From Pollutimonas subterranea (GTDB lineage Bacteria; Pseudomonadota; Gammaproteobacteria; Burkholderiales; Burkholderiaceae_B): 64,000 nt of DNA. Location of the stretch: the NCBI RefSeq assembly GCF_002849655.1, contig NZ_PDNW01000008.1, positions 1-64,000 of the forward strand, given 5' to 3'. Position 1 is the stretch's first letter. Every line of letters starts with the position of its first letter. Positions 1 to 64,000 of the stretch are shown here, piece by piece. The notes below the pieces were generated by a model that was not told the DNA's origin, made no database searches, and was given only the letters and a program-made list of their open reading frames with translations. The position numbers and the translations under genes are program-made.

Positions 1-1
1 C

Positions 2-118
2 CGCATCGAGCCGCGACAGCGAAAACGAAGGCCAAAATCCTACCCATGGCTGAAGAAGCCGCGTGACCTCGCGCGCGACGACATCATTCGCTACGGGCGC
101 CCGCAGCGGCCTAAGTAA
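2..118 (+). CDS. Transposase C-terminal fragment, probably IS4 family (partial)
   Basis: An open frame enters from the left edge and stops at TAA 116-118. The 38 visible residues are very basic, with the motif EPRQRKRRPKSYPWLKKPR about 35 residues before the stop. I recognise this kind of tail (EPR, KRRPK, Y/H-P-L, KPR) from IS4-family transposases, but the catalytic DDE domain lies outside the window. The frame overlaps the 3' end of the broken SDR gene on the other strand by eight bases, so the end of the insertion sequence must lie around 111-150. No inverted repeat can be paired because the other end is not visible. It could be another DDE family with a similar basic tail. Confidence 0.5.
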   Translation, partial: RIEPRQRKRRPKSYPWLKKPRDLARDDIIRYGRPQRPK

Positions 119-626
119 GTGCCATTCCCATTAGGCCCCACTTGCTGGCGTGATAAACGCTGGCGTTGGGCCAGGCCCGACGCGCGGCCGTCGACGCAAT
201 ATTGATGATGTGCCCGCCCGGCGCCAGATGTTCGAGCCCATATTTGGCCAACAAAAACGGACCCGTCAGGTTCGTGCGCATGACCCGATCCCAGTCCGAC
301 GTCGCCAGCTCACGTATGCTTAGCGTTACATCGATCCCGGCGTTATTCACAATAGCGTCCAGACGGCCGAACAAAGTAACGCCGCCATCCAGCACCCGGC
401 GAACCTGGTCTTCGTCACCGACATCAAGCTGGAAAGCGCAAGCCCTGCCTGACGCCGCATTGATGCGCTCAGCAACCGCCTTCGCCGACGACTCATTGAT
501 ATCCGTTACAACAATATGCGCCCCTTCAGCCGCCAGCGTTTCGCATATTGCTGCACCTAGGCCGCGTCCCGCTCCGGTGACCAGGACGGAGCGTCCAGCC
601 ACGGTCTGGTAATCATAGGCATCCAT
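111..626 (-). pseudogene. Short-chain dehydrogenase/reductase, 3' end lost to an insertion sequence
   Basis: Classical SDR. The Rossmann motif TGAGRGLG is at residues 17-24, NNAG at 94-97, and the catalytic Ser145, Tyr158 and Lys162 are present (YHASK). The frame ends at residue 171, only nine residues after the catalytic lysine, where family members usually continue to about 250. The missing part normally forms the substrate loop and the last strands, so the product is unlikely to fold. The truncation point coincides with the transposase tail entering from the left, so insertion is the simplest cause. It is the third gene of a minus-strand unit after the BON protein and the glycosyltransferase (48 bases behind the latter). 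The substrate of the intact enzyme is unknown. Confidence 0.8.
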
Positions 627-674
627 GTGCTTCCTCTATCGGGTTGTTATTCGAGTTTCATCTGTGGTTTGGTG

Positions 675-1961
675 TCAGGCGGTGAGGCGGGTTTCAGCGC
701 CCCAGTGCCGTGCGGGCACTGGCGCCATCGAGCTTTCGTACAAGCCTTCAAACACGTTCGCCAACTGTGTACCCACGCAGCGCCAGCTAAATAGCTGATC
801 GGCACGTTGAGCTCCGGCCTTGCCCATACGAGCCGACAGGCCGCGATCGAGCGCCAGGCGCGCCAGGCGTTCCGCCAGCGCATCGGGATCTTTGGGCGGG
901 ACCAGGAAACCAGTCACACCATCTACGACGGTATAGCGGATGCCACCCGTGTCGGACCCCACCACGGGCCGCGCGCACGCCATTGCTTCGACGGGGGTAA
1001 TGCCAAACGGCTCATACCAGGGTGTTGTCGCAAACACATCGCTGGCGCAGTAGTAGCGGCGCAGCTGACTGCGGCCGCGCCGTCCGGTGAATTCCACGAA
1101 ATCCAAAACGCCCTCTTCCCGTGCGATGGATTTAAGGCGCGCCAGTTCCGGCGTCGATTCCTCCGAGGGTGCCGTGGTGTTGCCCCCCACGATGCACAGG
1201 CGGGCATCCACCGAGTATTGCTTGCGCAGTCGGCTCAGGCCGCGAATGACGTTATCGACGCCTTTTCTGGGCACCATGCGCCCGAGCTGCAAAATGTAGA
1301 AGGCGTTCGGGTCCCATCCCAATGAGGCGCGAACAGGTTCCCGCTCCATGGGCCACATTTCCTGCGGATCAAATCCGCAAGGAACCATGCTGATATGGTC
1401 CGGATCCGCGCCGTACAGCTCGATAAGATCACGCCGGTCTTGTGGGCACTCGGCAATGATCCGGTCAGCCGAACGAACGATTCCATCTTCGATCTCAAAG
1501 CGGGAATCAGGGAATTTGTCGGCTTCGGCCTGATGCTGGCGGCGCACGCGTCCCAAGGCATGGAAGGTGACGGCCAAAGGAATTCCGAATTGGCGCGCCA
1601 CCGGCAGCGCGGCCATGGCCGACATAAAGAAGTTGGCATGGATCAGATCGTACGAATGGCTGCATTTGCCAAAATAACCAAGCATGAACTCACCAAACTG
1701 ATCCATGTAAGGCAACATGTCTTCCTTGGGAAGGTAGCGCGCTGGTCCGGCAGGGACATGAATTATTCTCAATCCCTTGCCCCACTCCAGTTCGCGCGGC
1801 AGCTGCGCATTATCCAACCGGGTGAAGACATCAACGGCATACCCCTGTGCGGCCAGTTGGCGCGCCACTTGGGCTACATAAACGTTCTGTCCACCGCTAT
1901 CCACGCTTCCAGCCTGCGCAATTGGCGACGCATGCTCGCTGACAATCGCAACTCTTCGCAT
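675..1961 (-). CDS. GT4-family glycosyltransferase (GT-B fold)
   Basis: 428-residue GT-B enzyme of the glycosyltransferase 1/GT4 family, which transfers a sugar from a nucleotide-sugar donor. The N-terminal half has a glycine-rich acceptor region (SGGQNVYV near residue 23). The C-terminal half has the donor-site signature GRMVPRKG and the retaining E-x7-E motif (Glu317 and Glu325 in EPFGITPVE). The N-terminus resembles sucrose-phosphate-synthase-like bacterial enzymes. The start at 1961 is chosen because GGAG sits six bases upstream; longer frames with earlier ATGs lack such a site and run into the BON gene. It lies 22 bases downstream of the BON gene and probably shares its transcript. Acceptor and product are unknown; an exported glycan or compatible solute is possible. 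Confidence 0.85.
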   Translation of the reverse strand: MRRVAIVSEHASPIAQAGSVDSGGQNVYVAQVARQLAAQGYAVDVFTRLDNAQLPRELEWGKGLRIIHVPAGPARYLPKEDMLPYMDQFGEFMLGYFGKCSHSYDLIHANFFMSAMAALPVARQFGIPLAVTFHALGRVRRQHQAEADKFPDSRFEIEDGIVRSADRIIAECPQDRRDLIELYGADPDHISMVPCGFDPQEMWPMEREPVRASLGWDPNAFYILQLGRMVPRKGVDNVIRGLSRLRKQYSVDARLCIVGGNTTAPSEESTPELARLKSIAREEGVLDFVEFTGRRGRSQLRRYYCASDVFATTPWYEPFGITPVEAMACARPVVGSDTGGIRYTVVDGVTGFLVPPKDPDALAERLARLALDRGLSARMGKAGAQRADQLFSWRCVGTQLANVFEGLYESSMAPVPARHWGAETRLTA

Positions 1962-1983
1962 GATGCTCTCCATTATTGTTATG

Positions 1984-2568
1984 TCAACGCACGTAGCCGC
2001 CCGTCTCATCGCGCTGTACGGTAATGCGGTTATCGACATCAACGACGCCTGTGCAATCCTCGGCGCAGTCCTCGATGGAATGCTTGATGCGCCGGTCCTT
2101 TACCGTGCCTTCGAGCGTCACTTTGGCCTCCGCCACATTCACCGACACCTCGGATACATCGAGACCGCTATGACTCAGCCTTTCGCATACGTCTTCGCGG
2201 ATACGCTCGTCGGAACGCGTATAGCCTTTAGGTTGAATACGCTGGCGTCCGTAAACATGTTGCTGACGCTCGTTGCGCCAGCCCTGTTGCTGGCCGCCCT
2301 GCGAACCTTGGTGGTTTCCACCGTACCCGCGTCCGCCTTCGAAATGCTCAATCTGCTGACGCTGAAAGCGCGGATCCTCGTTCGCAAACCCGCCATAGCT
2401 GCTTTGTCCCGGATCAGCGCTGCGACTGCGCAGCTGCTCGCCCTGTTCCGTGGCATGCACGCCCGCGCTTCGTCGTGTACCGTGTCTCTCGTCGCCGGAT
2501 CCAGGCCCTTGCCAATCGCTCTCTCGACCCTTGGAGGGTTGCCGGTTTCGTCGATCGTCGTTCGTCAT
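1984..2568 (-). CDS. BON-domain protein with glycine/glutamine-rich N-terminus
   Basis: 194 residues. The first ~115 are hydrophilic and low-complexity (rich in Gly, Gln, Arg, Ser). The last ~75 form one BON domain, a fold found in OsmY and related stress proteins that is thought to contact membranes or ligands. No signal peptide is evident with the start chosen here. ATG at 2568 is preceded by AAGGAG six bases upstream, which decides it over the longer frame starting at 2637. It is the first gene of a BON - glycosyltransferase - SDR unit, divergent from rpoN, and a -24/-12 type promoter sequence lies about 65 bases upstream on its strand. A stress or envelope role is inference from family and neighbours. 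Confidence 0.75.
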   Translation of the reverse strand: MTNDDRRNRQPSKGRESDWQGPGSGDERHGTRRSAGVHATEQGEQLRSRSADPGQSSYGGFANEDPRFQRQQIEHFEGGRGYGGNHQGSQGGQQQGWRNERQQHVYGRQRIQPKGYTRSDERIREDVCERLSHSGLDVSEVSVNVAEAKVTLEGTVKDRRIKHSIEDCAEDCTGVVDVDNRITVQRDETGGYVR

Positions 2569-2632
2569 CACAGACTCCTTACACATATTGGAAATACGTT
2601 TGCTAGCACAAGCGTCGATAGCGATCCATGAC

Positions 2633-2648
2633 AGCAAACTGTGTGCCG
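2633..2648 (-). promoter_or_regulatory. Candidate sigma-54 promoter for the BON/glycosyltransferase unit
   Basis: Read on the minus strand the site is CGGCACACAGTTTGCT. Against the -24/-12 consensus TGGCACG-N4-TTGCW it keeps GGCAC and TTGCT, with the obligatory GG and GC exactly ten bases apart. Transcription would start near 2622, giving a leader of about 55 bases before the ATG at 2568. It lies in the same intergenic region as the rpoN-facing site. Two consensus positions differ, so it is weaker than its divergent partner. Confidence 0.55.
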
Positions 2649-2860
2649 CGGGACGAGCATGCGCGTCTATTGCGAGTCAGCGGGCCGGGAAGTTCTTACA
2701 CGTATCGGTAATTTGGACGGCCGGCCGGCAACTGAAACGGATCGACACCCGTCGAACATTCAAATTCGGGCTTCCCAACGCTAGGGCGAAAGGCCCGTTT
2801 AACAATGATCGCCGGACCTTTACAACATCGATACGTACTGAATTTTCTGCTTACACGACC
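2649..2860. other. Shared upstream region between two divergent -24/-12 promoters
   Basis: About 210 non-coding bases lie between the two candidate sigma-54 promoters, where enhancer-binding-protein sites would be expected. The only symmetry I see is an 8-bp inverted pair (ACGTATCG at 2700-2707 and CGATACGT at 2829-2836). It could be chance. No clear IHF site was recognised by eye. Confidence 0.35.
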
Positions 2861-2876
2861 TGGCACGACCATTGCG
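2861..2876 (+). promoter_or_regulatory. Sigma-54 promoter upstream of rpoN (consensus match)
   Basis: The bases TGGCACGACCATTGCG match TGGCACG-N4-TTGC completely, preceded by C as in the extended consensus. GG (2862-2863) and GC (2874-2875) are ten bases apart, the spacing RNA polymerase with sigma-54 requires. The predicted start is near 2887, about 40 bases before the rpoN start codon. This implies that the sigma factor gene is itself transcribed by sigma-54 holoenzyme. Confidence 0.75.
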
Positions 2877-2927
2877 TGTATTCATCTGGATAGCTCAAAA
2901 GGTTCCAACTAATGAAGGAGACGTCAA

Positions 2928-4433
2928 TTGACCCAGATCACCTACGAGCTGCAAGCGCGCCAGCAGACCAGCCTCACTCCCCGACTGCAACAGTCCGTCA
3001 AGCTCCTGCAGATGTCCACACTGGATTTCAGCCGCGAAGTGGCGGAGGCGATTGCGAACAACCCGTTTCTTGAAGAGCCTGAAGAATCCGGTTCCGAAGA
3101 AAAATCCGGAAAGGCAGAACATGGCTTTGACGACGCACCAGCGTTTGCTGATAACGAGGCCGCGCCCGCCATGGAGCAGTATGTCGACACGGATGCTGGA
3201 AGCGAGGCGGCTGCGCCGGAAACGGAATATCTTGCAAGCAGCCTGGCTGACGCACCGGCCTACTCCGGCGACTATCCCACTCAGCGCAACTCCGATCAGC
3301 CAGACAGCGATGTAGGCCAATGGGCGCGCAGCACCGGCAGCCTTCAGGAATCGCTGCGTGCCGATCTGTGCAGCTACCAGCTGAACGAGCGGGAACGCTA
3401 TTTGACCGAGTACATCATCGAAGCCCTCGACGATGACGGCTATTTGCGCGTGCCTTTTTCCGAGTTGGCCAGTGCTCAGGAATTCTCGCACCCTGCCAGC
3501 GACGAGGAATGGGAGATCGCCCTGCGCCTCGTGCAGCAGCTGGGCCAGCCCGGCCTGGCGGCTCGCAACCTTTCGGAGTGCCTCACCCTGCAATTAAAGG
3601 CCCTGCCGGACCATGCGCCGGGCAAGGCAATCGCCTTGCGCATTGTGGCCGACGCCATCGAGAGACTGGGTCGCTGCGACTATGCGGGCCTGGCCAAGGC
3701 ACTTTCCTGCACTGAAGAGAACATCCAGGAAGCCTGCGTGCTGATACGGACGCTCTCGCCGCGCCCCGGCGGCCAGTACTCGGCGGTGGATCCGTCGTGC
3801 TACGTGATACCGGATGCCATCGTACGCAAGGTAGGCCGCCTCTGGGTTGCCACGTCGAATGAAGAGGCGACGCCGCGTGCCCGCCTGAACAGTGCCTATG
3901 CGCAGCTCTTTCGCCAGAGCCGCTACGGCGACCGCTCGCTGATGGCCCAGGCGCTGCAAGAAGCACGCTGGCTAATGCGCAGCCTGGAGCAGCGCAAGAG
4001 CACCATACAACTCGTCGCACAGGCCATCGTGGCTCGCCAGCAGACATTTTTCGACTATGGCGAAATTGCACTGCGTCCCATGATGCTGAGCGAAATCGCG
4101 GACGAACTGGGCATGCACGAGTCGACGATTTCCCGCGCCACCAGCAACAAGTATCTGGCTTCTCCGCGCGGCATCTATGAGTTCAAATCCTTCTTCTCGC
4201 GCGAGCTCGCCACGCAATCGGGCGGTACCTGCTCGGCCGTTGCCGTGCGGGCCCTGATTCAGGAAATGATCGATGCCGAAGACCCCAAGGAGCCATTATC
4301 GGACGTGGTCCTGGCGCGTAAACTGGCGCGCGAAGGCGTAGTGGTGGCACGGCGCACGGTATCGAAGTACCGCGCCCAGATAAAATGCCCGCCTGCCGAT
4401 CTGCGTCGCCGGCCAAGTTATCCCCAGCCCTAG
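2928..4433 (+). CDS. rpoN: RNA polymerase sigma-54 factor (stand-alone paralogue)
   Basis: 501 residues, the usual length for sigma-54. Region I (about 1-48) is Gln/Leu-rich with LQQSVKLLQMSTLDF and NNPFLEE. An acidic region II covers about 50-125. Core-binding and helix-turn-helix parts follow, and the RpoN box is ARRTVSKYR at 474-482 (usual form ARRTVAKYR). The start is TTG 2928 with AAGGAG seven bases upstream; no nearby ATG fits. The housekeeping rpoN of proteobacteria is normally followed by hpf and ptsN and preceded by lptB. Here neighbours are a BON/glycosyltransferase unit and asparaginase, so this is probably a second copy. A consensus -24/-12 promoter precedes it. No enhancer-binding activator of the NtrC type is in the window. 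Confidence 0.92.
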   Translation: MTQITYELQARQQTSLTPRLQQSVKLLQMSTLDFSREVAEAIANNPFLEEPEESGSEEKSGKAEHGFDDAPAFADNEAAPAMEQYVDTDAGSEAAAPETEYLASSLADAPAYSGDYPTQRNSDQPDSDVGQWARSTGSLQESLRADLCSYQLNERERYLTEYIIEALDDDGYLRVPFSELASAQEFSHPASDEEWEIALRLVQQLGQPGLAARNLSECLTLQLKALPDHAPGKAIALRIVADAIERLGRCDYAGLAKALSCTEENIQEACVLIRTLSPRPGGQYSAVDPSCYVIPDAIVRKVGRLWVATSNEEATPRARLNSAYAQLFRQSRYGDRSLMAQALQEARWLMRSLEQRKSTIQLVAQAIVARQQTFFDYGEIALRPMMLSEIADELGMHESTISRATSNKYLASPRGIYEFKSFFSRELATQSGGTCSAVAVRALIQEMIDAEDPKEPLSDVVLARKLAREGVVVARRTVSKYRAQIKCPPADLRRRPSYPQP

Positions 4434-4516
4434 GGCACGCCGCCCCATCCCGTCCAGCATTGCCATGACACCGATGCTGCGGGATAATGCGGCAACTTTG
4501 CCGACGCGTATGAAAA

Positions 4517-5512
4517 ATGACCATGCCTTCTCTTCCGGGTATCGTGCTGCTGGGAACGGGCGGCACCATTGCCGCCACGGCACCTGGCACGACCACACTG
4601 ACCGACTACACCGTCACACAAGGCATCGATTCGCTCCTGACTGCCGTACCGGAAATCAACGCGCTGGCGAGGCTGCGATGCAGCCAGGTCTTCAATGTCG
4701 AAAGCCATGCAATCACCAACAAGATGCTGCTGAAACTCGCGGGCAGAGTCAACAAGGAATTGTCTGATCCCGCCGTCGACGGCGTGGTGATCACACACGG
4801 AACGGACACACTGGAAGAGACGGCTTATTTCCTGAACCTCACCATCAAAAGCCGTAAACCGGTGGTCGTGGTGGGCGCCATGCGTCCGGGCTCGGCGATC
4901 AGCGCGGACGGGCCGCTGAACCTGTTCAATGCCGTCTTGCTGGCTGCCAGCAAGCAGGCTCAAGGACACGGCGTTCTTGTCATGCTGAACGACCGAATTT
5001 CCGCCGCACGCTACACCAGCAAAACCCATAGCACCCAGCTTGATACCTTCCGTTCCCCCGATCAGGGCTACCTCGGGCAGGTCCATAACGGCAAGATCCA
5101 TATCTTCCAGACACCGACGACCCGGCATACGACCCAAAGCGACTTCGACGTGGCCGGCGTCAAATCGCTTCCATGGGTGGACATCATCTACGATCATCAA
5201 GACGCCGGCGTGCATCTTTATGAAGCATCGATCAAGGCGGGTGCGCAAGGTATCGTCATTGCGGCCACGGGCAACGGAAGCGTCTCCACGACGGTAAAAA
5301 AAGGGGCGCGGCTGGCCGCCAGGAGCAATGTGGTGTGCGTGCGATCCTCGCGTGTTGGCGCGGGTGTCGTCTCTGAGAGCGATGCGGATGACAAACTGCG
5401 ACTGGTATCGGGCAACTCCCTGAATCCCCAAAAGGCCCGGATATTGTTGATGCTGGCATTGGGCAAGACGCGCGACCCGAAAACAATCCAGTCTTATTTT
5501 GATCAGTACTGA
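4517..5512 (+). CDS. ansB: L-asparaginase (type II-like)
   Basis: 331 residues. It hydrolyses L-asparagine to aspartate and ammonia. The two catalytic threonine motifs are present: TGGTIA at 14-19 and THGTD at 93-97, followed by LEET. The sequence follows the E. coli-type asparaginase/glutaminase family throughout. There is no signal peptide, so unlike E. coli AnsB it is probably cytoplasmic. ATG 4517 and ATG 4523 are both possible starts and neither has a strong ribosome site. It is transcribed in the same direction as rpoN, 84 bases downstream, and converges with the pseudouridine synthase gene. Glutaminase side activity is possible and cannot be judged here. Confidence 0.88.
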   Translation: MTMPSLPGIVLLGTGGTIAATAPGTTTLTDYTVTQGIDSLLTAVPEINALARLRCSQVFNVESHAITNKMLLKLAGRVNKELSDPAVDGVVITHGTDTLEETAYFLNLTIKSRKPVVVVGAMRPGSAISADGPLNLFNAVLLAASKQAQGHGVLVMLNDRISAARYTSKTHSTQLDTFRSPDQGYLGQVHNGKIHIFQTPTTRHTTQSDFDVAGVKSLPWVDIIYDHQDAGVHLYEASIKAGAQGIVIAATGNGSVSTTVKKGARLAARSNVVCVRSSRVGAGVVSESDADDKLRLVSGNSLNPQKARILLMLALGKTRDPKTIQSYFDQY

Positions 5513-5552
5513 TCGTCCGGCGGGTCTGCGGCCATGCCGTAGGCCCTGCATG

Positions 5553-6482
5553 CTATAGAGGGCCCGGGTCGTCCACGAAGGCCAGGCGGCGCATGCTTTC
5601 AAAGCGCCGCAAGCCGCCACTGTAGGGATCCCGGAACTCGATGGCACGCGCAAGTAGCTGCAACGGACGGCTATAGTCGTCCGTGTCGGCGTAGGCCAGG
5701 AGATCGGGATAGAAGCCATCATTGCAAATCGGAATGCCCAGTGCGCTCAAGTGCACCCGCAACTGATGCTTGCGTCCCGTATGAGGCCTTAGCCGATAAT
5801 GCCCCAGCCCTTCCCGATGCGAAATCTTCCCGATCAATTCGATCTGGGTTTCACTATTGGCGGTGCCAGGCGCCTCATGCATCGTGAAGTGACCGGTACG
5901 CGGTTCCAGCCGGCTGCGGTACACCTTCGGCAGGTTCAGATCCCCACGCAGCGGGGCTACTGCTTCATATTCTTTTTGCACCTCGCGGTCCTGGAACAGC
6001 GACTGATAGGCGCCCCGATATTGTGGATCGACACAAAACAGCAGGATTCCGGCGGTATCCCTGTCCAAGCGGTGCAGTGGGCTCAGCAAAGGCAGATCGA
6101 GCTGGCTGCGCAGGCGTATGAGCGCCGTCTCCCGCAGATAACGGCCGCCTGGCGTACTGGCGAGGAAATGCGGCTTGTCGGCCACCACCAAGTGATCATC
6201 GCGGAACAACACCGGAAGGTCGAACGGCACGGACTCTTCTTGCGGCACTTCACGGTAATACCAAAGCCAGCGCAACGGGCGATAGGGGCTGGCGAGTGTC
6301 TGGACCACGCCATCCTGGTCCACGATGTCGCCGCGTTCCAGACGCTTGCGCAGGATGTCCGCAGGAATGTGCTTGAAGCGTTCCAGCATAAAGTCCAGCA
6401 ACGTCGGCCAGGTCCCCGCCGGCAGGTGCACGCGGCTGGGCGCAACGCCCCGGCGTACCGGCAAAGGCGCATTGCGCGTCAT
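5553..6482 (-). CDS. RluA-family pseudouridine synthase
   Basis: 309 residues from ATG 6482; a TTG at 6506 would add eight. It isomerises uridine to pseudouridine in RNA. The signature HRLDRDTAG holds the catalytic aspartate (Asp140 from the chosen start). The C-terminal part (RPHTGRKHQLRVH) is typical of RluA enzymes. The target (tRNA or 23S rRNA position) cannot be told from sequence; it belongs to the RluA-like branch without a clear S4 domain. It follows tdh by 27 bases on the same strand, so it is likely the last gene of the TRAP-kbl-tdh transcript, although its function looks unrelated. Confidence 0.85.
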   Translation of the reverse strand: MTRNAPLPVRRGVAPSRVHLPAGTWPTLLDFMLERFKHIPADILRKRLERGDIVDQDGVVQTLASPYRPLRWLWYYREVPQEESVPFDLPVLFRDDHLVVADKPHFLASTPGGRYLRETALIRLRSQLDLPLLSPLHRLDRDTAGILLFCVDPQYRGAYQSLFQDREVQKEYEAVAPLRGDLNLPKVYRSRLEPRTGHFTMHEAPGTANSETQIELIGKISHREGLGHYRLRPHTGRKHQLRVHLSALGIPICNDGFYPDLLAYADTDDYSRPLQLLARAIEFRDPYSGGLRRFESMRRLAFVDDPGPL

Positions 6483-6509
6483 TTCACTACGCTGGGTTTT
6501 TTTCAAGTT

Positions 6510-7538
6510 CTACGCGGCCCAGTCGAGGATGACCTTGCCGCTCTGGCCTGAAAGCATGGTGTCGAACCCGGCGCGGTAATCGGTGACGGAAAAGTGATGC
6601 GTGATGACCGGGGATAGGTCCAGTCCGCTTTGCAACATGGCCACCATCTTGTACCAGGTCTCGAACATCTCACGGCCATATATACCCTTGATCTCCAGAC
6701 CCTTGAAGATGACTTTGTTCCAGTCTATGCCGAATCCCGCGGGCAATATCCCGAGCATTGCAATCTTGCCGCCGTGATTCATTTGATCCAGCATGGAACT
6801 GAAGGCGCTGGGTACGCCGGACATCTCCATGCCGACGTCGAACCCTTCCGCCATATGCAGCTCGGCCATGACGTCCGGCAGGCTTTCCTTGGCGACATTC
6901 ACCGTGCGCGTGGCGCCCATTTTGCGGGCAAGATCAAGCCGATAATCATTGACGTCGGTGATGACCACATTGCGCGCGCCTACATGGCGAGCAATGGCTG
7001 CGGCCATGGCGCCGATGGGCCCTGCGCCGGTAATGAGCACATCTTCGCCCACCAGATTGAAGGCCAGGGCGGTATGCGCGGCATTGCCGAAGGGGTCAAA
7101 AATAGCGGCGAGTTCGTCGGAAACATCGTCCGGTATCTTGAATGCGTTGAACGCCGGAATGGCCAGGTAGTCGGCAAAAGCGCCTGGCCTGTCGACCCCG
7201 ACTCCGGATGTGTTGCGACACAGGTGCCGCCTGCCGGCGCGGCAATTACGGCAGAAGCCGCAAGTGATGTGTCCTTCGCCCGATACCCGGTCGCCGATGG
7301 CGAAGCCCTGAACCTCCTGCCCGATCTCCACGATTTCGCCCACGTATTCGTGGCCGACATGCATGGGAACCGGTATGGTCTTGCTCGCCCAGTCGTCCCA
7401 TTTCCAGATGTGGATGTCGGTACCGCAGATCGCCGTTTTGCGTATCTTTATCAGGACATCGTTATGCCCAACGACAGGCCGCTGAACGTCGGTAAGCGTC
7501 AAGCCGACGGCAGGTTCCAGTTTAGCGAGTGCTCGCAT
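6510..7538 (-). CDS. tdh: L-threonine 3-dehydrogenase
   Basis: 342 residues, against 341 in E. coli, with near-identity over long stretches. It oxidises L-threonine with NAD+ to 2-amino-3-ketobutyrate. Catalytic zinc ligands Cys38, His63 and Glu64 and structural zinc ligands Cys93, Cys96, Cys99 and Cys107 are all present. The NAD motif is GAGPIG. The start at 7538 gives the family N-terminus [10 protein letters not shown]; the upstream 16 residues of the open frame are not family-like. It lies directly downstream of kbl, the partner that splits the product into glycine and acetyl-CoA, in an operon headed by a TAXI-TRAP transporter. Confidence 0.97.
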
Positions 7539-7627
7539 GGCGTGCTCCAGGTAGGCGTAAGGCTCGATTATAAAAGCCCGCCACACCGATCGACATATAA
7601 ATGTTGACCGCCCTCAGGTACTGCCTG

Positions 7628-8830
7628 TCAAGCTATGACACCAAGGCGGCGGCCGACGCGCTGGAACGCCTCCACCGCTTTATCGATTTGTTCCGTGGTG
7701 TGGGCCGCACTCATCTGGGTGCGGATACGCGCCTGTCCCTTGGGCACGACGGGATACGAGAACCCGATGACATAGACGCCCTCGAGCAAAAGCTCGTCGG
7801 CCATTCGGCTTGCCAGGGCGGCATCGCCCAACATTACCGGGATAATCGGATGCTCGCCCGGCACCAGGTCGAAGCCCGCCGCGGACATCGCCGCGCGAAA
7901 CCGCTGCCCATTTTCACGAACGCTATGACGCAAGTCGCGGCCCTCATCGCTTTGCAGCAGTTCCAGCACGCACAGGGATGCTTCCACGATCGCCGGCGCG
8001 AGCGTGTTCGAGAACAGATAAGGCCGCGAGCGCTGCCGCAATAGCTCGACAACCGACCGGTGAGCCGCAACATAGCCGCCGGATGCGCCACCCAGGGCTT
8101 TGCCCAAGGTACCGGTAAGAATATGCACCCGCCCTTCAACACCGCAATATTCCGGTGTGCCCCTGCCATGCTCGCCAATGAAACCTACGGCGTGCGAATC
8201 GTCGACCATGACCTGTGCGCCGAATTCGTCAGCCAGGTCGCAGATGGACCTCAGGTCGGCAATGACCCCGTCCATGGAAAATACGCCATCCGTGGCGATC
8301 AGCTTATGACGCGCGCCCGCTGCATCGGCAGCCTGCAGTTGGGCGCGCAGATCGGCCATGTCGTTGTTCGCGTAGCGATAACGCTTTGCCTTGCACAAGC
8401 GAACGCCATCGATGATGCTTGCATGATTCAAGGCGTCGCTGATGACCGCATCGTTTTCATCCAGCAGCACCTCGAACAGCCCGCCGTTGGCGTCGAAGCA
8501 ACTGGAATACAGTATTGCGTCGCCCATCCGAAGGAAACCCGCCAGCGCCTCTTCTAGTTGCTTGTGGCCGGTTTGGGTGCCGCATATGAATCGCACTGAC
8601 GCCAGCCCGAAACCCGCTGCGTCCAAGCCCTGCTTGGCGGCCTGAATAAGGCGCTTGTCATCGGCGAGGCCCAGATAGTTATTGGCGCAGAAATTCAGCA
8701 CCTGCGGACCGTCGGCAAGTTGCACCTGAGCCGATTGCGGACTTGCCATGATGCGTTCGGCTTTGTAGAAGCCGTCGGCGCGCAGTTGCGTAATCTGCCG
8801 CTGCACATGATCGAGAAAGGAATCGGACAT
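7628..8830 (-). CDS. kbl: Glycine C-acetyltransferase (2-amino-3-ketobutyrate CoA ligase)
   Basis: 400 residues, PLP-dependent alpha-oxoamine synthase. It converts 2-amino-3-ketobutyrate plus CoA into glycine and acetyl-CoA. The PLP lysine is Lys244 in [10 protein letters not shown], the same position as in E. coli Kbl. DDSHAVGF near 210 binds the cofactor. The start at 8830 is preceded by AGGA seven bases upstream and gives the expected MSDSFLDHV start. It begins 23 bases after the TRAP permease stop and is followed by tdh after 89 bases. The two enzymes form the threonine-to-glycine pathway. Confidence 0.96.
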
Positions 8831-8853
8831 AGGTGTTCCTGTAAAGACTTTCA

Positions 8854-11484
8854 CTAAGTGGCGACAGGCCCCCGGGTGACTTGGCTGCGTGACCTGCGAC
8901 CCTGCGCGACCCAGATGAAGGCAAGAATCAGGAGGGCGGGAATATAGAACCAGAATTCGGAGGGCCTGGACGGGTTGGGAATCTTGATCTCGCTAATGTT
9001 CCAACCCTGCTCCCAGCCCGCACGACGCGCCTGGCTACCAAATCGTACAGACGCGATTTGCGCCTGGTCTCCCAGCGCCATTACCGTCAGGCCCGCCGCA
9101 GTAAGCCTCTGCATGCCGGCTGCGTTACCCTGGGCCGTGCTGCCTTCGGGCAATGCCGGCAACGGCACGGCAACGGTCTTCTGCAAGTCGTCGCCCTCAA
9201 GCGTCATGCCTTCGATCACCGCAATCAGCCTACCTTTGTCCGGCATGGCGGCAGCAACCTGAAGCAACTCGCTTGCCGGGCGCGTCTCGTACTTGGGCGA
9301 TACGTAGTCCATGAACCAGCCCGGCCTGAACAGCGCGAAGGTGACCACGAGCAGCAACACCACTTCCACCCAACTGCATTTGACGCGCATCCACCTCATG
9401 GTGGCGGCGGCGAAAACGAGTGACGCAAGCGTGGCGCCGCCTACGACCAGCACCAGCTCGAACCAGCCTTCTACATCAATCAACAGCAGCAGAGGGTTAA
9501 AGATGAACATGAACGGCAGTACAGCCGTGCGCATGGCATACTTGACCCCCTGGATGCCGGTCTTGAGCGGATCTTCGCCCGATATGGCCGCGGCGGCAAA
9601 GGTCGCCAGCCCGACCGGCGGCGTAATGTCCGCCATGATCCCATAATAAAAAACGAACATGTGCACGGCAATCAGCGGAATCACGATGCCGCTTTGTGCG
9701 CCGAGCTCGACCACCACCGGCGCCATCAGGCTTGCCATCAGGATATAGTTGGCCGTCGTGGGCATGCCCAAGCCCAAAACCAGACATACTGCTGCGGTAA
9801 AGATGAGCATCACCAGCACATTGCCCATCGACACCATCTCGACGAAGGCTGTCATACGCAAGCCCAGGCCGGTCAGTGTGATGGCGCCGACAATAAGACC
9901 TGCCGTACCGCAGGCAATGGCGATACCAACCATATTGCGCGCACCATCCTGGAGTCCATTTACCGTGTCAGACACGCCCACGCTGATTGCCGGTGCGACG
10001 GCCTGCTTGCGGAACCAGGCGATCAATGGCCGCTGCGTCAGCATTTGCAGCACCATGGACACGACCGCCCAGAATGCCGAAAGGCCCGCGGACAATTGTT
10101 CCACCGACAGGCACCAGACCAGAATACCGATAGGTATCAGGAAATACAGGCCCGCCCGTACCGTAGGCCAGGTTTCCGGCTTGATCGGGTTGGTAATGTT
10201 GATCTCGGTGGGAAGGTCGGGATGGCTGGCGGCAATCCGCAGCAACCATACATACAATGCGATTAACAGAGCGGTCAGTATTCCCATGGCGGCGTCGCCG
10301 GCAACCGCCTGGACGCCCACGCCTATCCAGTACACCAATCCCATGACGATCAAGGAACCGGCAATGCCCATGCCCCACCCGGCAAGCTTCTGCAGCAAGG
10401 TGCGCGGCTTGCCCGCCGACATCATGGGCTTGAGGCCGAGTGCCAACGCCTCAAGATGAACGATATAGAACAGGGCAATGTAGGAAATACTTGCGGGCAG
10501 CAAGGCGTGGCGGATGATATCGGTATAGGGAATGCCCACATACTCGATCATCAGGAACGCCGCCGCACCCATCACGGGAGGCATGATCTGTCCATTCACC
10601 GACGACGCCGTTTCGATGGCGCCCGCACGGACCCCACCATAACCTGCCTTTTTCATGAGTGGAATGGTAAAGATCCCGCCTGTCACCACGTTGGCCACCG
10701 ACGAGGCGGATACCAGTCCGTTGACAGCCGAGGACACCACCGCGACCTTTGCCGGCCCGCCGCGCAAATGGCCCAACATCGCAAAGGAAACCTGCATCAT
10801 GTAGTTGCCGGCCCCACAACGATCCAGCAAGGAGCCCAGCAATACAAAAATAAAAATATATGAAACCGATACGCCCAGGGCAACGCCGTAGACGCCTTCG
10901 GTGGTGAGCCACATGTGCGACACCATGCGCTCCAGCGATGCACCGCGGTGCGACAAGGCATCGGGCAGCCACGGACCGAGGAAGACATAAAGAATGAAGA
11001 TGGCGCCCAGTACTGCCATGGGCGCACCCAATGAACGCCGCGTGACTTCCAGCAGCAGTACCAGCCCGATGGCGGCGACCGTAATATCCATTGTGGTGGG
11101 AATACCGGGTCTCGTTGCGAGCTCTCTATAGAAAAAGAAAAGATAGGCGCCGCAGAATCCGGCGACCAGGGCAAGAACCCAGTCGTACCAGGGCATATGG
11201 TCGCGCGGCGAGCTTTTGCGCGCCGGATAAGCCAGGTAGCCCAGGAACATGGCGATGCCCAAATGCAGGGCACGTGCCTCGGTATCATTGAGAATGCCGA
11301 AATTAAAGGCGAAAGGCAGCGGTGACGCATACCAGAGCTGGAACAAGGACCACAAGACAGCGCCGATAAAAATTACTGCGCCGGTAAATCCGCCCACCGT
11401 ACGTCCGCCGCGGTCAACATCGGCAACTAACTGCTCGAGTTTCGCATTCGTTTGATCGGGGTCCGGTGTGGCTATGCTAGTCAT
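8854..11484 (-). CDS. TRAP transporter fused permease (TAXI type) with C-terminal DUF3394-like domain
   Basis: 876-residue membrane protein fusing the small (4-helix) and large (12-helix) TRAP subunits, as in TAXI systems. About residues 30-230 correspond to the small subunit. About 230-690 form the large subunit, with conserved loops such as [20 protein letters not shown] and ITPPVGLA. After about residue 730 there is an extra periplasmic-looking region ending in [10 protein letters not shown] and a last helix, which fits the DUF3394 domain seen on some TRAP permeases. It is located between the TAXI binding protein and kbl. The driving ion is presumably Na+ or H+. The substrate is unproven; the operon points to threonine or a related amino acid. 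Confidence 0.9.
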
Positions 11485-11510
11485 GCTGTTATTCCGTCGG
11501 GTGTAGCCAT

Positions 11511-11534
11511 AAGGGCGCCCAAGTGGGCGCCCTT
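11511..11534 (-). terminator. Intercistronic hairpin between TAXI binding protein and TRAP permease
   Basis: A perfect 10-bp stem (AAGGGCGCCC / GGGCGCCCTT) with a 4-base loop lies 27 bases before the permease start. It has no U-run on the minus strand, so it is unlikely to stop all transcription. It more likely protects the upstream mRNA or attenuates, giving more binding protein than permease. A comparable hairpin occupies the same place in the second TRAP locus. Confidence 0.6.
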
Positions 11535-11562
11535 TTCTATCTAAAAGTACGCGCTGTAAATC

Positions 11563-12561
11563 TTACAGCAATCCTTTTTCCTTGAAGTACTTTTCAGCAC
11601 CGGGGTGCAGTGGAGCCGACAAGCCATTCTTTGCCATGTCCTTGGCGTTCAGATTCGCGAGCGCAGGATGCAGTTTCTTGAAGTCTTCGAAGTTCTCGAA
11701 TACGGCTTTCACGACAAGGTAAACGGTCTCTTCAGGCACATCGGCCGACGTGACGAATGTGGCCAGCACGCCGTAAGTGTTCGTTTCCTGCGGATTGTTG
11801 GGATACAAACCCGCTGGAATTGTCGCCTTCGCGTAGTAAGGGAAGTCGGCGACCAGCTTGTCGACCACCGGGCCGGTCAAGGAAACCAGTTGTGCGCCAC
11901 ACGTGGTGGTGGGGTCCTGGATGTTGGCCGATGGATGGCCGACTCCGTACATGAAGCCGTCGATCTTGCCGTCGCACAACGCTGGACCGTGCTCATCGGG
12001 ACGCAATTCCGATGCCAGCGAGAAAAAGCTCAGGTCTACGCCCTTGGCTTTCAGGAATTGCTCCATGGAGGCCCGGGTTCCCGAACCAGGATTGCCAACG
12101 TTGAAGCGTTTGCCCTTGAAATCGTCGAAAGACTTGATATTGGCTTCTTTGCGCGCCACGACCGTAAACGGTTCGGGGTGGATCGAGAATACCGAGCGCA
12201 ATTTCTCGAAGGCGCCCGCGTCCTTGAACTGTCCTTCGCCCTTGTAGGCGTTATAGCCGACATCGGACTGCACCACGCCGAGGTCGAGCTCGCCGGCCTT
12301 GATGGTATTGATGTTGAATACCGAGCCACCCGTGGACTCCACAGAGCAACGTGTACCGTTTTCCTTGCGATCTTTATTGACCAGCCTGCAGATTGCGCCG
12401 CCGGCAGCGTAATAGACACCCGTTACGCCACCGGTGCCAATGCTGACGAACTTCTGTTGGGCGGCAGCGGGCAACGGCGCCGCCAAGGCTGCAAACATGG
12501 CGGCAGCACTGGCAGTCAATGCCAGCCGTTTGCTGAAAGAGACAGTAAAAAACGACCCCAT
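11563..12561 (-). CDS. TAXI-family TRAP solute-binding protein
   Basis: 332 residues from ATG 12561 (AGGAG upstream); a longer frame to 12600 lacks a ribosome site. A signal peptide ends near residue 35 (AAA then QQKF). The TAXI signature is visible: [19 protein letters not shown], then ESTGGSVFN and DVGYNAYKG, and the GNPGSGTR loop. It delivers a ligand from the periplasm to the fused TRAP permease. Known TAXI ligands are glutamate, glutamine and 2-oxoglutarate; this one sits in an operon with threonine catabolism. It is the first gene of the operon and divergent from a GGDEF/EAL receptor gene. Confidence 0.9.
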
Positions 12562-12774
12562 TTTCTTCTCCTGTTGGACTTTATGATTTGGTTGGAACAA
12601 CTTCCGACCCGCATTCGTTTACCGATGGCAGCAGGAAATTGTGCGGCCAGGGATAAAAGGCACATGCTACCCCTGTTGGCTAGTGTTCCACGCATGAAAA
12701 AGCTAGGGATTACCCTTGAGGATAATGGAAAACCGATAGGTGACACCCCGCATTCGCCGCAGCCTTTTTCGTAC

Positions 12775-12803
12775 TTGACGGCGCGACCAGTGGAATCTAC
12801 TAT
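12775..12803 (+). promoter_or_regulatory. Sigma-70 promoter for the GGDEF/EAL gene
   Basis: A -35 box TTGACG (12775-12780), 17-base spacer and -10 box TACTAT (12798-12803) lie about 60 bases before the start codon at 12862. The remainder of the divergent intergenic region (12562-12774) should hold the TRAP operon promoter, but I could not identify one convincingly. Confidence 0.6.
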
Positions 12804-12861
12804 GCAACGAAAATTAACAAATCATAACGATTAAACGGACAACCTCGGAACGAACTTTCCT

Positions 12862-15435
12862 ATGCAGCACAACAAGTGTTGGGCAATTATCGCAGCGGCT
12901 GCCCTGCTACTTGTGGCTTGTCTGAATGTCGCCTGGGCTTCGCTGCCCACGCGCCTGGTGCGTGTGGGCGTCATCCACCACAATGCCACGATGGCACCTC
13001 TCTCCGATCAGGAGCCGCCGGTAAGCATACTTGGCGACTTGCTGACCGCCATAGCGCAGCAAGAAAATTGGTCGCTGGAAGCAGTACCTTGCAGGTGGCA
13101 CGTATGTCTTGCCGCACTCAATAGCGGAAAGATAGACGTTCTAAGCGATATGGCCCCATCGGAGGCACGGAAGAACCGCTACGATTTCAGCCAGGTGCCG
13201 GCTGTGCGCAGCAGATCGCGAATTTACGCACGCCGCGACGCATCAATTCAATCGATGCGCGATCTCGTCGACAAACGTATTGCCGTTCTACCCGAGTCCG
13301 TTCAATACGACCAGCTATTGGTATTGACGTCAGGCTTTGGCGTAAACGTCAATGTGGTGGACGTCGAAACACTGGACAAAGCGTTTTCCATGGTGGCCAA
13401 AGGACAAGCCGATGCGGTTGTATCGCGGGATCACACCGGCGATCAGCACGCCGCCAAGCATGGCCTGATCGAGACTCCCATCACCGTCCGTCCCTCCGAT
13501 CTCTTCTATGCCACGGGGAAAGGCCGCAATGCGGACATCCTGGCGACCATCGACCAGCACCTGCAACAATGGCAACGCAGTCCCGGGTCCATCTACTATC
13601 AAACACTTCAGCAATGGAGCGCCACCGCGCCATCGTCGACCGCCATTCCGCAGGCATTCTGGTGGGCGATAGCGGTGCTTATCGGTTTGTTGTCCACCGC
13701 CCTGACAGCCGCATTTTTACTGAAGACCCGCATGGCGCGTCAAACTCGCAATTTCGAGGCCAACGAAGCGCGGCTCAACACCATACTCGACAGCGTGGAT
13801 GCTCATATTTATATCAAAGACTGCAACTTGCGCTATGTCTATGGCAACCGTAGACTCTGTGAGCTGTTCGGGGTCACACCGCAAGAGCTGATCGGCGCCG
13901 CCGATGGCGATTTCTTTGACCGGAACTCATACTCGTTGCTACGCCAGAACGATCTACGGGTCATCGAACAGGGCGAGCGGGTGGTATGCGAAGAAAATGA
14001 CATGAGGGTCAAAGGCAAGACGACCGAAACGATTCTTTCGATCAAGGTTCCGCTGCGCAGCCCCGAGGGCAAGATAGAAGCACTCTGCGGTATTTCAACC
14101 GACATTACCGAACTACGCACCAGCCAGAAGGCGGTCCATCAGCTGGCCTTCTACGATCCGCTTACCGGACTTCCCAATCGCCGGCTGCTGCTGGAATGCA
14201 TAGACCGCGTCCTTGCTGACGCACGACAACACGCCCACACTGGCGCATTGCTGTTCATAGACCTCGATCACTTCAAGCGCATCAATGACGCGCGTGGACA
14301 TGATGTCGGAGACGCCGTGCTGTGCGATGTAGCGCAACGGATGAAAAACGCATTCCATGGCGACCATGTCGTGGCCCGCATTGGCGGTGACGAGTTCGTT
14401 ATGCTGCTGGATTTCGCCAGCCAGACTCCCGAAGAGGGAAAAACCGAAGCCTTCGCGGCGGCTGAGACGGTGCGCGCGGTCCTTGGACGCCCCATTGTCA
14501 TCCAAAACCATGAATATCTGGTGCAAGGCAGTATAGGCGCGACATTGTTGACCGCAGACAGCAAATCGACAGCCGACGTGCTGCGCGAAGCCGATACCGC
14601 GATGTACCGGGCCAAGGCGGACGGCCGAAATCGCATTGCGTTCTATGAAAGCAGCATGCACCAGGAAGTCGAGGATCGCCTGGCGCTCGAACATGACATG
14701 AGCCACGCAATAGGCACTACGCAATTCAAACTGCAGATTCAAACGCAATGGGACAGCGCCGGCCGCGTCGTAGGCGCGGAACTCCTGATGCGATGGGACC
14801 ACCCTGAACGCGGCCGCATTTCGCCGGACGTATTCATTCCCATTGCGGAAGAAAGTGGAATGATCGTGCGGCTGGGGGATTGGGCCTTGCAGGAAACCTG
14901 TGCGATGCTGCTGAAAATCAAGCAAACCGGCAAGCTTTACCCCTTGTCCATTAATGTAAGTCCACGCCAGTTCAGACAGGCTGATTTCGTAAAGCGCGTA
15001 CAGCAAATCATTCAGCAGTCCGGGGCTCCCGCCGATCAACTTATCTTCGAAGTGACCGAAGGCGTGCTGATCGACGATGAAAACGGTTCGATAGACCGCA
15101 TGACCGAACTCAATGCGCTGGGCCTAAGATTTTCAATCGATGACTTCGGCACGGGTTATTGCAGCCTTGCCTACCTGAAACGATTGCCCCTGTATGAACT
15201 GAAGATAGATGAATGCTTTATACGCGACACACCGGCAAACAGCGACGATGCCGCGATCGTGAAGCTGATTCTTGCCATGGCCCGACAACTGAACCTGAAG
15301 GTCGTGGCGGAAGGCGTAGAGACCCATGCCCAGGCCGCATTTCTGACCCAGAACCACTGCGATGCCATGCAAGGGTTTCTCTTCTCGCGTCCCATGGCAA
15401 TCAGCGACTGGCTGGACAACAAGAAGGCCGCCTAG
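12862..15435 (+). CDS. Periplasmic-sensing diguanylate cyclase/phosphodiesterase (SBP3-PAS-GGDEF-EAL)
   Basis: 857 residues. Signal sequence 1-26, then a periplasmic family-3 solute-binding-like domain (about 30-250), a transmembrane helix (about 267-289), a PAS domain (about 295-415), GGDEF (about 425-585) and EAL (about 595-850). The cyclase motif is intact, GGDEF at 508-512. The EAL motif reads E640-L-L, keeping the metal-binding glutamate; IDDFGTGY, ELKID and AEGVET are all present, so phosphodiesterase activity is plausible. It would make and/or break cyclic di-GMP in response to a small ligand such as an amino acid. It is divergent from the TRAP operon. Confidence 0.92.
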   Translation: MQHNKCWAIIAAAALLLVACLNVAWASLPTRLVRVGVIHHNATMAPLSDQEPPVSILGDLLTAIAQQENWSLEAVPCRWHVCLAALNSGKIDVLSDMAPSEARKNRYDFSQVPAVRSRSRIYARRDASIQSMRDLVDKRIAVLPESVQYDQLLVLTSGFGVNVNVVDVETLDKAFSMVAKGQADAVVSRDHTGDQHAAKHGLIETPITVRPSDLFYATGKGRNADILATIDQHLQQWQRSPGSIYYQTLQQWSATAPSSTAIPQAFWWAIAVLIGLLSTALTAAFLLKTRMARQTRNFEANEARLNTILDSVDAHIYIKDCNLRYVYGNRRLCELFGVTPQELIGAADGDFFDRNSYSLLRQNDLRVIEQGERVVCEENDMRVKGKTTETILSIKVPLRSPEGKIEALCGISTDITELRTSQKAVHQLAFYDPLTGLPNRRLLLECIDRVLADARQHAHTGALLFIDLDHFKRINDARGHDVGDAVLCDVAQRMKNAFHGDHVVARIGGDEFVMLLDFASQTPEEGKTEAFAAAETVRAVLGRPIVIQNHEYLVQGSIGATLLTADSKSTADVLREADTAMYRAKADGRNRIAFYESSMHQEVEDRLALEHDMSHAIGTTQFKLQIQTQWDSAGRVVGAELLMRWDHPERGRISPDVFIPIAEESGMIVRLGDWALQETCAMLLKIKQTGKLYPLSINVSPRQFRQADFVKRVQQIIQQSGAPADQLIFEVTEGVLIDDENGSIDRMTELNALGLRFSIDDFGTGYCSLAYLKRLPLYELKIDECFIRDTPANSDDAAIVKLILAMARQLNLKVVAEGVETHAQAAFLTQNHCDAMQGFLFSRPMAISDWLDNKKAA

Positions 15436-15439
15436 GAAA

Positions 15440-15847
15440 TCAGGCGCGCACGTATTTGAAAGTCCCTACAGCGGTGGCCAACAACTCGATATCGTCAAGC
15501 CAGACTTCGGCTCGCGCAAAGAAGACGCTGCGCCCCTTGCGTACGATATAGCCTTTCGCCACCAGCGTCGTGCCCTCGCCGCTGCTCACGAAGTTGGTGG
15601 TGAGCGAAAGCGTCAGGCTGCGCAGCACGGGCTCGCCCGGCGCGGAATAAAGTCCGCAATAGCCACAGACCGAATCGAGCAAGGTACAAATTACGCCGCC
15701 ATGAATGCGGCCCGTACGATTACCCAAGTCGGGAGAGGTATCCAGGCGCATCTCGGCGTAGCCGGGCGACCACTCGGTAAGCTGAATGCCGAGCCGTTCC
15801 AGAAATGGATTATTGATGGGGATGGAAGCAAAGGCGATGTCAGTCAT
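15440..15847 (-). CDS. PaaI-family hotdog thioesterase
   Basis: 135 residues, the size of one hotdog domain. The motif NRTGRIHGGVICTLLDSV carries the conserved HGG and the Asp of the PaaI/YdiI type active site; such enzymes hydrolyse acyl-CoA or aryl-CoA thioesters. It converges with the GGDEF/EAL gene, with four bases between the stops. The substrate is not predictable from sequence. It lies 49 bases downstream of the GGT-family gene on the same strand and may be co-transcribed with it. Confidence 0.85.
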   Translation of the reverse strand: MTDIAFASIPINNPFLERLGIQLTEWSPGYAEMRLDTSPDLGNRTGRIHGGVICTLLDSVCGYCGLYSAPGEPVLRSLTLSLTTNFVSSGEGTTLVAKGYIVRKGRSVFFARAEVWLDDIELLATAVGTFKYVRA

Positions 15848-15896
15848 GAAGCTAGGACGAAAGTCGAAATATAAAGAGCATCAAGCATAAACGAGT

Positions 15897-17735
15897 TCAG
15901 CGCCCCACCGCATATCCCTGCATTCCCCGCGGACTGGCGCCAGCGCGCAAAAGCAGCCCGCCGCCCTGCGCCGTTACACGGGTACACGCACTGATCCGGC
16001 CTTCGGACCACGCTCCCCCCACCACGACGTCGTGGCCGGCTGTTCGCAGTTGCTGCAATGTCTCGGCCGGAAAGCGCGACTCGACGACTAAACGATTCAC
16101 CTTGACCGCGCGAGGCCAGAACGACCCCGGATAATGCTCGATATGCGAGGATGGGGCGTCAATGGCTTGCTGCAGGCCCATGCCCAGCGCGCAATGGCGT
16201 AAAAAGAATGACAGTGTCCACTGGTCCTGCTGGTCACCGCCGGGCGTGCCAAACGCCATGTACGGTTCACCGTCACGCAGTGCCATCCCCGGCGACAGCG
16301 TGGTATTGGGGCGTTTCCCAGGCTGCAGATAGCCCGGCGTGCCTTCATCCAGCCACGTCATTTGCAGGCGGGTGCTGAGAGAAAAGCCCAGCCCGGGGAC
16401 AACAGGACTGGAGGACAACCAGCCTCCGGATGGCGTTGCGGCGACCATGTTTCCGTGTTTGTCGATGACATCCAGATGACAGGTATCGCCAACGAATATT
16501 TCGCGTTCAGCCCACGTGCTGACCGGCGGCAAGGCGGCAAAAGTGGGCTCGCCGAGGCCGTAACGGCCATCGGAGCCGGCCAATGCACGTTCGGCCGCCT
16601 TAAGGTCGGGCATGACGGGTACGCGGCCCAGCGGGTGCCCCGGGTTTATCGATGTGGACGCTTTCGCCCCGATTGCTTTTATCCGTTCGAGGGCATACTC
16701 GTCGGACAATAAGGCGGATATGGGGACGTCAACATGATCGGGGTCGCCATACCACGCCAGACGGTCCGCCATTGCAAGCTTGGCCACTTCTGCAGTGCGA
16801 TGGAGGAAGTCCGCTGAATCGGCCGCGCAAGAACCCATATCCATGTGCCGCAACATGGACAGTTGTTGCAGGAATACCGGGCCTTGCGACCATGGTCCGC
16901 ATTTGGCAACGGTATAGCGACCGAAATCCGCGAATAGCGGCTCTTCGTAGGTAGCCCGCCAATCAGCCATATCGGAAAGCCGAAGCAAACCGGTGTGCCG
17001 GTCACCGGTGCAATCGCACAGCGGCTCATTCGTGTAAAAGTCATCAATCGCTTGCGCGACGAAACCGCGGTACCAAAGGGCCAGCGCCGCGTCTATCCTC
17101 GATTTCCGGTCGGTTCCCGTCGCGTTGGCTTCTGTGACGACGCGCGTATAGGTCGAGGCCAGCGCGGGATTGCGAAATAGGCCATCCAAAGATGGGATAC
17201 GGCCACCCGGCAGCCAAACCTCGGCCGAACTTTTCCATTCCTGGCGAAACAAGCTCTCGACGGCAATGATGGCCTGCACGATGCGCGGCACCAAGGGAAA
17301 TCCGCCCTTCGCATAGTCGATGACCGGCGCCAGTACATCTTCAAGTTCCCAGGAGCCGTAATCACGCAGCATCGTCAGCCAGGCCCCGAAGGCGCCGGGC
17401 ACCGTTGCCGGAAGCAGGCCGGTGCCGGGCACCAGATCGAGTCCTTTGTCGCGAAAGTAGGAAGGCGTAGCCAGGGCAGGCGCCGGCCCTTGCCCGCAAA
17501 TAACGCGCATGCGGCGTTCTTCTTCGCTCCAGATCATGATCGGCACCTCACCGCCCGGACCGTTCAGGTGCGGTTCGACCAGCTGAAGCATGAAACCGCC
17601 TGCGACGGCGGCGTCAAACGCGTTGCCGCCACGCTCCAGCACACCCATTGCCACCTGGGATGCCAGCCAATGCGTGGATGAGACCACGCCGAAAGTGCCG
17701 CACAGTTCCGGCCGTGTTGTGAAGGATTCCGGCAT
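15897..17735 (-). CDS. Gamma-glutamyltransferase-family Ntn hydrolase
   Basis: 612 residues. The family makes an autocleaving precursor whose new N-terminal threonine is the nucleophile. The cleavage motif here is GDTCHLDVIDKHGNMVA, with Cys after the catalytic Thr where GGT usually has Thr. The N-terminal GGNAFDAAVAGG and the C-terminal PGGDQQDQW segments are typical. There is no signal peptide, whereas true periplasmic GGT has one, so an intracellular amidohydrolase such as an oxamate- or acyl-amide-type member is possible. The start is ATG 17735 with GGTGA upstream; a TTG at 17756 would add seven residues. Confidence 0.82.
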   Translation of the reverse strand: MPESFTTRPELCGTFGVVSSTHWLASQVAMGVLERGGNAFDAAVAGGFMLQLVEPHLNGPGGEVPIMIWSEEERRMRVICGQGPAPALATPSYFRDKGLDLVPGTGLLPATVPGAFGAWLTMLRDYGSWELEDVLAPVIDYAKGGFPLVPRIVQAIIAVESLFRQEWKSSAEVWLPGGRIPSLDGLFRNPALASTYTRVVTEANATGTDRKSRIDAALALWYRGFVAQAIDDFYTNEPLCDCTGDRHTGLLRLSDMADWRATYEEPLFADFGRYTVAKCGPWSQGPVFLQQLSMLRHMDMGSCAADSADFLHRTAEVAKLAMADRLAWYGDPDHVDVPISALLSDEYALERIKAIGAKASTSINPGHPLGRVPVMPDLKAAERALAGSDGRYGLGEPTFAALPPVSTWAEREIFVGDTCHLDVIDKHGNMVAATPSGGWLSSSPVVPGLGFSLSTRLQMTWLDEGTPGYLQPGKRPNTTLSPGMALRDGEPYMAFGTPGGDQQDQWTLSFFLRHCALGMGLQQAIDAPSSHIEHYPGSFWPRAVKVNRLVVESRFPAETLQQLRTAGHDVVVGGAWSEGRISACTRVTAQGGGLLLRAGASPRGMQGYAVGR

Positions 17736-17803
17736 CGCTGTATCACCCAGACGCAAAAGAAGTATTGAGTATATCGGCTGCGGATATCCGGCGCTACGGT
17801 CAA

Positions 17804-19261
17804 TCAGCGTGCGATATTTTGCTCGGCCTGCAACGTATCGACCGGGTCCGTCGCTCCGCCCGCAGCGATAAGCTCCAGTCTTTCGTTTTCAAAATCGGCA
17901 TGCAGCGGCTCCAATACCGGCATGGTCTTGTTTGCCTTGGATGACAACTCGTTGAAGCGCGAGGTCTTTCCGTATAGACCCTGCTGTCCGGCCACCGCCT
18001 TTACGGTTTCGTTGTACTGCCTGCTCACGGTATCGAGGTTGGTGCCAAGTTTCTTCAAGCGCTCCGCCACCACGACGACCTGGTTATAGATTTCGCCGGC
18101 CCGGGCGCTCAGTTCGTGCGCCTGCTCATTGCTTCGCGCCACCATCCACAGGTTGGCAACGGTCTTGAGTATGGGCATAAGCGTCGTGTGGGAGACCATG
18201 ATTACATTGCGCCGGTAGCCGTAATCGAAGAGGTCCCTGTTGTGCTTCATGGCTTCGATGTAGGCAGGTTCGATAGGCATGAACATCAGGACAAAACTTG
18301 GGCTGCGCATGCCGACCAGATTGCTGTAATCTTTCTTGCTTAGATCGTCGATGTGATTGCGCACCGCCTTGACGTGCGCATCCAGTGCGACTTGCATCTC
18401 GGCGTCGGAGGACGCAGAGACAGCGCGTTCATAGTCGACCAGCGATACCTTACTGTCGATCACCATATGCTTGAGATCGGGCAGCTTGATGACAAAATCG
18501 GGGTGACGATTATTGCCCAGATCATCCTTGAAGCGCGCCTGCGCCTGGTAATGGTCGCCGGGTACAAGCCCGGCCAGCTGTAGCGTGCGCTCGAGCTGCA
18601 CTTCGCCCCAGTTGCCCGTGGTTTTTTTGTCGCCCTTCAATGCGCTGGCCAGGGCATTGGCTTCGGAACCGATTTTCAGGCCCACCTCGAGCACGCGCTT
18701 TATTTCAGACCCCAGCGAGACATTGCCACGCAGGGCCTCATCGTGGACTTGGTTCACGCGCTTCTGGAAGCCGTCGATCTGGTCACGAAACGGCTTGAGC
18801 ATGCCATCCAGCGAGTTCTGACTGTTCTCGGCAAATGTTTTGCCTTTTTCCTCGAGAATTTGATTGGCAAGATTCTGGAACTCCGTTTTCATCTGCACCT
18901 TTGAGGTTTCGAACGACGCCTTCATTTCCTGAAAACTGGCCAATTTCTCGGTGTGCACCGCTTGCAACTCCGTCATCTCGTTACTTAGCTGGATCAGGCG
19001 CTGATGCAGTTTTTGCAGCTCCGCGTCTTTCATCGCAATGTCGGTTCGTGCATCGTCAAGGCGTTCCCGCAGACCTGCCACCGTCGATTCGCTGCTCGCC
19101 AATTGGCGGTCAATGTGGGCGATTTCCCCTTGCGCCCGCGCCAAGGCATCGCGAACAGCATGCAACCCCCGCCGCTCGATCAAAACGGCAAGGATGAAAC
19201 CCAGTAACGCAGCACCGGCGACCCACAGCACCATGATGATTTCCGGGGTAAAGTAATTCAC
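17804..19261 (-). CDS. rmuC: RmuC-family DNA recombination protein
   Basis: 485 residues from GTG 19261, which has GAGGAT upstream; a longer frame reaches 19303. An N-terminal membrane helix (about 9-27) is followed by a long coiled coil (about 30-150). The conserved RmuC core then follows with NWGEVQLERTL, DFVIKLPD, IDSKVSLVDYERA and FMPIEPAY, which resembles a restriction-endonuclease-like fold. RmuC is linked to limiting inversion at short inverted repeats and protecting DNA ends. It is monocistronic, flanked by the GGT-family gene downstream and divergent from the Bug protein gene. Confidence 0.93.
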   Translation of the reverse strand: MNYFTPEIIMVLWVAGAALLGFILAVLIERRGLHAVRDALARAQGEIAHIDRQLASSESTVAGLRERLDDARTDIAMKDAELQKLHQRLIQLSNEMTELQAVHTEKLASFQEMKASFETSKVQMKTEFQNLANQILEEKGKTFAENSQNSLDGMLKPFRDQIDGFQKRVNQVHDEALRGNVSLGSEIKRVLEVGLKIGSEANALASALKGDKKTTGNWGEVQLERTLQLAGLVPGDHYQAQARFKDDLGNNRHPDFVIKLPDLKHMVIDSKVSLVDYERAVSASSDAEMQVALDAHVKAVRNHIDDLSKKDYSNLVGMRSPSFVLMFMPIEPAYIEAMKHNRDLFDYGYRRNVIMVSHTTLMPILKTVANLWMVARSNEQAHELSARAGEIYNQVVVVAERLKKLGTNLDTVSRQYNETVKAVAGQQGLYGKTSRFNELSSKANKTMPVLEPLHADFENERLELIAAGGATDPVDTLQAEQNIAR

Positions 19262-19375
19262 AAACACATCCTCGTTGAAATAAGCGGCATTGCAGTCGGG
19301 CAAAGGTATGACGTCATAGCGAATATATATATGTTCATTTCGGGTACATATAAGGAACGCTCTTTATATAGCTCA

Positions 19376-19406
19376 TTGACATGATAAATTAGTAGCTTCT
19401 TACATT
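19376..19406 (+). promoter_or_regulatory. Possible promoter for the Bug/dehydrogenase operon
   Basis: A perfect -35 box TTGACA (19376-19381) is followed at 19 bases by TACATT (19401-19406). The spacer is two bases too long for an ideal sigma-70 promoter, so activation or an alternative -10 is possible. It lies just before an operator-like dyad. Confidence 0.4.
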
Positions 19407-19415
19407 AAAGTGAGC

Positions 19416-19433
19416 ATTGGCGTTGACGCCAAT
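19416..19433. promoter_or_regulatory. Operator-like 18-bp dyad upstream of the Bug gene
   Basis: ATTGGCGT and ACGCCAAT form a perfect inverted repeat with two central bases. It lies just downstream of the candidate promoter and 41 bases before the start codon at 19475, a position suited to repression. The cognate regulator is not identified; no GntR- or IclR-type gene lies beside it. Confidence 0.5.
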
Positions 19434-19474
19434 CAATATCGCTGAGTAAGCACACGCAACTTCTGGATTACATC

Positions 19475-20458
19475 ATGCGCACACTCTTTGCAGGATTGGC
19501 CAGCGTAATTGCGCTGACCACCACTTTTTCCACCGCTGCCGTTTCAGCAGAGTGGCCACCTGCCAACAAACCGGTCCAGATCATCGTCCCCAGTCCGGGC
19601 GGCGGCGGAACAGGCGATACCATTGCCCGTCTCATAGCAGACCAGCTCAGTCAAAAGCTTGACGGCAACTTTATCGTTGAAAACCATGCTGGCGCCAACG
19701 GCAACATAGGCGCGGGCATTGCCGCCGAAGCACCTAATGACGGTACGCGACTCCTGTTTTCGTGGGCCGGAACCTTGGCGGTCAGCCCGAGCCTGTACAG
19801 GAAACTGCCATTCGATCCGCAGAAAAGCTTCGACGCCATCGGCCTCGTTGCGCACGTACCCAATATCCTGGTGGTGAATAACGATTTGCCCGTCAATAAT
19901 CTGGCCGAGTTCACCGATTACGTCAAGAAACACCCCGGGATCGTGAATTTCGGCTCAACGGGTAACGGGAGCTCCATGCATTTGGCTGGAGAGCTCTACA
20001 TGGCGGCGACCAACACAAACATGGTGCATGTGCCGTATAGCGCTCCGGGCCAGGCCACGACCAATCTGATCTCGGGTGAAATCCAGTCGATGTTCCAGCT
20101 CATCCCCGGCATCGTGGGCCAGCTCAAGGCGGGCAATGTAAAGGCACTGGGCATCATGGCAACCGAGCGTTCCAGCACCTTGCCTGATGTACCGACCATG
20201 GAAGAACAAGGCCATCCAGAACTATTGTCCGCGACCTGGTTCGCGCTGCTGGCGCCCAAGGGCACGCCGGCCGACATCATCGAGCGTACCAATAAGGCGC
20301 TGAATGAAATCCTGCAGGACCCCGAGGTCAAGCAAAAACTCGCCAACATGGGCGCGGCGACGTTGGGCGGCACACCTCACGATCTCGACAATCTGCTCGC
20401 GTACGAGCTGAAGAAGTGGAATAAAGTCATTACGGACGCCGACATTCAAATTCAGTAA
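19475..20458 (+). CDS. Bug/TctC-family tripartite tricarboxylate transporter binding protein
   Basis: 327 residues with a signal peptide ending near 25 (VSA then EW). Family signatures are the PSPGGGGTGDTIARLIA loop, the VENHAGANGNIG loop and TWFALLAPKGTP. Such proteins bind carboxylates in the periplasm and are hugely expanded in Bordetella and relatives. Most are encoded without the TctA/TctB membrane subunits, as here. It is followed after 23 bases by a hydroxyacid dehydrogenase gene, so the ligand may be a hydroxycarboxylate. Control by the upstream dyad is likely. Confidence 0.92.
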   Translation: MRTLFAGLASVIALTTTFSTAAVSAEWPPANKPVQIIVPSPGGGGTGDTIARLIADQLSQKLDGNFIVENHAGANGNIGAGIAAEAPNDGTRLLFSWAGTLAVSPSLYRKLPFDPQKSFDAIGLVAHVPNILVVNNDLPVNNLAEFTDYVKKHPGIVNFGSTGNGSSMHLAGELYMAATNTNMVHVPYSAPGQATTNLISGEIQSMFQLIPGIVGQLKAGNVKALGIMATERSSTLPDVPTMEEQGHPELLSATWFALLAPKGTPADIIERTNKALNEILQDPEVKQKLANMGAATLGGTPHDLDNLLAYELKKWNKVITDADIQIQ

Positions 20459-20481
20459 TCCGATCAAACTGGGAGACTGCC

Positions 20482-21336
20482 ATGTCTGGAACGATAGGAT
20501 GGGTGGGACTGGGCAAAATGGGTGTGCCCATGGCCAGACGTCTACTGCAGGCAGGCCATCCCATGTATGTGTGGGCGCGCAATCCCGAGCAGACGCTCAA
20601 CCTGCGCAGGGAGGGTGCCAAAGTGGCAACCGACCTGCGCGAGCTTGCGCAGCGATGCCAGACCGTATTCACGATACTCGGCGATACGCGCGATGTCGAA
20701 ACTGTTTACCAGGGACTGCTGCCCGGCATGCAGCCCGACTCGGTATTCATTGACATGACTACCGTGGCACCAAAAACGGCCATGACGCTCACTGATTTGG
20801 TGTCGGGAAGGAACGCCCGATTCATGGATGCACCCGTGACCGGAGGCGTTGCCGGCGCAGTCAACGGTGCCTTGACGCTTTTTATTGGTGGCGACGACAC
20901 CGTCCTTGAACAAAGCAAGCCTTTGCTGGACCACCTGGGGCAACGCGCCATCCATTGCGGCCCGGCGGGTTCCGGCTATCGCATGAAGCTCGTCAATCAA
21001 ACGATAATCGCCGGCACCTTCCTGGGGCTGGCGGAAGGCATCTCCCTGGCCCGTGCCAGCAACTTTGACGTCGGCCTGTTGACTGACGCCCTGAGCAAGG
21101 GCACGGCCTCGGGAATGCTGTTCAACGCCTACGCCGAACGCATGATGCAGGGCAGTGGCGACATCACCTTTACCCTGGGCATGCTTCGCAAGGACTTGCG
21201 TTTGGCACAGGCCGAGGCCGAACATCAGCAACAACCTTCACTGTTCCTGAAGTTCGCCGTCCAAAGCCTGAATCAAGCATGCGAGCGTTTTGGCCCGCAT
21301 GCCGGGGTACAGATGCTAAGCCAGCTGGACAAATAG
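20482..21336 (+). CDS. 3-hydroxyisobutyrate / tartronate semialdehyde reductase-family dehydrogenase
   Basis: 284 residues of the beta-hydroxyacid dehydrogenase family. The N-terminal NAD(P) motif is GWVGLGKMGVPMA. The substrate motif DAPVTGGVAGA is near 117, and the catalytic lysine lies in SGYRMKLVNQ near 172. The reaction is reversible oxidation of a 3-hydroxy acid to the semialdehyde. It is cotranscribed with the upstream Bug binding protein. Which member of the family it is (GarR, MmsB or another) cannot be settled from sequence. Confidence 0.88.
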   Translation: MSGTIGWVGLGKMGVPMARRLLQAGHPMYVWARNPEQTLNLRREGAKVATDLRELAQRCQTVFTILGDTRDVETVYQGLLPGMQPDSVFIDMTTVAPKTAMTLTDLVSGRNARFMDAPVTGGVAGAVNGALTLFIGGDDTVLEQSKPLLDHLGQRAIHCGPAGSGYRMKLVNQTIIAGTFLGLAEGISLARASNFDVGLLTDALSKGTASGMLFNAYAERMMQGSGDITFTLGMLRKDLRLAQAEAEHQQQPSLFLKFAVQSLNQACERFGPHAGVQMLSQLDK

Positions 21337-21345
21337 ACCGGCGTC

Positions 21346-21933
21346 CTACTGCGCGGGCGGCACCGGTTCGCCCAGGTTCAGCATAAGGCGATTGGCCCAC
21401 GCAAAAATAGCGCTGGCATGCAGCAGGTCCAGTACCTCGGCATCGGTCATGCCAACATCTTTCAGCACCTGGATATCGGCAGGCCCGATCTGCCCGGGTT
21501 CTTGGGTAAGTCGTATGGAAAATTGCACGATCGCCTTCTGGCGTTCGCTGGTGCCGGCCGTGTGCGGATCCTCGAATACCTGAGTGACCGTTACACTCTC
21601 CTTGGCCAGCTGCTCGAAACGCTGCGCATGTACCGATGCGCAATACACGCAACCGTTAATCCGCGATACCGTCAACGCGCCCAACTCACGGTCGGCGCGA
21701 GCCAATCCACCGGGCGCGTACATGATGGCGTTGTAGGCCTCGGAACGCTGCTTCAGTATGGCCGGCTGATGCGCCAGCAGCAGGTAATAGTCAGATTCCT
21801 TGGCCTTCGGGTGACTCATTTCGAGCACCTCGATTTGTTGCGGCGTTGCAGTGTCTACCTTGACCACGTCCAGCCAGGCTTTCCAGTCCAGCGTTTCATT
21901 GGTAAATCCCTGGACTTTGATTACGTCGTTCAT
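21346..21933 (-). CDS. Peroxidase-related CMD protein (Avi_7169-like)
   Basis: 195 residues, AhpD/carboxymuconolactone-decarboxylase fold. The redox motif CVYCASVHAQRF (CxxC followed by His) is intact, so alkylhydroperoxidase-type activity is plausible. It resembles the Avi_7169 family, whose members are encoded next to the Avi_7170 family, as is the case here. Its ATG overlaps the stop of the upstream gene by four bases (ATGA), indicating translational coupling. It is the last gene of a LysR - flavin oxidoreductase - CMD - CMD unit. Confidence 0.8.
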   Translation of the reverse strand: MNDVIKVQGFTNETLDWKAWLDVVKVDTATPQQIEVLEMSHPKAKESDYYLLLAHQPAILKQRSEAYNAIMYAPGGLARADRELGALTVSRINGCVYCASVHAQRFEQLAKESVTVTQVFEDPHTAGTSERQKAIVQFSIRLTQEPGQIGPADIQVLKDVGMTDAEVLDLLHASAIFAWANRLMLNLGEPVPPAQ

Positions 21934-22454
21934 GATTGCGACTCCAGTGCCTTCATGGCCTGCAAACCCGCCACCAGCCGGATCTGGTAAGACAGGAAGG
22001 CAATCAATTGGGCCAGCGTGATGATATCGGGCGTGGCAATGCCGGCGGTTTGAAGCGCCCGGGCCGCTGCCTGGTCACCCTCGATCGGCTTCAGGATGAG
22101 CTTGGCGGTAAATGCCAGCAGCGCGGTCAGCCTGCCTGGCTCTATGAGCTCCAGCCGGTTTCGACCGACCGCTTCCAGGGTGGCGGCATCGACGTCATTC
22201 TGTCGAAGCAAGCCCTGGTAATGACTCTCCAGGTGGGGAGACGTTGAAAGAACGCATGCGTAGTACGCCACCAACAGCCTTTCCAGCATGGTCAGGCCAG
22301 CCGCAGCGGGATCAAAGAAAAGCTCGTAACTGCCTTGTGTGGCAGTCGCCACCTTTTCACGCGCACGGCGCGTTGCATACAGGGTGTCGTCAGGTGTCAG
22401 TCCCACCACTTGGTCTATCAAATCGCCGCCGGGCGATGCGTTGGCATTGTTCAT
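21930..22454 (-). CDS. CMD-domain protein (Avi_7170-like)
   Basis: 174 residues from ATG 22454; the frame could be extended to 22481. It has the all-helical CMD fold and resembles the Avi_7170 family, but the CxxC motif of AhpD is absent: the matching segment reads AYYACVLSTSPHLE, with one cysteine. It may pair with the redox-active partner encoded next to it. It lies 39 bases after the flavin oxidoreductase and overlaps the next gene by ATGA. Confidence 0.75.
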   Translation of the reverse strand: MNNANASPGGDLIDQVVGLTPDDTLYATRRAREKVATATQGSYELFFDPAAAGLTMLERLLVAYYACVLSTSPHLESHYQGLLRQNDVDAATLEAVGRNRLELIEPGRLTALLAFTAKLILKPIEGDQAAARALQTAGIATPDIITLAQLIAFLSYQIRLVAGLQAMKALESQS

Positions 22455-22493
22455 GGCCTTCCTTGCTGCTGCGAAAAACAAAAAAGTACCAGC

Positions 22494-23930
22494 TTATCCG
22501 GCAACATGCCATTCGTCTCCAAACACTTCCGGTTCGTCGAAGGCCAGCAGCTGCGCATAGTGTTCCTGGATATTCTCGCCATAAAGCAAGCTGGCTATGC
22601 CTTGGGACAAGCGTACGGCGCCATCGCTGATGGCCGGGATATCGCCCGATACCGTGCCGTGGGTCAGCGTTGCCGGGTAGCAGAAACAATGTATTCGCGA
22701 TAAGCCGGGCAGATCACCCTCGCGCTTTTCTTGAAACTCGAAACTGGGGCCCAGATCAGGTGAATCGAGCAATTCTCTGTCGTTGACGCCCTCTGTGGGT
22801 GTGTAGCGGTCGGCCCAAACTCGTAGATGTGGTGCAATGGTTGCGTATTCGGGCCGGCTATGCCAGTCGATCATGAAGCCGGTGGACAGAATGAGGAAAT
22901 CCAGCTCGAAGGCCTGTCGAGGCGTTTCGACGCGCAGGGCCCGCCCCTGGTCAATGACTCGCAGCACAGGTGAACCCAGATGAAAATGAGCGTTGGCGTG
23001 CTGCGACACACGCAACACGCTTGCGCGCGGAGGCGGTACCTGTTGAATATTGATGTAATGGCGTATGCGCCATTTCCAATCATCGGGAAGGTCGACATAC
23101 CCTTGGATAAAACCGGGGTTCCCCGCTCCCTTGGCCTTGTTGATACGCGGGATATCGCTACGGCGTATCAGCACGTCGACACGTGCCGCACCATGTTCCA
23201 GCGCCGTACCCGCGCTGTCCATGGCGGAAGCGCCCGCGCCCACGACGCCAACACGTCGACCGCGCAGCGTGGAATAATCCAGCGGATCGGATGAATGCGC
23301 CCAGCGGTCACGCGAGACCGCCTGAACAAAATCCGGAATGCTTGCACCGCCCAGCCCTGCACGGCCTGTAGCAAGCACCACGCGGCGCGCATAGACATAC
23401 TGTTTTGCTGACGGCGTCTGCATATGCAGCTCGACGTAGTCGGCATGCGGCACAATGTTGGTCACCACATGGTCGTTGCGGACATCGACCTTCATGGCAC
23501 GGCGGTACCAGCGCAAATACTCCATCCATTGAAGACGCGGAATCTTGTCCAGGTCATTCCAGGCTACCGTACCGAATTGCGCCTCGAACCAGGCGCGAAA
23601 CGTCAACGATGCCAGGCCAAGCGCCGGGCCGACCAGCTGTTTGGGAGAGCGCAGAGTTTCCATGCGCGCAGTGGTGGCCCACGGCCCTTCAAAGCCTTCG
23701 GGAGCGCTGTCGAATACGCGCGCAACCATACCCATGTTGGCCAGCGCGGCCGCGGCGGCCAGGCCTGCCATGCCGGCACCGACAATGGCCACATCAAGCA
23801 GGCGCTGACCGTTTACGGTACCCGGTGGCACCCAGGCCTTGGCCGGCAGGTCGAGCCAGGCGAGATCCTGAGCCAGGCGTTGTTCCAGGGCGAGCAAGCC
23901 GTCTGGGCTTGATGAGATAAGGCTGGTCAT
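22494..23930 (-). CDS. FAD/NAD(P)-dependent oxidoreductase (flavin monooxygenase-like)
   Basis: 478 residues. The FAD-binding motif VAIVGAGMAGLAAA is near 47-60, and a second Rossmann motif VGVVGAGASAMDSAG near 229 is for NAD(P)H. The layout is that of class B flavoprotein monooxygenases, although I do not see the complete Baeyer-Villiger fingerprint. It is the second gene of a unit running from LysR to two CMD-fold proteins. A role in oxidising an organic compound with downstream peroxide handling fits, but the substrate is unknown. Confidence 0.8.
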   Translation of the reverse strand: MTSLISSSPDGLLALEQRLAQDLAWLDLPAKAWVPPGTVNGQRLLDVAIVGAGMAGLAAAAALANMGMVARVFDSAPEGFEGPWATTARMETLRSPKQLVGPALGLASLTFRAWFEAQFGTVAWNDLDKIPRLQWMEYLRWYRRAMKVDVRNDHVVTNIVPHADYVELHMQTPSAKQYVYARRVVLATGRAGLGGASIPDFVQAVSRDRWAHSSDPLDYSTLRGRRVGVVGAGASAMDSAGTALEHGAARVDVLIRRSDIPRINKAKGAGNPGFIQGYVDLPDDWKWRIRHYINIQQVPPPRASVLRVSQHANAHFHLGSPVLRVIDQGRALRVETPRQAFELDFLILSTGFMIDWHSRPEYATIAPHLRVWADRYTPTEGVNDRELLDSPDLGPSFEFQEKREGDLPGLSRIHCFCYPATLTHGTVSGDIPAISDGAVRLSQGIASLLYGENIQEHYAQLLAFDEPEVFGDEWHVAG

Positions 23931-23955
23931 GAGAAGGCGATAGTGCTGTTACGGC

Positions 23956-24939
23956 CTAAAGCGTATCACTAACCTGCCCGGAAGACACAGCGAACGGTTG
24001 CGGGATCGTGGGAAGACCACTGAGATCGCCGGGTGTAAAGTGGGGGATCTGCTCATTGGCGTAGTCCCACATGGCCTGGATAAGGCGCTTGCCTTCGTCC
24101 GGCAAAACGCGGTCGCGATGCGTGATGACACCTATCATGTAGGGAATGTGCGCATCGAAGGGCCGGTACACCACACCCACCGGCGCAAAAGCCGCCGCGG
24201 TGAATGGATCTATAAGCGCTATTCCTACGCCGGCGCGAACCAATGCCAGAGCATTCATATATGACGACGTTTCAATATGCCGGCGCGGACTGGTTTCAGT
24301 GTTTTGCAACAGGGCCGTCGACAGGCGATGACGCAGGCCGGAAACGTTGGACATGGTGATGACGGTGTAGGTCGCCAGGTCGGCCAGCCTGATAATTTCA
24401 TTCCCGGCCAGGGGATGATCGGCGGGCAGTGCAATCAGGCAAGGTGCCTGCCCCGACCAATGCAAATGGCAACGACCGAGATCTATTGGAAGACTGGAAA
24501 TGCCGATGTCCACCAAGCCGTCTTCCACCAGGCCCGCGGCTTCGCCGGGGTGCGCTATCTCGATTTGCATCTTGTCCGCGAAGATCGGCTTGCTGCGCTC
24601 GAGCCGACCTAAAACCTCCGCCACCAGGGAGGTGCACAGAGACATATTGGCAGCCACGCGCAGTGGTCGTGGCCGTCCCCGTGCAATTTCACGCGTCCGG
24701 CTGTCGAGCTGCTGCAGGCCTGCCAGCACATTGCGCACTTCTTCGTAGAACTCGCGCCCTTGGTCGGTGAGCGTGACTTGGGGACGAGTACGTGTAAACA
24801 ACACGAAACCCAGTTCGTGTTCCAGATCTTGTAGCTGCCGGCTGACGACAGGTTGCGAGCGATCGAGCAAGCGCGCGGCCGACGTTACGCTACCGGCGGA
24901 ATAGACGGCGGCGAATGCCTCGAGTTGGCGAATTTCCAT
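23956..24939 (-). CDS. LysR-family transcriptional regulator
   Basis: 327 residues. The winged helix-turn-helix is at about 1-60 (LEAFAAVYSAGSVTSAARLL), with the periplasmic-binding-type effector domain at about 90-300. It is encoded first in the same direction as the oxidoreductase and CMD genes, 25 bases upstream, so it is probably autoregulatory and controls that operon. The upstream region is AT-rich and holds a TATAAT-like -10 (minus strand, 24987-24992). The effector is unknown. Confidence 0.9.
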   Translation of the reverse strand: MEIRQLEAFAAVYSAGSVTSAARLLDRSQPVVSRQLQDLEHELGFVLFTRTRPQVTLTDQGREFYEEVRNVLAGLQQLDSRTREIARGRPRPLRVAANMSLCTSLVAEVLGRLERSKPIFADKMQIEIAHPGEAAGLVEDGLVDIGISSLPIDLGRCHLHWSGQAPCLIALPADHPLAGNEIIRLADLATYTVITMSNVSGLRHRLSTALLQNTETSPRRHIETSSYMNALALVRAGVGIALIDPFTAAAFAPVGVVYRPFDAHIPYMIGVITHRDRVLPDEGKRLIQAMWDYANEQIPHFTPGDLSGLPTIPQPFAVSSGQVSDTL

Positions 24940-25056
24940 AAGGCGAGTAGTCGGGGAAGGGTAATTGCGGGTTGCGATAAACGTATATTATACTTTTTGA
25001 AACCTTTGTTATGTTTACTTTACAAAATACCCACAAGCTCTAAGTGGTTATATGCG

Positions 25057-25881
25057 CTACATTTTCTTAACGCCGAAGCAATTTTCCATAGCAGGAAACG
25101 TGCCACCCCGAACATCGGCCGCATACTGTTCCACCGCCGACCGTATGACTGAACCCACATCGGAATACTGTCGCGCGAATTTGGGGATGCGCGAGCCGCT
25201 CAAGCCCAGGATGTCTTCCGTGACCAATATCTGGCCATCGCAGGCAGGCGACGCGCCGATCCCAATGACAGGAATACCGAGACCTTCCGTAATGCGCCGT
25301 CCCAGTGCCTCGGCGACGCCTTCAAGCACCACCCCGAATGCCCCTGCTTTCTCGTGCGCCAAGGCATCCTGCATGATGAGGTCGGCCGACTCATCGTTCA
25401 TGCCTTGCGCCTTGAATCCGCCCATGGTGTTCACATACTGGGGCATCAGGCCTACGTGCGCCAACACCGGGATTCCGCGGTCGACGAGGAAACGTGTGGT
25501 GTCGGCAAGGGCGGCGCCGCCTTCCATCTTGATACCGTCGGCGCCGCTGGCCGCCAGCACTCTTGCGGCGTTTGAAAATGCCTGCTGCGGCGACTCTTGA
25601 TAGCTGCCAAAGGGCATATCCACAATAATGCAGGCATGGCTTGTCGACCGGACAACCGCCGCCGCATGCGCCGCCAGCTGGTCTGCCGTGATCGACAGCG
25701 TATTGGGCAAACCATATCCCACCATGGCCGTCGAATCGCCTATCAGGATCATGTCCAGCGCGTCGTCGAGCAAACGCGCGAAAGGCGCCATATAGGCGGT
25801 AAGTGCCGCAATCTTTTTCTGGCCTTTATATGCCATAAGCTGGGGCACGCTGATACGCCGCGCCTGACTATGCACACTCAT
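25057..25881 (-). CDS. panB: 3-methyl-2-oxobutanoate hydroxymethyltransferase
   Basis: 274 residues. First step of pantothenate synthesis: 2-oxoisovalerate plus methylene-tetrahydrofolate gives ketopantoate. Motifs include LIGDSTAMVGYG (usually GDSLGMV), DMPFGSYQ, IKMEGG, HVGLMPQ and VLEGV. The metal-binding aspartates and the catalytic glutamate are in place. Here panC does not follow; panD lies 12 kb away at 38153, so the pathway genes are scattered. Confidence 0.93.
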   Translation of the reverse strand: MSVHSQARRISVPQLMAYKGQKKIAALTAYMAPFARLLDDALDMILIGDSTAMVGYGLPNTLSITADQLAAHAAAVVRSTSHACIIVDMPFGSYQESPQQAFSNAARVLAASGADGIKMEGGAALADTTRFLVDRGIPVLAHVGLMPQYVNTMGGFKAQGMNDESADLIMQDALAHEKAGAFGVVLEGVAEALGRRITEGLGIPVIGIGASPACDGQILVTEDILGLSGSRIPKFARQYSDVGSVIRSAVEQYAADVRGGTFPAMENCFGVKKM

Positions 25882-26011
25882 TTTTTACTCCCTGAAATTG
25901 AAACACTAAAAGCGATAAGACCCGGAGGGTTTGCCGCAAGATAAGCACCGTATAATCGATCAGAATCAACTAAAGAACAAATCGCCGGCTGGCCAGTCCG
26001 ACCTGTCCGTA

Positions 26012-26054
26012 AAGCATGGCATCGCGCCTTCGTCGCGATTACAGCGCCATGCTT
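26012..26054 (+). promoter_or_regulatory. Long hairpin in the aldo/keto reductase leader
   Basis: AAGCATGGC (26012-26020) pairs with GCCATGCTT (26046-26054), and inside it ATCGCG pairs with CGCGAT around a 7-base loop. No U-run follows, so it is not a terminator. A TATAAT box lies upstream at 25951-25956. It may be an mRNA leader structure or a protein-binding dyad. Confidence 0.4.
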
Positions 26055-26078
26055 CGCAAGCAACCATGGAGAGTTAAC

Positions 26079-26921
26079 ATGCTTAGCAGCCCGACCACCG
26101 TATCGTTTCACGACGGGCGCAGTGCCCCTCAGCTGGGAATGGGCGTATGGCAAGTCGAAAACGATATTGCCCACTCAATCGTAAAAACCGCCATCGACAT
26201 CGGCTACCGTTCCATTGATACAGCAGCCATTTATGGCAACGAAGCAGGCGTAGGCCGCGGCATTGCCGAATCATCGGTCAAGCGTGAAGACCTTTTTATC
26301 GCCACCAAGCTTTGGAATGATCGCCATGGCCACGATAGCACCAAAGCCGCCTTCAATGAGAGCCTGGAAAAGCTGGGATTGGACTATGTCGATCTCTATC
26401 TCATCCATTGGCCGGTACCCAAGGTCGGCCTGTTTGTCGAGGCCTGGGAATGCATGATCCAGCTTCGCGATGAAGGGCGAGCCAAGTCCATAGGTGTCTG
26501 CAATTTCAACGTCAATCACCTGGAGCAACTGCTGGACCAAACCGGCGTATTGCCTGTGGTGAATCAGATCGAATTGCACCCCCACTTCCAACAGGCCGAG
26601 CTACGCGAATTTCATGCGGAACACGACATCATCACCGAAGCTTGGAGTCCCCTGGGCCGTGGCCGCATGTGGGACGACCCCATCCTGAACGGCATCGCGC
26701 GCAAGCATCAGCGTTCGGTGGCGCAGGTAATGCTGCGCTGGCATACACAACTTGGAAATATGGTCATTCCAAAGTCGGTCAACGCCGGCCGCCTGGAAGA
26801 AAACTGGCGGATATTCGATTTCACCCTCGATGACGACGACATGGCAGCCATCGCAACCCTCGACAGGCCTGACGGCCGCGAAGGCCCCGACCCGGAACTC
26901 TTTCGCCTGCCGCAGGCCTGA
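26079..26921 (+). CDS. Aldo/keto reductase (AKR5-like)
   Basis: 280 residues from ATG 26079, which has GGAG seven bases upstream. It is an NADPH-dependent carbonyl reductase with a TIM-barrel fold. The tetrad is complete: Asp47, Tyr52, Lys77 and His110 (YLIHWP). The C-terminal IPKSVNAGRLEEN binds the NADPH phosphate. It resembles bacterial 2,5-diketo-gluconate reductase types. It is monocistronic, convergent with the MFS gene, and has a hairpin in its leader. Confidence 0.92.
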   Translation: MLSSPTTVSFHDGRSAPQLGMGVWQVENDIAHSIVKTAIDIGYRSIDTAAIYGNEAGVGRGIAESSVKREDLFIATKLWNDRHGHDSTKAAFNESLEKLGLDYVDLYLIHWPVPKVGLFVEAWECMIQLRDEGRAKSIGVCNFNVNHLEQLLDQTGVLPVVNQIELHPHFQQAELREFHAEHDIITEAWSPLGRGRMWDDPILNGIARKHQRSVAQVMLRWHTQLGNMVIPKSVNAGRLEENWRIFDFTLDDDDMAAIATLDRPDGREGPDPELFRLPQA

Positions 26922-26954
26922 TCCGATGCAGTTGTGCGGGCAAGCAAGCGAACG

Positions 26955-28367
26955 CTATCCGCTTGCCGCCCGGCGCGCGCCTCGGCTGAACAACGCGGCC
27001 AGCCCGGGCGCACATCCGAATACGACGAACAACGCGAAAGCCGCGCGCTGTGCGCCTTGCACACCGCCAGGGTCTATGAACCCGGCTGCATTGGTTACCA
27101 TGCCCGCTAAACTGGCTCCCATCGCCATGGCGTACAGCTGCAAGGTAGTAATGGCTGAAGAGGCAATGTTTTCCTGACCCGGCGGCGCCGACTTGAACAC
27201 CCGCGTCAACAGATTGGGCCAGCAAAGCCCTACCCCCAGCCCCACACCCAATAACGGCGGAATCAGCCAGGTGGAACCGTATCTGCCCAGTGACAGGGTG
27301 TCCGACGGCATTACAAAGGCAAGGGTGAACAGGGATAACGCCGATACAACAGGACCGACCAGAATCAGTCGATTTGCCGTCGCCGTGGACCTGCTGGAAC
27401 TGATGAATGAGCCCAGCGTCCACCCCGCCGACATCAAGGCCGTCCAGTAGCCCGCGATCAGCGGCGTCTTGTCGTGTATTACCTGCAAAAAATAGGGAAT
27501 ATAAATTTCGGTGGTGACGCCCACGCTCAGCAGGCAGATACATGCATAGAGGCTGCCCAATGCCGAATGCATGGAATATGTTCCGGTTGGAAAAAGCCGA
27601 ACCCGAGCGCGCCTGTCGGCCCATGCAATCAGGACAGTCATCAGCAAGCCCGCCACAATTCCAGCTGCATTCCAGCCAGGCGTGGACGAGAGACTGGCGA
27701 CAGACACCATCAGCACCGATACGGCCAGCATAGCGATCTTGCCCAGCGGCGCCTGGACTGGCTTGCCCTTGGCCGGCGCATGCGCCGCAACTTGCGTAGA
27801 AACCAGCCAACCCAGCAATGCCGCAATGGGCAACACCACCCAGAACGCCAGGCGCCAGTGCCCTGTCTGGGCGAAGATTCCCCCGATGGCCGGTCCCGAC
27901 AGCGTCGCCACGCCCCACATACTGGACACCAGCACCATGGCGCGCGACCAAAGGCGCTCTTCGAAAACCAGGCGTACCGACGAATAGCTCAATCCCAGCA
28001 GAAGACCACCGCCCATGCCCTGGGCGCTGCGGCCCAGCAGCATCCAGGGCATGGACGGCGCCGACGCGCATCCGGCTGTGCCGATGGCAAACATGAGAAT
28101 GGCCAACTGAAACGCCCGCCGGGGGCCGAACAGATCCATCGCCTTGGGTGACAATGCTGAACCCAGGATGGATGCCACTACGAACAGCGTTGTATTCCAT
28201 GCATAGTATTCCAGGCCGCCAATATCCTGGACGACAGAGGGCAGGATTGTAGTGACAATGTAGACATTGACGGCATGCAACGCTACGCCGCCTGCCAACG
28301 CCAGCGACCGCAAACCGTTGCGGCCCCACAGTAGTTCAGACCAGGATGCTGCCTGTTTTGTTTGCAT
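26955..28367 (-). CDS. MFS transporter (DHA2-like drug/metabolite exporter)
   Basis: 470 residues with about 14 hydrophobic segments. Motif A-like DLFGPRRAFQLA follows helix 2, and the antiporter motif region around LSGPAIGGIFAQTGHWRLAFW matches exporters of the DHA2 group. It probably exports small organic molecules in exchange for protons; the substrate is unknown. It lies downstream of slyX on the same strand. Confidence 0.85.
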   Translation of the reverse strand: MQTKQAASWSELLWGRNGLRSLALAGGVALHAVNVYIVTTILPSVVQDIGGLEYYAWNTTLFVVASILGSALSPKAMDLFGPRRAFQLAILMFAIGTAGCASAPSMPWMLLGRSAQGMGGGLLLGLSYSSVRLVFEERLWSRAMVLVSSMWGVATLSGPAIGGIFAQTGHWRLAFWVVLPIAALLGWLVSTQVAAHAPAKGKPVQAPLGKIAMLAVSVLMVSVASLSSTPGWNAAGIVAGLLMTVLIAWADRRARVRLFPTGTYSMHSALGSLYACICLLSVGVTTEIYIPYFLQVIHDKTPLIAGYWTALMSAGWTLGSFISSSRSTATANRLILVGPVVSALSLFTLAFVMPSDTLSLGRYGSTWLIPPLLGVGLGVGLCWPNLLTRVFKSAPPGQENIASSAITTLQLYAMAMGASLAGMVTNAAGFIDPGGVQGAQRAAFALFVVFGCAPGLAALFSRGARRAASG

Positions 28368-28418
28368 AGAAGCGAAATGACTCGTGTAGCGGCCGGACGA
28401 TCCAGGGCTTTCGCCGGT

Positions 28419-28643
28419 TCAGTAATGCGGTGGTTTTTCTTGTGTGTAGAGGCCGGTGTCGGGGTCGGGGTCGCCCTGGTCACCGCCCGCCTCGCCCAGG
28501 CGTTTTACCAATGCGGTGCAGAGCATGCGCAACTCGTCGATCTGCTTTTGCTGCTGATAAACCAGACGGTTCAGTTCCTGCGTCAAGTCTTCCTGGCCGG
28601 TCAGCTTGATTTCAATCTCGATAAGGCGTTCTTCAATACTCAT
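28419..28643 (-). CDS. slyX: SlyX family protein
   Basis: 74 residues, against 72 in E. coli. A short coiled coil (RLIEIEIKLTGQEDLTQEL) is followed by the hallmark C-terminus EKPPHY. The start at 28643 is decided by GGAGGG seven bases upstream. The function of SlyX is not known. It lies 51 bases upstream of the MFS gene and is divergent from the DinB-like gene. Confidence 0.92.
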   Translation of the reverse strand: MSIEERLIEIEIKLTGQEDLTQELNRLVYQQQKQIDELRMLCTALVKRLGEAGGDQGDPDPDTGLYTQEKPPHY

Positions 28644-28740
28644 ACTTTTGCCCTCCAGCATGGAACGCGCCATTCTAACCGGCGCACCGTTAAGCGTGGT
28701 GCAGGTATAGTCCAGGAAGGAACATATCCCGAAAGGCCCG

Positions 28741-29262
28741 ATGATGAGCACCGAATCGCTACTCCGCCAGCATTTGCAAACGCTTGCCGACTACCATGAC
28801 TGGGCCAATACCCTGCTGTCGGGCCACGTCGCGGGCATTCAGGATGAGCACTACTTTGCGCCGGCGGGACTTTTCTTTAAATCAGTTCACGGCACGCTCA
28901 ACCATATTCTGCTTGCCGACCGGGCGTGGTATGGAAGGTTTGCCGGCAAGCCTGAACGCTTTGCCCGTCTTGACCTGGAACTGGTATCCGCAAGGGCGCC
29001 TCTGGTCGGCGCACTGGCCGAGCGGCGCGGCCTTTGGTCTACGCTTATTGCGCGCACGCCGGATGATGTGATGGCCGGCGACCTGCGCTACACCACGACT
29101 GCGGGGCCTGAAGCCACACGTCCCTGGCTGGGGGCGCTGGCTCATGTGTTCAACCATGCCACCCACCACCGCGGTCAAATCACCGCGGCATTAACGCGTT
29201 ATGGCCACGACTGCCCCGAGCTGGACTTGATCTATTTTTTGGCCAGACCAAGTCCAGTGTAG
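28741..29262 (+). CDS. DinB-family metal-binding protein
   Basis: 173 residues, four-helix bundle of the DinB/YfiT type. The metal triad is visible as His55 (LNHILLAD) and His139/His143 (FNHATHHRGQ). Members use low-molecular-weight thiols or act as metal-dependent hydrolases and transferases; the particular reaction is unknown. Two ATGs in a row mark the start. It converges with acnA 18 bases downstream. Confidence 0.85.
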   Translation: MMSTESLLRQHLQTLADYHDWANTLLSGHVAGIQDEHYFAPAGLFFKSVHGTLNHILLADRAWYGRFAGKPERFARLDLELVSARAPLVGALAERRGLWSTLIARTPDDVMAGDLRYTTTAGPEATRPWLGALAHVFNHATHHRGQITAALTRYGHDCPELDLIYFLARPSPV

Positions 29263-29280
29263 GGAACTGCGTGCCCGGCC

Positions 29281-32097
29281 TTACCTGCCCAGCAAGTTGC
29301 GCAGCACGTATTGCATGATGCCGCCATGGCGATAATACGAAGCTTCGCTTGGCGTATCGATACGCACCATCGCGTCGAACTCGAGGCCACCCGCCCGGAC
29401 TTTAACCGTGGTGGGTATGCGGCCTTCATTCAGGGCGGTTATGCCAACGATATCGAACACCTCTTCACCAGTCAGCCCTAGCGATTGTGCGTTCTGGCCC
29501 GGTGCATACTGCAGCGGCAGCACGCCCATCCCCAGCAGGTTGCTGCGGTGAATACGCTCGTAGGATTCGGCGATGACGGCGCGCACGCCCAGCAGGACAG
29601 TGCCTTTGGCCGCCCAATCGCGGGATGAGCCCGATCCATACTCCTTGCCCGCCAGAATGACCAGGGGCGTAGCCGCCGCCAGGTAGGCGCTGGAGGCCTC
29701 GAAAATGGTGACCACGGGGCCGCCAGGCTGCGTAAAATCGCGCGTGTAGCCGCCTTCCGTGCCCGGCGCCAGCTGATTGCGCAATCTGACGTTGGCAAAG
29801 GTACCGCGGATCATCACCTCGTGGTTGCCCCGACGCGACCCGTAGGAGTTGAAGTCGGCCGGCGCCACGCCATGGTCAGTCAGGTATTTGGCGGCCGGCG
29901 AATTGCGGGCGATGGAGCCTGCCGGACTGATATGATCGGTCGTTACCGAATCGCCCAACTTGGCCAGCACGCGCGCGCCGGCAATGTCGGACACCGGCTC
30001 CGGATTGCGAGGCATGTCGCGGAAATAAGGCGGCTTGCGCACGTAGGTCGACGTAGCATCCCACTCGAAAATATCGCCCTTGGGCGTCGGCAGCTGGCGC
30101 CAACGCTCGTCGCCGGCAAAGACATCGGCGTAGCCGCTTTTGAACATATCGGACACGATCGAAGACTCGACAACCGCCGCCACGTCGGCCGCCGACGGCC
30201 AGATATCCTTAAGGTAGACTTTTTCGCCATCCTGATCGGTACCCAGGGGATCGTTGAACAGGTCGATGTCCATGGTACCTGCCAAGGCATATGCCACCAC
30301 CAGCGGTGGCGACATCAGGTAATTCATTTTTACTTCGGCATGGATGCGGCCTTCGAAGTTGCGGTTACCCGAGAGCACCGACACGACAGACAAATCGTGC
30401 TCGTTCACCGCTGCGCTGACTTCCGGAATCAGTGGGCCCGAGTTGCCGATGCATGTCGTACAGCCATACCCCACCAGGTTGAATCCCAGTGCTTCCAGAT
30501 AGGGCGTCAGTCCGGCGCGGTCGTAGTAGTCGGTGACTACCCGGGATCCCGGCGCCAGGCTGGTCTTGACCCACGGGCGGCGACTGAGGCCTTTATTGAC
30601 GGCGTTTTTGGCCAGCAAGGCCGCAGCCAGCATGACCGTCGGATTCGACGTATTGGTACACGAGGTGATGGCCGCAATGACCACCGAACCATGGTCTAGC
30701 TGGCCATGGGAGCCGTCGGGCAATGTGATCGAGATGGGATCGCGCGCCCGCAGGCCGCTGGCCGGCGCCTCTTGCACGTGGTCGGTAGGCTGAGGTGACC
30801 CAGCGTCGGACTCGCTGCGCGACGGCGTGTCGGAAGCGGGAAAGGACTCTGCAACCTCTTTGTCGTATCCCTGCGGCTTTTGCTTGGGTTCACCCACAAA
30901 GGCGGCCAGTGCACCACGGAAAGCCTGCTGGGATTCCGACAGCGATATCCGGTCCTGGGGCCGCTTGGGACCGGCGATGGACGGAACCACGGTGGATAGA
31001 TCCAGTTCGAGCCGTTCGGAATAGCGGGGCTCCGCCTGCGCATCGTGCCAAAGGCCTTGTTCCTTGGCGTATGCCTGGACAAGGGCGACCTGTTCGGGCG
31101 AACGCCCGGTCAGTTCGAGATAACGCAAGGTCACATCGTCGATCGGGAAAATGGCAATCGTGGAGCCGTATTCCGGACTCATGTTTCCTATCGTGGCGCG
31201 GTTGGCCAGGGGCACCGCCGCCACGCCTGGGCCGTAGAATTCAACGAATTTTCCCACCACCCCATGCTGACGCAAGCGTTCGGTAATGGTCAAGACCAGG
31301 TCGGTCGCAGTGGATCCTTCCGGCAACGAGCCAGTCAGCTTGAACCCGACGACCCGCGGAATCAGCATGGAAATGGGCTGGCCCAGCATGGCGGCTTCGG
31401 CTTCGATTCCGCCCACGCCCCACGCCACGACACCAAGGCCATTGACCATGGGTGTATGCGAGTCGGTTCCTACGCAAGTATCGGGGTAAGCGCTAGACAC
31501 GCCGTCATTTTCCTGCGTGAAGACGACTCGCGAAAGATGTTCCAGATTGACCTGGTGGACAATGCCGGTTCCTGGCGGAACGACTTTGAAATCGTTGAAC
31601 GCGCTTTGCCCCCATCGCAGGAATTGATAGCGTTCCAAATTGCGTCCATACTCGATGTCCACGTTTTGTTCGAATGCTGATTTCGAGCCGAAGGCGTCCA
31701 CGATTACCGAATGGTCGATGACGAGTTCGACCGGCGCCAGCGGATTGATCCGGGTGGCATCGCCGCCAAGTGCATGCATTGCTTCACGCATCGCGGCCAG
31801 GTCGACGACGGCCGGCACACCGGTAAAGTCTTGCAAGACGACGCGCGCCGGTGTGAAGGCAATTTCCCGATTGGGTTCCGCATTGGCATCCCAGGCGGCC
31901 AGCGCCCGGATGTCGTCGGCCGTGATGTCGCCGCCATTTTCAGTACGCAGCAGGTTTTCCAGCAAGATCTTGAGACTGTACGGCAGGCTAGCCACATTCA
32001 GTCCAGGGCCTGCGATGGCATTGAGCCGGTAAATTTCGTAGGGCTTGCCGTTTACGTCAAGCGTGCCGCGAGACCCGAAACTATTCACACTAGCCAT
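29281..32097 (-). CDS. acnA: Aconitate hydratase A with extra insert
   Basis: 938 residues from ATG 32097 (GGAG upstream); E. coli AcnA has 891. It interconverts citrate and isocitrate with a [4Fe-4S] cluster. Cluster cysteines are in TSCTNTSNP and [22 protein letters not shown] and [13 protein letters not shown] mark the swivel domain. Between QDRISLSE and the SCTNTSNP segment there is an insert of roughly 35 residues compared with E. coli. It contains ESFPASD at 417-423, a motif I know from the N-termini of many small, unrelated bacterial proteins. The gene is monocistronic. Confidence 0.96.
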
Positions 32098-32269
32098 GAT
32101 GAATCTCCTGTAGTTAAGTTGTCTGCCCGGTACAGGGGCAGGACCAGCATTCACCTTATCACGAGGAATGCCGAAGACCAACAGGATCGCATGCGCAGTC
32201 TGCATGGAACCCGCAATTGCCCACACCGCTCGTCCGGCCAATCAGCAAGCGGGCGGCCATAGTCGTTAT

Positions 32270-32308
32270 ATTGGGGAAAACCGCCGCATATTGGGCGGCA
32301 ATCCCAAT
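32270..32308 (+). promoter_or_regulatory. Nested hairpin just upstream of the FmdE-like gene
   Basis: ATTGGG (32270-32275) pairs with CCCAAT (32303-32308), enclosing CCGCC (32281-32285) paired with GGCGG (32294-32298). It ends 20 bases before the start codon, so it could affect translation or mark an operator. Confidence 0.35.
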
Positions 32309-32328
32309 CTTCATGCTACGGAGCACTC

Positions 32329-32931
32329 ATGAGCCACCCTCATTTCTTCCAGACCGCGGTCAGCCTGACCATGTACGACCCCCTCGCCGAACTATTAGGC
32401 GCGGCCGACAATGGCCTGATCGAATACACCTACACCGATATCGTCAAATTGGCTGGGCACTCGTGCCCGACCGTGGCCGGTGCCTACCTCATGACCGTCA
32501 AGGCGCTCAAACATCTGTACGGCGACGACCACCCGCAACGCGGCGACATAAATGTCGAATTCCGGGACGACCAGCTGCACCATGTCACGGGCGTCATGGC
32601 CAACGTCGTCGGCTTCATCACCGGCGCCACTACCGACAGCGGGTTCAAAGGTTTGGCGGGCAAGTACGACCGCCGCAACCTCATGTCCTTCAATGCGCCT
32701 ATCGGCGGCGAAATCCAGTTCCAGCGGCGCGATACAGGAACCAAGGTAGCCGTAGACTTCAACGCAAGCGTGGTTCCGGCCGAACCCGGCTTGATGCCAA
32801 TGCTGCAAAAAATTCTGGCCGGTGAAGCCCGCCCCGATGAAAACAGGCAGTTCGCCAACGACTGGCAAGAACGGGTCGGAACGATCCTGGCTAATGCCGA
32901 CCATCCTGACCTGATCACGTATGCGCGGTAA
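32329..32931 (+). CDS. FmdE-like domain protein
   Basis: 200 residues, no signal peptide. The segment VKLAGHSCPTVAGAYLMT resembles the GHxCPG-x-A-x-GY region of FmdE-type domains (formylmethanofuran dehydrogenase operon subunit E), where His and Cys may bind a metal. The zinc ribbon of full FmdE is not evident. There is no methanofuran pathway in the window, so the role is unknown. It is followed 51 bases later by fdxA on the same strand, which may hint at an iron-sulfur or redox link. Confidence 0.55.
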   Translation: MSHPHFFQTAVSLTMYDPLAELLGAADNGLIEYTYTDIVKLAGHSCPTVAGAYLMTVKALKHLYGDDHPQRGDINVEFRDDQLHHVTGVMANVVGFITGATTDSGFKGLAGKYDRRNLMSFNAPIGGEIQFQRRDTGTKVAVDFNASVVPAEPGLMPMLQKILAGEARPDENRQFANDWQERVGTILANADHPDLITYAR

Positions 32932-32982
32932 ACCTCGGTCCACAGTAATGTTATCCTAGGGTATCTACCTATAGGAAACAAG

Positions 32983-33321
32983 ATGACGTTCGTGGTTACC
33001 GAGGCGTGTATACAGTGCAAGTACACCGATTGTGTCAGCGTTTGCCCTATGGATTGCTTCATGGAAGGCCCAAACTACCTGGTAATCAATCCCGACGAGT
33101 GTATCGACTGCTCGATATGCGTGCCCGAATGCCCGGTGAATGCCATTGTCAGCGATCACGAAATCGCTGATGATCAAAAGCACTTCATCGACATCAACCG
33201 CGAACTATCCCAAAACCCCGGGTGGAAACGAATTTCCCGCGTCAAGGAGCCGATGCCGGACCATGAACGATGGGCTGCTGTAAAAGACAAACTGCAGTAC
33301 CTGCAACACGCGCACTCCTGA
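32983..33321 (+). CDS. fdxA: 7Fe ferredoxin
   Basis: 112 residues, Azotobacter FdI type. By alignment Cys9, Cys17 and Cys50 hold the [3Fe-4S] cluster and Cys21, Cys40, Cys43 and Cys46 hold the [4Fe-4S] cluster; Cys25 is the extra free cysteine known in this family. It is a low-potential electron carrier in the cytoplasm. AGGAAACAAG precedes the ATG. Confidence 0.95.
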   Translation: MTFVVTEACIQCKYTDCVSVCPMDCFMEGPNYLVINPDECIDCSICVPECPVNAIVSDHEIADDQKHFIDINRELSQNPGWKRISRVKEPMPDHERWAAVKDKLQYLQHAHS

Positions 33322-33347
33322 CACTTGTTTTCTTGCCAAGGACCGAC

Positions 33348-33938
33348 ATGCACGCATTCCCTTCGAAGACCGCTATTGCAATGGCCGTAGCCATTGCCGC
33401 CACCCATTCCGGCATGGCATCCGCCACACCGGTGCGCTATGACATCGAACCCACGCACACCTTCGTGAATTTCGAAGTCAGGCACTTCAATACATCTACC
33501 GTGCGCGCCCGCTTCGATAAAGTCGACGGTTTCGTCGAGCTGGATCGCCAGGCAGGCAAGGGTAAAGCCGAGATCAATATCGACACAGGTTCCGTCAGCT
33601 CGGGAGTCCCCGACTTCGACGGACACTTGAAAAGTGCCGACTTCTTCAATGTCTCGTCATTTCCCCAGGCCCGGTTCGTCGGCGCCGACTTCCGCTATAA
33701 CGGCGACAAGCTTGAATCAGTCACCGGCGAACTTACCATGCTCGGCAAGACGGCCCCGGTGACGCTCACCGCAAGCAGCTTCAACTGCTATGACCAGCCG
33801 GTCTTGAAGGTGCATGTCTGCGGCGGGGATTTCTCCACCGACATCAAACGCAGCGAATGGGGAATGAACTGGGGCATAGATATGGGCGTGCCTGACAGCG
33901 TGCGTTTGCTGGTCCAGATCGAAGCCATTCAGAAATAG
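33348..33938 (+). CDS. YceI-family periplasmic protein
   Basis: 196 residues from ATG 33348 with AAGGA upstream. The signal peptide ends after Ala26 (ASA then TPV). The YceI lipocalin-like barrel begins YDIEPTHTFVNFEVRHF and includes FDGHLKSADFFNV. Family members bind polyisoprenoids. It has two extra cysteines (NCYDQ and HVCGG), about 12 residues apart, that could form a disulfide. It lies 27 bases after fdxA. Confidence 0.92.
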   Translation: MHAFPSKTAIAMAVAIAATHSGMASATPVRYDIEPTHTFVNFEVRHFNTSTVRARFDKVDGFVELDRQAGKGKAEINIDTGSVSSGVPDFDGHLKSADFFNVSSFPQARFVGADFRYNGDKLESVTGELTMLGKTAPVTLTASSFNCYDQPVLKVHVCGGDFSTDIKRSEWGMNWGIDMGVPDSVRLLVQIEAIQK

Positions 33939-33959
33939 CGGCACCATAGCTCAACACTA

Positions 33960-33988
33960 TTAACATGATGCACATAATCAACTATGCC
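33960..33988 (+). promoter_or_regulatory. Sigma-70 promoter before the DUF2061 gene
   Basis: TTAACA (33960-33965), a 17-base spacer and TATGCC (33983-33988). The adjacent Fur box would cover the transcription start. Confidence 0.45.
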
Positions 33989-33990
33989 TA

Positions 33991-34009
33991 ATTAACGATA
34001 ATCATTATC
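33991..34009. promoter_or_regulatory. Fur box
   Basis: ATTAACGATAATCATTATC matches 16 of 19 positions of the consensus GATAATGATAATCATTATC, and the right-hand 13 are identical. It overlaps the predicted start region of the DUF2061/endonuclease V operon, as expected for iron-dependent repression. Confidence 0.75.
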
Positions 34010-34039
34010 ATTAATACTTGATTGATTGTGGAGTCATTT

Positions 34040-34246
34040 ATGTTGATAGTTGCCCAAAAGACCAGCCAAGTCATGTTGCACATGTCGGTCGCCTTTGGCG
34101 TTACTTATGCGTTTACCGGCTCCTTGGCCACCGGCGGGTTGGCTGCGGTGCTGGAACCGATCTGCAATGTACTGCTGTTGCCCCTGCACGACCGTTTGTG
34201 GAGCAAGGTCGGCCGGGGACGATGCGCGGACCCCGTGCTGCAGTAA
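34040..34246 (+). CDS. DUF2061 small membrane protein
   Basis: 68 residues with one or two hydrophobic helices (MLHMSVAFGVTYAFTGSLAT and an AAVLEPICNVLLLPL segment). It fits the DUF2061 family, whose function is unknown. ATG 34040 has GGAG six bases upstream. A strong Fur box lies 31 bases before the start, so it is probably made under iron limitation. It is followed after 14 bases by the endonuclease V-like gene. Confidence 0.75.
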   Translation: MLIVAQKTSQVMLHMSVAFGVTYAFTGSLATGGLAAVLEPICNVLLLPLHDRLWSKVGRGRCADPVLQ

Positions 34247-34260
34247 GCCCGAAGAACGAC

Positions 34261-34635
34261 ATGACCCGTATCAATTGCGTTCCGGTGGAAGAACTGAGCC
34301 GACAACATCTCGTTGCGGAATACCGCGAGTTGCCACGTGTCTTCTCGCTCGCCCGGAAGGCCGCTGAGCGTAACGACATCAGGCGTATGGAGCACTACAC
34401 GCTCGGAAAAGGACATGTCCTGTTTTTCTACACGCGCCTGGCCTACCTGGCACGTCGCCACGCGGAACTGGTTCGTGAAATGCAGCGTCGCGGATACACG
34501 CCCAACTTCACCGCCTCCCTGCACGAGTCTCATGCCGACATCCCTGTGGAATTATGGGAAGACTGGACGCCCACGGAAGAGGCGATGGCCATCAATCGGC
34601 AGCGTATCGCCGAACGGCAAGCTAATAAAGGCTAA
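34261..34635 (+). CDS. T4 endonuclease V (DenV)-like pyrimidine-dimer glycosylase, short C-terminus
   Basis: 124 residues. It aligns with T4 DenV from the first residue: MTRIN, then HLVAEYRELPRVF, then LGKGHVLFFYTRLAYL. The catalytic N-terminal Thr2 and the residues Arg3, Arg22, Glu23 and Arg26 are conserved. T4 DenV has 138 residues and ends in a WYKYYGKAIYA tail that helps grip the dimer; this protein stops before that point. It may therefore have altered damage specificity. It is likely cotranscribed with the Fur-controlled DUF2061 gene. DenV cuts DNA at cyclobutane dimers by glycosylase plus lyase action. Confidence 0.88.
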   Translation: MTRINCVPVEELSRQHLVAEYRELPRVFSLARKAAERNDIRRMEHYTLGKGHVLFFYTRLAYLARRHAELVREMQRRGYTPNFTASLHESHADIPVELWEDWTPTEEAMAINRQRIAERQANKG

Positions 34636-34745
34636 AGCCGTTCTTGCGCACGAACGGCACGCGCATGTCGCTCACTATGGACTGCGGTGCTATGCTTTAA
34701 GTCTACCCAAGCAGAAACACCATGGCCCAAAGTCGGAGTACACCT

Positions 34746-35381
34746 ATGTACGTACCCTTCAAAGACCGCAAAGATGCAGGTTGCCAACTTGGGCTGGCAC
34801 TGCTCGACCGTTATGATCAACGGGACGATGTGCTGGTTCTGGGCCTAGCCCGTGGCGGCGTGCCCGTCGCGCATGAGGTAGCCAGCTTGTTGAGTGCGCC
34901 CCTTGATGTCTTACTTGTTCGCAAGCTCGGCCTGCCGCAACAACCGGAATATGCCATGGGAGCCATCGCCAGCGGCGGGGTCATCGTGCTGGATGAGGAG
35001 GTGCTGCGTACCATGGCTGTCAGCCAGCGCGCGCTCGATGCTGTCATGGCGGCAGAACGAAAAGAGCTCGCCAGACGGGAAGCGACCTATCGCCGCAAGG
35101 GTCCTGCTAAAACCATTGAAGGCCACACCGTGATACTGGTGGACGATGGCCTCGCGACCGGATCAACCATGCGCGCCGCCATCGCCAGCGTCAAAGGCCG
35201 ATCGGCGCGTGCTGTTGTGGTAGCCGTTCCCGTCGGGGCCAGCGAAACCTGTGAAATGATCCGGCAAGAGGCGGACGACGTCGTTTGCCTGGCCACGCCG
35301 GAAATATTTCGCGCTGTGGGACTGTGGTATCAGGAGTTTCCCCAAGTCAGCGATGACGAAGTCCGGAGGGCACTGGCGTGA
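34746..35381 (+). CDS. Phosphoribosyltransferase-domain protein
   Basis: 211 residues. The PRPP-binding loop VILVDDGLATGSTM is at about 129-142 and GLARGGVPVAHEVA near 32. These match a stand-alone type I PRTase group often found near stress genes; the base or acceptor is unknown. The start at 34746 has GGAG seven bases upstream and gives the usual short N-terminus (YVPFKDRKDAG); an ATG at 34722 is also in frame. A weak stem-loop (34637-34658) separates it from the upstream gene. Confidence 0.82.
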   Translation: MYVPFKDRKDAGCQLGLALLDRYDQRDDVLVLGLARGGVPVAHEVASLLSAPLDVLLVRKLGLPQQPEYAMGAIASGGVIVLDEEVLRTMAVSQRALDAVMAAERKELARREATYRRKGPAKTIEGHTVILVDDGLATGSTMRAAIASVKGRSARAVVVAVPVGASETCEMIRQEADDVVCLATPEIFRAVGLWYQEFPQVSDDEVRRALA

Positions 35382-35422
35382 TGGCGGCGCCAGAATCGCT
35401 GGAAGCCCAGCTTTTATGGGCT

Positions 35423-35676
35423 ATTTCGGGTTACGCCCACATAGAGCAAATAACAATAAAGCCGACCAACGTTGTAATTTTTACGACACGGTAACGAAAA
35501 GTAGCTTTTCTGGGTAGACATTATGCTCTGAAGGGATTACATTCCTGCTTAGGTTTTCAAGTTCGTTGAAGTTAGCACAAACCAGTACCAGAAAAACTGT
35601 ACTTTTTTGCTCATATCTCCACGCCTTGACAGTCTTTTGCAGAGCATGTCGCTCGTCTTTTTAGGGATCGCAAGAA
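35423..35676 (+). promoter_or_regulatory. Long leader region of the cold-shock gene
   Basis: About 250 AT-rich bases without a gene precede csp. Cold-shock genes commonly have a long structured leader that controls translation by temperature. I could not identify the promoter or a cold-box by eye. A weak 6-bp stem (35404-35422) may end the preceding transcript. Confidence 0.4.
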
Positions 35677-35886
35677 ATGGCAACAGAAACTGGTATTGTA
35701 AAATGGTTCAACAACGAAAAGGGCTTCGGCTTTATTACGCCTGAAGCCGGTGGCAAAGATTTGTTTGCTCACCACACCGACATCGTCGGCACAGGTTACA
35801 AGTCGCTCGAAGAAAACCAACGTGTTTCCTACGAAGCCGCTGAAGGCCAAAAAGGCCCTCAAGCCAAGAACATCCAAGTTATCTAA
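35677..35886 (+). CDS. Cold-shock protein (CspA family)
   Basis: 69 residues, one cold-shock domain. RNP1 is KGFGFI at 15-20; RNP2 is DLFAHH at about 30-35, where the last position is His instead of the more common Phe. It binds single-stranded nucleic acids and acts as an RNA chaperone. A strong terminator follows. Confidence 0.95.
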
Positions 35887-35902
35887 ATATAACTAGGTTG
35901 GT

Positions 35903-35931
35903 AAAAGCCCGCTTTTAAGCGGGCTTTTTTT
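35903..35931 (+). terminator. Rho-independent terminator after the cold-shock gene
   Basis: A perfect 12-bp stem (AAAAGCCCGCTT / AAGCGGGCTTTT) with a 2-base gap, running into seven T residues. Confidence 0.92.
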
Positions 35932-35986
35932 ATTTCATCATGGCTCCCATCAAGCTCATGGAAACTGAGCCTTCCGAGGAGTCATC

Positions 35987-37060
35987 GTGGTTAAAGTCAA
36001 ACGCAGCAAGTCCGCCGTCGATGCGGCACAAGCCCAGGCGCTGTTAGGCGACATTCAGGCGCTGATCGAGACGTCGCGGCAGCGCGCCGCCTTGGCAGTC
36101 AATGCGGAACTGACACTGCTGTTCTGGCGCATCGGCCATCGCATCCACACCGAAGTGCTGGCCGGACAGCGGGCCGGGTACGGAGAGGAAATTCTGCCAA
36201 CTTTGGCCAAGCAGCTTGCCCGCGATTACGGGCGCGGCTTTGGGGAAAAGAATCTGCGTCGGATGGTCAAGTTCGCTGTCACGTTTCCCGACGAGCCAAT
36301 TGTCGCGACACTGTCGCGACAATTGAGCTGGTCGCACTTTGTCCTGCTGCTGGCTCTCAAGGAACCATTGCAACGGGACTACTACGCACAGATGACGGGC
36401 GCTGAACGCTGGAGCGTGCGAACACTACGCGAGCGCATCGACTCGATGCTGTACGAGCGCACGGCATTGTCCAAGAGGCCAGACGAGACAATTGCGCAAG
36501 AGCTGGCGGCCCTGCGCGATGCGCAACGCATGTCGCCGGAATTGATCATGCGCGATCCGTACATTCTAGACTTCCTGGGCCTGCGGGATTGCTGGCAGGA
36601 AGGCGACTTGGAGGCGGCGATCATTCGCGAAATGGAAGCCTTCCTGTTGGAGCTGGGGGCTGGCTTCTCCTTCCTTGCCCGGCAAAAACGCATCCAGATC
36701 GACGATGAGGATTTCCATCTTGACCTATTGTTCTACAACCGCAAGTTGCGGCGGCTGGTGGCGGTGGAACTGAAGATTGGTGAATTCAAAGCAGCCTACA
36801 AAGGACAGATGGAGCTTTACCTGCGCTGGCTCGACAAGCATGAACGAGAGCCGGACGAGGGTTCTCCGCTGGGGATCATCCTCTGCACGGGCAAAAAACG
36901 TGAGCAGATCGAGTTGCTGGAGCTGGACAAATCGGGCATCCATGTTGCCGAATACCTGACCACCTTGCCCCCGCGTGCGGTATTGGGGGAACGATTGCTA
37001 CAGGCAACCGCGCGGGCGCGGTTGCAGATCGAGCACCGGCAGCCTGGTGACAGAGCTTAA
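35987..37060 (+). CDS. DUF1016 / YhcG-type PD-(D/E)xK nuclease-domain protein
   Basis: 357 residues from GTG 35987 with GAGGAG six bases upstream. The N-terminal half is the helical DUF1016 N domain, with the conserved SRQLSWSH segment. The C-terminal half has a PD-(D/E)xK nuclease signature: Asp246 and Glu261-Leu-Lys263 (VAVELK), preceded by FLARQKRIQI. The family is often carried on mobile or defence-type loci, and its activity is poorly characterised. Here it stands alone, after a terminator and before rlmF. A perfect 13-bp inverted repeat lies inside the coding sequence (36297-36325). Confidence 0.88.
   Translation: MVKVKRSKSAVDAAQAQALLGDIQALIETSRQRAALAVNAELTLLFWRIGHRIHTEVLAGQRAGYGEEILPTLAKQLARDYGRGFGEKNLRRMVKFAVTFPDEPIVATLSRQLSWSHFVLLLALKEPLQRDYYAQMTGAERWSVRTLRERIDSMLYERTALSKRPDETIAQELAALRDAQRMSPELIMRDPYILDFLGLRDCWQEGDLEAAIIREMEAFLLELGAGFSFLARQKRIQIDDEDFHLDLLFYNRKLRRLVAVELKIGEFKAAYKGQMELYLRWLDKHEREPDEGSPLGIILCTGKKREQIELLELDKSGIHVAEYLTTLPPRAVLGERLLQATARARLQIEHRQPGDRA
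36297..36325. repeat. Perfect 13-bp inverted repeat inside the DUF1016 gene
   Basis: CAATTGTCGCGAC and GTCGCGACAATTG are separated by ACT. It falls in codons for the conserved segment IVATLSRQLSWSH. Each arm also contains the palindrome GTCGCGAC. Confidence 0.9.
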
Positions 37061-37147
37061 GCGTGCGATGCCGGCTCACGGTAAACTGGATGCTGCCTAC
37101 GACAGCCCGGCGTGATTTACACGAAGGACTTGATACCGGCCTTTTTC

Positions 37148-38104
37148 ATGAACCCTATTCCAAAGCCTGCCTTAGTGCTACATCCCCGCAACCGCCACCA
37201 GGGCCGCTACGATTTCGAGGCACTGACCTCCAACAGCCCACAGCTTTCCGCCTTCGTCATCGCAAACCCGTATGGCGAGCCCAGCATAGACTTTGCCAAT
37301 CCCGCCGCGGTCCAGGCGTTGAATCGCGCTCTGCTGAAAACGCACTATGGGGTCGAGCACTGGGACATACCCAAGGGCTATCTATGCCCGCCTATTCCGG
37401 GACGCGCCGACTATATCCACTATCTGGCCGACCTGCTGGCGGACAGCAACGGGGGCACCATACCCCGTGGCCCAGCGGTGCGCGTACTGGACATAGGCAT
37501 AGGCGCCAACGCCATCTACCCGCTTATCGGCCATGCGGAATATGGCTGGCGGTTCCTCGGCTCTGATATCGACCCTGTCGCGCTCGCCTCGGCCAAATCC
37601 ATCATTGAATCCAATGGCGGACTGGCGGACGCCATCGAGCTCCGTCGCCAGAAGTCGGCCGATCACATACTGCTTGGCGTGGTGAATGCCGGTGATCGAT
37701 TCGATCTTACCGTATGCAATCCGCCCTTTCATGCCTCCGGCTATGAAGCCAGGAATAGCTCTGAACGCAAATGGAGGGGCCTGGGTAAAACGCGGCCTGG
37801 CAGCAAGTCACCCACATTGAATTTCGGCGGAGTCGGCACTGAGCTTTGGTGTGAAGGCGGTGAAGCCCTGTTCATACGGCGGCTCGTCCAGGAAAGCCGC
37901 GAGGTATATGATCAAGTCTACTGGTTCAGCACCCTGGTATCCAAAGAGAGCAACCTTCCAGAGGTCTTGCGCGTCCTTAAGAAGGTCGGCGCCCCGTTCG
38001 TGCGCACTGTGGAAATGGCCCAGGGACAGAAAAAAAGCCGCTACGTAGCCTGGTCCTTCCTTCACGCCTCCGCCCAGCGCGCCTGGCACGAACAGAGCAG
38101 ATGA
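37148..38104 (+). CDS. rlmF: 23S rRNA (adenine1618-N6)-methyltransferase
   Basis: 318 residues from ATG 37148; a GTG at 37112 would add twelve. It methylates A1618 of 23S rRNA with SAM. The N-terminal hallmark [13 protein letters not shown], the SAM motif [14 protein letters not shown] and the N6-methyltransferase catalytic motif NPPF (VCNPPFHAS) are all present. It lies upstream of panD with 48 bases between them. Confidence 0.93.
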
Positions 38105-38152
38105 CGTAAAAATAACTACAATATCCGCCTGATCCCTTATAGAGAAACGAAC

Positions 38153-38566
38153 GTGAGAAAAGTTGTCCGCGGCAAACTGCATGGTATCCGTGTCACCGGT
38201 GCCGACCTGGAATATCATGGCTCCATTACCCTTGACCCGGACCACTGCGAAGCCGCAGGCATTCTGCCCATGGAATTCGTGGATATCTGGAACAAAAACT
38301 CGGGGGCCCGCATCAGCACTTACGTCATTTACGGCGTGCGCGGATCCCGTTGCTGCATACTGAACGGCGCCGCCGCCCGCACATGCCAGCGCGGCGACGA
38401 GGTCATTATCTGCAATTCCGTCTATGTCACGGAAAAAGAGATTGAAGACATCAAGCCAGCCATCCTTACCTTCAATCCGGACAATTCCATCAACGAGCGC
38501 CTGGGCTACAGCATCTCGCGCGATGAACACGATCGCCTGACCTTCGATATCCTGAAGTTCGATTGA
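38153..38566 (+). CDS. panD: Aspartate 1-decarboxylase precursor
   Basis: 137 residues from GTG 38153. It makes beta-alanine for pantothenate. The self-cleavage site is Gly23-Ser24 (EYHGSITLD), which yields the pyruvoyl group. INGAAA-type residues (LNGAAARTC) and TYVIYG are conserved. The C-terminal ~45 residues are longer than in classical PanD. It works with panB (25057) although the genes are 12 kb apart. Confidence 0.88.
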
Positions 38567-38583
38567 GGCACAAGAGCGGCCCT

Positions 38584-39924
38584 ATGCCAGCCACCATCAT
38601 TGAATTGCAGCAGCTCCTCGCCACTGGCGCCACCAGCGCGCAGGAACTCACCAAGGCGGCGCTTGAGCGCATTGCGGCACCTGAAGGCGAAGGCTGCCGC
38701 GCCTTTACCGATACGTATGGCGAGCAAGCCCTTGCTGCGGCGCGTGCCTCCGATACCCTGCGAGCGGCCGGAATAGTGCGTTCGGCCATCGACGGACTGC
38801 CCATCTCCGTGAAGGACTTGTTCGACGTGCAGGGCAAAACTACGTTGGCAGGCTCGGTTGCGCTCAAAGACCGGCCCCCCGCCCGGCACAACGCCGCTAT
38901 CGTGCAGCGCCTGATCAATGCGGGCGCGGTTATCGTGGGTAAGACCAACATGACCGAATTCGCCTTTTCGGGCCTGGGCATCAATCCACACTACGGTACG
39001 CCCAGCAGTCCCTGGGATCGCGACACGGGGCGCATACCCGGCGGGTCATCTTCAGGCGCCGGCGTATCGGTGGCAGACGGCATGTGCGTGGCCGCGGTAG
39101 GCACGGACACCGGCGGATCTGTTCGCATACCCTCGGCGTTTTGCGGCCTGTCGGGCTTCAAGCCCACCGCGCGCCGTGTACCCGCCGACGGCGCGATCCC
39201 TTTGTCGGCCAGCCTGGACTCCATCGGCCCCCTGGCCGCCTCGGTAACATGCTGCGCCATTCTCGATGCCGTGCTGTCGGGTCAGGCATATACGGCGCCT
39301 GCCGCCCCCGACTTATCGCAACTTCGCTTCGCTGTGCCATCTTCAGTCGTGCTTGACGGTGCCGACGATCATGTGCGCGAGGTATTCGAACGCGCTTTGC
39401 ACAACATCCAGAGCCATGGCGCACGAATCGACACCATCGAATTGCCGGAATTTGAACAGTTGGCCTACATCAACCGTATGGGCGGATTCGTATGTGCCGA
39501 GGCATGGGCATGGCATAAGGAACTGCTAGAGCAGCATGCCGACCAGTACGATCCCCGCGTCGCCTCGCGCATTAGGCGAGGCAAGGACATGTCGGCCGCC
39601 GACTATATCAAGCTGCTCCAGACGCGCCAAGACTGGATCGCGTCGGTGGAGTCGCGCATGAAACCCTATGATGCGCTTCTGATGCCGACTGCGCCTATCG
39701 TTGCACCGGCCATCGAGGCCCTGCAGGCCTCGGACGAAGCCTATTTCGCGGCGAATGGGCTGATTCTACGCAACCCCACCCTGATCAACTTCCTGGACGG
39801 CTGCGCGCTTTCCATACCGTGCCATCCCAACGGCACCGCCCCCGTAGGCTTGATGATCGTGGGCCCGGCCATGCATGATCGTCACATTCTTGACGTGGGC
39901 GTAGCGCTCGAAAAAATTTTCTGA
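38584..39924 (+). CDS. Amidase-signature family hydrolase
   Basis: 446 residues. The Ser-cisSer-Lys triad is present: Lys77 (SVKDLFDV), Ser155 (GGSSSGAG) and Ser179 (TDTGGSVRIPSAFCG). It resembles GatA-like amidases of catabolic type, not a GatCAB subunit, as no gatB or gatC lies nearby. The substrate is unknown (an amide or carbamoyl compound). It lies 17 bases downstream of panD and is possibly cotranscribed. Confidence 0.88.
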   Translation: MPATIIELQQLLATGATSAQELTKAALERIAAPEGEGCRAFTDTYGEQALAAARASDTLRAAGIVRSAIDGLPISVKDLFDVQGKTTLAGSVALKDRPPARHNAAIVQRLINAGAVIVGKTNMTEFAFSGLGINPHYGTPSSPWDRDTGRIPGGSSSGAGVSVADGMCVAAVGTDTGGSVRIPSAFCGLSGFKPTARRVPADGAIPLSASLDSIGPLAASVTCCAILDAVLSGQAYTAPAAPDLSQLRFAVPSSVVLDGADDHVREVFERALHNIQSHGARIDTIELPEFEQLAYINRMGGFVCAEAWAWHKELLEQHADQYDPRVASRIRRGKDMSAADYIKLLQTRQDWIASVESRMKPYDALLMPTAPIVAPAIEALQASDEAYFAANGLILRNPTLINFLDGCALSIPCHPNGTAPVGLMIVGPAMHDRHILDVGVALEKIF

Positions 39925-40005
39925 ATTTGATCGCAAGAGCCGGAGTGTATGGGTTAACGGCTGCGACTACAGTGGAGCCGTCACCAGCTTGAGAGGTATA
40001 TAGCC

Positions 40006-41088
40006 ATGATCGTTCAACTTCACTCCGCCCGCAGCTCGACCCACGTCGTTGAACAGGACCCGCGCTGGGCCGCCGTTCTGGCTCGCGACCCATCCGCCGA
40101 CGGCAGTTTCGTTTATGCGGTCAAGACTACCGGCGTGTATTGTCATCCCAGCAGCTCATCGCGGCACCCTCATGCCGGCAATGTCGAATTCTTCAACACG
40201 CCGGAAGCTGCCGAGGCGGCCGGATACCGTCCCAGCCGCCGGGCATCACCCGATCATACGGCGATGGCGGCCCGGCGGGCCACGCTGGTGGCCGATGCGT
40301 GCAGGTATATCGAGACAGCGCCCAGCATGCCAACACTGACGGAGCTGGCCGCTCGTGCGGCCATGAGCCCGCCACACTTTCATCGCGTTTTCAAGGCCGA
40401 AACCGGCTTGACTCCAAAATCCTATGCCGACGCTCATCGCGCCGCGAAGATGCGGGTAAAGCTCGGTCACACCAATTCCATCACTGATGCCATCTACGAT
40501 GTGGGCTTTGGATCGAACAGCCGCTTCTACGAAGCGTCAGATCGAATGCTGGGGATGCGGCCAAAAGATTACCGTGCTGGCGGTGCCAACACACAGATCC
40601 ATTTCGCCGTCGGCGAATGTTCGTTGGGATCCATTCTTGTTGCGCAAAGCGAAAGAGGCGTTTGCGCAATCTTGATGGGTGACGATCCAGATCGATTGGT
40701 TCGGGATCTGCAGGATCAATTCCCCCGAGCCGCCCTGGTGGGGGGTGATGCCGACTTTGAACGGCTCATTGCAGAAGTAGTGGGCTTCGTGGAGTCCCCT
40801 TCCATCGGGCTGAATTTGCCGCTGGACGTGCAAGGCACCGCATTCCAGCAACGCGTCTGGCAGGCCCTGCTCGAGATTCCCGCGGGCACAACGGCCACGT
40901 ACACCGAAATAGCCCTACGTATAGGAATGCCGACGGCCATACGTGCCGTGGCAAGCGCCTGCGGGGCAAACCGGCTGGCGGTTGCCATTCCGTGTCACCG
41001 CGTGGTGCGCCGCGACGGAAGCTTGTCGGGATATCGCTGGGGGGTAGACCGTAAACGCCAGTTGCTGGAGCGGGAAGCATCCGGGTAA
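40006..41088 (+). CDS. ada: Ada-type DNA alkylation response protein with degenerate zinc site
   Basis: 360 residues with the full Ada layout: N-terminal Ada domain (1-85), AraC-type helix-turn-helix (about 90-190) and C-terminal O6-methylguanine methyltransferase. The C-terminal acceptor is Cys330 in AIPCHRVV. In the N-terminal domain the methyl-acceptor cysteine is kept (Cys46, equal to E. coli Cys38). The other three zinc cysteines are replaced: Ser50 for Cys42, Ser77 for Cys69 and Ala80 for Cys72. Phosphotriester repair and its switch function are therefore doubtful, while guanine repair looks intact. Confidence 0.92.
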   Translation: MIVQLHSARSSTHVVEQDPRWAAVLARDPSADGSFVYAVKTTGVYCHPSSSSRHPHAGNVEFFNTPEAAEAAGYRPSRRASPDHTAMAARRATLVADACRYIETAPSMPTLTELAARAAMSPPHFHRVFKAETGLTPKSYADAHRAAKMRVKLGHTNSITDAIYDVGFGSNSRFYEASDRMLGMRPKDYRAGGANTQIHFAVGECSLGSILVAQSERGVCAILMGDDPDRLVRDLQDQFPRAALVGGDADFERLIAEVVGFVESPSIGLNLPLDVQGTAFQQRVWQALLEIPAGTTATYTEIALRIGMPTAIRAVASACGANRLAVAIPCHRVVRRDGSLSGYRWGVDRKRQLLEREASG

Positions 41089-41105
41089 CCAACGAACCGG
41101 ATGCT

Positions 41106-42245
41106 TCAGTGCGACGCGGGGCTGCTGGCCAATGGAAGATAAATGACCACCGTCGCGCCCTGTTCCGGCTGGCTTTCGATCGTTACGAATCCACCGGAAC
41201 TGCTGGCTGCGGCGTAGACTTGGCTAAGCCCGAATCCGCGCCCTTTTTTATCTTGTTTGGTGGAAAATAGCGGTTCAAAAACCCGTGCAATAAGGTCCCG
41301 CGCTATTCCTATCCCATTATCGCTGAACGATATACCCACATAGTCGCCGGTTCGGACGCCGAAGGAGGCGGCGCCGGCGCCGTCCACATGACGAGCCGTC
41401 GTTGACACGACAAGGTGCCCACCATCGGGCATGGCTTCGCGTGCGTTCTCCGCAAGATTCGTCATCGCCTTTGTCAATTGGTCAGGATCGGCACAATAGC
41501 ACCACGCCAATGGCCCCGGCGTTATCGTGACAACGACCGTATCGCCGGCGATACGGATCAGATCAAGCCAGGCGGACGCTATCAGCCTGTCTATGTTCAC
41601 CACCTTTATCTCGGCCCCCGCAGGCCGGGAAAAGTCCATAAGATTCTGGGTCAATGCCACACCGCGCTCCACGCCGTTGTTCATCGCGGAAACAAGCCGG
41701 TTCGCCCGGTCACCTTCAATCTGGTCACTGAGCATTTCAAGACTGGCGCCAATAACCATCAGAAGGTTATTGAAGTCATGCGCCACTTCACGAGCCATGT
41801 AACCCAGCGATTCCATTTTTTCCGTATGGCGAAGTTTTTCGCAAGCGAGGTGCTCCGGTGTTACGTCCGCGACTACACCTGCGATGCCGGCAAGCTTCTC
41901 GGCGTGGTAATAGCCCTGTCCCGTCAAGCGGATCCAGCGTATGGAATTATCATCCACCCGCTGTATGCGTTTCTCGACGGCGATAACTCCTTGAGACGAA
42001 GCCAGTTCAAATGCCTGTGTGACGGCCTCGCGGTCCTCCGGAATGATTCCCGCGAAAAGGGCGTTCAGCGGCATCGTGGCGTCTGTGCGCGTAGTGCCCC
42101 ATATTCTGTCGTACTCAGGCGATCGCCAAAGGCTGCCAGTCGCCAGGTCGAGATCCCAGCATCCCACGCCCGCGGCGCGCAAGGCGTGCTGCATCAGGTG
42201 GGATTCACTACCCCGGTCCTGCGATGGAGATTCAGTCACTGTCAA
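41106..42245 (-). CDS. Cytoplasmic PAS sensor histidine kinase
   Basis: 379 residues, no membrane helix. A PAS domain (about 18-135) is followed by the H box EVAHDFNNLLMV, the N box NLAENAREAM, G1 DNGIGI and G2 GRGFGLS. The HDFNNLL form is typical of kinases that feed a separate receiver; none is fused here. The start is TTG 42245 just after GAGGA. The gene lies 21 bases after the CheB-CheR fusion kinase on the same strand, so the two probably work together. Confidence 0.88.
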   Translation of the reverse strand: MTVTESPSQDRGSESHLMQHALRAAGVGCWDLDLATGSLWRSPEYDRIWGTTRTDATMPLNALFAGIIPEDREAVTQAFELASSQGVIAVEKRIQRVDDNSIRWIRLTGQGYYHAEKLAGIAGVVADVTPEHLACEKLRHTEKMESLGYMAREVAHDFNNLLMVIGASLEMLSDQIEGDRANRLVSAMNNGVERGVALTQNLMDFSRPAGAEIKVVNIDRLIASAWLDLIRIAGDTVVVTITPGPLAWCYCADPDQLTKAMTNLAENAREAMPDGGHLVVSTTARHVDGAGAASFGVRTGDYVGISFSDNGIGIARDLIARVFEPLFSTKQDKKGRGFGLSQVYAAASSSGGFVTIESQPEQGATVVIYLPLASSPASH

Positions 42246-42266
42246 TGTCCTCTAAGCCGTATCGGA

Positions 42267-45200
42267 TCATGATTTTCGCTTGTGGATGGCGCTAAGCTTG
42301 GAGATCAACTCATCCATGGGAACCGGTTTGCACAATTGGTCGGTAAATCCCACCGCCCGCGCCTTTTCACTGTGCCCATAGCCAGTCAGGGCGATCGCCG
42401 GCACATCCATATTACGCTCGCTCCTGCGCAGGTTGGCCAACAGGGTGTATCCGTCCATATTGGGCATGCCCAGATCCGACACGAGCACGTCAACATCGTT
42501 ACTCTGCAAGAGGGCCAGAGCCTTGACGCCATCGGTTGCCGTCATTACGAACGCGCCCCGCATTTGGCATAGGGCACTGAGCACGTCCAGTATTTCTTCC
42601 GAGTCGTCCACAAGCAGGACACGCATGCCTTCCAGGCTATGTCGCAGCGGTGCTGCGGCAATTGCGGCTGAATTGGCAACATGGCTGGCCAACGGCAGCC
42701 ACAGGCTGAAAACCGAACCGCAACCTTCACCGTCCGAGGTAGCGGCGACACGACCTTCATGCGCCTTGGCGAGTTGCTCTACAAGAGCAAGTCCAATGCC
42801 CAACCCGCTTTTGGCGCGCTCGTTATGCTGTCGGCTCACCTGCTTGAACATGTCGAAAATACTATCGAGGAACTCAGGAGCAATGCCGATGCCCGTATCT
42901 TGAACATCAAGCCGCACGTAGCCGTCATCCTCGCAGCCAAGCGTGACCGTTATAGCGCCTCGGGCGGGCGTAAATTTCAACGCATTGTTCAGCAAGTTCC
43001 ATACAATTTGTTCTATACGGGTCGCATCGCCCTGTATCAGCAATGGCGCATTTTGCTCAATCCCTTCAGTGTGCAGCGCGACCTGGCTGTCGCATGCCTG
43101 CGCTTGCATGGCTTCCACGGCCGTCGCGACAATATCGGCGAGATTGACTAGGCTGCGATTCAAGGTGAGCTTGCCGGTTTTGACGCGAGACAGGTCCAGG
43201 AGGTCGGCGATGATCTGCGCCTGACTACTTACGGAACGGCGAATTGAGTCGACTGCCTTCACGGCGTTTTTCGTGGCAAGCACACCAGGGGAGCGCGAAA
43301 GCAGATCGGCATTCAGCTGGATCAAGTTCAATGGGTGGCGCAGCTCATGGGACATGATGGCAATGAACTCGTCCTTCAGCACATTCGACGCCTCGGTTTT
43401 CTGCAGGTGCGATTGCTGCTCGTCTTGCTGTATGCGTACGCTGGTCAGGTCGCGCGCGATCTTTGCGTATCCGATCAGTTCCCCGTCTATCATGGGGTAA
43501 ACCACACCGCTGCAATAAAAACGGGAACCATCTTGGCGAACATGCCAGCGCTCATCGGGAGCCCGCCCCTGCACGCGCGCCGTATCCCGCTCTTGTTTCG
43601 GGATGCCGGCAGCCCGGTCTTCCGGCGTGAATATGATGTCGATGGGGCGCCCTACTATCTGCGCCGCTTCGTAGCCGAATATGATCTCGGCCGCGCGGTT
43701 CCATTCCGTTACCCGGCCAGCCTTATCCATCATGATAAAGGCGAACTCCGTCGTACTTTCGATCAGCAGACGCATGCGCTCCAGGCTGTCACGCAGACGT
43801 GCTTCTGCACACCGCAGCTGGGTAATGTCAACAAAGTTCAAGACAGCACCATCGATGCGATCTTCGGCCGTGCGATAAGGGAGTATGCGCGCCAGGTAAC
43901 TGCGGCCATCGGTACTATGGACTTCCCGCTCCACCAGGCGCAAGGACTCAAAGGCCTGAGCCGCGTCGGCCATTAGATCCGAATACTCGAGCCGATGCGT
44001 GATATCCATCAGCGATCGGCCACTATCCGCAAGGATCAGATTGAATAAGGTGGTCGCCTTCGGCGTAAACCACTTGATCCGCATGTTGCGGTCGACAAAG
44101 ATGGTGGCGATGTCGTTGGATGAGATGAGGTTCTGGAGGTCATCGTTTATTTTCACCGTTTCGATGACTTTGGTCTTGAGCTCATCGTTAACGGTGATGA
44201 GCTCTTCATTCATCGACTGCAGTTCTTCCTTGCTCGTCTCCAGCTCCTCCGTTGCTGACCGGAGCTCTTCGTTCATCGCCTGGAGCTCCTCATTCGACGC
44301 TTTCAATTCTTCCGTAGACGTCTCGGAATGCTCGATGGTCTGCTGAAGCTGCTCGGTGAGCGCCTGCACCTCGTGTTCGAGCGTCTGCAGCGCCTTATTA
44401 TGGAGCTCACCCGCAGACCGGCCCTCGGCCTCTGCTGTTAAAACTTCGGTTTCATCAAACTCCAGAAGCACCAATTGTTTGCGCCATTCCGTGTCCTCGA
44501 AAGGTTGCACACCGACTTTCACGGAAGTATCTTTCTCGTCCTGCCGAATCGGCACCGCGCGAGTGCAAGTGCGACGCTGAGTCTTGAGCGCTTGAAGCAC
44601 AGCGGTCCGGAGTTCCGCCCGCAATTTGGGGTGAACCAGCGAGAGCGCGTTATGCGACGGATCGCCTCCTACATGGCGCAGGAACCGTCCCGCCGTGTGT
44701 GACAGATGCAGGATCTGGAAAGACGGGTCGATAAGGATGGTGGGTGGGCCGTATAGATCCAGGGCGCGCTGATGTGCACCCGAATAAGACTGGCGTTTGT
44801 CGTGAATGGGGCGTGCCAGGTTCGTGGGCCGCGAGGCCGGCGCGGCGGGCTCATGCCTTCTGGTAAGGAAAGTCGGACTTACCGATGCGGCAGTCGGAGC
44901 ACTGCGATAGATTCGATTCTTCTTGTCGACCACCGTAAACAAGCCTTCGGCGGCGTCCGGAGTTTCCGATGACCCGAGGAACAGGTATCCGCCCGGGCTC
45001 AGCACGGAATGAAAAATCTTCAGGACCTCGTGTTGCGCGTGGCGATCCAGATAGATCAGCAGGTTCCGGCAGGTTATCAATTGCAGGCGGGAAAAAGGTG
45101 GGTCGCGAAGCACATTGTGTGGCGCGAACAATATGCTGTCACGGATGATTTTTGCAATTCCGTAACGGGACCCTTCCTTAGTGAAATACTGCCGTAGATA

Positions 45201-46394
45201 AGTTGGAGGGACGTCTGTGACGATCGTCTCGGGGTATAGCCCTTTTCGTGCGACGGCTATTGCGCGGTCATCGACGTCCGTGGCGAATATCTGGATCTTT
45301 GATGCCGCATGTTGCCGTTGAATTTCGCCGGCAAAGATCACGGCCAGCGAATAAGCCTCTTCGCCTGTCGAGCAGGCTGGCGCCCAGATGCGTACCTCCG
45401 ATTGCTCGGCGGCGGCGTGCTGGACGATTTGCGGCACAACATCGCGCTCCAGTGCTTCGAAGGCTTCGCGATCGCGGAAAAAATTGGTGACGCCGATAAG
45501 CATGTCGCCCAGCAGGGCGGCTGTCTCGTCGTGCTGCTGTTCAAGCAGCGCGACATAGCTGGGCATATCGCTGACCGCCGTGACCTGCATGCGGCGCTCT
45601 ATGCGCCTGAGTACCGTGGCGCGTTTGTAGTATTGGAAGTCGTGGCCGGTACGCTGGGCCAGCAGTTTCAGCACCCTGGCCAGGGCGGCTTCCGCTGCCT
45701 CGGCCTTCTCTTTGGAGGTAGGCAAGTGGGAGATGTCTGCAACCTTGTCTACACACGGCAGCTCGATGCGCTGGGCATTGTCCCAGAGCTCGAGCAGCTT
45801 CTGCGGCATGTCCACGGCGGGTAGTACGAAATCGACTACGCCTTGCTCAATGGCACTGTGCGGCATGCCATCGAATTCCGCATCGCCGGGCGCCTGGGCG
45901 ATAGTCAATCCGCCCCGCTCTTTTATACGCGCCATGCCAACGGCGCCATCCGCACCAGTTCCCGACAAGACGATGGCAAACGCCCTGGCTTGGTGCGCAT
46001 CGGCAAGCGTGCGAAAGAACAAGTCGATGGCTATCTGTCGTTCGCGCGGCCGCTCGGCCGCACTTACCTGGAGATGGCCGTCGGCCATTACCAGGTGCAA
46101 TGCCGGCGAGATGACGTATATGTGGTTCTTTTCAATGGCGACGGGAGCATCGACCTGCCTGACCGGCATGCGTGTGACGCGTTGAATGATCTGGTCTACG
46201 CTGCTTTCATGCTGGGGAGACAAATGCAGTATCACCACAAATGCCATGCCACAATCGGCCTGCATGTTCTCAAAAAATCGCAACAGCGATTCAATTCCGC
46301 CGGCCGATGCGCCAAGCCCCACCACAGGAAAATCTAGGCCACTGGAAGCGATGAGCATCTGCTCATCTGTCGCTATGTTTGCTTTGCTTTCCAT
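42267..46394 (-). CDS. CheB-CheR-PAS-histidine kinase-receiver fusion protein
   Basis: 1375 residues, soluble. CheB methylesterase (about 20-205) has Ser30 (GASAGG), His57 and Asp149. CheR methyltransferase (about 220-495) has the SAM motif WAPACSTGEEAYS. A long heptad coiled coil (ELKASNEELQAMNEELRS and similar) lies at about 690-780. Two PAS domains follow (about 780-1010), then HisKA/HATPase (HELRHPLNL, about 1020-1250) and a C-terminal receiver (about 1260-1375). No chemoreceptor or cheA gene is in the window, so this is a signalling hybrid and not part of flagellar chemotaxis here. Confidence 0.92.
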   Translation of the reverse strand: MESKANIATDEQMLIASSGLDFPVVGLGASAGGIESLLRFFENMQADCGMAFVVILHLSPQHESSVDQIIQRVTRMPVRQVDAPVAIEKNHIYVISPALHLVMADGHLQVSAAERPRERQIAIDLFFRTLADAHQARAFAIVLSGTGADGAVGMARIKERGGLTIAQAPGDAEFDGMPHSAIEQGVVDFVLPAVDMPQKLLELWDNAQRIELPCVDKVADISHLPTSKEKAEAAEAALARVLKLLAQRTGHDFQYYKRATVLRRIERRMQVTAVSDMPSYVALLEQQHDETAALLGDMLIGVTNFFRDREAFEALERDVVPQIVQHAAAEQSEVRIWAPACSTGEEAYSLAVIFAGEIQRQHAASKIQIFATDVDDRAIAVARKGLYPETIVTDVPPTYLRQYFTKEGSRYGIAKIIRDSILFAPHNVLRDPPFSRLQLITCRNLLIYLDRHAQHEVLKIFHSVLSPGGYLFLGSSETPDAAEGLFTVVDKKNRIYRSAPTAASVSPTFLTRRHEPAAPASRPTNLARPIHDKRQSYSGAHQRALDLYGPPTILIDPSFQILHLSHTAGRFLRHVGGDPSHNALSLVHPKLRAELRTAVLQALKTQRRTCTRAVPIRQDEKDTSVKVGVQPFEDTEWRKQLVLLEFDETEVLTAEAEGRSAGELHNKALQTLEHEVQALTEQLQQTIEHSETSTEELKASNEELQAMNEELRSATEELETSKEELQSMNEELITVNDELKTKVIETVKINDDLQNLISSNDIATIFVDRNMRIKWFTPKATTLFNLILADSGRSLMDITHRLEYSDLMADAAQAFESLRLVEREVHSTDGRSYLARILPYRTAEDRIDGAVLNFVDITQLRCAEARLRDSLERMRLLIESTTEFAFIMMDKAGRVTEWNRAAEIIFGYEAAQIVGRPIDIIFTPEDRAAGIPKQERDTARVQGRAPDERWHVRQDGSRFYCSGVVYPMIDGELIGYAKIARDLTSVRIQQDEQQSHLQKTEASNVLKDEFIAIMSHELRHPLNLIQLNADLLSRSPGVLATKNAVKAVDSIRRSVSSQAQIIADLLDLSRVKTGKLTLNRSLVNLADIVATAVEAMQAQACDSQVALHTEGIEQNAPLLIQGDATRIEQIVWNLLNNALKFTPARGAITVTLGCEDDGYVRLDVQDTGIGIAPEFLDSIFDMFKQVSRQHNERAKSGLGIGLALVEQLAKAHEGRVAATSDGEGCGSVFSLWLPLASHVANSAAIAAAPLRHSLEGMRVLLVDDSEEILDVLSALCQMRGAFVMTATDGVKALALLQSNDVDVLVSDLGMPNMDGYTLLANLRRSERNMDVPAIALTGYGHSEKARAVGFTDQLCKPVPMDELISKLSAIHKRKS

Positions 46395-46508
46395 GGCTGC
46401 CTTGATCTTGCAGCCAACGCCCTTTCCAGGACGCCGACTGGCTACATATGATTAGCTCATTGTTGCACAGCGCCAAGGCCGGCGCCAGACTGACACAACC
46501 GAAACAAC

Positions 46509-47504
46509 TCAAGAACCAGGACTGCCTGTTATAGGCAGCACGATCCCCGTGATGTAGCTGGAACATGCCGGCGATGCCAGGAACACATAGGCGGGCGACA
46601 ACTCTTCCGGCTGCGCAGGCCGTCCCAATGCCGTCTTGGCGCCGAACTCCGCCACTTTGTCGGCCGGCTTGTCGGCGGGATTCAACGGCGTCCACACGGG
46701 CCCGGGAGCCACGGCATTGACCCGTATTCCCTTCTTTGCCAGATTGGAGGCCAGCGACATCGTGAATGCATGGATCGCACCTTTCGTCGTGGAATAATCC
46801 AGCAACTGCCCTTGGCCCTGCAAGCCCGTGACTGATCCCGTATTGATGATGGACGAGCCTTCCTTGAGATGAGGCAATGCGGCGCGTGCCATATGAAAGT
46901 ATCCATACACATTGGTGCGCATGGTTTCATCAAAGCGTTCGTCCGTGATGTCGAGCAAGGAATCGGCGTGCTCTTGAAAGGCCGCGTTATTCACGAGGAT
47001 GTCCAGCTTGCCAAGTTCTCTGACTGCCTTTTCGACCGCATCCTGGCAGAAGGCAGAATCCTTTACGTCGCCAGGTATCCGGATGCACCGTTTGCCTTCA
47101 GCTTCGACATGGCGGCAGGTTTCTTCCGCATCCTCATGTTCATTCAGATAAACAATAGCTACGTCAGCGCCTTCACGCGCAAAGAGCACGGCCACCGCGC
47201 GGCCAATACCTGAATCGCCCCCCGTGATAATGGCTGAAAGCCCGTCAAGTTTGCCACTACCCTTGTACGACGGAGCCTGGAACTGGGGCTGCAGTTCCAG
47301 GTCCTTTTCAAGGCCGGGCTTCTCCAGGTGCTGGGCCGGTAATGGCGGCACCGGATGGTCACGCGCGCCGGCTTGCGGCACGCTTTCCTTGCCCGGCCGT
47401 TCACCTTCCTGCTGCTTGGCGGCATCGCGGCGATCCTGCTCTTCCTGGATGCCGCGCTGCTTCTGAACCGTCCTGTCGACGTTACCGTTAGTGTTGTCGG
47501 TCAT
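46509..47504 (-). CDS. YghA-like SDR oxidoreductase
   Basis: 331 residues. The first ~85 are charged and disordered-looking (rich in Gln, Glu, Arg, Pro). The rest is a classical SDR with TGGDSGIGRA, NNAA, and the catalytic Ser, Tyr (YSTTKGA) and Lys. It resembles E. coli YghA and Bacillus general-stress dehydrogenases. The long hydrophilic N-terminus is typical for that group. It is followed on the transcript side by nothing obvious and lies nine bases downstream of the DUF4142 gene, so the two are likely cotranscribed. Confidence 0.9.
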   Translation of the reverse strand: MTDNTNGNVDRTVQKQRGIQEEQDRRDAAKQQEGERPGKESVPQAGARDHPVPPLPAQHLEKPGLEKDLELQPQFQAPSYKGSGKLDGLSAIITGGDSGIGRAVAVLFAREGADVAIVYLNEHEDAEETCRHVEAEGKRCIRIPGDVKDSAFCQDAVEKAVRELGKLDILVNNAAFQEHADSLLDITDERFDETMRTNVYGYFHMARAALPHLKEGSSIINTGSVTGLQGQGQLLDYSTTKGAIHAFTMSLASNLAKKGIRVNAVAPGPVWTPLNPADKPADKVAEFGAKTALGRPAQPEELSPAYVFLASPACSSYITGIVLPITGSPGS

Positions 47505-47513
47505 GGGTATTCC

Positions 47514-48080
47514 TCACTTGGCAGGATCCACTTTCTGCTTCAATGCCTTGGCCATTTCCAGGTGTTCCTGAAGCGCCGGCAATTTCTCGGCGGCAAACGC
47601 CTTGATTTCTGGATCCTTGGCGTCGGCCGACGCCTCCTGGAACAACTCCACAGCGTCCTCATGAGCCGCCACGCCAATCTGGTTGACGTATCGCTTGTCG
47701 AAACTGTCATCCATGACGCTCAAGGCTTTCAGCTTGGTTTTCTGAACCAGCGATGGCTCGGCAGGCGGCGTGTACCCCTTGCTTTTAGCCAGCGTCTGGA
47801 GCTCCTGTCCCACCTTGGTGTGATCCATAATCATTTTCTCGGCGAAGGCCTTTACGTCGGGGTTGGTGGCCTTGGTTTGCGCCAGCTTGCTACCCTCGAT
47901 TTCCGTATGGCCCGCATGTGCCGCAGCTTCCAGAAAGTCCTCATCGTTGCCATCAAGCTGTGTGGCTGCGTTTTGCCCTGCTGGCGCGGCTGTGGTGGGC
48001 GCAGCCTGCGCCATGAGTGCACCGCATAGGGTCAGGGAGCCAGAGGCAAAGGTGCTGATGATTGCTGTACGTAGGTTCAT
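47514..48080 (-). CDS. DUF4142 secreted four-helix protein
   Basis: 188 residues. The signal peptide ends near residue 26 (AQA then AP). DUF4142 is a ferritin-like helical bundle with His and Glu residues in HAGHTEIEGSKLA, MIMDHTKVG and AAHEDAVELF; a metal site is possible. Function is unknown, but members often appear with osmotic or oxidative stress genes. It lies upstream of the YghA-like gene. Confidence 0.85.
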   Translation of the reverse strand: MNLRTAIISTFASGSLTLCGALMAQAAPTTAAPAGQNAATQLDGNDEDFLEAAAHAGHTEIEGSKLAQTKATNPDVKAFAEKMIMDHTKVGQELQTLAKSKGYTPPAEPSLVQKTKLKALSVMDDSFDKRYVNQIGVAAHEDAVELFQEASADAKDPEIKAFAAEKLPALQEHLEMAKALKQKVDPAK

Positions 48081-48177
48081 GCAAGTCTCCTGTCGAAAAT
48101 GGATCGTGTTCCGAACCTAGCAATTTGCGGTCCCGCGGCATCGGCATCGTCACGGGTCAAGGTATGGTCCCGACCCG

Positions 48178-48648
48178 CTAATCAGTTTTTCGATCCAGGA
48201 GGGTGTGCAGCGCCAAGCCGATCCCAAAGGCAACGTAGACGACAAGAAGCGATTTTTTGCTTAGCTTGTGCTCGAAGCCGGGCGTAAGACGCTCGGGGGT
48301 GCACTGCATATCCACCGCGCATGCCACCCCTGCAACCGTCAAGGCGCTGGCGAGTGCCTGGGGCTTAGTTGGTGCAGTTCCGTGTCGAAATGCCAATTTT
48401 TCGTAGGCGGTCGCCCAGAATATTGAAGCAATGTGATGGATGACGTAGCCGGTGAGGCTATAGCGCAACGTCGCCTTATGCTGCCGCAAGGCCTTGTCTT
48501 TCCATAGCCAATGGCTTACTGCATTGACCGGCGCGATGGCGCTGCGGCTATCGCGTACCCCGCCGTGCAGCAATGCCAGGCTGGAAACCACGCTCGCGTA
48601 AGAGCCGGACACCAGGGCCCGCTTCAAAAGCCTTACGAATGATTTCAT
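48178..48648 (-). CDS. Integral membrane protein of unknown function
   Basis: 156 residues with three or four hydrophobic helices (around SYASVVSSLALL, YVIHHIASIFWATAY, ALTVAGVACAVDM and LLVVYVAFGIGLAL). I do not recognise the family. The start at 48648 is chosen because GGAGG lies just upstream. A conserved-looking HH pair sits in the second helix and a single Cys in CTPERLTPGFEHKLS between helices 3 and 4. It lies between the DUF4142 gene and the divergent NmrA-DoxX fusion gene. Confidence 0.65.
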   Translation of the reverse strand: MKSFVRLLKRALVSGSYASVVSSLALLHGGVRDSRSAIAPVNAVSHWLWKDKALRQHKATLRYSLTGYVIHHIASIFWATAYEKLAFRHGTAPTKPQALASALTVAGVACAVDMQCTPERLTPGFEHKLSKKSLLVVYVAFGIGLALHTLLDRKTD

Positions 48649-48740
48649 CTTTGCCTCCGTGCCCAATACGCTTCAACCTAGAATAGCAATTTACGAACCC
48701 TTGCATCACACTATGCTCGACGCGACATGACGAGGTCGAC

Positions 48741-50033
48741 GTGAAAATATTACTGACTGGCGCCTCCGGATTCATCGGACGAAATCTCGTCAATGCCCTT
48801 TTGCCCGCAGGCCATACTGTGGTCTGCGCCCTTCGCTCGCCGCCGAAAACTTCAAGTCATGCAAACGTTTCGTATATCGGCATAGACTTCAACGAAGCGG
48901 TGACCCCGGGAGCCTGGAGCATGGCGCTCGAGGGCGTGGACGTTGTCATCAATGCAGTCGGGATTCTGCGTGAAACGCCCGAGCAGAGCTTCGACCTGAT
49001 TCATAGGGCGGCCCCCACGGCGTTATTCTCGGCAGCGGCCGAGGCCGGCGTGAAGCATATTGTGCAAATATCCGCCCTGGGCGCCGACGAGAATGCACAT
49101 AGCGGCTACCATTTAAGCAAGAAGGCGGCCGACGAATTCTTGCTTCGACTACCCGTAAGAACCAGCGTCGTGCAGCCTTCGCTGGTATACGGACCTGGCG
49201 GCGCAAGCGCCGCCTTGTTCGAACTGTTCGCCAGTAGTCCGATCACCATGCTGCCTGGCGGTGGGGGTCAGCGGATTCAACCCGTGCACATCGACGACCT
49301 CGTCCAGGCGCTCAAGGCGCTTATCGAGTCTGCACAGGGCGAATCAGGCCGCATTGCCATGGTGGGTCCTGCAGCGATCACGCTGAGAGATTTCTACAGC
49401 ATCTTGCGCGAGGCGATGGGCATAACACGGCGTCCGCGCTTCGTGCCGATCCCCATGCCCTTAATGCGCGTTATAGCTCGCGCCGGGAGCCGATTGCCAA
49501 GTGGCTTTCTGGACAACGACACGCTGGATATGCTGGAACGAGGCAACACAGCGCCGCCTGACGATATCCGCAATTTGCTGGGTCGCGCCCCCCGGGCGCC
49601 CCAGCAATTCATACCGGCTGCCTACGCGCGCCCGACCGGTATTCAGGCAAGGATGCGATGGCTGCTGCCTATCTTGCGTATCAGCATAGGCCTGGTGTGG
49701 GTGGTGACCGGCATCGTTTCCTTAGGCCTGTATCCGGTCGAGTCGAGCTACGCGCTTCTGGCGCGAACCGGCACACCTGAAGCGCTGATGGCTTTGTTTC
49801 TGTATGGCGCCGCCGCGCTAGATATTGCACTGGGCATATTAACGCTGCTGCCCAGGCGATCACGATGGCTTTGGGCCGGCCAAGCCGCCCTGGTACTCGC
49901 TTATACCGTCATCATTTCCTGGAAGCTGCCGGAGTTCTGGCTGCACCCCTATGGACCGGTATTGAAAAATCTGCCGTTTCTGGCCGGCCTGTGGATACTC
50001 TATGAAATGGAAGAACGCCCATGGAATACATGA
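48741..50033 (+). CDS. NmrA/atypical-SDR protein fused to a DoxX-like membrane domain
   Basis: 430 residues. An extended-type Rossmann domain (1 to about 290) begins ILLTGASGFIGRNLV and has YHLSKKAADE in place of the SDR active-site YxxxK. After a linker, about 310-430 hold four hydrophobic helices of the DoxX-like type. Such fusions occur in several proteobacteria, with function unknown; a membrane-linked quinone or nucleotide sensor or reductase is possible. It overlaps the following DUF2269 gene by 13 bases. Confidence 0.85.
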   Translation: MKILLTGASGFIGRNLVNALLPAGHTVVCALRSPPKTSSHANVSYIGIDFNEAVTPGAWSMALEGVDVVINAVGILRETPEQSFDLIHRAAPTALFSAAAEAGVKHIVQISALGADENAHSGYHLSKKAADEFLLRLPVRTSVVQPSLVYGPGGASAALFELFASSPITMLPGGGGQRIQPVHIDDLVQALKALIESAQGESGRIAMVGPAAITLRDFYSILREAMGITRRPRFVPIPMPLMRVIARAGSRLPSGFLDNDTLDMLERGNTAPPDDIRNLLGRAPRAPQQFIPAAYARPTGIQARMRWLLPILRISIGLVWVVTGIVSLGLYPVESSYALLARTGTPEALMALFLYGAAALDIALGILTLLPRRSRWLWAGQAALVLAYTVIISWKLPEFWLHPYGPVLKNLPFLAGLWILYEMEERPWNT

Positions 50034-50491
50034 TTACAAAATGGCTGCATGTGCTGGCTTCTACCTTGCTGTTCGGGACGGGAATAGGCAGCGCCTTCTA
50101 TCTGCTGATGGCCAGCATTACACGCGATCCGCGCGCCGTCGCCATCGTCGCGCGGATCGTGGTGATTGCAGACTGGCTTTTCACCGCCACCACGGTCATA
50201 GCCCAGCCTTTGACCGGTTACTGGCTGGTCAAACTGGCCGGCTTCCCGTGGTCTGCGAGCTGGCTCAAATGGTCCATCGTTTTATATGTCATTGCCGTGG
50301 CCTGCTGGCTGCCTGTTGTCTGGATACAAATGAAGTTGCGCGACCTGGCCCAGGCCGCGGTACGCGACGGCACCAGCCTGTCGGCCGACTATTGGCATTA
50401 CTTTCGAATGTGGGTGGCGCTCGGCATCCCCGCCTTTTTCGCGTTCGTCGCCATCTTCTACCTGATGGTGGCAAAACCCGCCGCATTCTGA
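50021..50491 (+). CDS. DUF2269 membrane protein
   Basis: 156 residues with four membrane helices. Conserved-looking features are KWLHVLASTLLFGTG and SADYWHYFRMWVALG. DUF2269 family, function unknown. It overlaps the end of the DoxX-fusion gene by 13 bases, so the two are translationally coupled and may form one membrane complex. Confidence 0.85.
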   Translation: MEYMITKWLHVLASTLLFGTGIGSAFYLLMASITRDPRAVAIVARIVVIADWLFTATTVIAQPLTGYWLVKLAGFPWSASWLKWSIVLYVIAVACWLPVVWIQMKLRDLAQAAVRDGTSLSADYWHYFRMWVALGIPAFFAFVAIFYLMVAKPAAF

Positions 50492-50537
50492 CACGAGGAT
50501 GCATCAAAAGGTTGGCGGCGGGCGGTGGGCGCCGAAT

Positions 50538-51134
50538 TCAGTCCTGCGTGGTTCGTATCACTTGCTCCACAGGGAATCCCAGGGTTCGCGCATGATCGAG
50601 CAGCGCGTCAACCTTGGATGCGTCTGCCGCTTTATCCCGGCTTAACACCCATAGATATTCGCGATCGGGCGTGCCCACCAGCGAATACTGATAGTCGCCT
50701 TGCAGCCGGATTATCCAGTAATCGCCCCAAACCGGCGGCAACCATGAAAGCCAGCCCGGCGCGAAGCGAACCTCAAGTCGTGCAGGATCGGCATCTGCCC
50801 CATCCCCCGCCAGTCGGCCCATGCCTTCAGCCAATTTCGTACCGCCATCTACGCTCCGGCATTGATTGACCACCCGCATCTTGCTGTCAGGCAATACGGT
50901 ATATGTGGCCTGCACGTCGCCCGCACACGATTTCTGGAAACGATTGGGCAATCGCGCCTGCTCGTACCAGACGCCCGCATAGCGTTCCAGGTCGACATTC
51001 GCCTGTGTAGGAAGCGGCGGATTCTTTGCCGTGTTGCTGGCACAGGCTGACAAGGCCGCGATCGCAAGGGCGGTGGCAATAAGTAGCGGCCATCGCTGGC
51101 GTGTTGGTTTGGGCACAGCTAAATTTCGATTCAT
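50538..51134 (-). CDS. blc: Outer-membrane lipocalin lipoprotein (Blc)
   Basis: 198 residues. Lipoprotein signal with lipobox LSAC (Cys31 from ATG 51134). The start at 51134 is decided by AAGGAG six bases upstream; the ATG at 51140 touches that site. Lipocalin motifs are RYAGVWYEQARLPNRFQ and YLWVLSRDK. It binds lysophospholipids or other lipids at the outer membrane, often under starvation. Confidence 0.92.
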   Translation of the reverse strand: MNRNLAVPKPTRQRWPLLIATALAIAALSACASNTAKNPPLPTQANVDLERYAGVWYEQARLPNRFQKSCAGDVQATYTVLPDSKMRVVNQCRSVDGGTKLAEGMGRLAGDGADADPARLEVRFAPGWLSWLPPVWGDYWIIRLQGDYQYSLVGTPDREYLWVLSRDKAADASKVDALLDHARTLGFPVEQVIRTTQD

Positions 51135-51263
51135 GGGCATCTCCTTGAAGTACAGACAGCAACCAGTATGCCGGCGCTGATTTGCGACCGCATGAGCCAG
51201 TTAACTATGGCCTTGACTGGGACGACCCCGGTTGCCTCGCTGTGTGCTACCTATAAACGCCAA

Positions 51264-51292
51264 TTGACGTCTACGGTTCTTGCAGGTTACAC
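51264..51292 (+). promoter_or_regulatory. Sigma-70 promoter for the second TRAP operon
   Basis: TTGACG (51264-51269), a 17-base spacer and TTACAC (51287-51292), about 100 bases before the start at 51391. AGGAGGAG precedes the ATG. Confidence 0.5.
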
Positions 51293-51390
51293 CCGAACCG
51301 GGCGCATCCTTGCCTGACCGGATCGCCCATATAAAAACGTGTTGCCCATGACGGCGCCATATCTCTATAGCTAACGCAGGAGGAGACAAA

Positions 51391-52353
51391 ATGAAAATCT
51401 CGGTAAAACGGTTCGCATTAATGCTGTGCTTTCCATTGGCGGCGATGCAGCCCGCCATGGCGGAAAATATTTCTATCGCCACGGGTGGCACAGGTGGCGT
51501 CTATTACCCGATCGGTGGAGGCATTGCCTCGATGCTTTCCAAGAAAGTACCGGGCATGCAGGCAACAGCGGAAGTAACGGGCGGTTCGGTCGACAATCTT
51601 AAGCTTATCGACGGCGACGCGTCCTACATCGGCCTTAGCATGTCCGACGCCGCGCAAGACGCCTATAAGGGCGAAAACAAGTTCAAGGGCCAAAAGGTAC
51701 CCCTGCGCACGCTGATGATCCTGTATCCAAACCGCATGCATGTGGTCACCGTCGACGGGCGCGGTATCAATAGCTTTGCCGATCTCAAGGGCAAGCATAT
51801 TTCAACCGGCGCCCCCGGCAGCGCCACCGAGGTCATGGCATTCCGTCAGCTCGAAGCGGCCGGTCTTGACAAGGACAAGGATGTAAAACGCGAACGCCTC
51901 AGCGTGGCTGAATCGGTCAACGGCGTCAAAGACAACAAGATCGATGCCTTCTTCTGGGTCGGGGGCTTGCCTACCGCCGCAGTCACTGACTTGGCCAACA
52001 CACCCGGCACGAAAATCAAGCTTATCGACAATGCCGAGCTGGTGCCGAGCATGAACCAGAAATACGGCAATCTGTACATCCAGGACATGATCCCGCAAGC
52101 GACCTACCGAGGCATGGACGCCGACAACAAACAGGCAACGGTCATGAACATCCTGGTCGGCAGCGAGAAAATGGATGACCAGACGGCCTACAACATTGTC
52201 AAGACGATCTTTGAAAGCAGGGACGACCTGATCGCCGTGCATAAAGACACGGCCGAGTTCAAACTTGAAAATCAAAAGGCCGCTGCCTCGCCTATCCCCT
52301 TCCACCCAGGCGCGGTCAAGTATTTCGAAGAACGCGGCGTCAAGCTCAATTAA
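51391..52353 (+). CDS. TAXI-family TRAP solute-binding protein (second system)
   Basis: 320 residues. The signal peptide ends near 24 (AMA then ENIS). TAXI signature: SIATGGTGGVYYPIGGGIA, EVTGGSVDNL, DAAQDAYKG and the TGAPGSATE loop. The ligand is unknown. A hairpin with a T-run separates it from its permease gene, so it is probably made in excess over the permease. Confidence 0.92.
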   Translation: MKISVKRFALMLCFPLAAMQPAMAENISIATGGTGGVYYPIGGGIASMLSKKVPGMQATAEVTGGSVDNLKLIDGDASYIGLSMSDAAQDAYKGENKFKGQKVPLRTLMILYPNRMHVVTVDGRGINSFADLKGKHISTGAPGSATEVMAFRQLEAAGLDKDKDVKRERLSVAESVNGVKDNKIDAFFWVGGLPTAAVTDLANTPGTKIKLIDNAELVPSMNQKYGNLYIQDMIPQATYRGMDADNKQATVMNILVGSEKMDDQTAYNIVKTIFESRDDLIAVHKDTAEFKLENQKAAASPIPFHPGAVKYFEERGVKLN

Positions 52354-52364
52354 CGCAACGCAGC

Positions 52365-52397
52365 GCCCCAGCTGATTGATCGGCTGGGGCTTTTTTT
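52365..52397 (+). terminator. Terminator-type hairpin between the second TAXI protein and its permease
   Basis: An 8-bp stem (GCCCCAGC / GCTGGGGC) with a 10-base loop, followed by seven T residues. Being inside an operon it would act as a partial terminator. Confidence 0.8.
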
Positions 52398-52452
52398 CGC
52401 AGGCGAACGGCAACGGCACATAGATGCCGGACTACATTTATGAGACTCCACC

Positions 52453-54501
52453 ATGAGCGATATCCTCCAATCGGAACGGGACGCAACAGTAAGTAAAGAG
52501 GCCTTGCTCAAGGCCGAGCAATACATCGAGGAAGAAGAAGGCGCGGCCAACCACCTCAGTGGCTGGCTGGGCGTATTCCTGACGACGGTAGCCGTCGTGA
52601 TGTCCCTGTTCCACATGTTTGCCGCGTATGCGATCGTGCCGACCCAAACACTGCGCCCGGTGCATGTAGGCTTTGTCCTGTTCCTGTCATTTTTGCTGTT
52701 TCCCGCGAGCAGGCGCTTACGGCATCGCATCATGTGGTGGGATTGGCTGGCATCGCTGCTGTCCATCGCCATCGTGGTGTACTTGATACTCGGCGGCGAC
52801 GACTTCACCGACCGCAATACCATGCCCAATTCCTGGGATATTGCCTTCGGCGTGGCACTGATCCTGCTGGTGCTCGAAGCAATGCGGCGCACCATAGGCT
52901 GGATCCTGCCTGTCATATCGATCTGTTTTCTGCTTTACGCTTTCCTGGGTGCCTATCTCCCGGCTCCCTGGACGCACAAGGGCTACGAGATCGGGCGCGT
53001 GGTCGGATTCATGTACATGACGCTGGAAGGCATATATGGCGTGGCGGTCGACGTGTCCTCGTCATTGATCATATTGTTCACCATTTTCGGCGCTTTCCTG
53101 CAGTTTTCGGGCGCGGGAAAGTTTTACATTGACTTCTCTTTTTCGGCCATGGGCGGCAAGCCCGCCGGCGCCGGGCGCACCGTTGTGCTGTCGTCGTTCC
53201 TGCTGGGTGGACCGTCCGGTTCCGGCGTAGCGACCACCGTTACGCTGGGCACAGTCGCCTGGCCCATGCTCTCCAAAGTGGGCTACGAACGCAACGCCGC
53301 CGGAGGGCTGCTGGCCGCCGGTGGCCTGGGCGCCATCATTTCCCCTCCGGTCATGGGCGCTGCGGCATTCATCATTGCCGAGTTCCTGAAGATATCGTAT
53401 CTGGATGTCCTGCTGATGGCAGTCATTCCGACCACCCTGTTTTATCTTGCGCTTTTTCTAATGGTGGAAATAGACGTGCGCAAATACGGCATGGGGCAGA
53501 CGATATTCAAGAAAGTGGATACGGTATGGAACCTGACGCGACACTACTGGTTCCACTTCCTGTCGCTGATTTCCATCATTGTTTTCATGATGTGGGGCTT
53601 CTCGCCGGTGCTCTCGGTGTTCTGGGCGACCGTCGTGTCCTTCCTGACCAGCTTCCTGCGCCGCGACACCGCCATGATTTCCTATGACCTGTTCCAGGGC
53701 AAAGGGTCCATCTCGCAGCACTTCTTCCAGTCGCCGCTGATCCAGGCCCTCAGAGCAGGCTCCGTCGGGATGCTGGGTGTGGGTGCTACCTGCGCCGGCG
53801 CAGGCATTATTGTGGGCGTGGTCACATTGACCGGACTGGGTCTGAAGTTCAGCGGCATTGTCATCGACTATGCCGGGGGGTCGTTGCTGCTCACTGCCAT
53901 CTATACCGCGTTGGTGGTATGGGTCATAGGCTTGGCCGTGCCCGTGACGGCGTCCTACATCATTTGCGCCGTCATTACGGCACCGGCGCTGATCAAGCTG
54001 GGCGTACCCGATTTTGCGGCGCACATGTTCATTTTCTACTATGCGGTCTTGTCCGAAGTGTCGCCGCCAACGGCGCTATCTCCATTTGCCGCCTCGGCCA
54101 TTACGGGCGGCGATCCGTACAAGACGACCATGCAATGCTGGAAATACACCATACCCGCTTTCCTGGTGCCCTTCATCTTCGTCCTGGATCCCAGCGGCCA
54201 GGGCTTGCTGCTCATGGGGTCGACCGAAGCCCTGGCTGCGGCAAACCCATGGGATATAGCGCGGGTGACCATTACGGCCGCGGCGGGCATTTTCGCACTT
54301 GCCGTGGGGTTCCAGGGATGGCTGCTGGTGCGCGCCACCGCCGTCGAGCGAACGCTGCTGATTGTGGCCGGGTTTGCACTGGTCTATCCCGGCCCCGTGT
54401 CCAACCTGACAGGGCTTGCCCTGATCGTCATTGCACTGGCTTCTCATTGGCGCCGGGGCTGGAAGCACAGGACTCTCCACGGCGAAGGGGCTAAGACCTG
54501 A
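52453..54501 (+). CDS. TRAP transporter fused permease (second system)
   Basis: 682 residues, fused 4-helix and 12-helix TRAP subunits. Typical large-subunit segments are [32 protein letters not shown] and SEVSPPTALSPFAASAITG. Unlike the first system it lacks the long C-terminal DUF3394-like part. It lies 99 bases after its TAXI binding protein. No catabolic gene is attached, so there is no clue to the substrate. Confidence 0.92.
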   Translation: MSDILQSERDATVSKEALLKAEQYIEEEEGAANHLSGWLGVFLTTVAVVMSLFHMFAAYAIVPTQTLRPVHVGFVLFLSFLLFPASRRLRHRIMWWDWLASLLSIAIVVYLILGGDDFTDRNTMPNSWDIAFGVALILLVLEAMRRTIGWILPVISICFLLYAFLGAYLPAPWTHKGYEIGRVVGFMYMTLEGIYGVAVDVSSSLIILFTIFGAFLQFSGAGKFYIDFSFSAMGGKPAGAGRTVVLSSFLLGGPSGSGVATTVTLGTVAWPMLSKVGYERNAAGGLLAAGGLGAIISPPVMGAAAFIIAEFLKISYLDVLLMAVIPTTLFYLALFLMVEIDVRKYGMGQTIFKKVDTVWNLTRHYWFHFLSLISIIVFMMWGFSPVLSVFWATVVSFLTSFLRRDTAMISYDLFQGKGSISQHFFQSPLIQALRAGSVGMLGVGATCAGAGIIVGVVTLTGLGLKFSGIVIDYAGGSLLLTAIYTALVVWVIGLAVPVTASYIICAVITAPALIKLGVPDFAAHMFIFYYAVLSEVSPPTALSPFAASAITGGDPYKTTMQCWKYTIPAFLVPFIFVLDPSGQGLLLMGSTEALAAANPWDIARVTITAAAGIFALAVGFQGWLLVRATAVERTLLIVAGFALVYPGPVSNLTGLALIVIALASHWRRGWKHRTLHGEGAKT

Positions 54502-54558
54502 TGGCGTCGTGCGTCCCCCGCGTTACACTGTTTTTCTCTATTCGCCGGTAATCCATGT

Positions 54559-55194
54559 ATGCCGTCTCCATTTCGCTTCGCAGCCTCGTACCATCACCGC
54601 AAGCCGGGAGCGCGGCGGACGGCCAACGTGCCACCCGCCGACCCTCGCCTTCTGGTGTTCAACAAGCCATTCGGCGTCTTGACGCAGTTCAGTGACGAAG
54701 CCGGCCGAGCAACGCTCAAGGACTTCGTGGACGTGCCTGGCGTCTACCCGGCGGGGCGACTGGATCGCGATAGCGAAGGCTTGCTGCTGCTGACCAATGA
54801 CGGCCGCCTGCAAGCGCGCATCACCGACCCGAAAAACAATATGGCAAAAACGTATTGGGTGCAGGTAGAGGGCGAGCCGAACGCACAGCAATTGCAACGC
54901 TTGCGCGATGGTGTCGAATTGAACGACGGCCTTACCCTTCCCGCGCAAGCCCGTTTGCTGGAACCACCCCAGCTATGGGTGCGCGATCCACCGGTGCGTT
55001 TTCGCAAGAGCATACCGACCGCCTGGCTCGAGCTGGTCATCCGGGAAGGCAGGAACCGGCAAGTGCGACGCATGACCGCCGCGGTCGATCTGCCGACACT
55101 GCGCCTGGTTCGGGTGCAAGTCGGCCCCTGGACCCTGGATGACCTGTTGCCAGGCCAGTGGCGCGAACTCCCGCCCAGTATTCAAGCGCTATAG
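54559..55194 (+). CDS. rluE: RsuA/RluE-type pseudouridine synthase
   Basis: 211 residues, no S4 domain. The catalytic aspartate is in [17 protein letters not shown], and the C-terminal [21 protein letters not shown]-type segment matches RluE, which modifies U2457 of E. coli 23S rRNA. The stop overlaps the stop of the convergent membrane-protein gene by six bases. Confidence 0.88.
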
Positions 55195-55653
55195 AAAGCC
55201 TATCCACCTGCCGGCCAATACGGCACCCAACCAGATAAGCAGCGATGCGACGGCATGCGCCCGTGCGGCCCGTGGCATTGGTGTATCGGACAATGCCTTT
55301 GGCCAGTGCTGGCCTGCATGCAGCCACAACGCATTCACGACGCCCAGCCCGATGACACCAAGCTTGATCAGAAACGCCGGATTTGCCGCATACTCAGTCG
55401 GTTTTACCGAGAACAACCAGAAACCGGTCAACATGGCCAGCACCAGGCCGCCGCCGGCCATGCGGGACAGGAACGGACCGATAACCGGGAATGGCACAGT
55501 GCGAAAGCCGCCCAGCATGCGCAGATCCAGTGACACGATCGCACCGATCAACAAGCCCATGCAGGCGATATGGGCGGCATTCACGAATAAATAGAGCGTG
55601 CCTGACCGCTGCAGCAGCACGGCATGCGGAGCGCCCTCCAGCCATTCCAGCAT
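55189..55653 (-). CDS. Four-helix membrane protein (DUF6644/DUF2214-like)
   Basis: 154 residues, four membrane helices. His residues lie in or near helices: [22 protein letters not shown] and [11 protein letters not shown]. It resembles small CopD-like membrane proteins annotated as DUF6644 or DUF2214. It lies five bases after the secreted HHGW protein gene and is surely cotranscribed with it. A role in heme or metal handling is inference only. Confidence 0.7.
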
Positions 55654-55658
55654 GGTAC

Positions 55659-56033
55659 TTAGCGCGGCTTCTGGATGCGGTCGGGATAAATATCGTAGGT
55701 TTTATCGCCGACCGTTATCTGCACCGCTTTCATCCGCTTTTCGCTGTGATCCTTCGCGCGATTTCCGGTTGCCGAGATGTGATCGCCCACCTTCGCGGAG
55801 CCTTCGACAAAGCCGGACGCCCGCGTTTGACCAGGATTTCCCAGCTCGATACGCCAGACGCCTGAATCGGTCGTTTCGACGTCAAGCCGCGGATGCGGCG
55901 GCGCAAGCTGCACCGCCTTGACAATACCGGTGAGCTGAGTCTGCTCTTCGTCGGCCCAATTCCAGCCGTGATGCGCCGCGGCACTGCCCATAACCAGGCA
56001 TAACGTCATTCCAGATAGAAATCGATAAGGCAT
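55659..56033 (-). CDS. Secreted DUF6152-like protein with predicted N-terminal His-His
   Basis: 124 residues from ATG 56033 with GAGGAG seven bases upstream. The signal peptide is predicted to be cut after Ala20, leaving a mature protein that begins His-His-Gly-Trp. A further PPHPRLDV segment carries His47. The rest looks like a small beta-barrel (LTGIVKAVQL, GDHISATGNRAKD). A free N-terminal His plus an internal His is the arrangement CopC and other copper proteins use. It is paired with the four-helix membrane gene that follows. Confidence 0.75.
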   Translation of the reverse strand: MPYRFLSGMTLCLVMGSAAAHHGWNWADEEQTQLTGIVKAVQLAPPHPRLDVETTDSGVWRIELGNPGQTRASGFVEGSAKVGDHISATGNRAKDHSEKRMKAVQITVGDKTYDIYPDRIQKPR

Positions 56034-56052
56034 GTTCGCACTCCTCGTGTGA

Positions 56053-56748
56053 CTACGCGGCTTGCCTGCCTTTGCGCAGCAGGTCCAGCAAGGCCTCTGC
56101 CGTCGGCCCGGACGAAGCGGGATTCTGACCGGTGACAAGCAGGCCGTCCACCACCACATGCGGCTCCCAGTCTCCGGCTTTGGAGTAATTGGCACCGTTA
56201 CCCTTCAACATATCTTCGACCAGGAAAGGCACGACCTTGGTCAAGCCAACGGCCTCTTCTTCCGTATTGGTAAAACCGGTTACGTTCTTTCCTTGTACCA
56301 ACGAACTACCGTTGGGCGCCTTTACGTGACGCAGCACACCGGGTGCATGGCAAACGGCTGCCAGGGGCTTGCCGTGGGCAAGCGTCGATTGAACAATACC
56401 GATGGAAAAGGCATTCTCGGCCAGGTCCCATAAGGGTCCGTGCCCACCGGGGTAGAAGACGGCATCGTAATCCGAGGCCGCGATGCCCGACAACTTGACG
56501 GTATTTGCCAATGCAGCTTGCGCTTCGGTGTCAGCCTTGAAGCGACGCGTAGAGTCGGTTTGCGCTCCCGGCTCGTCGCTGGATGGATCTATGGGTGGCT
56601 GGCCGCCCAATGGAGAGGCTAAAGTAATATCGGCGCCGGCGTCCTTGAACACGTAGTAAGGCGTTGTGAACTCTTCGAGCCAGAAACCCGTCTGGCGGCC
56701 CGTAGTGCCCAGCCTGGAATGCGAAGTAAGCACCATCAGTATTTTCAT
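56053..56748 (-). CDS. DJ-1/PfpI-family protein (Hsp31-like glyoxalase/deglycase group)
   Basis: 231 residues from ATG 56748 (AGGAGG upstream). Nucleophile-elbow [10 protein letters not shown] with Cys133 followed by His134, and Glu25/26 in the LEEF segment complete the usual triad region. [15 protein letters not shown] is typical of the class I glutamine-amidotransferase-like group that detoxifies methylglyoxal. It is encoded 19 bases upstream of the HHGW protein gene on the same strand. Confidence 0.88.
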
Positions 56749-56928
56749 CGTGACCTCCTGAACACTGCCTGGATTATCGTAAGACGACAACTGCATCATA
56801 GATCGAAATTTGGCGCCGGCACTAGCGCTGGCTCAATACCTGGCACGCTACACTCAAGATGCCATCATCTCGTGGTGTGCACGGATACGGCGTTAAACTG
56901 TCCGAATACCAAAACCAGGAGTAAAGAT

Positions 56929-57450
56929 ATGTCAGCTTCTACCGAACGCGCCGTCCTCGCCGGCGGTTGTTTTTGGGGTATGCAGGATTTATTGCGCCGG
57001 CACCCGGGTGTCATCTCTACGCGGGTCGGCTACACGGGCGGCGACGTGCCCAATGCCACCTACCGCAATCATGGCACGCATGCTGAAGCCATAGAGATCA
57101 TCTTCGAGCCCCAATCGCTCAGCTTCCGGGCCCTTCTGGAGGTCTTCTTCCAGATTCACGACCCCAGCACCAAAGACCGCCAAGGTAACGATCGCGGGCT
57201 CAGCTACCGGTCGGCGATTTTCTACACCAATGATGAGCAGAAGCGCATTGCAAGCGAAACGATTGCCGACGTGGATGCATCCGGCTTATGGCCTGGCAAG
57301 GTGGTGACGGAAGTCGCCGCGGCCGGACCTTTCTGGGAAGCCGAGCCGGAGCACCAGGACTATCTGGAGCGCTATCCGAATGGCTACACCTGCCATTACG
57401 TCCGGCCCGACTGGAAGCTTCCGGCAAAGTCTCCAGCGCAAGCGTCGTAA
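56929..57450 (+). CDS. msrA: Peptide methionine sulfoxide reductase A
   Basis: 173 residues. It reduces methionine-S-sulfoxide. The active-site motif is GGCFWG with Cys14. The rest ([37 protein letters not shown]) is standard. A resolving Cys is in YTCHYVRP near the C-terminus. ATG 56929 has AGGAG upstream. It is divergent from the DJ-1-like gene. Confidence 0.95.
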
Positions 57451-57475
57451 CGCGCGATGACGGGTGCCTGCGGCC

Positions 57476-58141
57476 ATGGTTGCTAAACGTCCGGACAATC
57501 GCCTTGCTTCCGAAGAAGCTTTGGCGCAGCAATTGCAGTCTTTGTTGCGGCTCGACCCGCGACTGTGCCAGGTGCACGATATTGCCGGGCCTTTCTCGCC
57601 GCGCATCAGCCAACCCGGATTCGCAGGGCTTGCCCGCATCGTTTGCGGTCAACAGCTTTCAGTGGCCAGCGCCAGTGCCATCTGGAACCGCTTGCAAGCC
57701 CAGCCGGGCGCAACCACGCCAGAAGGCTTCCTGGCCCTGGATGAAGAATCAATATGCGGCGTCGGCCTGTCCCGCAGCAAGTACCGCACGCTCAGGGGCT
57801 TGGCCGAGGTCATCGTTGCGGGCGGCCTCGACTTTTCCGCCGTCGAGGCATTGGGCGCCGAAGCAGCCATCGCGCAACTGACCAGCCATAAGGGTATTGG
57901 ACCGTGGACAGCGGAGATTTACTTGATGTTCTGCGCAGGCCATCCAGATATATTTCCAGCCGGTGACCTGGCGCTACAGAAGGCCGTGGGCGACGCTTTC
58001 GGCATAAACCCCCACCCTGATCGGCGCGCCCTGATGGCGATTGCCGCCAAGTGGGCGCCTCATCGCGCCACGGCCGCGCTATTGTTCTGGCGCTTCTATG
58101 CCGCCCGGCGAAATCGTGAAGGTCTGGCGCTGAGCAGCTGA
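57476..58141 (+). CDS. AlkA-like DNA-3-methyladenine glycosylase
   Basis: 221 residues, HhH-GPD superfamily. The helix-hairpin-helix is in LTSHKGIGPWTAE and the catalytic aspartate is Asp164 (PAGDLALQ). It removes alkylated purines. It lacks the AdaA-type N-terminal extension of E. coli AlkA, so it matches the short Mag-like branch. A GTG at 57464 is an alternative start. It lies 25 bases after msrA. Confidence 0.9.
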   Translation: MVAKRPDNRLASEEALAQQLQSLLRLDPRLCQVHDIAGPFSPRISQPGFAGLARIVCGQQLSVASASAIWNRLQAQPGATTPEGFLALDEESICGVGLSRSKYRTLRGLAEVIVAGGLDFSAVEALGAEAAIAQLTSHKGIGPWTAEIYLMFCAGHPDIFPAGDLALQKAVGDAFGINPHPDRRALMAIAAKWAPHRATAALLFWRFYAARRNREGLALSS

Positions 58142-58257
58142 AGGGAAGCGCAACATGAACCGCGCTATCGAGCGCCAATTTAAGGTGCCTTGAAGGTGAC
58201 ACCAAGGTTACTATGAGGATTGCGAGCGACAACGCGCCTGCATCATTGTGATAATAA

Positions 58258-59118
58258 ATGGAAGTAAACAGCAATCTCTGGCTATTCGTCGCCGCATTTG
58301 GTGCCAGTGCCTTGGGCGGGGTCCTGGGCATGGCCAGCGGGATCTTCATCGTTCCGATCCTCACCCTGCTTTTCGGTTTGGACATCCGTATCGCCATCGG
58401 CGCAAGCCTGATTTCGGTGATCGCCTGCTCCTGTGGAAGCGCAGGTCCGTTCCTGAAAGGCGGCTTGACCAACATACGGCTCGCCATCGTCCTGGAGACG
58501 GCGACCACGCTGGGCGCGCTTACCGGTGTGCTCCTGATCGGGGCCATCCCCGTCGAATACCTCTATGGCCTGTTTGCCGCTATTCTCGCGCTTTCCGCAC
58601 AGCAGATGCTTGCCCGGCGCGGTGAAGTGGTCAAAGCGACCTCGCCCGACGCTCGAAGCTGGGCCAGCATGTTGCGCCTGCATTCAAGCTATCGGGACCA
58701 CGCACAGCGTAGGAACGTGGCGTATCAGGTAGGTCATGTGCCGCTGGGCTTATCGCTGATGTATGGGGCGGGCCTGATCTCCGCCCTGCTCGGAATAGGC
58801 AGCGGCGTACTTAAGATCCCTGCGATGGACACCGCTATGCGGCTTCCCATCAAAGTCGCCTCCGCCACGTCCAACTTCATGATTGGGGTAACGGCCGCGG
58901 CAAGTGCCGGCGCTTACTTCGTGCACGGCGATATCGACATAACGGTGGCCGGCCCCGTTGCCCTCGGCTCCGTAGTAGGAGCGCTGGCAGGCACCCGTCT
59001 CCTGTTCGGATTCTCCAGCGAAAAGCTGCGCATCTTTTTCGTGATCGTGCTTGCACTCCTCGCGGTACAGATGCTGATGAGCGCTTTCGGTCTCCATAGC
59101 CCGGCAGGACAAGCATGA
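58258..59118 (+). CDS. TauE/SafE-family membrane transporter
   Basis: 286 residues, about eight helices in two halves with the repeats GMASGIFIVPILTLLFG and LGIGSGVLKIPAMDTAM. Members export sulfite, sulfoacetate or similar anions. It overlaps the next gene by ATGA. Confidence 0.88.
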   Translation: MEVNSNLWLFVAAFGASALGGVLGMASGIFIVPILTLLFGLDIRIAIGASLISVIACSCGSAGPFLKGGLTNIRLAIVLETATTLGALTGVLLIGAIPVEYLYGLFAAILALSAQQMLARRGEVVKATSPDARSWASMLRLHSSYRDHAQRRNVAYQVGHVPLGLSLMYGAGLISALLGIGSGVLKIPAMDTAMRLPIKVASATSNFMIGVTAAASAGAYFVHGDIDITVAGPVALGSVVGALAGTRLLFGFSSEKLRIFFVIVLALLAVQMLMSAFGLHSPAGQA

Positions 59119-59432
59119 CTCAGCCTACGGAAACCCTCGAACGCCGCGAGCGGCTTATTGCACGCCTATTATGGAACGGGACCTGGCTGGCCTCGTCCAT
59201 CATCGCCGCGGGGCTGATCCTGGATTTTCTCCATCGTATCGACGTCGCGCTGTTTCCCAACCTGGCGGGATCGCAAGTGGCCGCGGCGGGTATAGCGCTC
59301 TTCATACTGCTGCCGATCGCACGCGTCGTGCTGATGCTGGCGATCTTCCTGCACGAGCGCGACTATGCCTACACGGCAATATCCGCACTCGTTCTGGTGA
59401 TAATTGGCATCGGCTTCGCGATCGGGCTATAA
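59115..59432 (+). CDS. DUF1634 membrane protein
   Basis: 105 residues, three helices. DUF1634 genes regularly follow TauE-type genes, as here with a 4-base ATGA overlap, so it is probably an accessory subunit of that transporter. It converges with garD. Confidence 0.85.
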   Translation: MTQPTETLERRERLIARLLWNGTWLASSIIAAGLILDFLHRIDVALFPNLAGSQVAAAGIALFILLPIARVVLMLAIFLHERDYAYTAISALVLVIIGIGFAIGL

Positions 59433-59455
59433 CTCGAACAACGTGCGGCGGCCGT

Positions 59456-61021
59456 TCAGGTCACCGGAGCCGGATTGAACAGTGCCAGGGAATTGTGCAG
59501 GCCCAGGGCCTCGGCCTTGCTTTGCTTGCGTCCGCTTGCTATATCAAGCATCAGGTGGAACAGTTCCCACCCCATTTCTTCGATGGTGGCTTCGCCGTCC
59601 ACGATGCGTCCGGCATTGACGTCCATCAGATCGTGCCAGCGTCGCGCCAAATCACTGCGCGTTGCAAGCTTGATGACCGGCACTTCCTTCAGGCCATAAG
59701 GCGTTCCGCGCCCCGTCGTGAACAAATGCAGATTCATTCCCGCGGCCAATTGCAAGGTGCCGCATACGAAATCACTGGCCGGCGTGGCGGCAAAGTTGAG
59801 GCCAGGCTGCTCGCAAAGATTGCCAGGCGACACGACCCCGACGATGGGCGACGACCCGGACTTGATGATCGAACCCATGGCCTTTTCGACAATATTCGAT
59901 AAGCCGCCTTTCTTGTTGCCCGGCGAGGTATTGGCGCTGCGATCGGCGCTTCCGCGCCCCAGATAGCGGTCGTACCAGTCCATTTCGCGTACCAGGGCGT
60001 TGGCGACCTCCTGATTGGCCGCCCTTGCGGTAAGCTGGGCTATCCCGTCGCGAACTTCGGTCACCTCCGAGAACATCACCTTGGCGCCGGCGCGTACCAG
60101 AAGGTCGGTGGCGAACCCCACCAGCGGGTTGGCCGACACGCCGGAGAAAGCGTCACTTCCACCGCACTGGACGCCGACCGTCAGCGCCGATGCGGGACAG
60201 GTCTCGCGCTGCCGCCTGTTCAGTATCTGCAGTTTCTTGTCCGCAACGCTGACGATGGAATCGATCATGCTCTGGAAGCCCACGTGCTCGTCATCTTGCA
60301 GGCAAACCACATCCACATCCTGAAGGTCGACGTGCTGCCTGCTGTCGCGGATGGGAATCGTATTTTTCGGGAACAGCAGATCGGGTTGCAGCTTCTCGCA
60401 ACCCAGGCTCACGACCATGGCCTGGCCGCCAAAATTCGGATTGCGCGCAATGTTGCGCAAGGTGCGAATGGGAATCACGGCGTCGGGAGCGTTGATCGCA
60501 ACGCCGCAGCCATAGACATGCTCAAGCGCAATGACATTATCGACATTGGGGTACTTGGGCAACAGCTCTTCACGTATCTTGCGTACGGCATGATCCACGA
60601 CGCCCGAAACGCATTGCACCGAAGTGCTGATCGCCAGGATATTGCGAGTTCCGACGCTGCCATCGGCATTGCGAAAGCCTTCGAAGCTGTACCCCTCGAG
60701 CGCCGGCTGGGTCAGCCCTTGCGTGGCAACCGGCAGATTATCGAGCCCAGGTGCCTGCGGCATGTCCAGGCGGTGCTCGTTGACCCAACTGCCACGAGCC
60801 AAGTCCTGGCTGGCGTGGCCAATGATCACGTTATAGCGATACACCGGGCCACCCGCAGGTATATCGGCCAGCGCCACCTTGTGCCCTTGCGGCACGCCCT
60901 CAAGCAGCACGGTTCCGTCTGCCAGTGCCGTGCCCGCTGGCAGACCGCCGTTATTGGCGACAATTGCGACGTTGTCGCTATCGTGCATCCGGATACTATG
61001 TGGCGTTTCTAGTGGCATCAT
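59456..61021 (-). CDS. garD: Galactarate dehydratase
   Basis: 521 residues, against 523 in E. coli GarD, with close similarity along the whole length. It dehydrates galactarate to 5-dehydro-4-deoxy-D-glucarate. Features include the SAF-type N-terminal domain ([18 protein letters not shown]) and the core with [20 protein letters not shown] and [17 protein letters not shown] precedes the ATG at 61021. It is the second gene after an alpha-hydroxy-acid oxidase, 16 bases apart, with a LysR gene divergent. Confidence 0.93.
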
Positions 61022-61037
61022 TTTTTCCTGGATCAAT

Positions 61038-62234
61038 TCAAATAAAGTTGGCAGCCGGTACGTCCGACTGGTATTCAGGGCGCAAGCTGGACACGTGGCG
61101 CACCAGCGTACGGTCCAGTTCATCAAGCCGGTTTATTCCCAGCAACGCCATGTTGCGATGAATCTCCGTTCGCAGTATCTGTATGGCATGGTCAACGCCG
61201 GCAGGGCCGCCGACGGTGGCCGCGTAATTGAACGGGCGACCGGCAAACACACATTTGGCGCCCAGCGACAACGCCTTGAGCACATCGCTGCCGCGCCGGA
61301 TTCCGCTATCCATCATGACGACGACATCAGGCACCGCCTTGACGATCTCGGGCAAAACCAGGAGCGGCGAAACAGAACCGTCGACCTGGCGTCCGCCATG
61401 GTTGGAAACAATGATTCCGTCAACGCCAGCATCACGGGCCAACAAGGCATCTTGCCATCGCACGAGGCCCTTGACAACCAGGTTCCCCTTCCATGTCTCG
61501 CGTATCTGGCGCAGGTGGCTCCAGTCGAAATGATCGCGGGCCTGGAAGTCACGCTCCACCTTGGACGATAAGATGGGGGCTCCCCGTTCGGCGCGCCAAT
61601 TCTCGAAGTGCGGCATGCCGTGACGCAACAGGGTTCGCCCAAACGTGCCCAGCAGCCAGCGCGGATGGCTGATTCCATCCCACGCCAGGCGCATGCCGGG
61701 GCGTAGCGGCGAACTGAAGCCATTGCGTTGATAATTTTCAGGGTTCACCATGACGGGAAGATCGACGGTAAGCACCAACGTCTTGAAGCCGGCCGTACTG
61801 ATTCGAGCCAATAGGGCATCGACCCGTGCCGCGTCGCCCGGCATATAGGCCTGGAACCATGTCTGGGGCGCTGCGCGGGCGACTTCTTCCATCGGGATCA
61901 GCGAGGCGCCGCTCATGATTGCCGGTATGTTGGCCCGCGCCGCCGCATCGGCCAACAGCACGTCGCCGCGATACGCCCACATCGCGCTGAGGCCTACGGG
62001 AGAAATACCGAAAGGCGAGTCAAACGTTTGCCCGAACAGTTCTATTTTCTGGGCGCGCTGCGAAACCCCCGCCAACATTCGGGGCATCAGCACATACTCG
62101 TTGAACGCCGCACGATTCTGTGCCATCGAAACTTCGTCGTCAGCGCCGTTGAAGATATAACTGAACAACTGGCGTGGCAGTTTCCTGCGGGCTGGACGTT
62201 CGAAATCATTGAGGGAATAGATGCGCTTGAGCAT
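61038..62234 (-). CDS. FMN-dependent alpha-hydroxy-acid oxidase/dehydrogenase
   Basis: 398 residues, TIM-barrel family of lactate, glycolate and mandelate oxidases. The catalytic His-Gly-Gly-Arg motif is [10 protein letters not shown], with FMN-binding [14 protein letters not shown] and [14 protein letters not shown]. The region [17 protein letters not shown] is closer to LldD/mandelate-dehydrogenase types than to plant glycolate oxidase. It begins the operon with garD. Its substrate may be a hydroxy acid arising in aldarate breakdown, but this is inference. Confidence 0.88.
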
Positions 62235-62313
62235 ACGGTTTCATTCGACTGATGGACAAGCCTGTATGGTATGGAATAATCTTGTGGATATATAGCGATA
62301 ATAATCCTATTAG

Positions 62314-62327
62314 TTTATTCGAATAAA
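62314..62327. promoter_or_regulatory. Palindromic LysR-type operator in the divergent region
   Basis: TTTATTCGAATAAA is a perfect 14-bp palindrome containing the T-N11-A signature of LysR boxes. It lies 27 bases before the LysR start and 80 bases before the oxidase start. Confidence 0.6.
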
Positions 62328-62353
62328 TTCAATATAAATTCTGACGGCAGGCC

Positions 62354-63277
62354 ATGACCCTCAAGCAACTGGAAGCATTTTTCTGGGCCGCGACGTGCGC
62401 CAGCTTCGCTGTCGCGGCGGAACGGCTGCACTTGTCGGTGTCCACCCTTTCCAAGCGCATTTCCGAACTCGAAGCTTCGCTGGGCGAGCCGCTGTTCGAT
62501 CGAGACACCTATCGTGCCACATTGACGGCGACAGGCCATGCAATCCTGCCACGCGTCAGCGCTTTGCTGGACCAGTCCGAAGCCCTGCGCCTGAGCGTCC
62601 TGGACGATGCCGGGCTGCAAGGCCATGTACGCTTTGGCGTGGGCGAGCTCGCGTCGCAAACCTGGCTGCCCCGTTTCATCCGCTTGGCGGTCGAACGCTA
62701 CCCCGGCCTGCAACTTGAACCTAATGTCGAGATCGGCAGGATCATGGAACAGGCACTGGAAAATGGCGAACTGGACTTCACTCTCGCGGCCGGCATCTCT
62801 TCCCGGCGCAGCATCACATCGCGACCTCTCGGCAAAGCAAACTTTGTCTGGGTGGCCGCGCCAGGACTGGCACAAGCCCAGGAAGCGCGCCCCACGAAGC
62901 TGCTGCAGGACATTCCGCTAATCACCATGCCGTCCGGCGCCGGCACCCACCGCATGGTTGAAGAATGGCTGTCGCGCACCGGGGTCGTACCGGGACGCAG
63001 CCTGAGCTGTAATACCTGGAGCGCCGTCTCGGCCTTGCTTATCGAGGCAGTGGGCGTCGGCTTCCTGCCCCAGGCCTGGGCTGATCCGCTATTGGAGCGC
63101 AGGCTGCTGAAACCGCTGACCAAGTGGCCAACGCTCAAACCCCTGCATTACTCATTGCAAATGCGCCGCGACGATACGCGCCCGATAATGCGCAGTATCC
63201 AGTCCCTGCTTGAAGAGGTCGTCGATTTCGGACTGCCGGTCAGTTTCCTGACCAGCAAGCCCCATAAGGAAAATTAG
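62354..63277 (+). CDS. LysR-family regulator, divergent from the garD operon
   Basis: 307 residues with the winged helix-turn-helix at 1-60 (FFWAATCASFAVAAERL) and an effector domain at about 90-300. The divergent layout and the palindrome between the genes suggest that it controls the hydroxy-acid oxidase/garD operon and itself. The effector may be galactarate or a derived keto-acid. Another LysR gene follows after four bases. Confidence 0.9.
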   Translation: MTLKQLEAFFWAATCASFAVAAERLHLSVSTLSKRISELEASLGEPLFDRDTYRATLTATGHAILPRVSALLDQSEALRLSVLDDAGLQGHVRFGVGELASQTWLPRFIRLAVERYPGLQLEPNVEIGRIMEQALENGELDFTLAAGISSRRSITSRPLGKANFVWVAAPGLAQAQEARPTKLLQDIPLITMPSGAGTHRMVEEWLSRTGVVPGRSLSCNTWSAVSALLIEAVGVGFLPQAWADPLLERRLLKPLTKWPTLKPLHYSLQMRRDDTRPIMRSIQSLLEEVVDFGLPVSFLTSKPHKEN

Positions 63278-63281
63278 CACC

Positions 63282-64000
63282 GTGAATCCCATAGCACTTG
63301 AATACTTTGTGAAAATAGCCGAATCAGGCAGTATTTCACGCACGGCCATCGAATTGGGCATCGACCCGTCCAGCATGACGCGACATATCGCCAAGCTGGA
63401 AGCCGACCTGAAGGTGCGGCTGTTTCACCGCAGTGGCCGCGGTGTCGTGCTTACCGACGCGGGCGCTTTGTTATTGACGAGGGCACAGGCGGTGGCCGTT
63501 GCACTGGACCAAGCGCGCAAGCTCGCGGTGACGCTTTCCGACGAGGGTCCTTCGCGACTGGTCATCGCCGCGCAGCCCACTGTGGCGCAACGCAGCTTCG
63601 CGGCCGTTGCGCGCACAATGCGGGCCCGCTTTCCCGACACGCGATTGCACATGGTAGAAGCCTTGGGCCACCAACTGATCAACTGGTTGATCGAAGGAAA
63701 AATCGACGTTGCCTTGTTGTACGTGCCGAACCAGACCGGGGTGATTGAAATGGATGTGCTGCTGCAAGAGCCGCTGTATTTCGTAGCGCCGCCCAACCAT
63801 GGCCCATTGGACCCGACAATATCGGTCGCCGACGCCCTTCGCAGGCCGCTTATCCTGCCGAGCACGCCGCACGGCTTGCGCGAACTGGCCGAAAGCCTTG
63901 CCGCAGGCAGTAATACGCAGCTTCAGATCGAAGTCGAGTGCGACGGTTCCAATGCCATCACCAAGAACCTGGTACAGGCCGGGATAGGTTGCACGCTGCT
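63282..64000 (+). CDS. Second LysR-family regulator (runs off the right edge)
   Basis: The open frame starts at GTG 63282, four bases after the previous stop, and stays open to the window end (239 residues). The helix-turn-helix is ESGSISRTAIELGIDPSSM, with VVLTDAGALLLTRA after it and an effector domain with GKIDVALLYVPNQTG. The upstream AAGGA lies 11 bases away, so translation may be coupled to the previous gene. Tandem LysR genes are unusual and this one may serve genes beyond the edge. Confidence 0.88.
   Translation, partial: MNPIALEYFVKIAESGSISRTAIELGIDPSSMTRHIAKLEADLKVRLFHRSGRGVVLTDAGALLLTRAQAVAVALDQARKLAVTLSDEGPSRLVIAAQPTVAQRSFAAVARTMRARFPDTRLHMVEALGHQLINWLIEGKIDVALLYVPNQTGVIEMDVLLQEPLYFVAPPNHGPLDPTISVADALRRPLILPSTPHGLRELAESLAAGSNTQLQIEVECDGSNAITKNLVQAGIGCTL

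Follow-up and report, generated by a model that had tools for sequence, protein, structure and literature searches.

The sigma-54 holoenzyme forms stable closed complexes and requires an activator, an enhancer-binding protein (EBP). For Ralstonia solanacearum, the available text of PMC4676750 lists in its Table 3 a putative RpoN promoter for rpoN2 (Rsp1671), together with two EBPs, Rsp1667 and Rsp1668, that carry the motif GSFTGA; the same table also names RpoN2 as a possible NtrC target. According to this account, RpoN1 and RpoN2 are reportedly not interchangeable, and an rpoN2 mutant showed wild-type growth on all compounds, no metabolic role having been found. In E. coli lacking rpoN, the RpoN2 of R. 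solanacearum restored functions of the NtrC and AtoC type (PMC4676750), which indicates, as far as that account goes, that this factor is not closed to ordinary activators. In Rhizobium etli, the prxS-rpoN2 operon is activated by NifA (available text of PMC3538637). The nifU2-rpoN superoperon of Rhodobacter capsulatus has a NifA-RpoN-activated promoter ahead of rpoN and a weak constitutive promoter, as summarised in PMC6925177 (citing Cullen 1994). A broad survey reports that sigma-54 promoters before rpoN are enriched in several classes, beta-proteobacteria included (PMC12316311). Judging from the R. solanacearum listing and this survey, in the available text of both, self-regulated rpoN is thus already a known kind. 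The literature that we searched, with most subscription journals outside it, held no account of a three-gene module, of a divergent promoter pair with a palindrome, of weak starts or of a glucan cluster, and, by title or abstract opening, no description of an RpoN2 module in the Alcaligenaceae.

We have analyzed a 64-kb stretch of Pollutimonas subterranea DNA (positions 1 to 64,000 of contig NZ_PDNW01000008.1, hereafter the window) from a genome of 4.54 Mb in 68 contigs. The closest named relative by RpoN2 protein is Pollutimonas nitritireducens (Alcaligenaceae; 91%). The original prediction was that an rpoN paralogue in the window is preceded by a sigma-54 promoter and activates its own transcription.

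Results

The rpoN2 locus

The following features were delimited in the window:

111 to 626, minus strand: N-terminal part of a short-chain dehydrogenase gene, the remainder lying on contig C25 beyond the probable insertion (comparison with the nearest relative, whose intact gene gave the domain)
675 to 2042, minus strand: glycosyltransferase gene downstream of the BON gene, open reading frame from the first in-frame start (domain search, comparison with relatives)
1984 to 2568, minus strand: gene of a BON-domain protein, divergent from rpoN2 (domain search)
2633 to 2648, minus strand: predicted divergent -24/-12 sigma-54 promoter (CGGCACACAGTTTGCT) of the BON gene (scan, conservation of a divergent box)
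2693 to 2714, no strand assigned: conserved palindrome TTCTTACACGTATCGGTAATTT, candidate upstream activator site (conservation in orthologues)
2861 to 2876, plus strand: predicted -24/-12 sigma-54 promoter of rpoN2 (TGGCACGACCATTGCG) (sequence, conservation)
2915 to 2930, plus strand: ribosome-binding site AAGGAGA (2915-2921) and TTG start codon (2928-2930) (sequence)
2928 to 4433, plus strand: rpoN2, sigma-54 paralogue of 501 aa with AID, core-binding and DNA-binding domains (Pfam domain search)

Positions 2928-4433 are the gene of an intact sigma-54 (RpoN) factor. The Pfam domains PF00309, PF04963 and PF04552, which correspond to the AID, core-binding and DNA-binding domains, all scored above cut-off in its product, and both the RpoN box (ARRTVSKYR) and the HTH (HESTISRAT) are intact. 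Upstream, the letters TGGCACG (2861-2867), ACCA (2868-2871), TTGC (2872-2875) and G (2876) agree with TGGCAYRN4TTGCW at 11 of the 12 specified positions and, as read originally, GG (2862-2863) and GC (2874-2875) stand ten bases apart. The distance to the gene, given earlier as 41 bases, had to be corrected: 52 nt lie between the TTGC and the TTG start codon, 41 fitting the distance from the expected transcript start. Five sites in the window, both strands considered, score 11/12, and two of these (2861, plus strand; 2648, minus strand) share the intergenic region upstream of rpoN2. Genome-wide, TGGCAYRN4TTGC occurs 24 times, as against 7 occurrences of a reversed-pattern control. Boxes of 10/12 are common background and were also found inside genes in the stretches scanned, so that it is position and conservation that bear the promoter claim. 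When applied to controls, the scan found TGGCATGACGCTTGCT 100 nt before R. etli prxS-rpoN2 (p42d) and nothing before canonical Xanthomonas rpoN.

An asparaginase gene (4517-5512) follows rpoN2 on the same strand, as it does at locus L045 and, by eye, in several other relatives. A sigma-70-like promoter predicted at 4460 suggests that this gene has a transcript of its own.

Conservation of the box and of the start codon

A protein scan of genome contigs yielded 28 loci, from which we omitted L063 (upstream DNA cut off) and L070 (Chlorobiota, 33% identity); the remaining 26 and the window make up a set of 27 orthologues. TGGCAY-N5-TTGC is found 54-84 nt before the match start in all 27, where 0.36 would be expected from dinucleotide shuffles, and the spacer and surroundings of the box diverge among orthologues while the box stays. 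We also scored a sample of sigma-54 genes from relatives within the family and, in part, elsewhere in the order (the relatives sample), accepting boxes of 10/12 within 130 nt. By this rule a box precedes 24/24 genes of the RpoN2 clade versus 1/48 other rpoN genes; this sample and the set of 27 overlap in genomes and are not independent. Two (L153 and L143) of six very distant rows, kept apart in the sample, have a box at this threshold, and L150, a member of the wider RpoN2 lineage, has none. Hence the sigma-54 promoter originally predicted before this rpoN paralogue is conserved in nearly the whole RpoN2 lineage, L150 being the exception.

An order-wide search, in which 30 loci were examined, gave the same picture: the box is present at 10/10 loci with PRLQQ or PRMQQ in region I, five of them in new genomes (families f3, f31 and f39), and at 0/18 loci with PQLQQ, one of these having only 75 nt of upstream DNA. 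Locus L344 (PQIVQ) has the box, and L337 was left out. In four Burkholderia plasmid records a box of at least 10/12 precedes the gene, or the beginning of the match, by 63-81 nt, and a Comamonadaceae plasmid has such a box as well.

It had been proposed that the TTG start codon keeps basal output low. Start codons in the relatives sample, picked by a rule of our own (alignment and ribosome site), are TTG in 16, GTG in 7 and ATG in one of the RpoN2-clade genes, that is, non-ATG in 23/24; the orthologue at L049 starts with GTG. For the 48 other rpoN genes the figures are ATG 47 and TTG 1, and the six distant rows all have ATG, as do both annotated Burkholderia RpoN2 genes examined. That TTG and GTG replace each other while ATG is almost missing in the clade fits selection for weak translation and lends the proposal some support; alternatively, the shared start codons may reflect common ancestry.

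RpoN1 and the RpoN2 lineage

The gene was rightly taken for a paralogue, since a search of the genome found one other sigma-54 gene, RpoN1, on contig C61, 37% identical to RpoN2. It was also correct that rpoN2 lies outside the lptB-rpoN-hpf-ptsN context, but this does not discriminate: RpoN1 of this genome and of its close and genus relatives lies outside that context too, adjoining BFD-like ferredoxin and ferritin-like genes (L071:10328-11785; domains tested in G001), so that context is no argument for a special rpoN. In L100, of the same family, the apparently usual rpoN context is kept (hpf domain tested).

We computed two quick trees, with SH-aLRT support only. The first unites the 24 RpoN2 genes of the relatives sample in a single group (support 80). 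For the second we included Burkholderia, other families and the Comamonadaceae plasmid; here 24 rows, among them L150, L153 and the plasmid gene, separate from canonical and RpoN1 sequences (support 88, or 96 without L153). In family f12, genomes G257, G300 and G463 each have two or three sigma-54 genes, whose identity to Burkholderia RpoN2 is 42-46%.

Among the columns that separate RpoN2 from RpoN1 are R19 (23/24), M29 (24/24) and F34 (23/24) in region I, and S479 (22/24) inside the RpoN box. Position 19 is R in 23/24 and K in 1/24 sequences of the family's RpoN2 clade, whereas Q (44) prevails over R (2) among 54 others; RpoN2 of the window has the basic residue R19. Region I, the EBP-contact region, meets the GAFTGA loop of the activators (available text of PMC4676750). 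The DNA-contact motifs differ between RpoN2 and RpoN1 by a single letter each (ARRTVSKYR versus ARRTVAKYR; HESTISRAT versus HESTVSRAT). We considered whether region I alone had changed and rejected this: four of the 14 separating substitution columns fall there, and M29 is absent from Burkholderia RpoN2, in which R19 and F34 recur.

The gene cluster and its activators

Although the gene had been described as stand-alone, in relatives it is part of a cluster with two activator genes. The nearest relative (G003) carries, in one contiguous stretch, genes for a starch-synthase-like protein, GT2, a response-regulator EBP (RR-EBP), PspF-like EBP, epimerase, GT9 and GT2 and then for carbamoyltransferase, GT9, HAD hydrolase, short-chain dehydrogenase, glycosyltransferase, BON protein and rpoN2; for the starch-synthase-like protein, the EBPs and the last glycosyltransferase, domains were assigned on the copies in the window's genome. 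Contig C25 of the latter adds a GlgE gene. The right end of C25 and the left end of the window (contig C67) match adjacent parts of the G003 stretch, with an 11-base overlap, and each continues into non-matching DNA inside the dehydrogenase gene (window 1-626; L271). Probably an insertion splits the cluster between the two contigs, the simplest reading being an inserted element, a candidate IS, with target-site duplication. As the window begins at a contig end, the rest of the cluster was invisible to the original prediction. Boxes also precede other genes of the cluster. One lies about 26-54 nt upstream of a GT2 gene, the same one in the window's genome, G002, G003, G004 and G022; another, about 59-61 nt upstream of the GTG at which the starch-synthase-like gene begins, was confirmed in two genomes, that of the window and G003.

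The RR-EBP and PspF-like EBP genes are divergent on C25, and in the nearest relative both are contiguous with the rpoN2 stretch, the PspF-like gene lying 9.5 kb from rpoN2 in the intact cluster. The PspF-like EBP has no regulatory domain; its gene ends at most 300 nt upstream of rpoN2 in 9/27 orthologues, and in others it lies further off, with the RR-EBP gene divergent from it. A search of the window's genome for EBPs gave ten matches, two weak ones being set aside by score as not true EBPs. Both cluster EBPs have GSFTGA. In the other six full EBPs the motif is GAFTGA (four proteins) or GAFSGA (one), and the sixth shows none that is recognisable. Among copies from relatives, which come from overlapping loci, GSFTGA is found in 38/45 PspF-like and 47/55 RR proteins, and GAFTGA in 7/45 and 8/55. 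We therefore dropped GSFTGA as a strict private code, as 15/100 EBP copies carry GAFTGA. No histidine kinase gene for the RR was found among the tested cluster genes of the nearest relative.

RpoN2 and the RR-EBP are inherited together. Among 200 genomes of the family, RpoN2 is present in 80 and the RR-EBP in 79 (both 77, RpoN2 only 3, RR-EBP only 2, neither 118), when RpoN2 is counted from 51% identity and the RR-EBP from 55%, two of the latter being partial and the table having been compiled by eye; G126, with a partial 48% match, was left out of the RpoN2 count. The RR-EBP thus accompanies 77/80 genomes with RpoN2 versus 2/120 without it (Fisher p 5e-49, a value that ignores shared ancestry). 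The three RpoN2 genomes without RR-EBP are assemblies of 130 to 340 contigs, and one of them (G127) has a cut RR gene at a contig end (L051). In G001, the sole genome of the same genus without RpoN2, there are no close matches to the RpoN2, PspF-like or RR-EBP genes.

The upstream control region

It had been suggested to look for activators with sites in 2649-2860; the likely activators are the products of the two EBP genes on C25, and there is a candidate site. When upstream DNA from six close orthologues was aligned, a single strongly conserved block stood out beyond the box itself: TTCTTAC-N-GGTAAWT, an imperfect palindrome at 2693-2714. TTAC-N5-9-GTAA occurs 30-260 nt upstream of the box in 20/27 orthologues (0.21 expected), and its strict form, CTTACN6-9GGTAAWT, has a single occurrence in the genome, upstream of rpoN2. 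Seven of the 27 orthologues lack it, and in the window's genome none was found beside the boxes of the GT2 and starch-synthase-like genes. The palindrome may therefore belong to a different regulator, or else the two EBPs recognise different sites. We also considered that further genes might be controlled through it, and dropped this idea, since the strict form is unique and the loose form gave 42 rows versus 158 for the reversed control. Twelve of the 42 rows, two of them in the window, gave no locus, and none of the 22 loci examined has a sigma-54 box (10/12) within 300 nt downstream. Separately, a TTAC half-site at 2850-2860 lies at most 16 nt upstream of the -24 box in 10/27 orthologues (3.2 expected); in the window's genome such half-sites are near 2/26 consensus sigma-54 boxes counted, the rpoN2 promoter itself included.

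The palindrome sits between rpoN2's predicted promoter and a second one that faces the BON gene. The latter (CGGCACACAGTTTGCT, 2648-2633) is 80 nt before the BON ATG (2568), and a divergent sigma-54 box is found in 17/27 orthologues (1.32 expected). It is present in 16/18 orthologues in which no PspF-like gene ends within 300 nt upstream of rpoN2, and in 1/9 of those in which one does; that gene arrangement predicts the divergent promoter is as expected if the promoter is real. The real start of the glycosyltransferase gene is probably further in than the first in-frame start at 2042, and this gene is possibly on the same transcript as the BON gene.

Related modules in Burkholderia

In Burkholderia pyrrocinia, RR and PspF-like EBP genes (GSFTGA in both products) and a histidine kinase gene are about 10-13 kb from rpoN2, the kinase gene (HisKA, HATPase and PAS domains) coming after the RR gene. 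The module is neighboured by PRC-barrel, CBS, DUF3008 and DUF1328 genes and by a treY-malQ-treZ-glgX-glgB-treS cluster. Boxes stand before CBS, DUF3175, glutamine-amidotransferase and three hypothetical genes, and no box was found upstream of the trehalose genes. On the B. pyrrocinia plasmid (L308, 16286-23105), sigma-54 boxes precede the starts of six genes in the vicinity of rpoN2 by 59-146 nt, and these genes are a possible regulon. In B. multivorans, the neighbours include DUF892, Ku and ligD.

Discussion

From anatomy, conservation and co-inheritance we infer how the locus may work. The reading that we consider probable is that rpoN2 is a second, specialised sigma-54 gene read by sigma-54 polymerase, and as such the node of a positive feedback gated by EBPs. 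Self-transcription of rpoN2 is likely: sigma-54 RNA polymerase would act at the gene's promoter, and the loop would close once an EBP permits it. The activators would most likely be the RR-EBP and the PspF-like EBP from C25. In their active state they would attach close to the palindrome (2693-2714) and switch on both divergent promoters, at 2861 for rpoN2 and at 2648 for the BON gene and perhaps the glycosyltransferase gene. Basal sigma-54, either RpoN1 or a few RpoN2 molecules made from the TTG start, could prime the loop, after which accumulating RpoN2 would sustain itself and the other sigma-54 promoters of the cluster, those before the GT2 and starch-synthase-like genes. The changes in region I and the altered activator loop perhaps make the RpoN2/EBP pair private.

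A one-way cascade, in which rpoN2 is transcribed through RpoN1 and an EBP but not through its own product, is the strongest rival, and we regard it as unlikely. The rpoN2 promoter may depend on RpoN1 alone, which would count against a self-loop; RpoN1 is kept in all 24 RpoN2 genomes of the relatives sample, consensus-like -24/-12 boxes do not distinguish the two paralogues, and in Cereibacter sphaeroides the paralogues discriminate promoters and activators (available text of PMC11999139). However, the near-identity of the DNA-contact motifs suggests that RpoN2 probably can bind its own promoter. Much less credible is that activator-free sigma-54 polymerase sits on the box and represses rpoN2, a negative autoregulation with another promoter doing the work. 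The stable closed complexes of this holoenzyme would allow it, and negative autoregulation of rpoN is reportedly found in Pseudomonas putida; but nothing like a sigma-70 promoter turned up in a simple consensus scan of 2560-2930, and the upstream palindrome, the divergent sigma-54 box and the co-inherited EBP fit activation better. That the box has no function and matches by coincidence or as a relic is scarcely tenable, for although the reversed-pattern control also scores 7 hits in the genome, chance is ruled out by a box kept at its distance in 27/27 orthologues (0.36 expected) amid diverging surroundings and in 24/24 clade genes versus 1/48 others.

The EBP-gated loop would thus remain the preferred reading, and what it serves can be approached through gene content. 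The GlgE, starch-synthase-like and BON genes here, and the Burkholderia neighbours, make a role in drying, osmotic or general stress a fair guess. A broader proposal, which we put forward tentatively and would not bet on, is that RpoN2, its two activators and the self-amplifying divergent promoter constitute a sigma-54 general stress (desiccation/osmotic) response of the Burkholderiales, insulated from nitrogen control, that would turn on alpha-glucan and trehalose synthesis, surface glycans, proteins of the BON, PRC and DUF892 type and, in some Burkholderia, Ku-LigD repair. If so, a private sigma-54 channel would take the place that EcfG or RpoS takes elsewhere. At the level of the module itself, sequence comparison makes it likely that this is a self-amplifying, perhaps private sigma-54 system of Burkholderiales connected with genes of the alpha-glucan and stress type. 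An extra rpoN paralogue thereby gains a lineage, likely partner activators, a conserved predicted self-regulating promoter and candidate targets. The cluster is common to many related bacteria, and the RpoN2 module spans an order with plant and human pathogens. It also offers a case for how two sigma-54 factors may stay apart: RpoN2 differs in region I, and its likely activators mostly have an altered GAFTGA loop.

Compared with described systems, C. sphaeroides RpoN1-3 are likewise paralogous sigma-54 factors, each with its own EBP (PMC11999139); they differ in their nif, flagellar and xrpA targets, and the word stem 'autoregul' is absent from the available text of that article. R. capsulatus shares a NifA-RpoN-activated promoter ahead of rpoN (available text of PMC6925177), but has a single rpoN in its genome, nitrogen-fixation genes around it and NifA as activator. 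The prxS-rpoN2 operons of R. etli and Mesorhizobium loti have a second rpoN behind a sigma-54 promoter that is activated through an EBP (available text of PMC3538637). The likeness to R. etli drawn in the original prediction holds as an analogy, the same scan finding a box there: like that autoregulated type, rpoN2 here stands behind a sigma-54 promoter. The rhizobial genes differ in having NifA as activator, a nitrogen-fixation setting, second place in an operon and an ATG start, and R. etli rpoN2 falls outside the RpoN2 lineage in our quick tree, on a long branch of unsure placement. Nearest of all is R. solanacearum rpoN2, with a second rpoN, two GSFTGA EBPs and a putative RpoN promoter (PMC4676750), its orthology to RpoN2 here being inferred from this arrangement alone. 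Beyond what the available text of that account contains, the locus described here has a predicted divergent promoter, a palindrome, co-inheritance with its likely activator and a glucan cluster.
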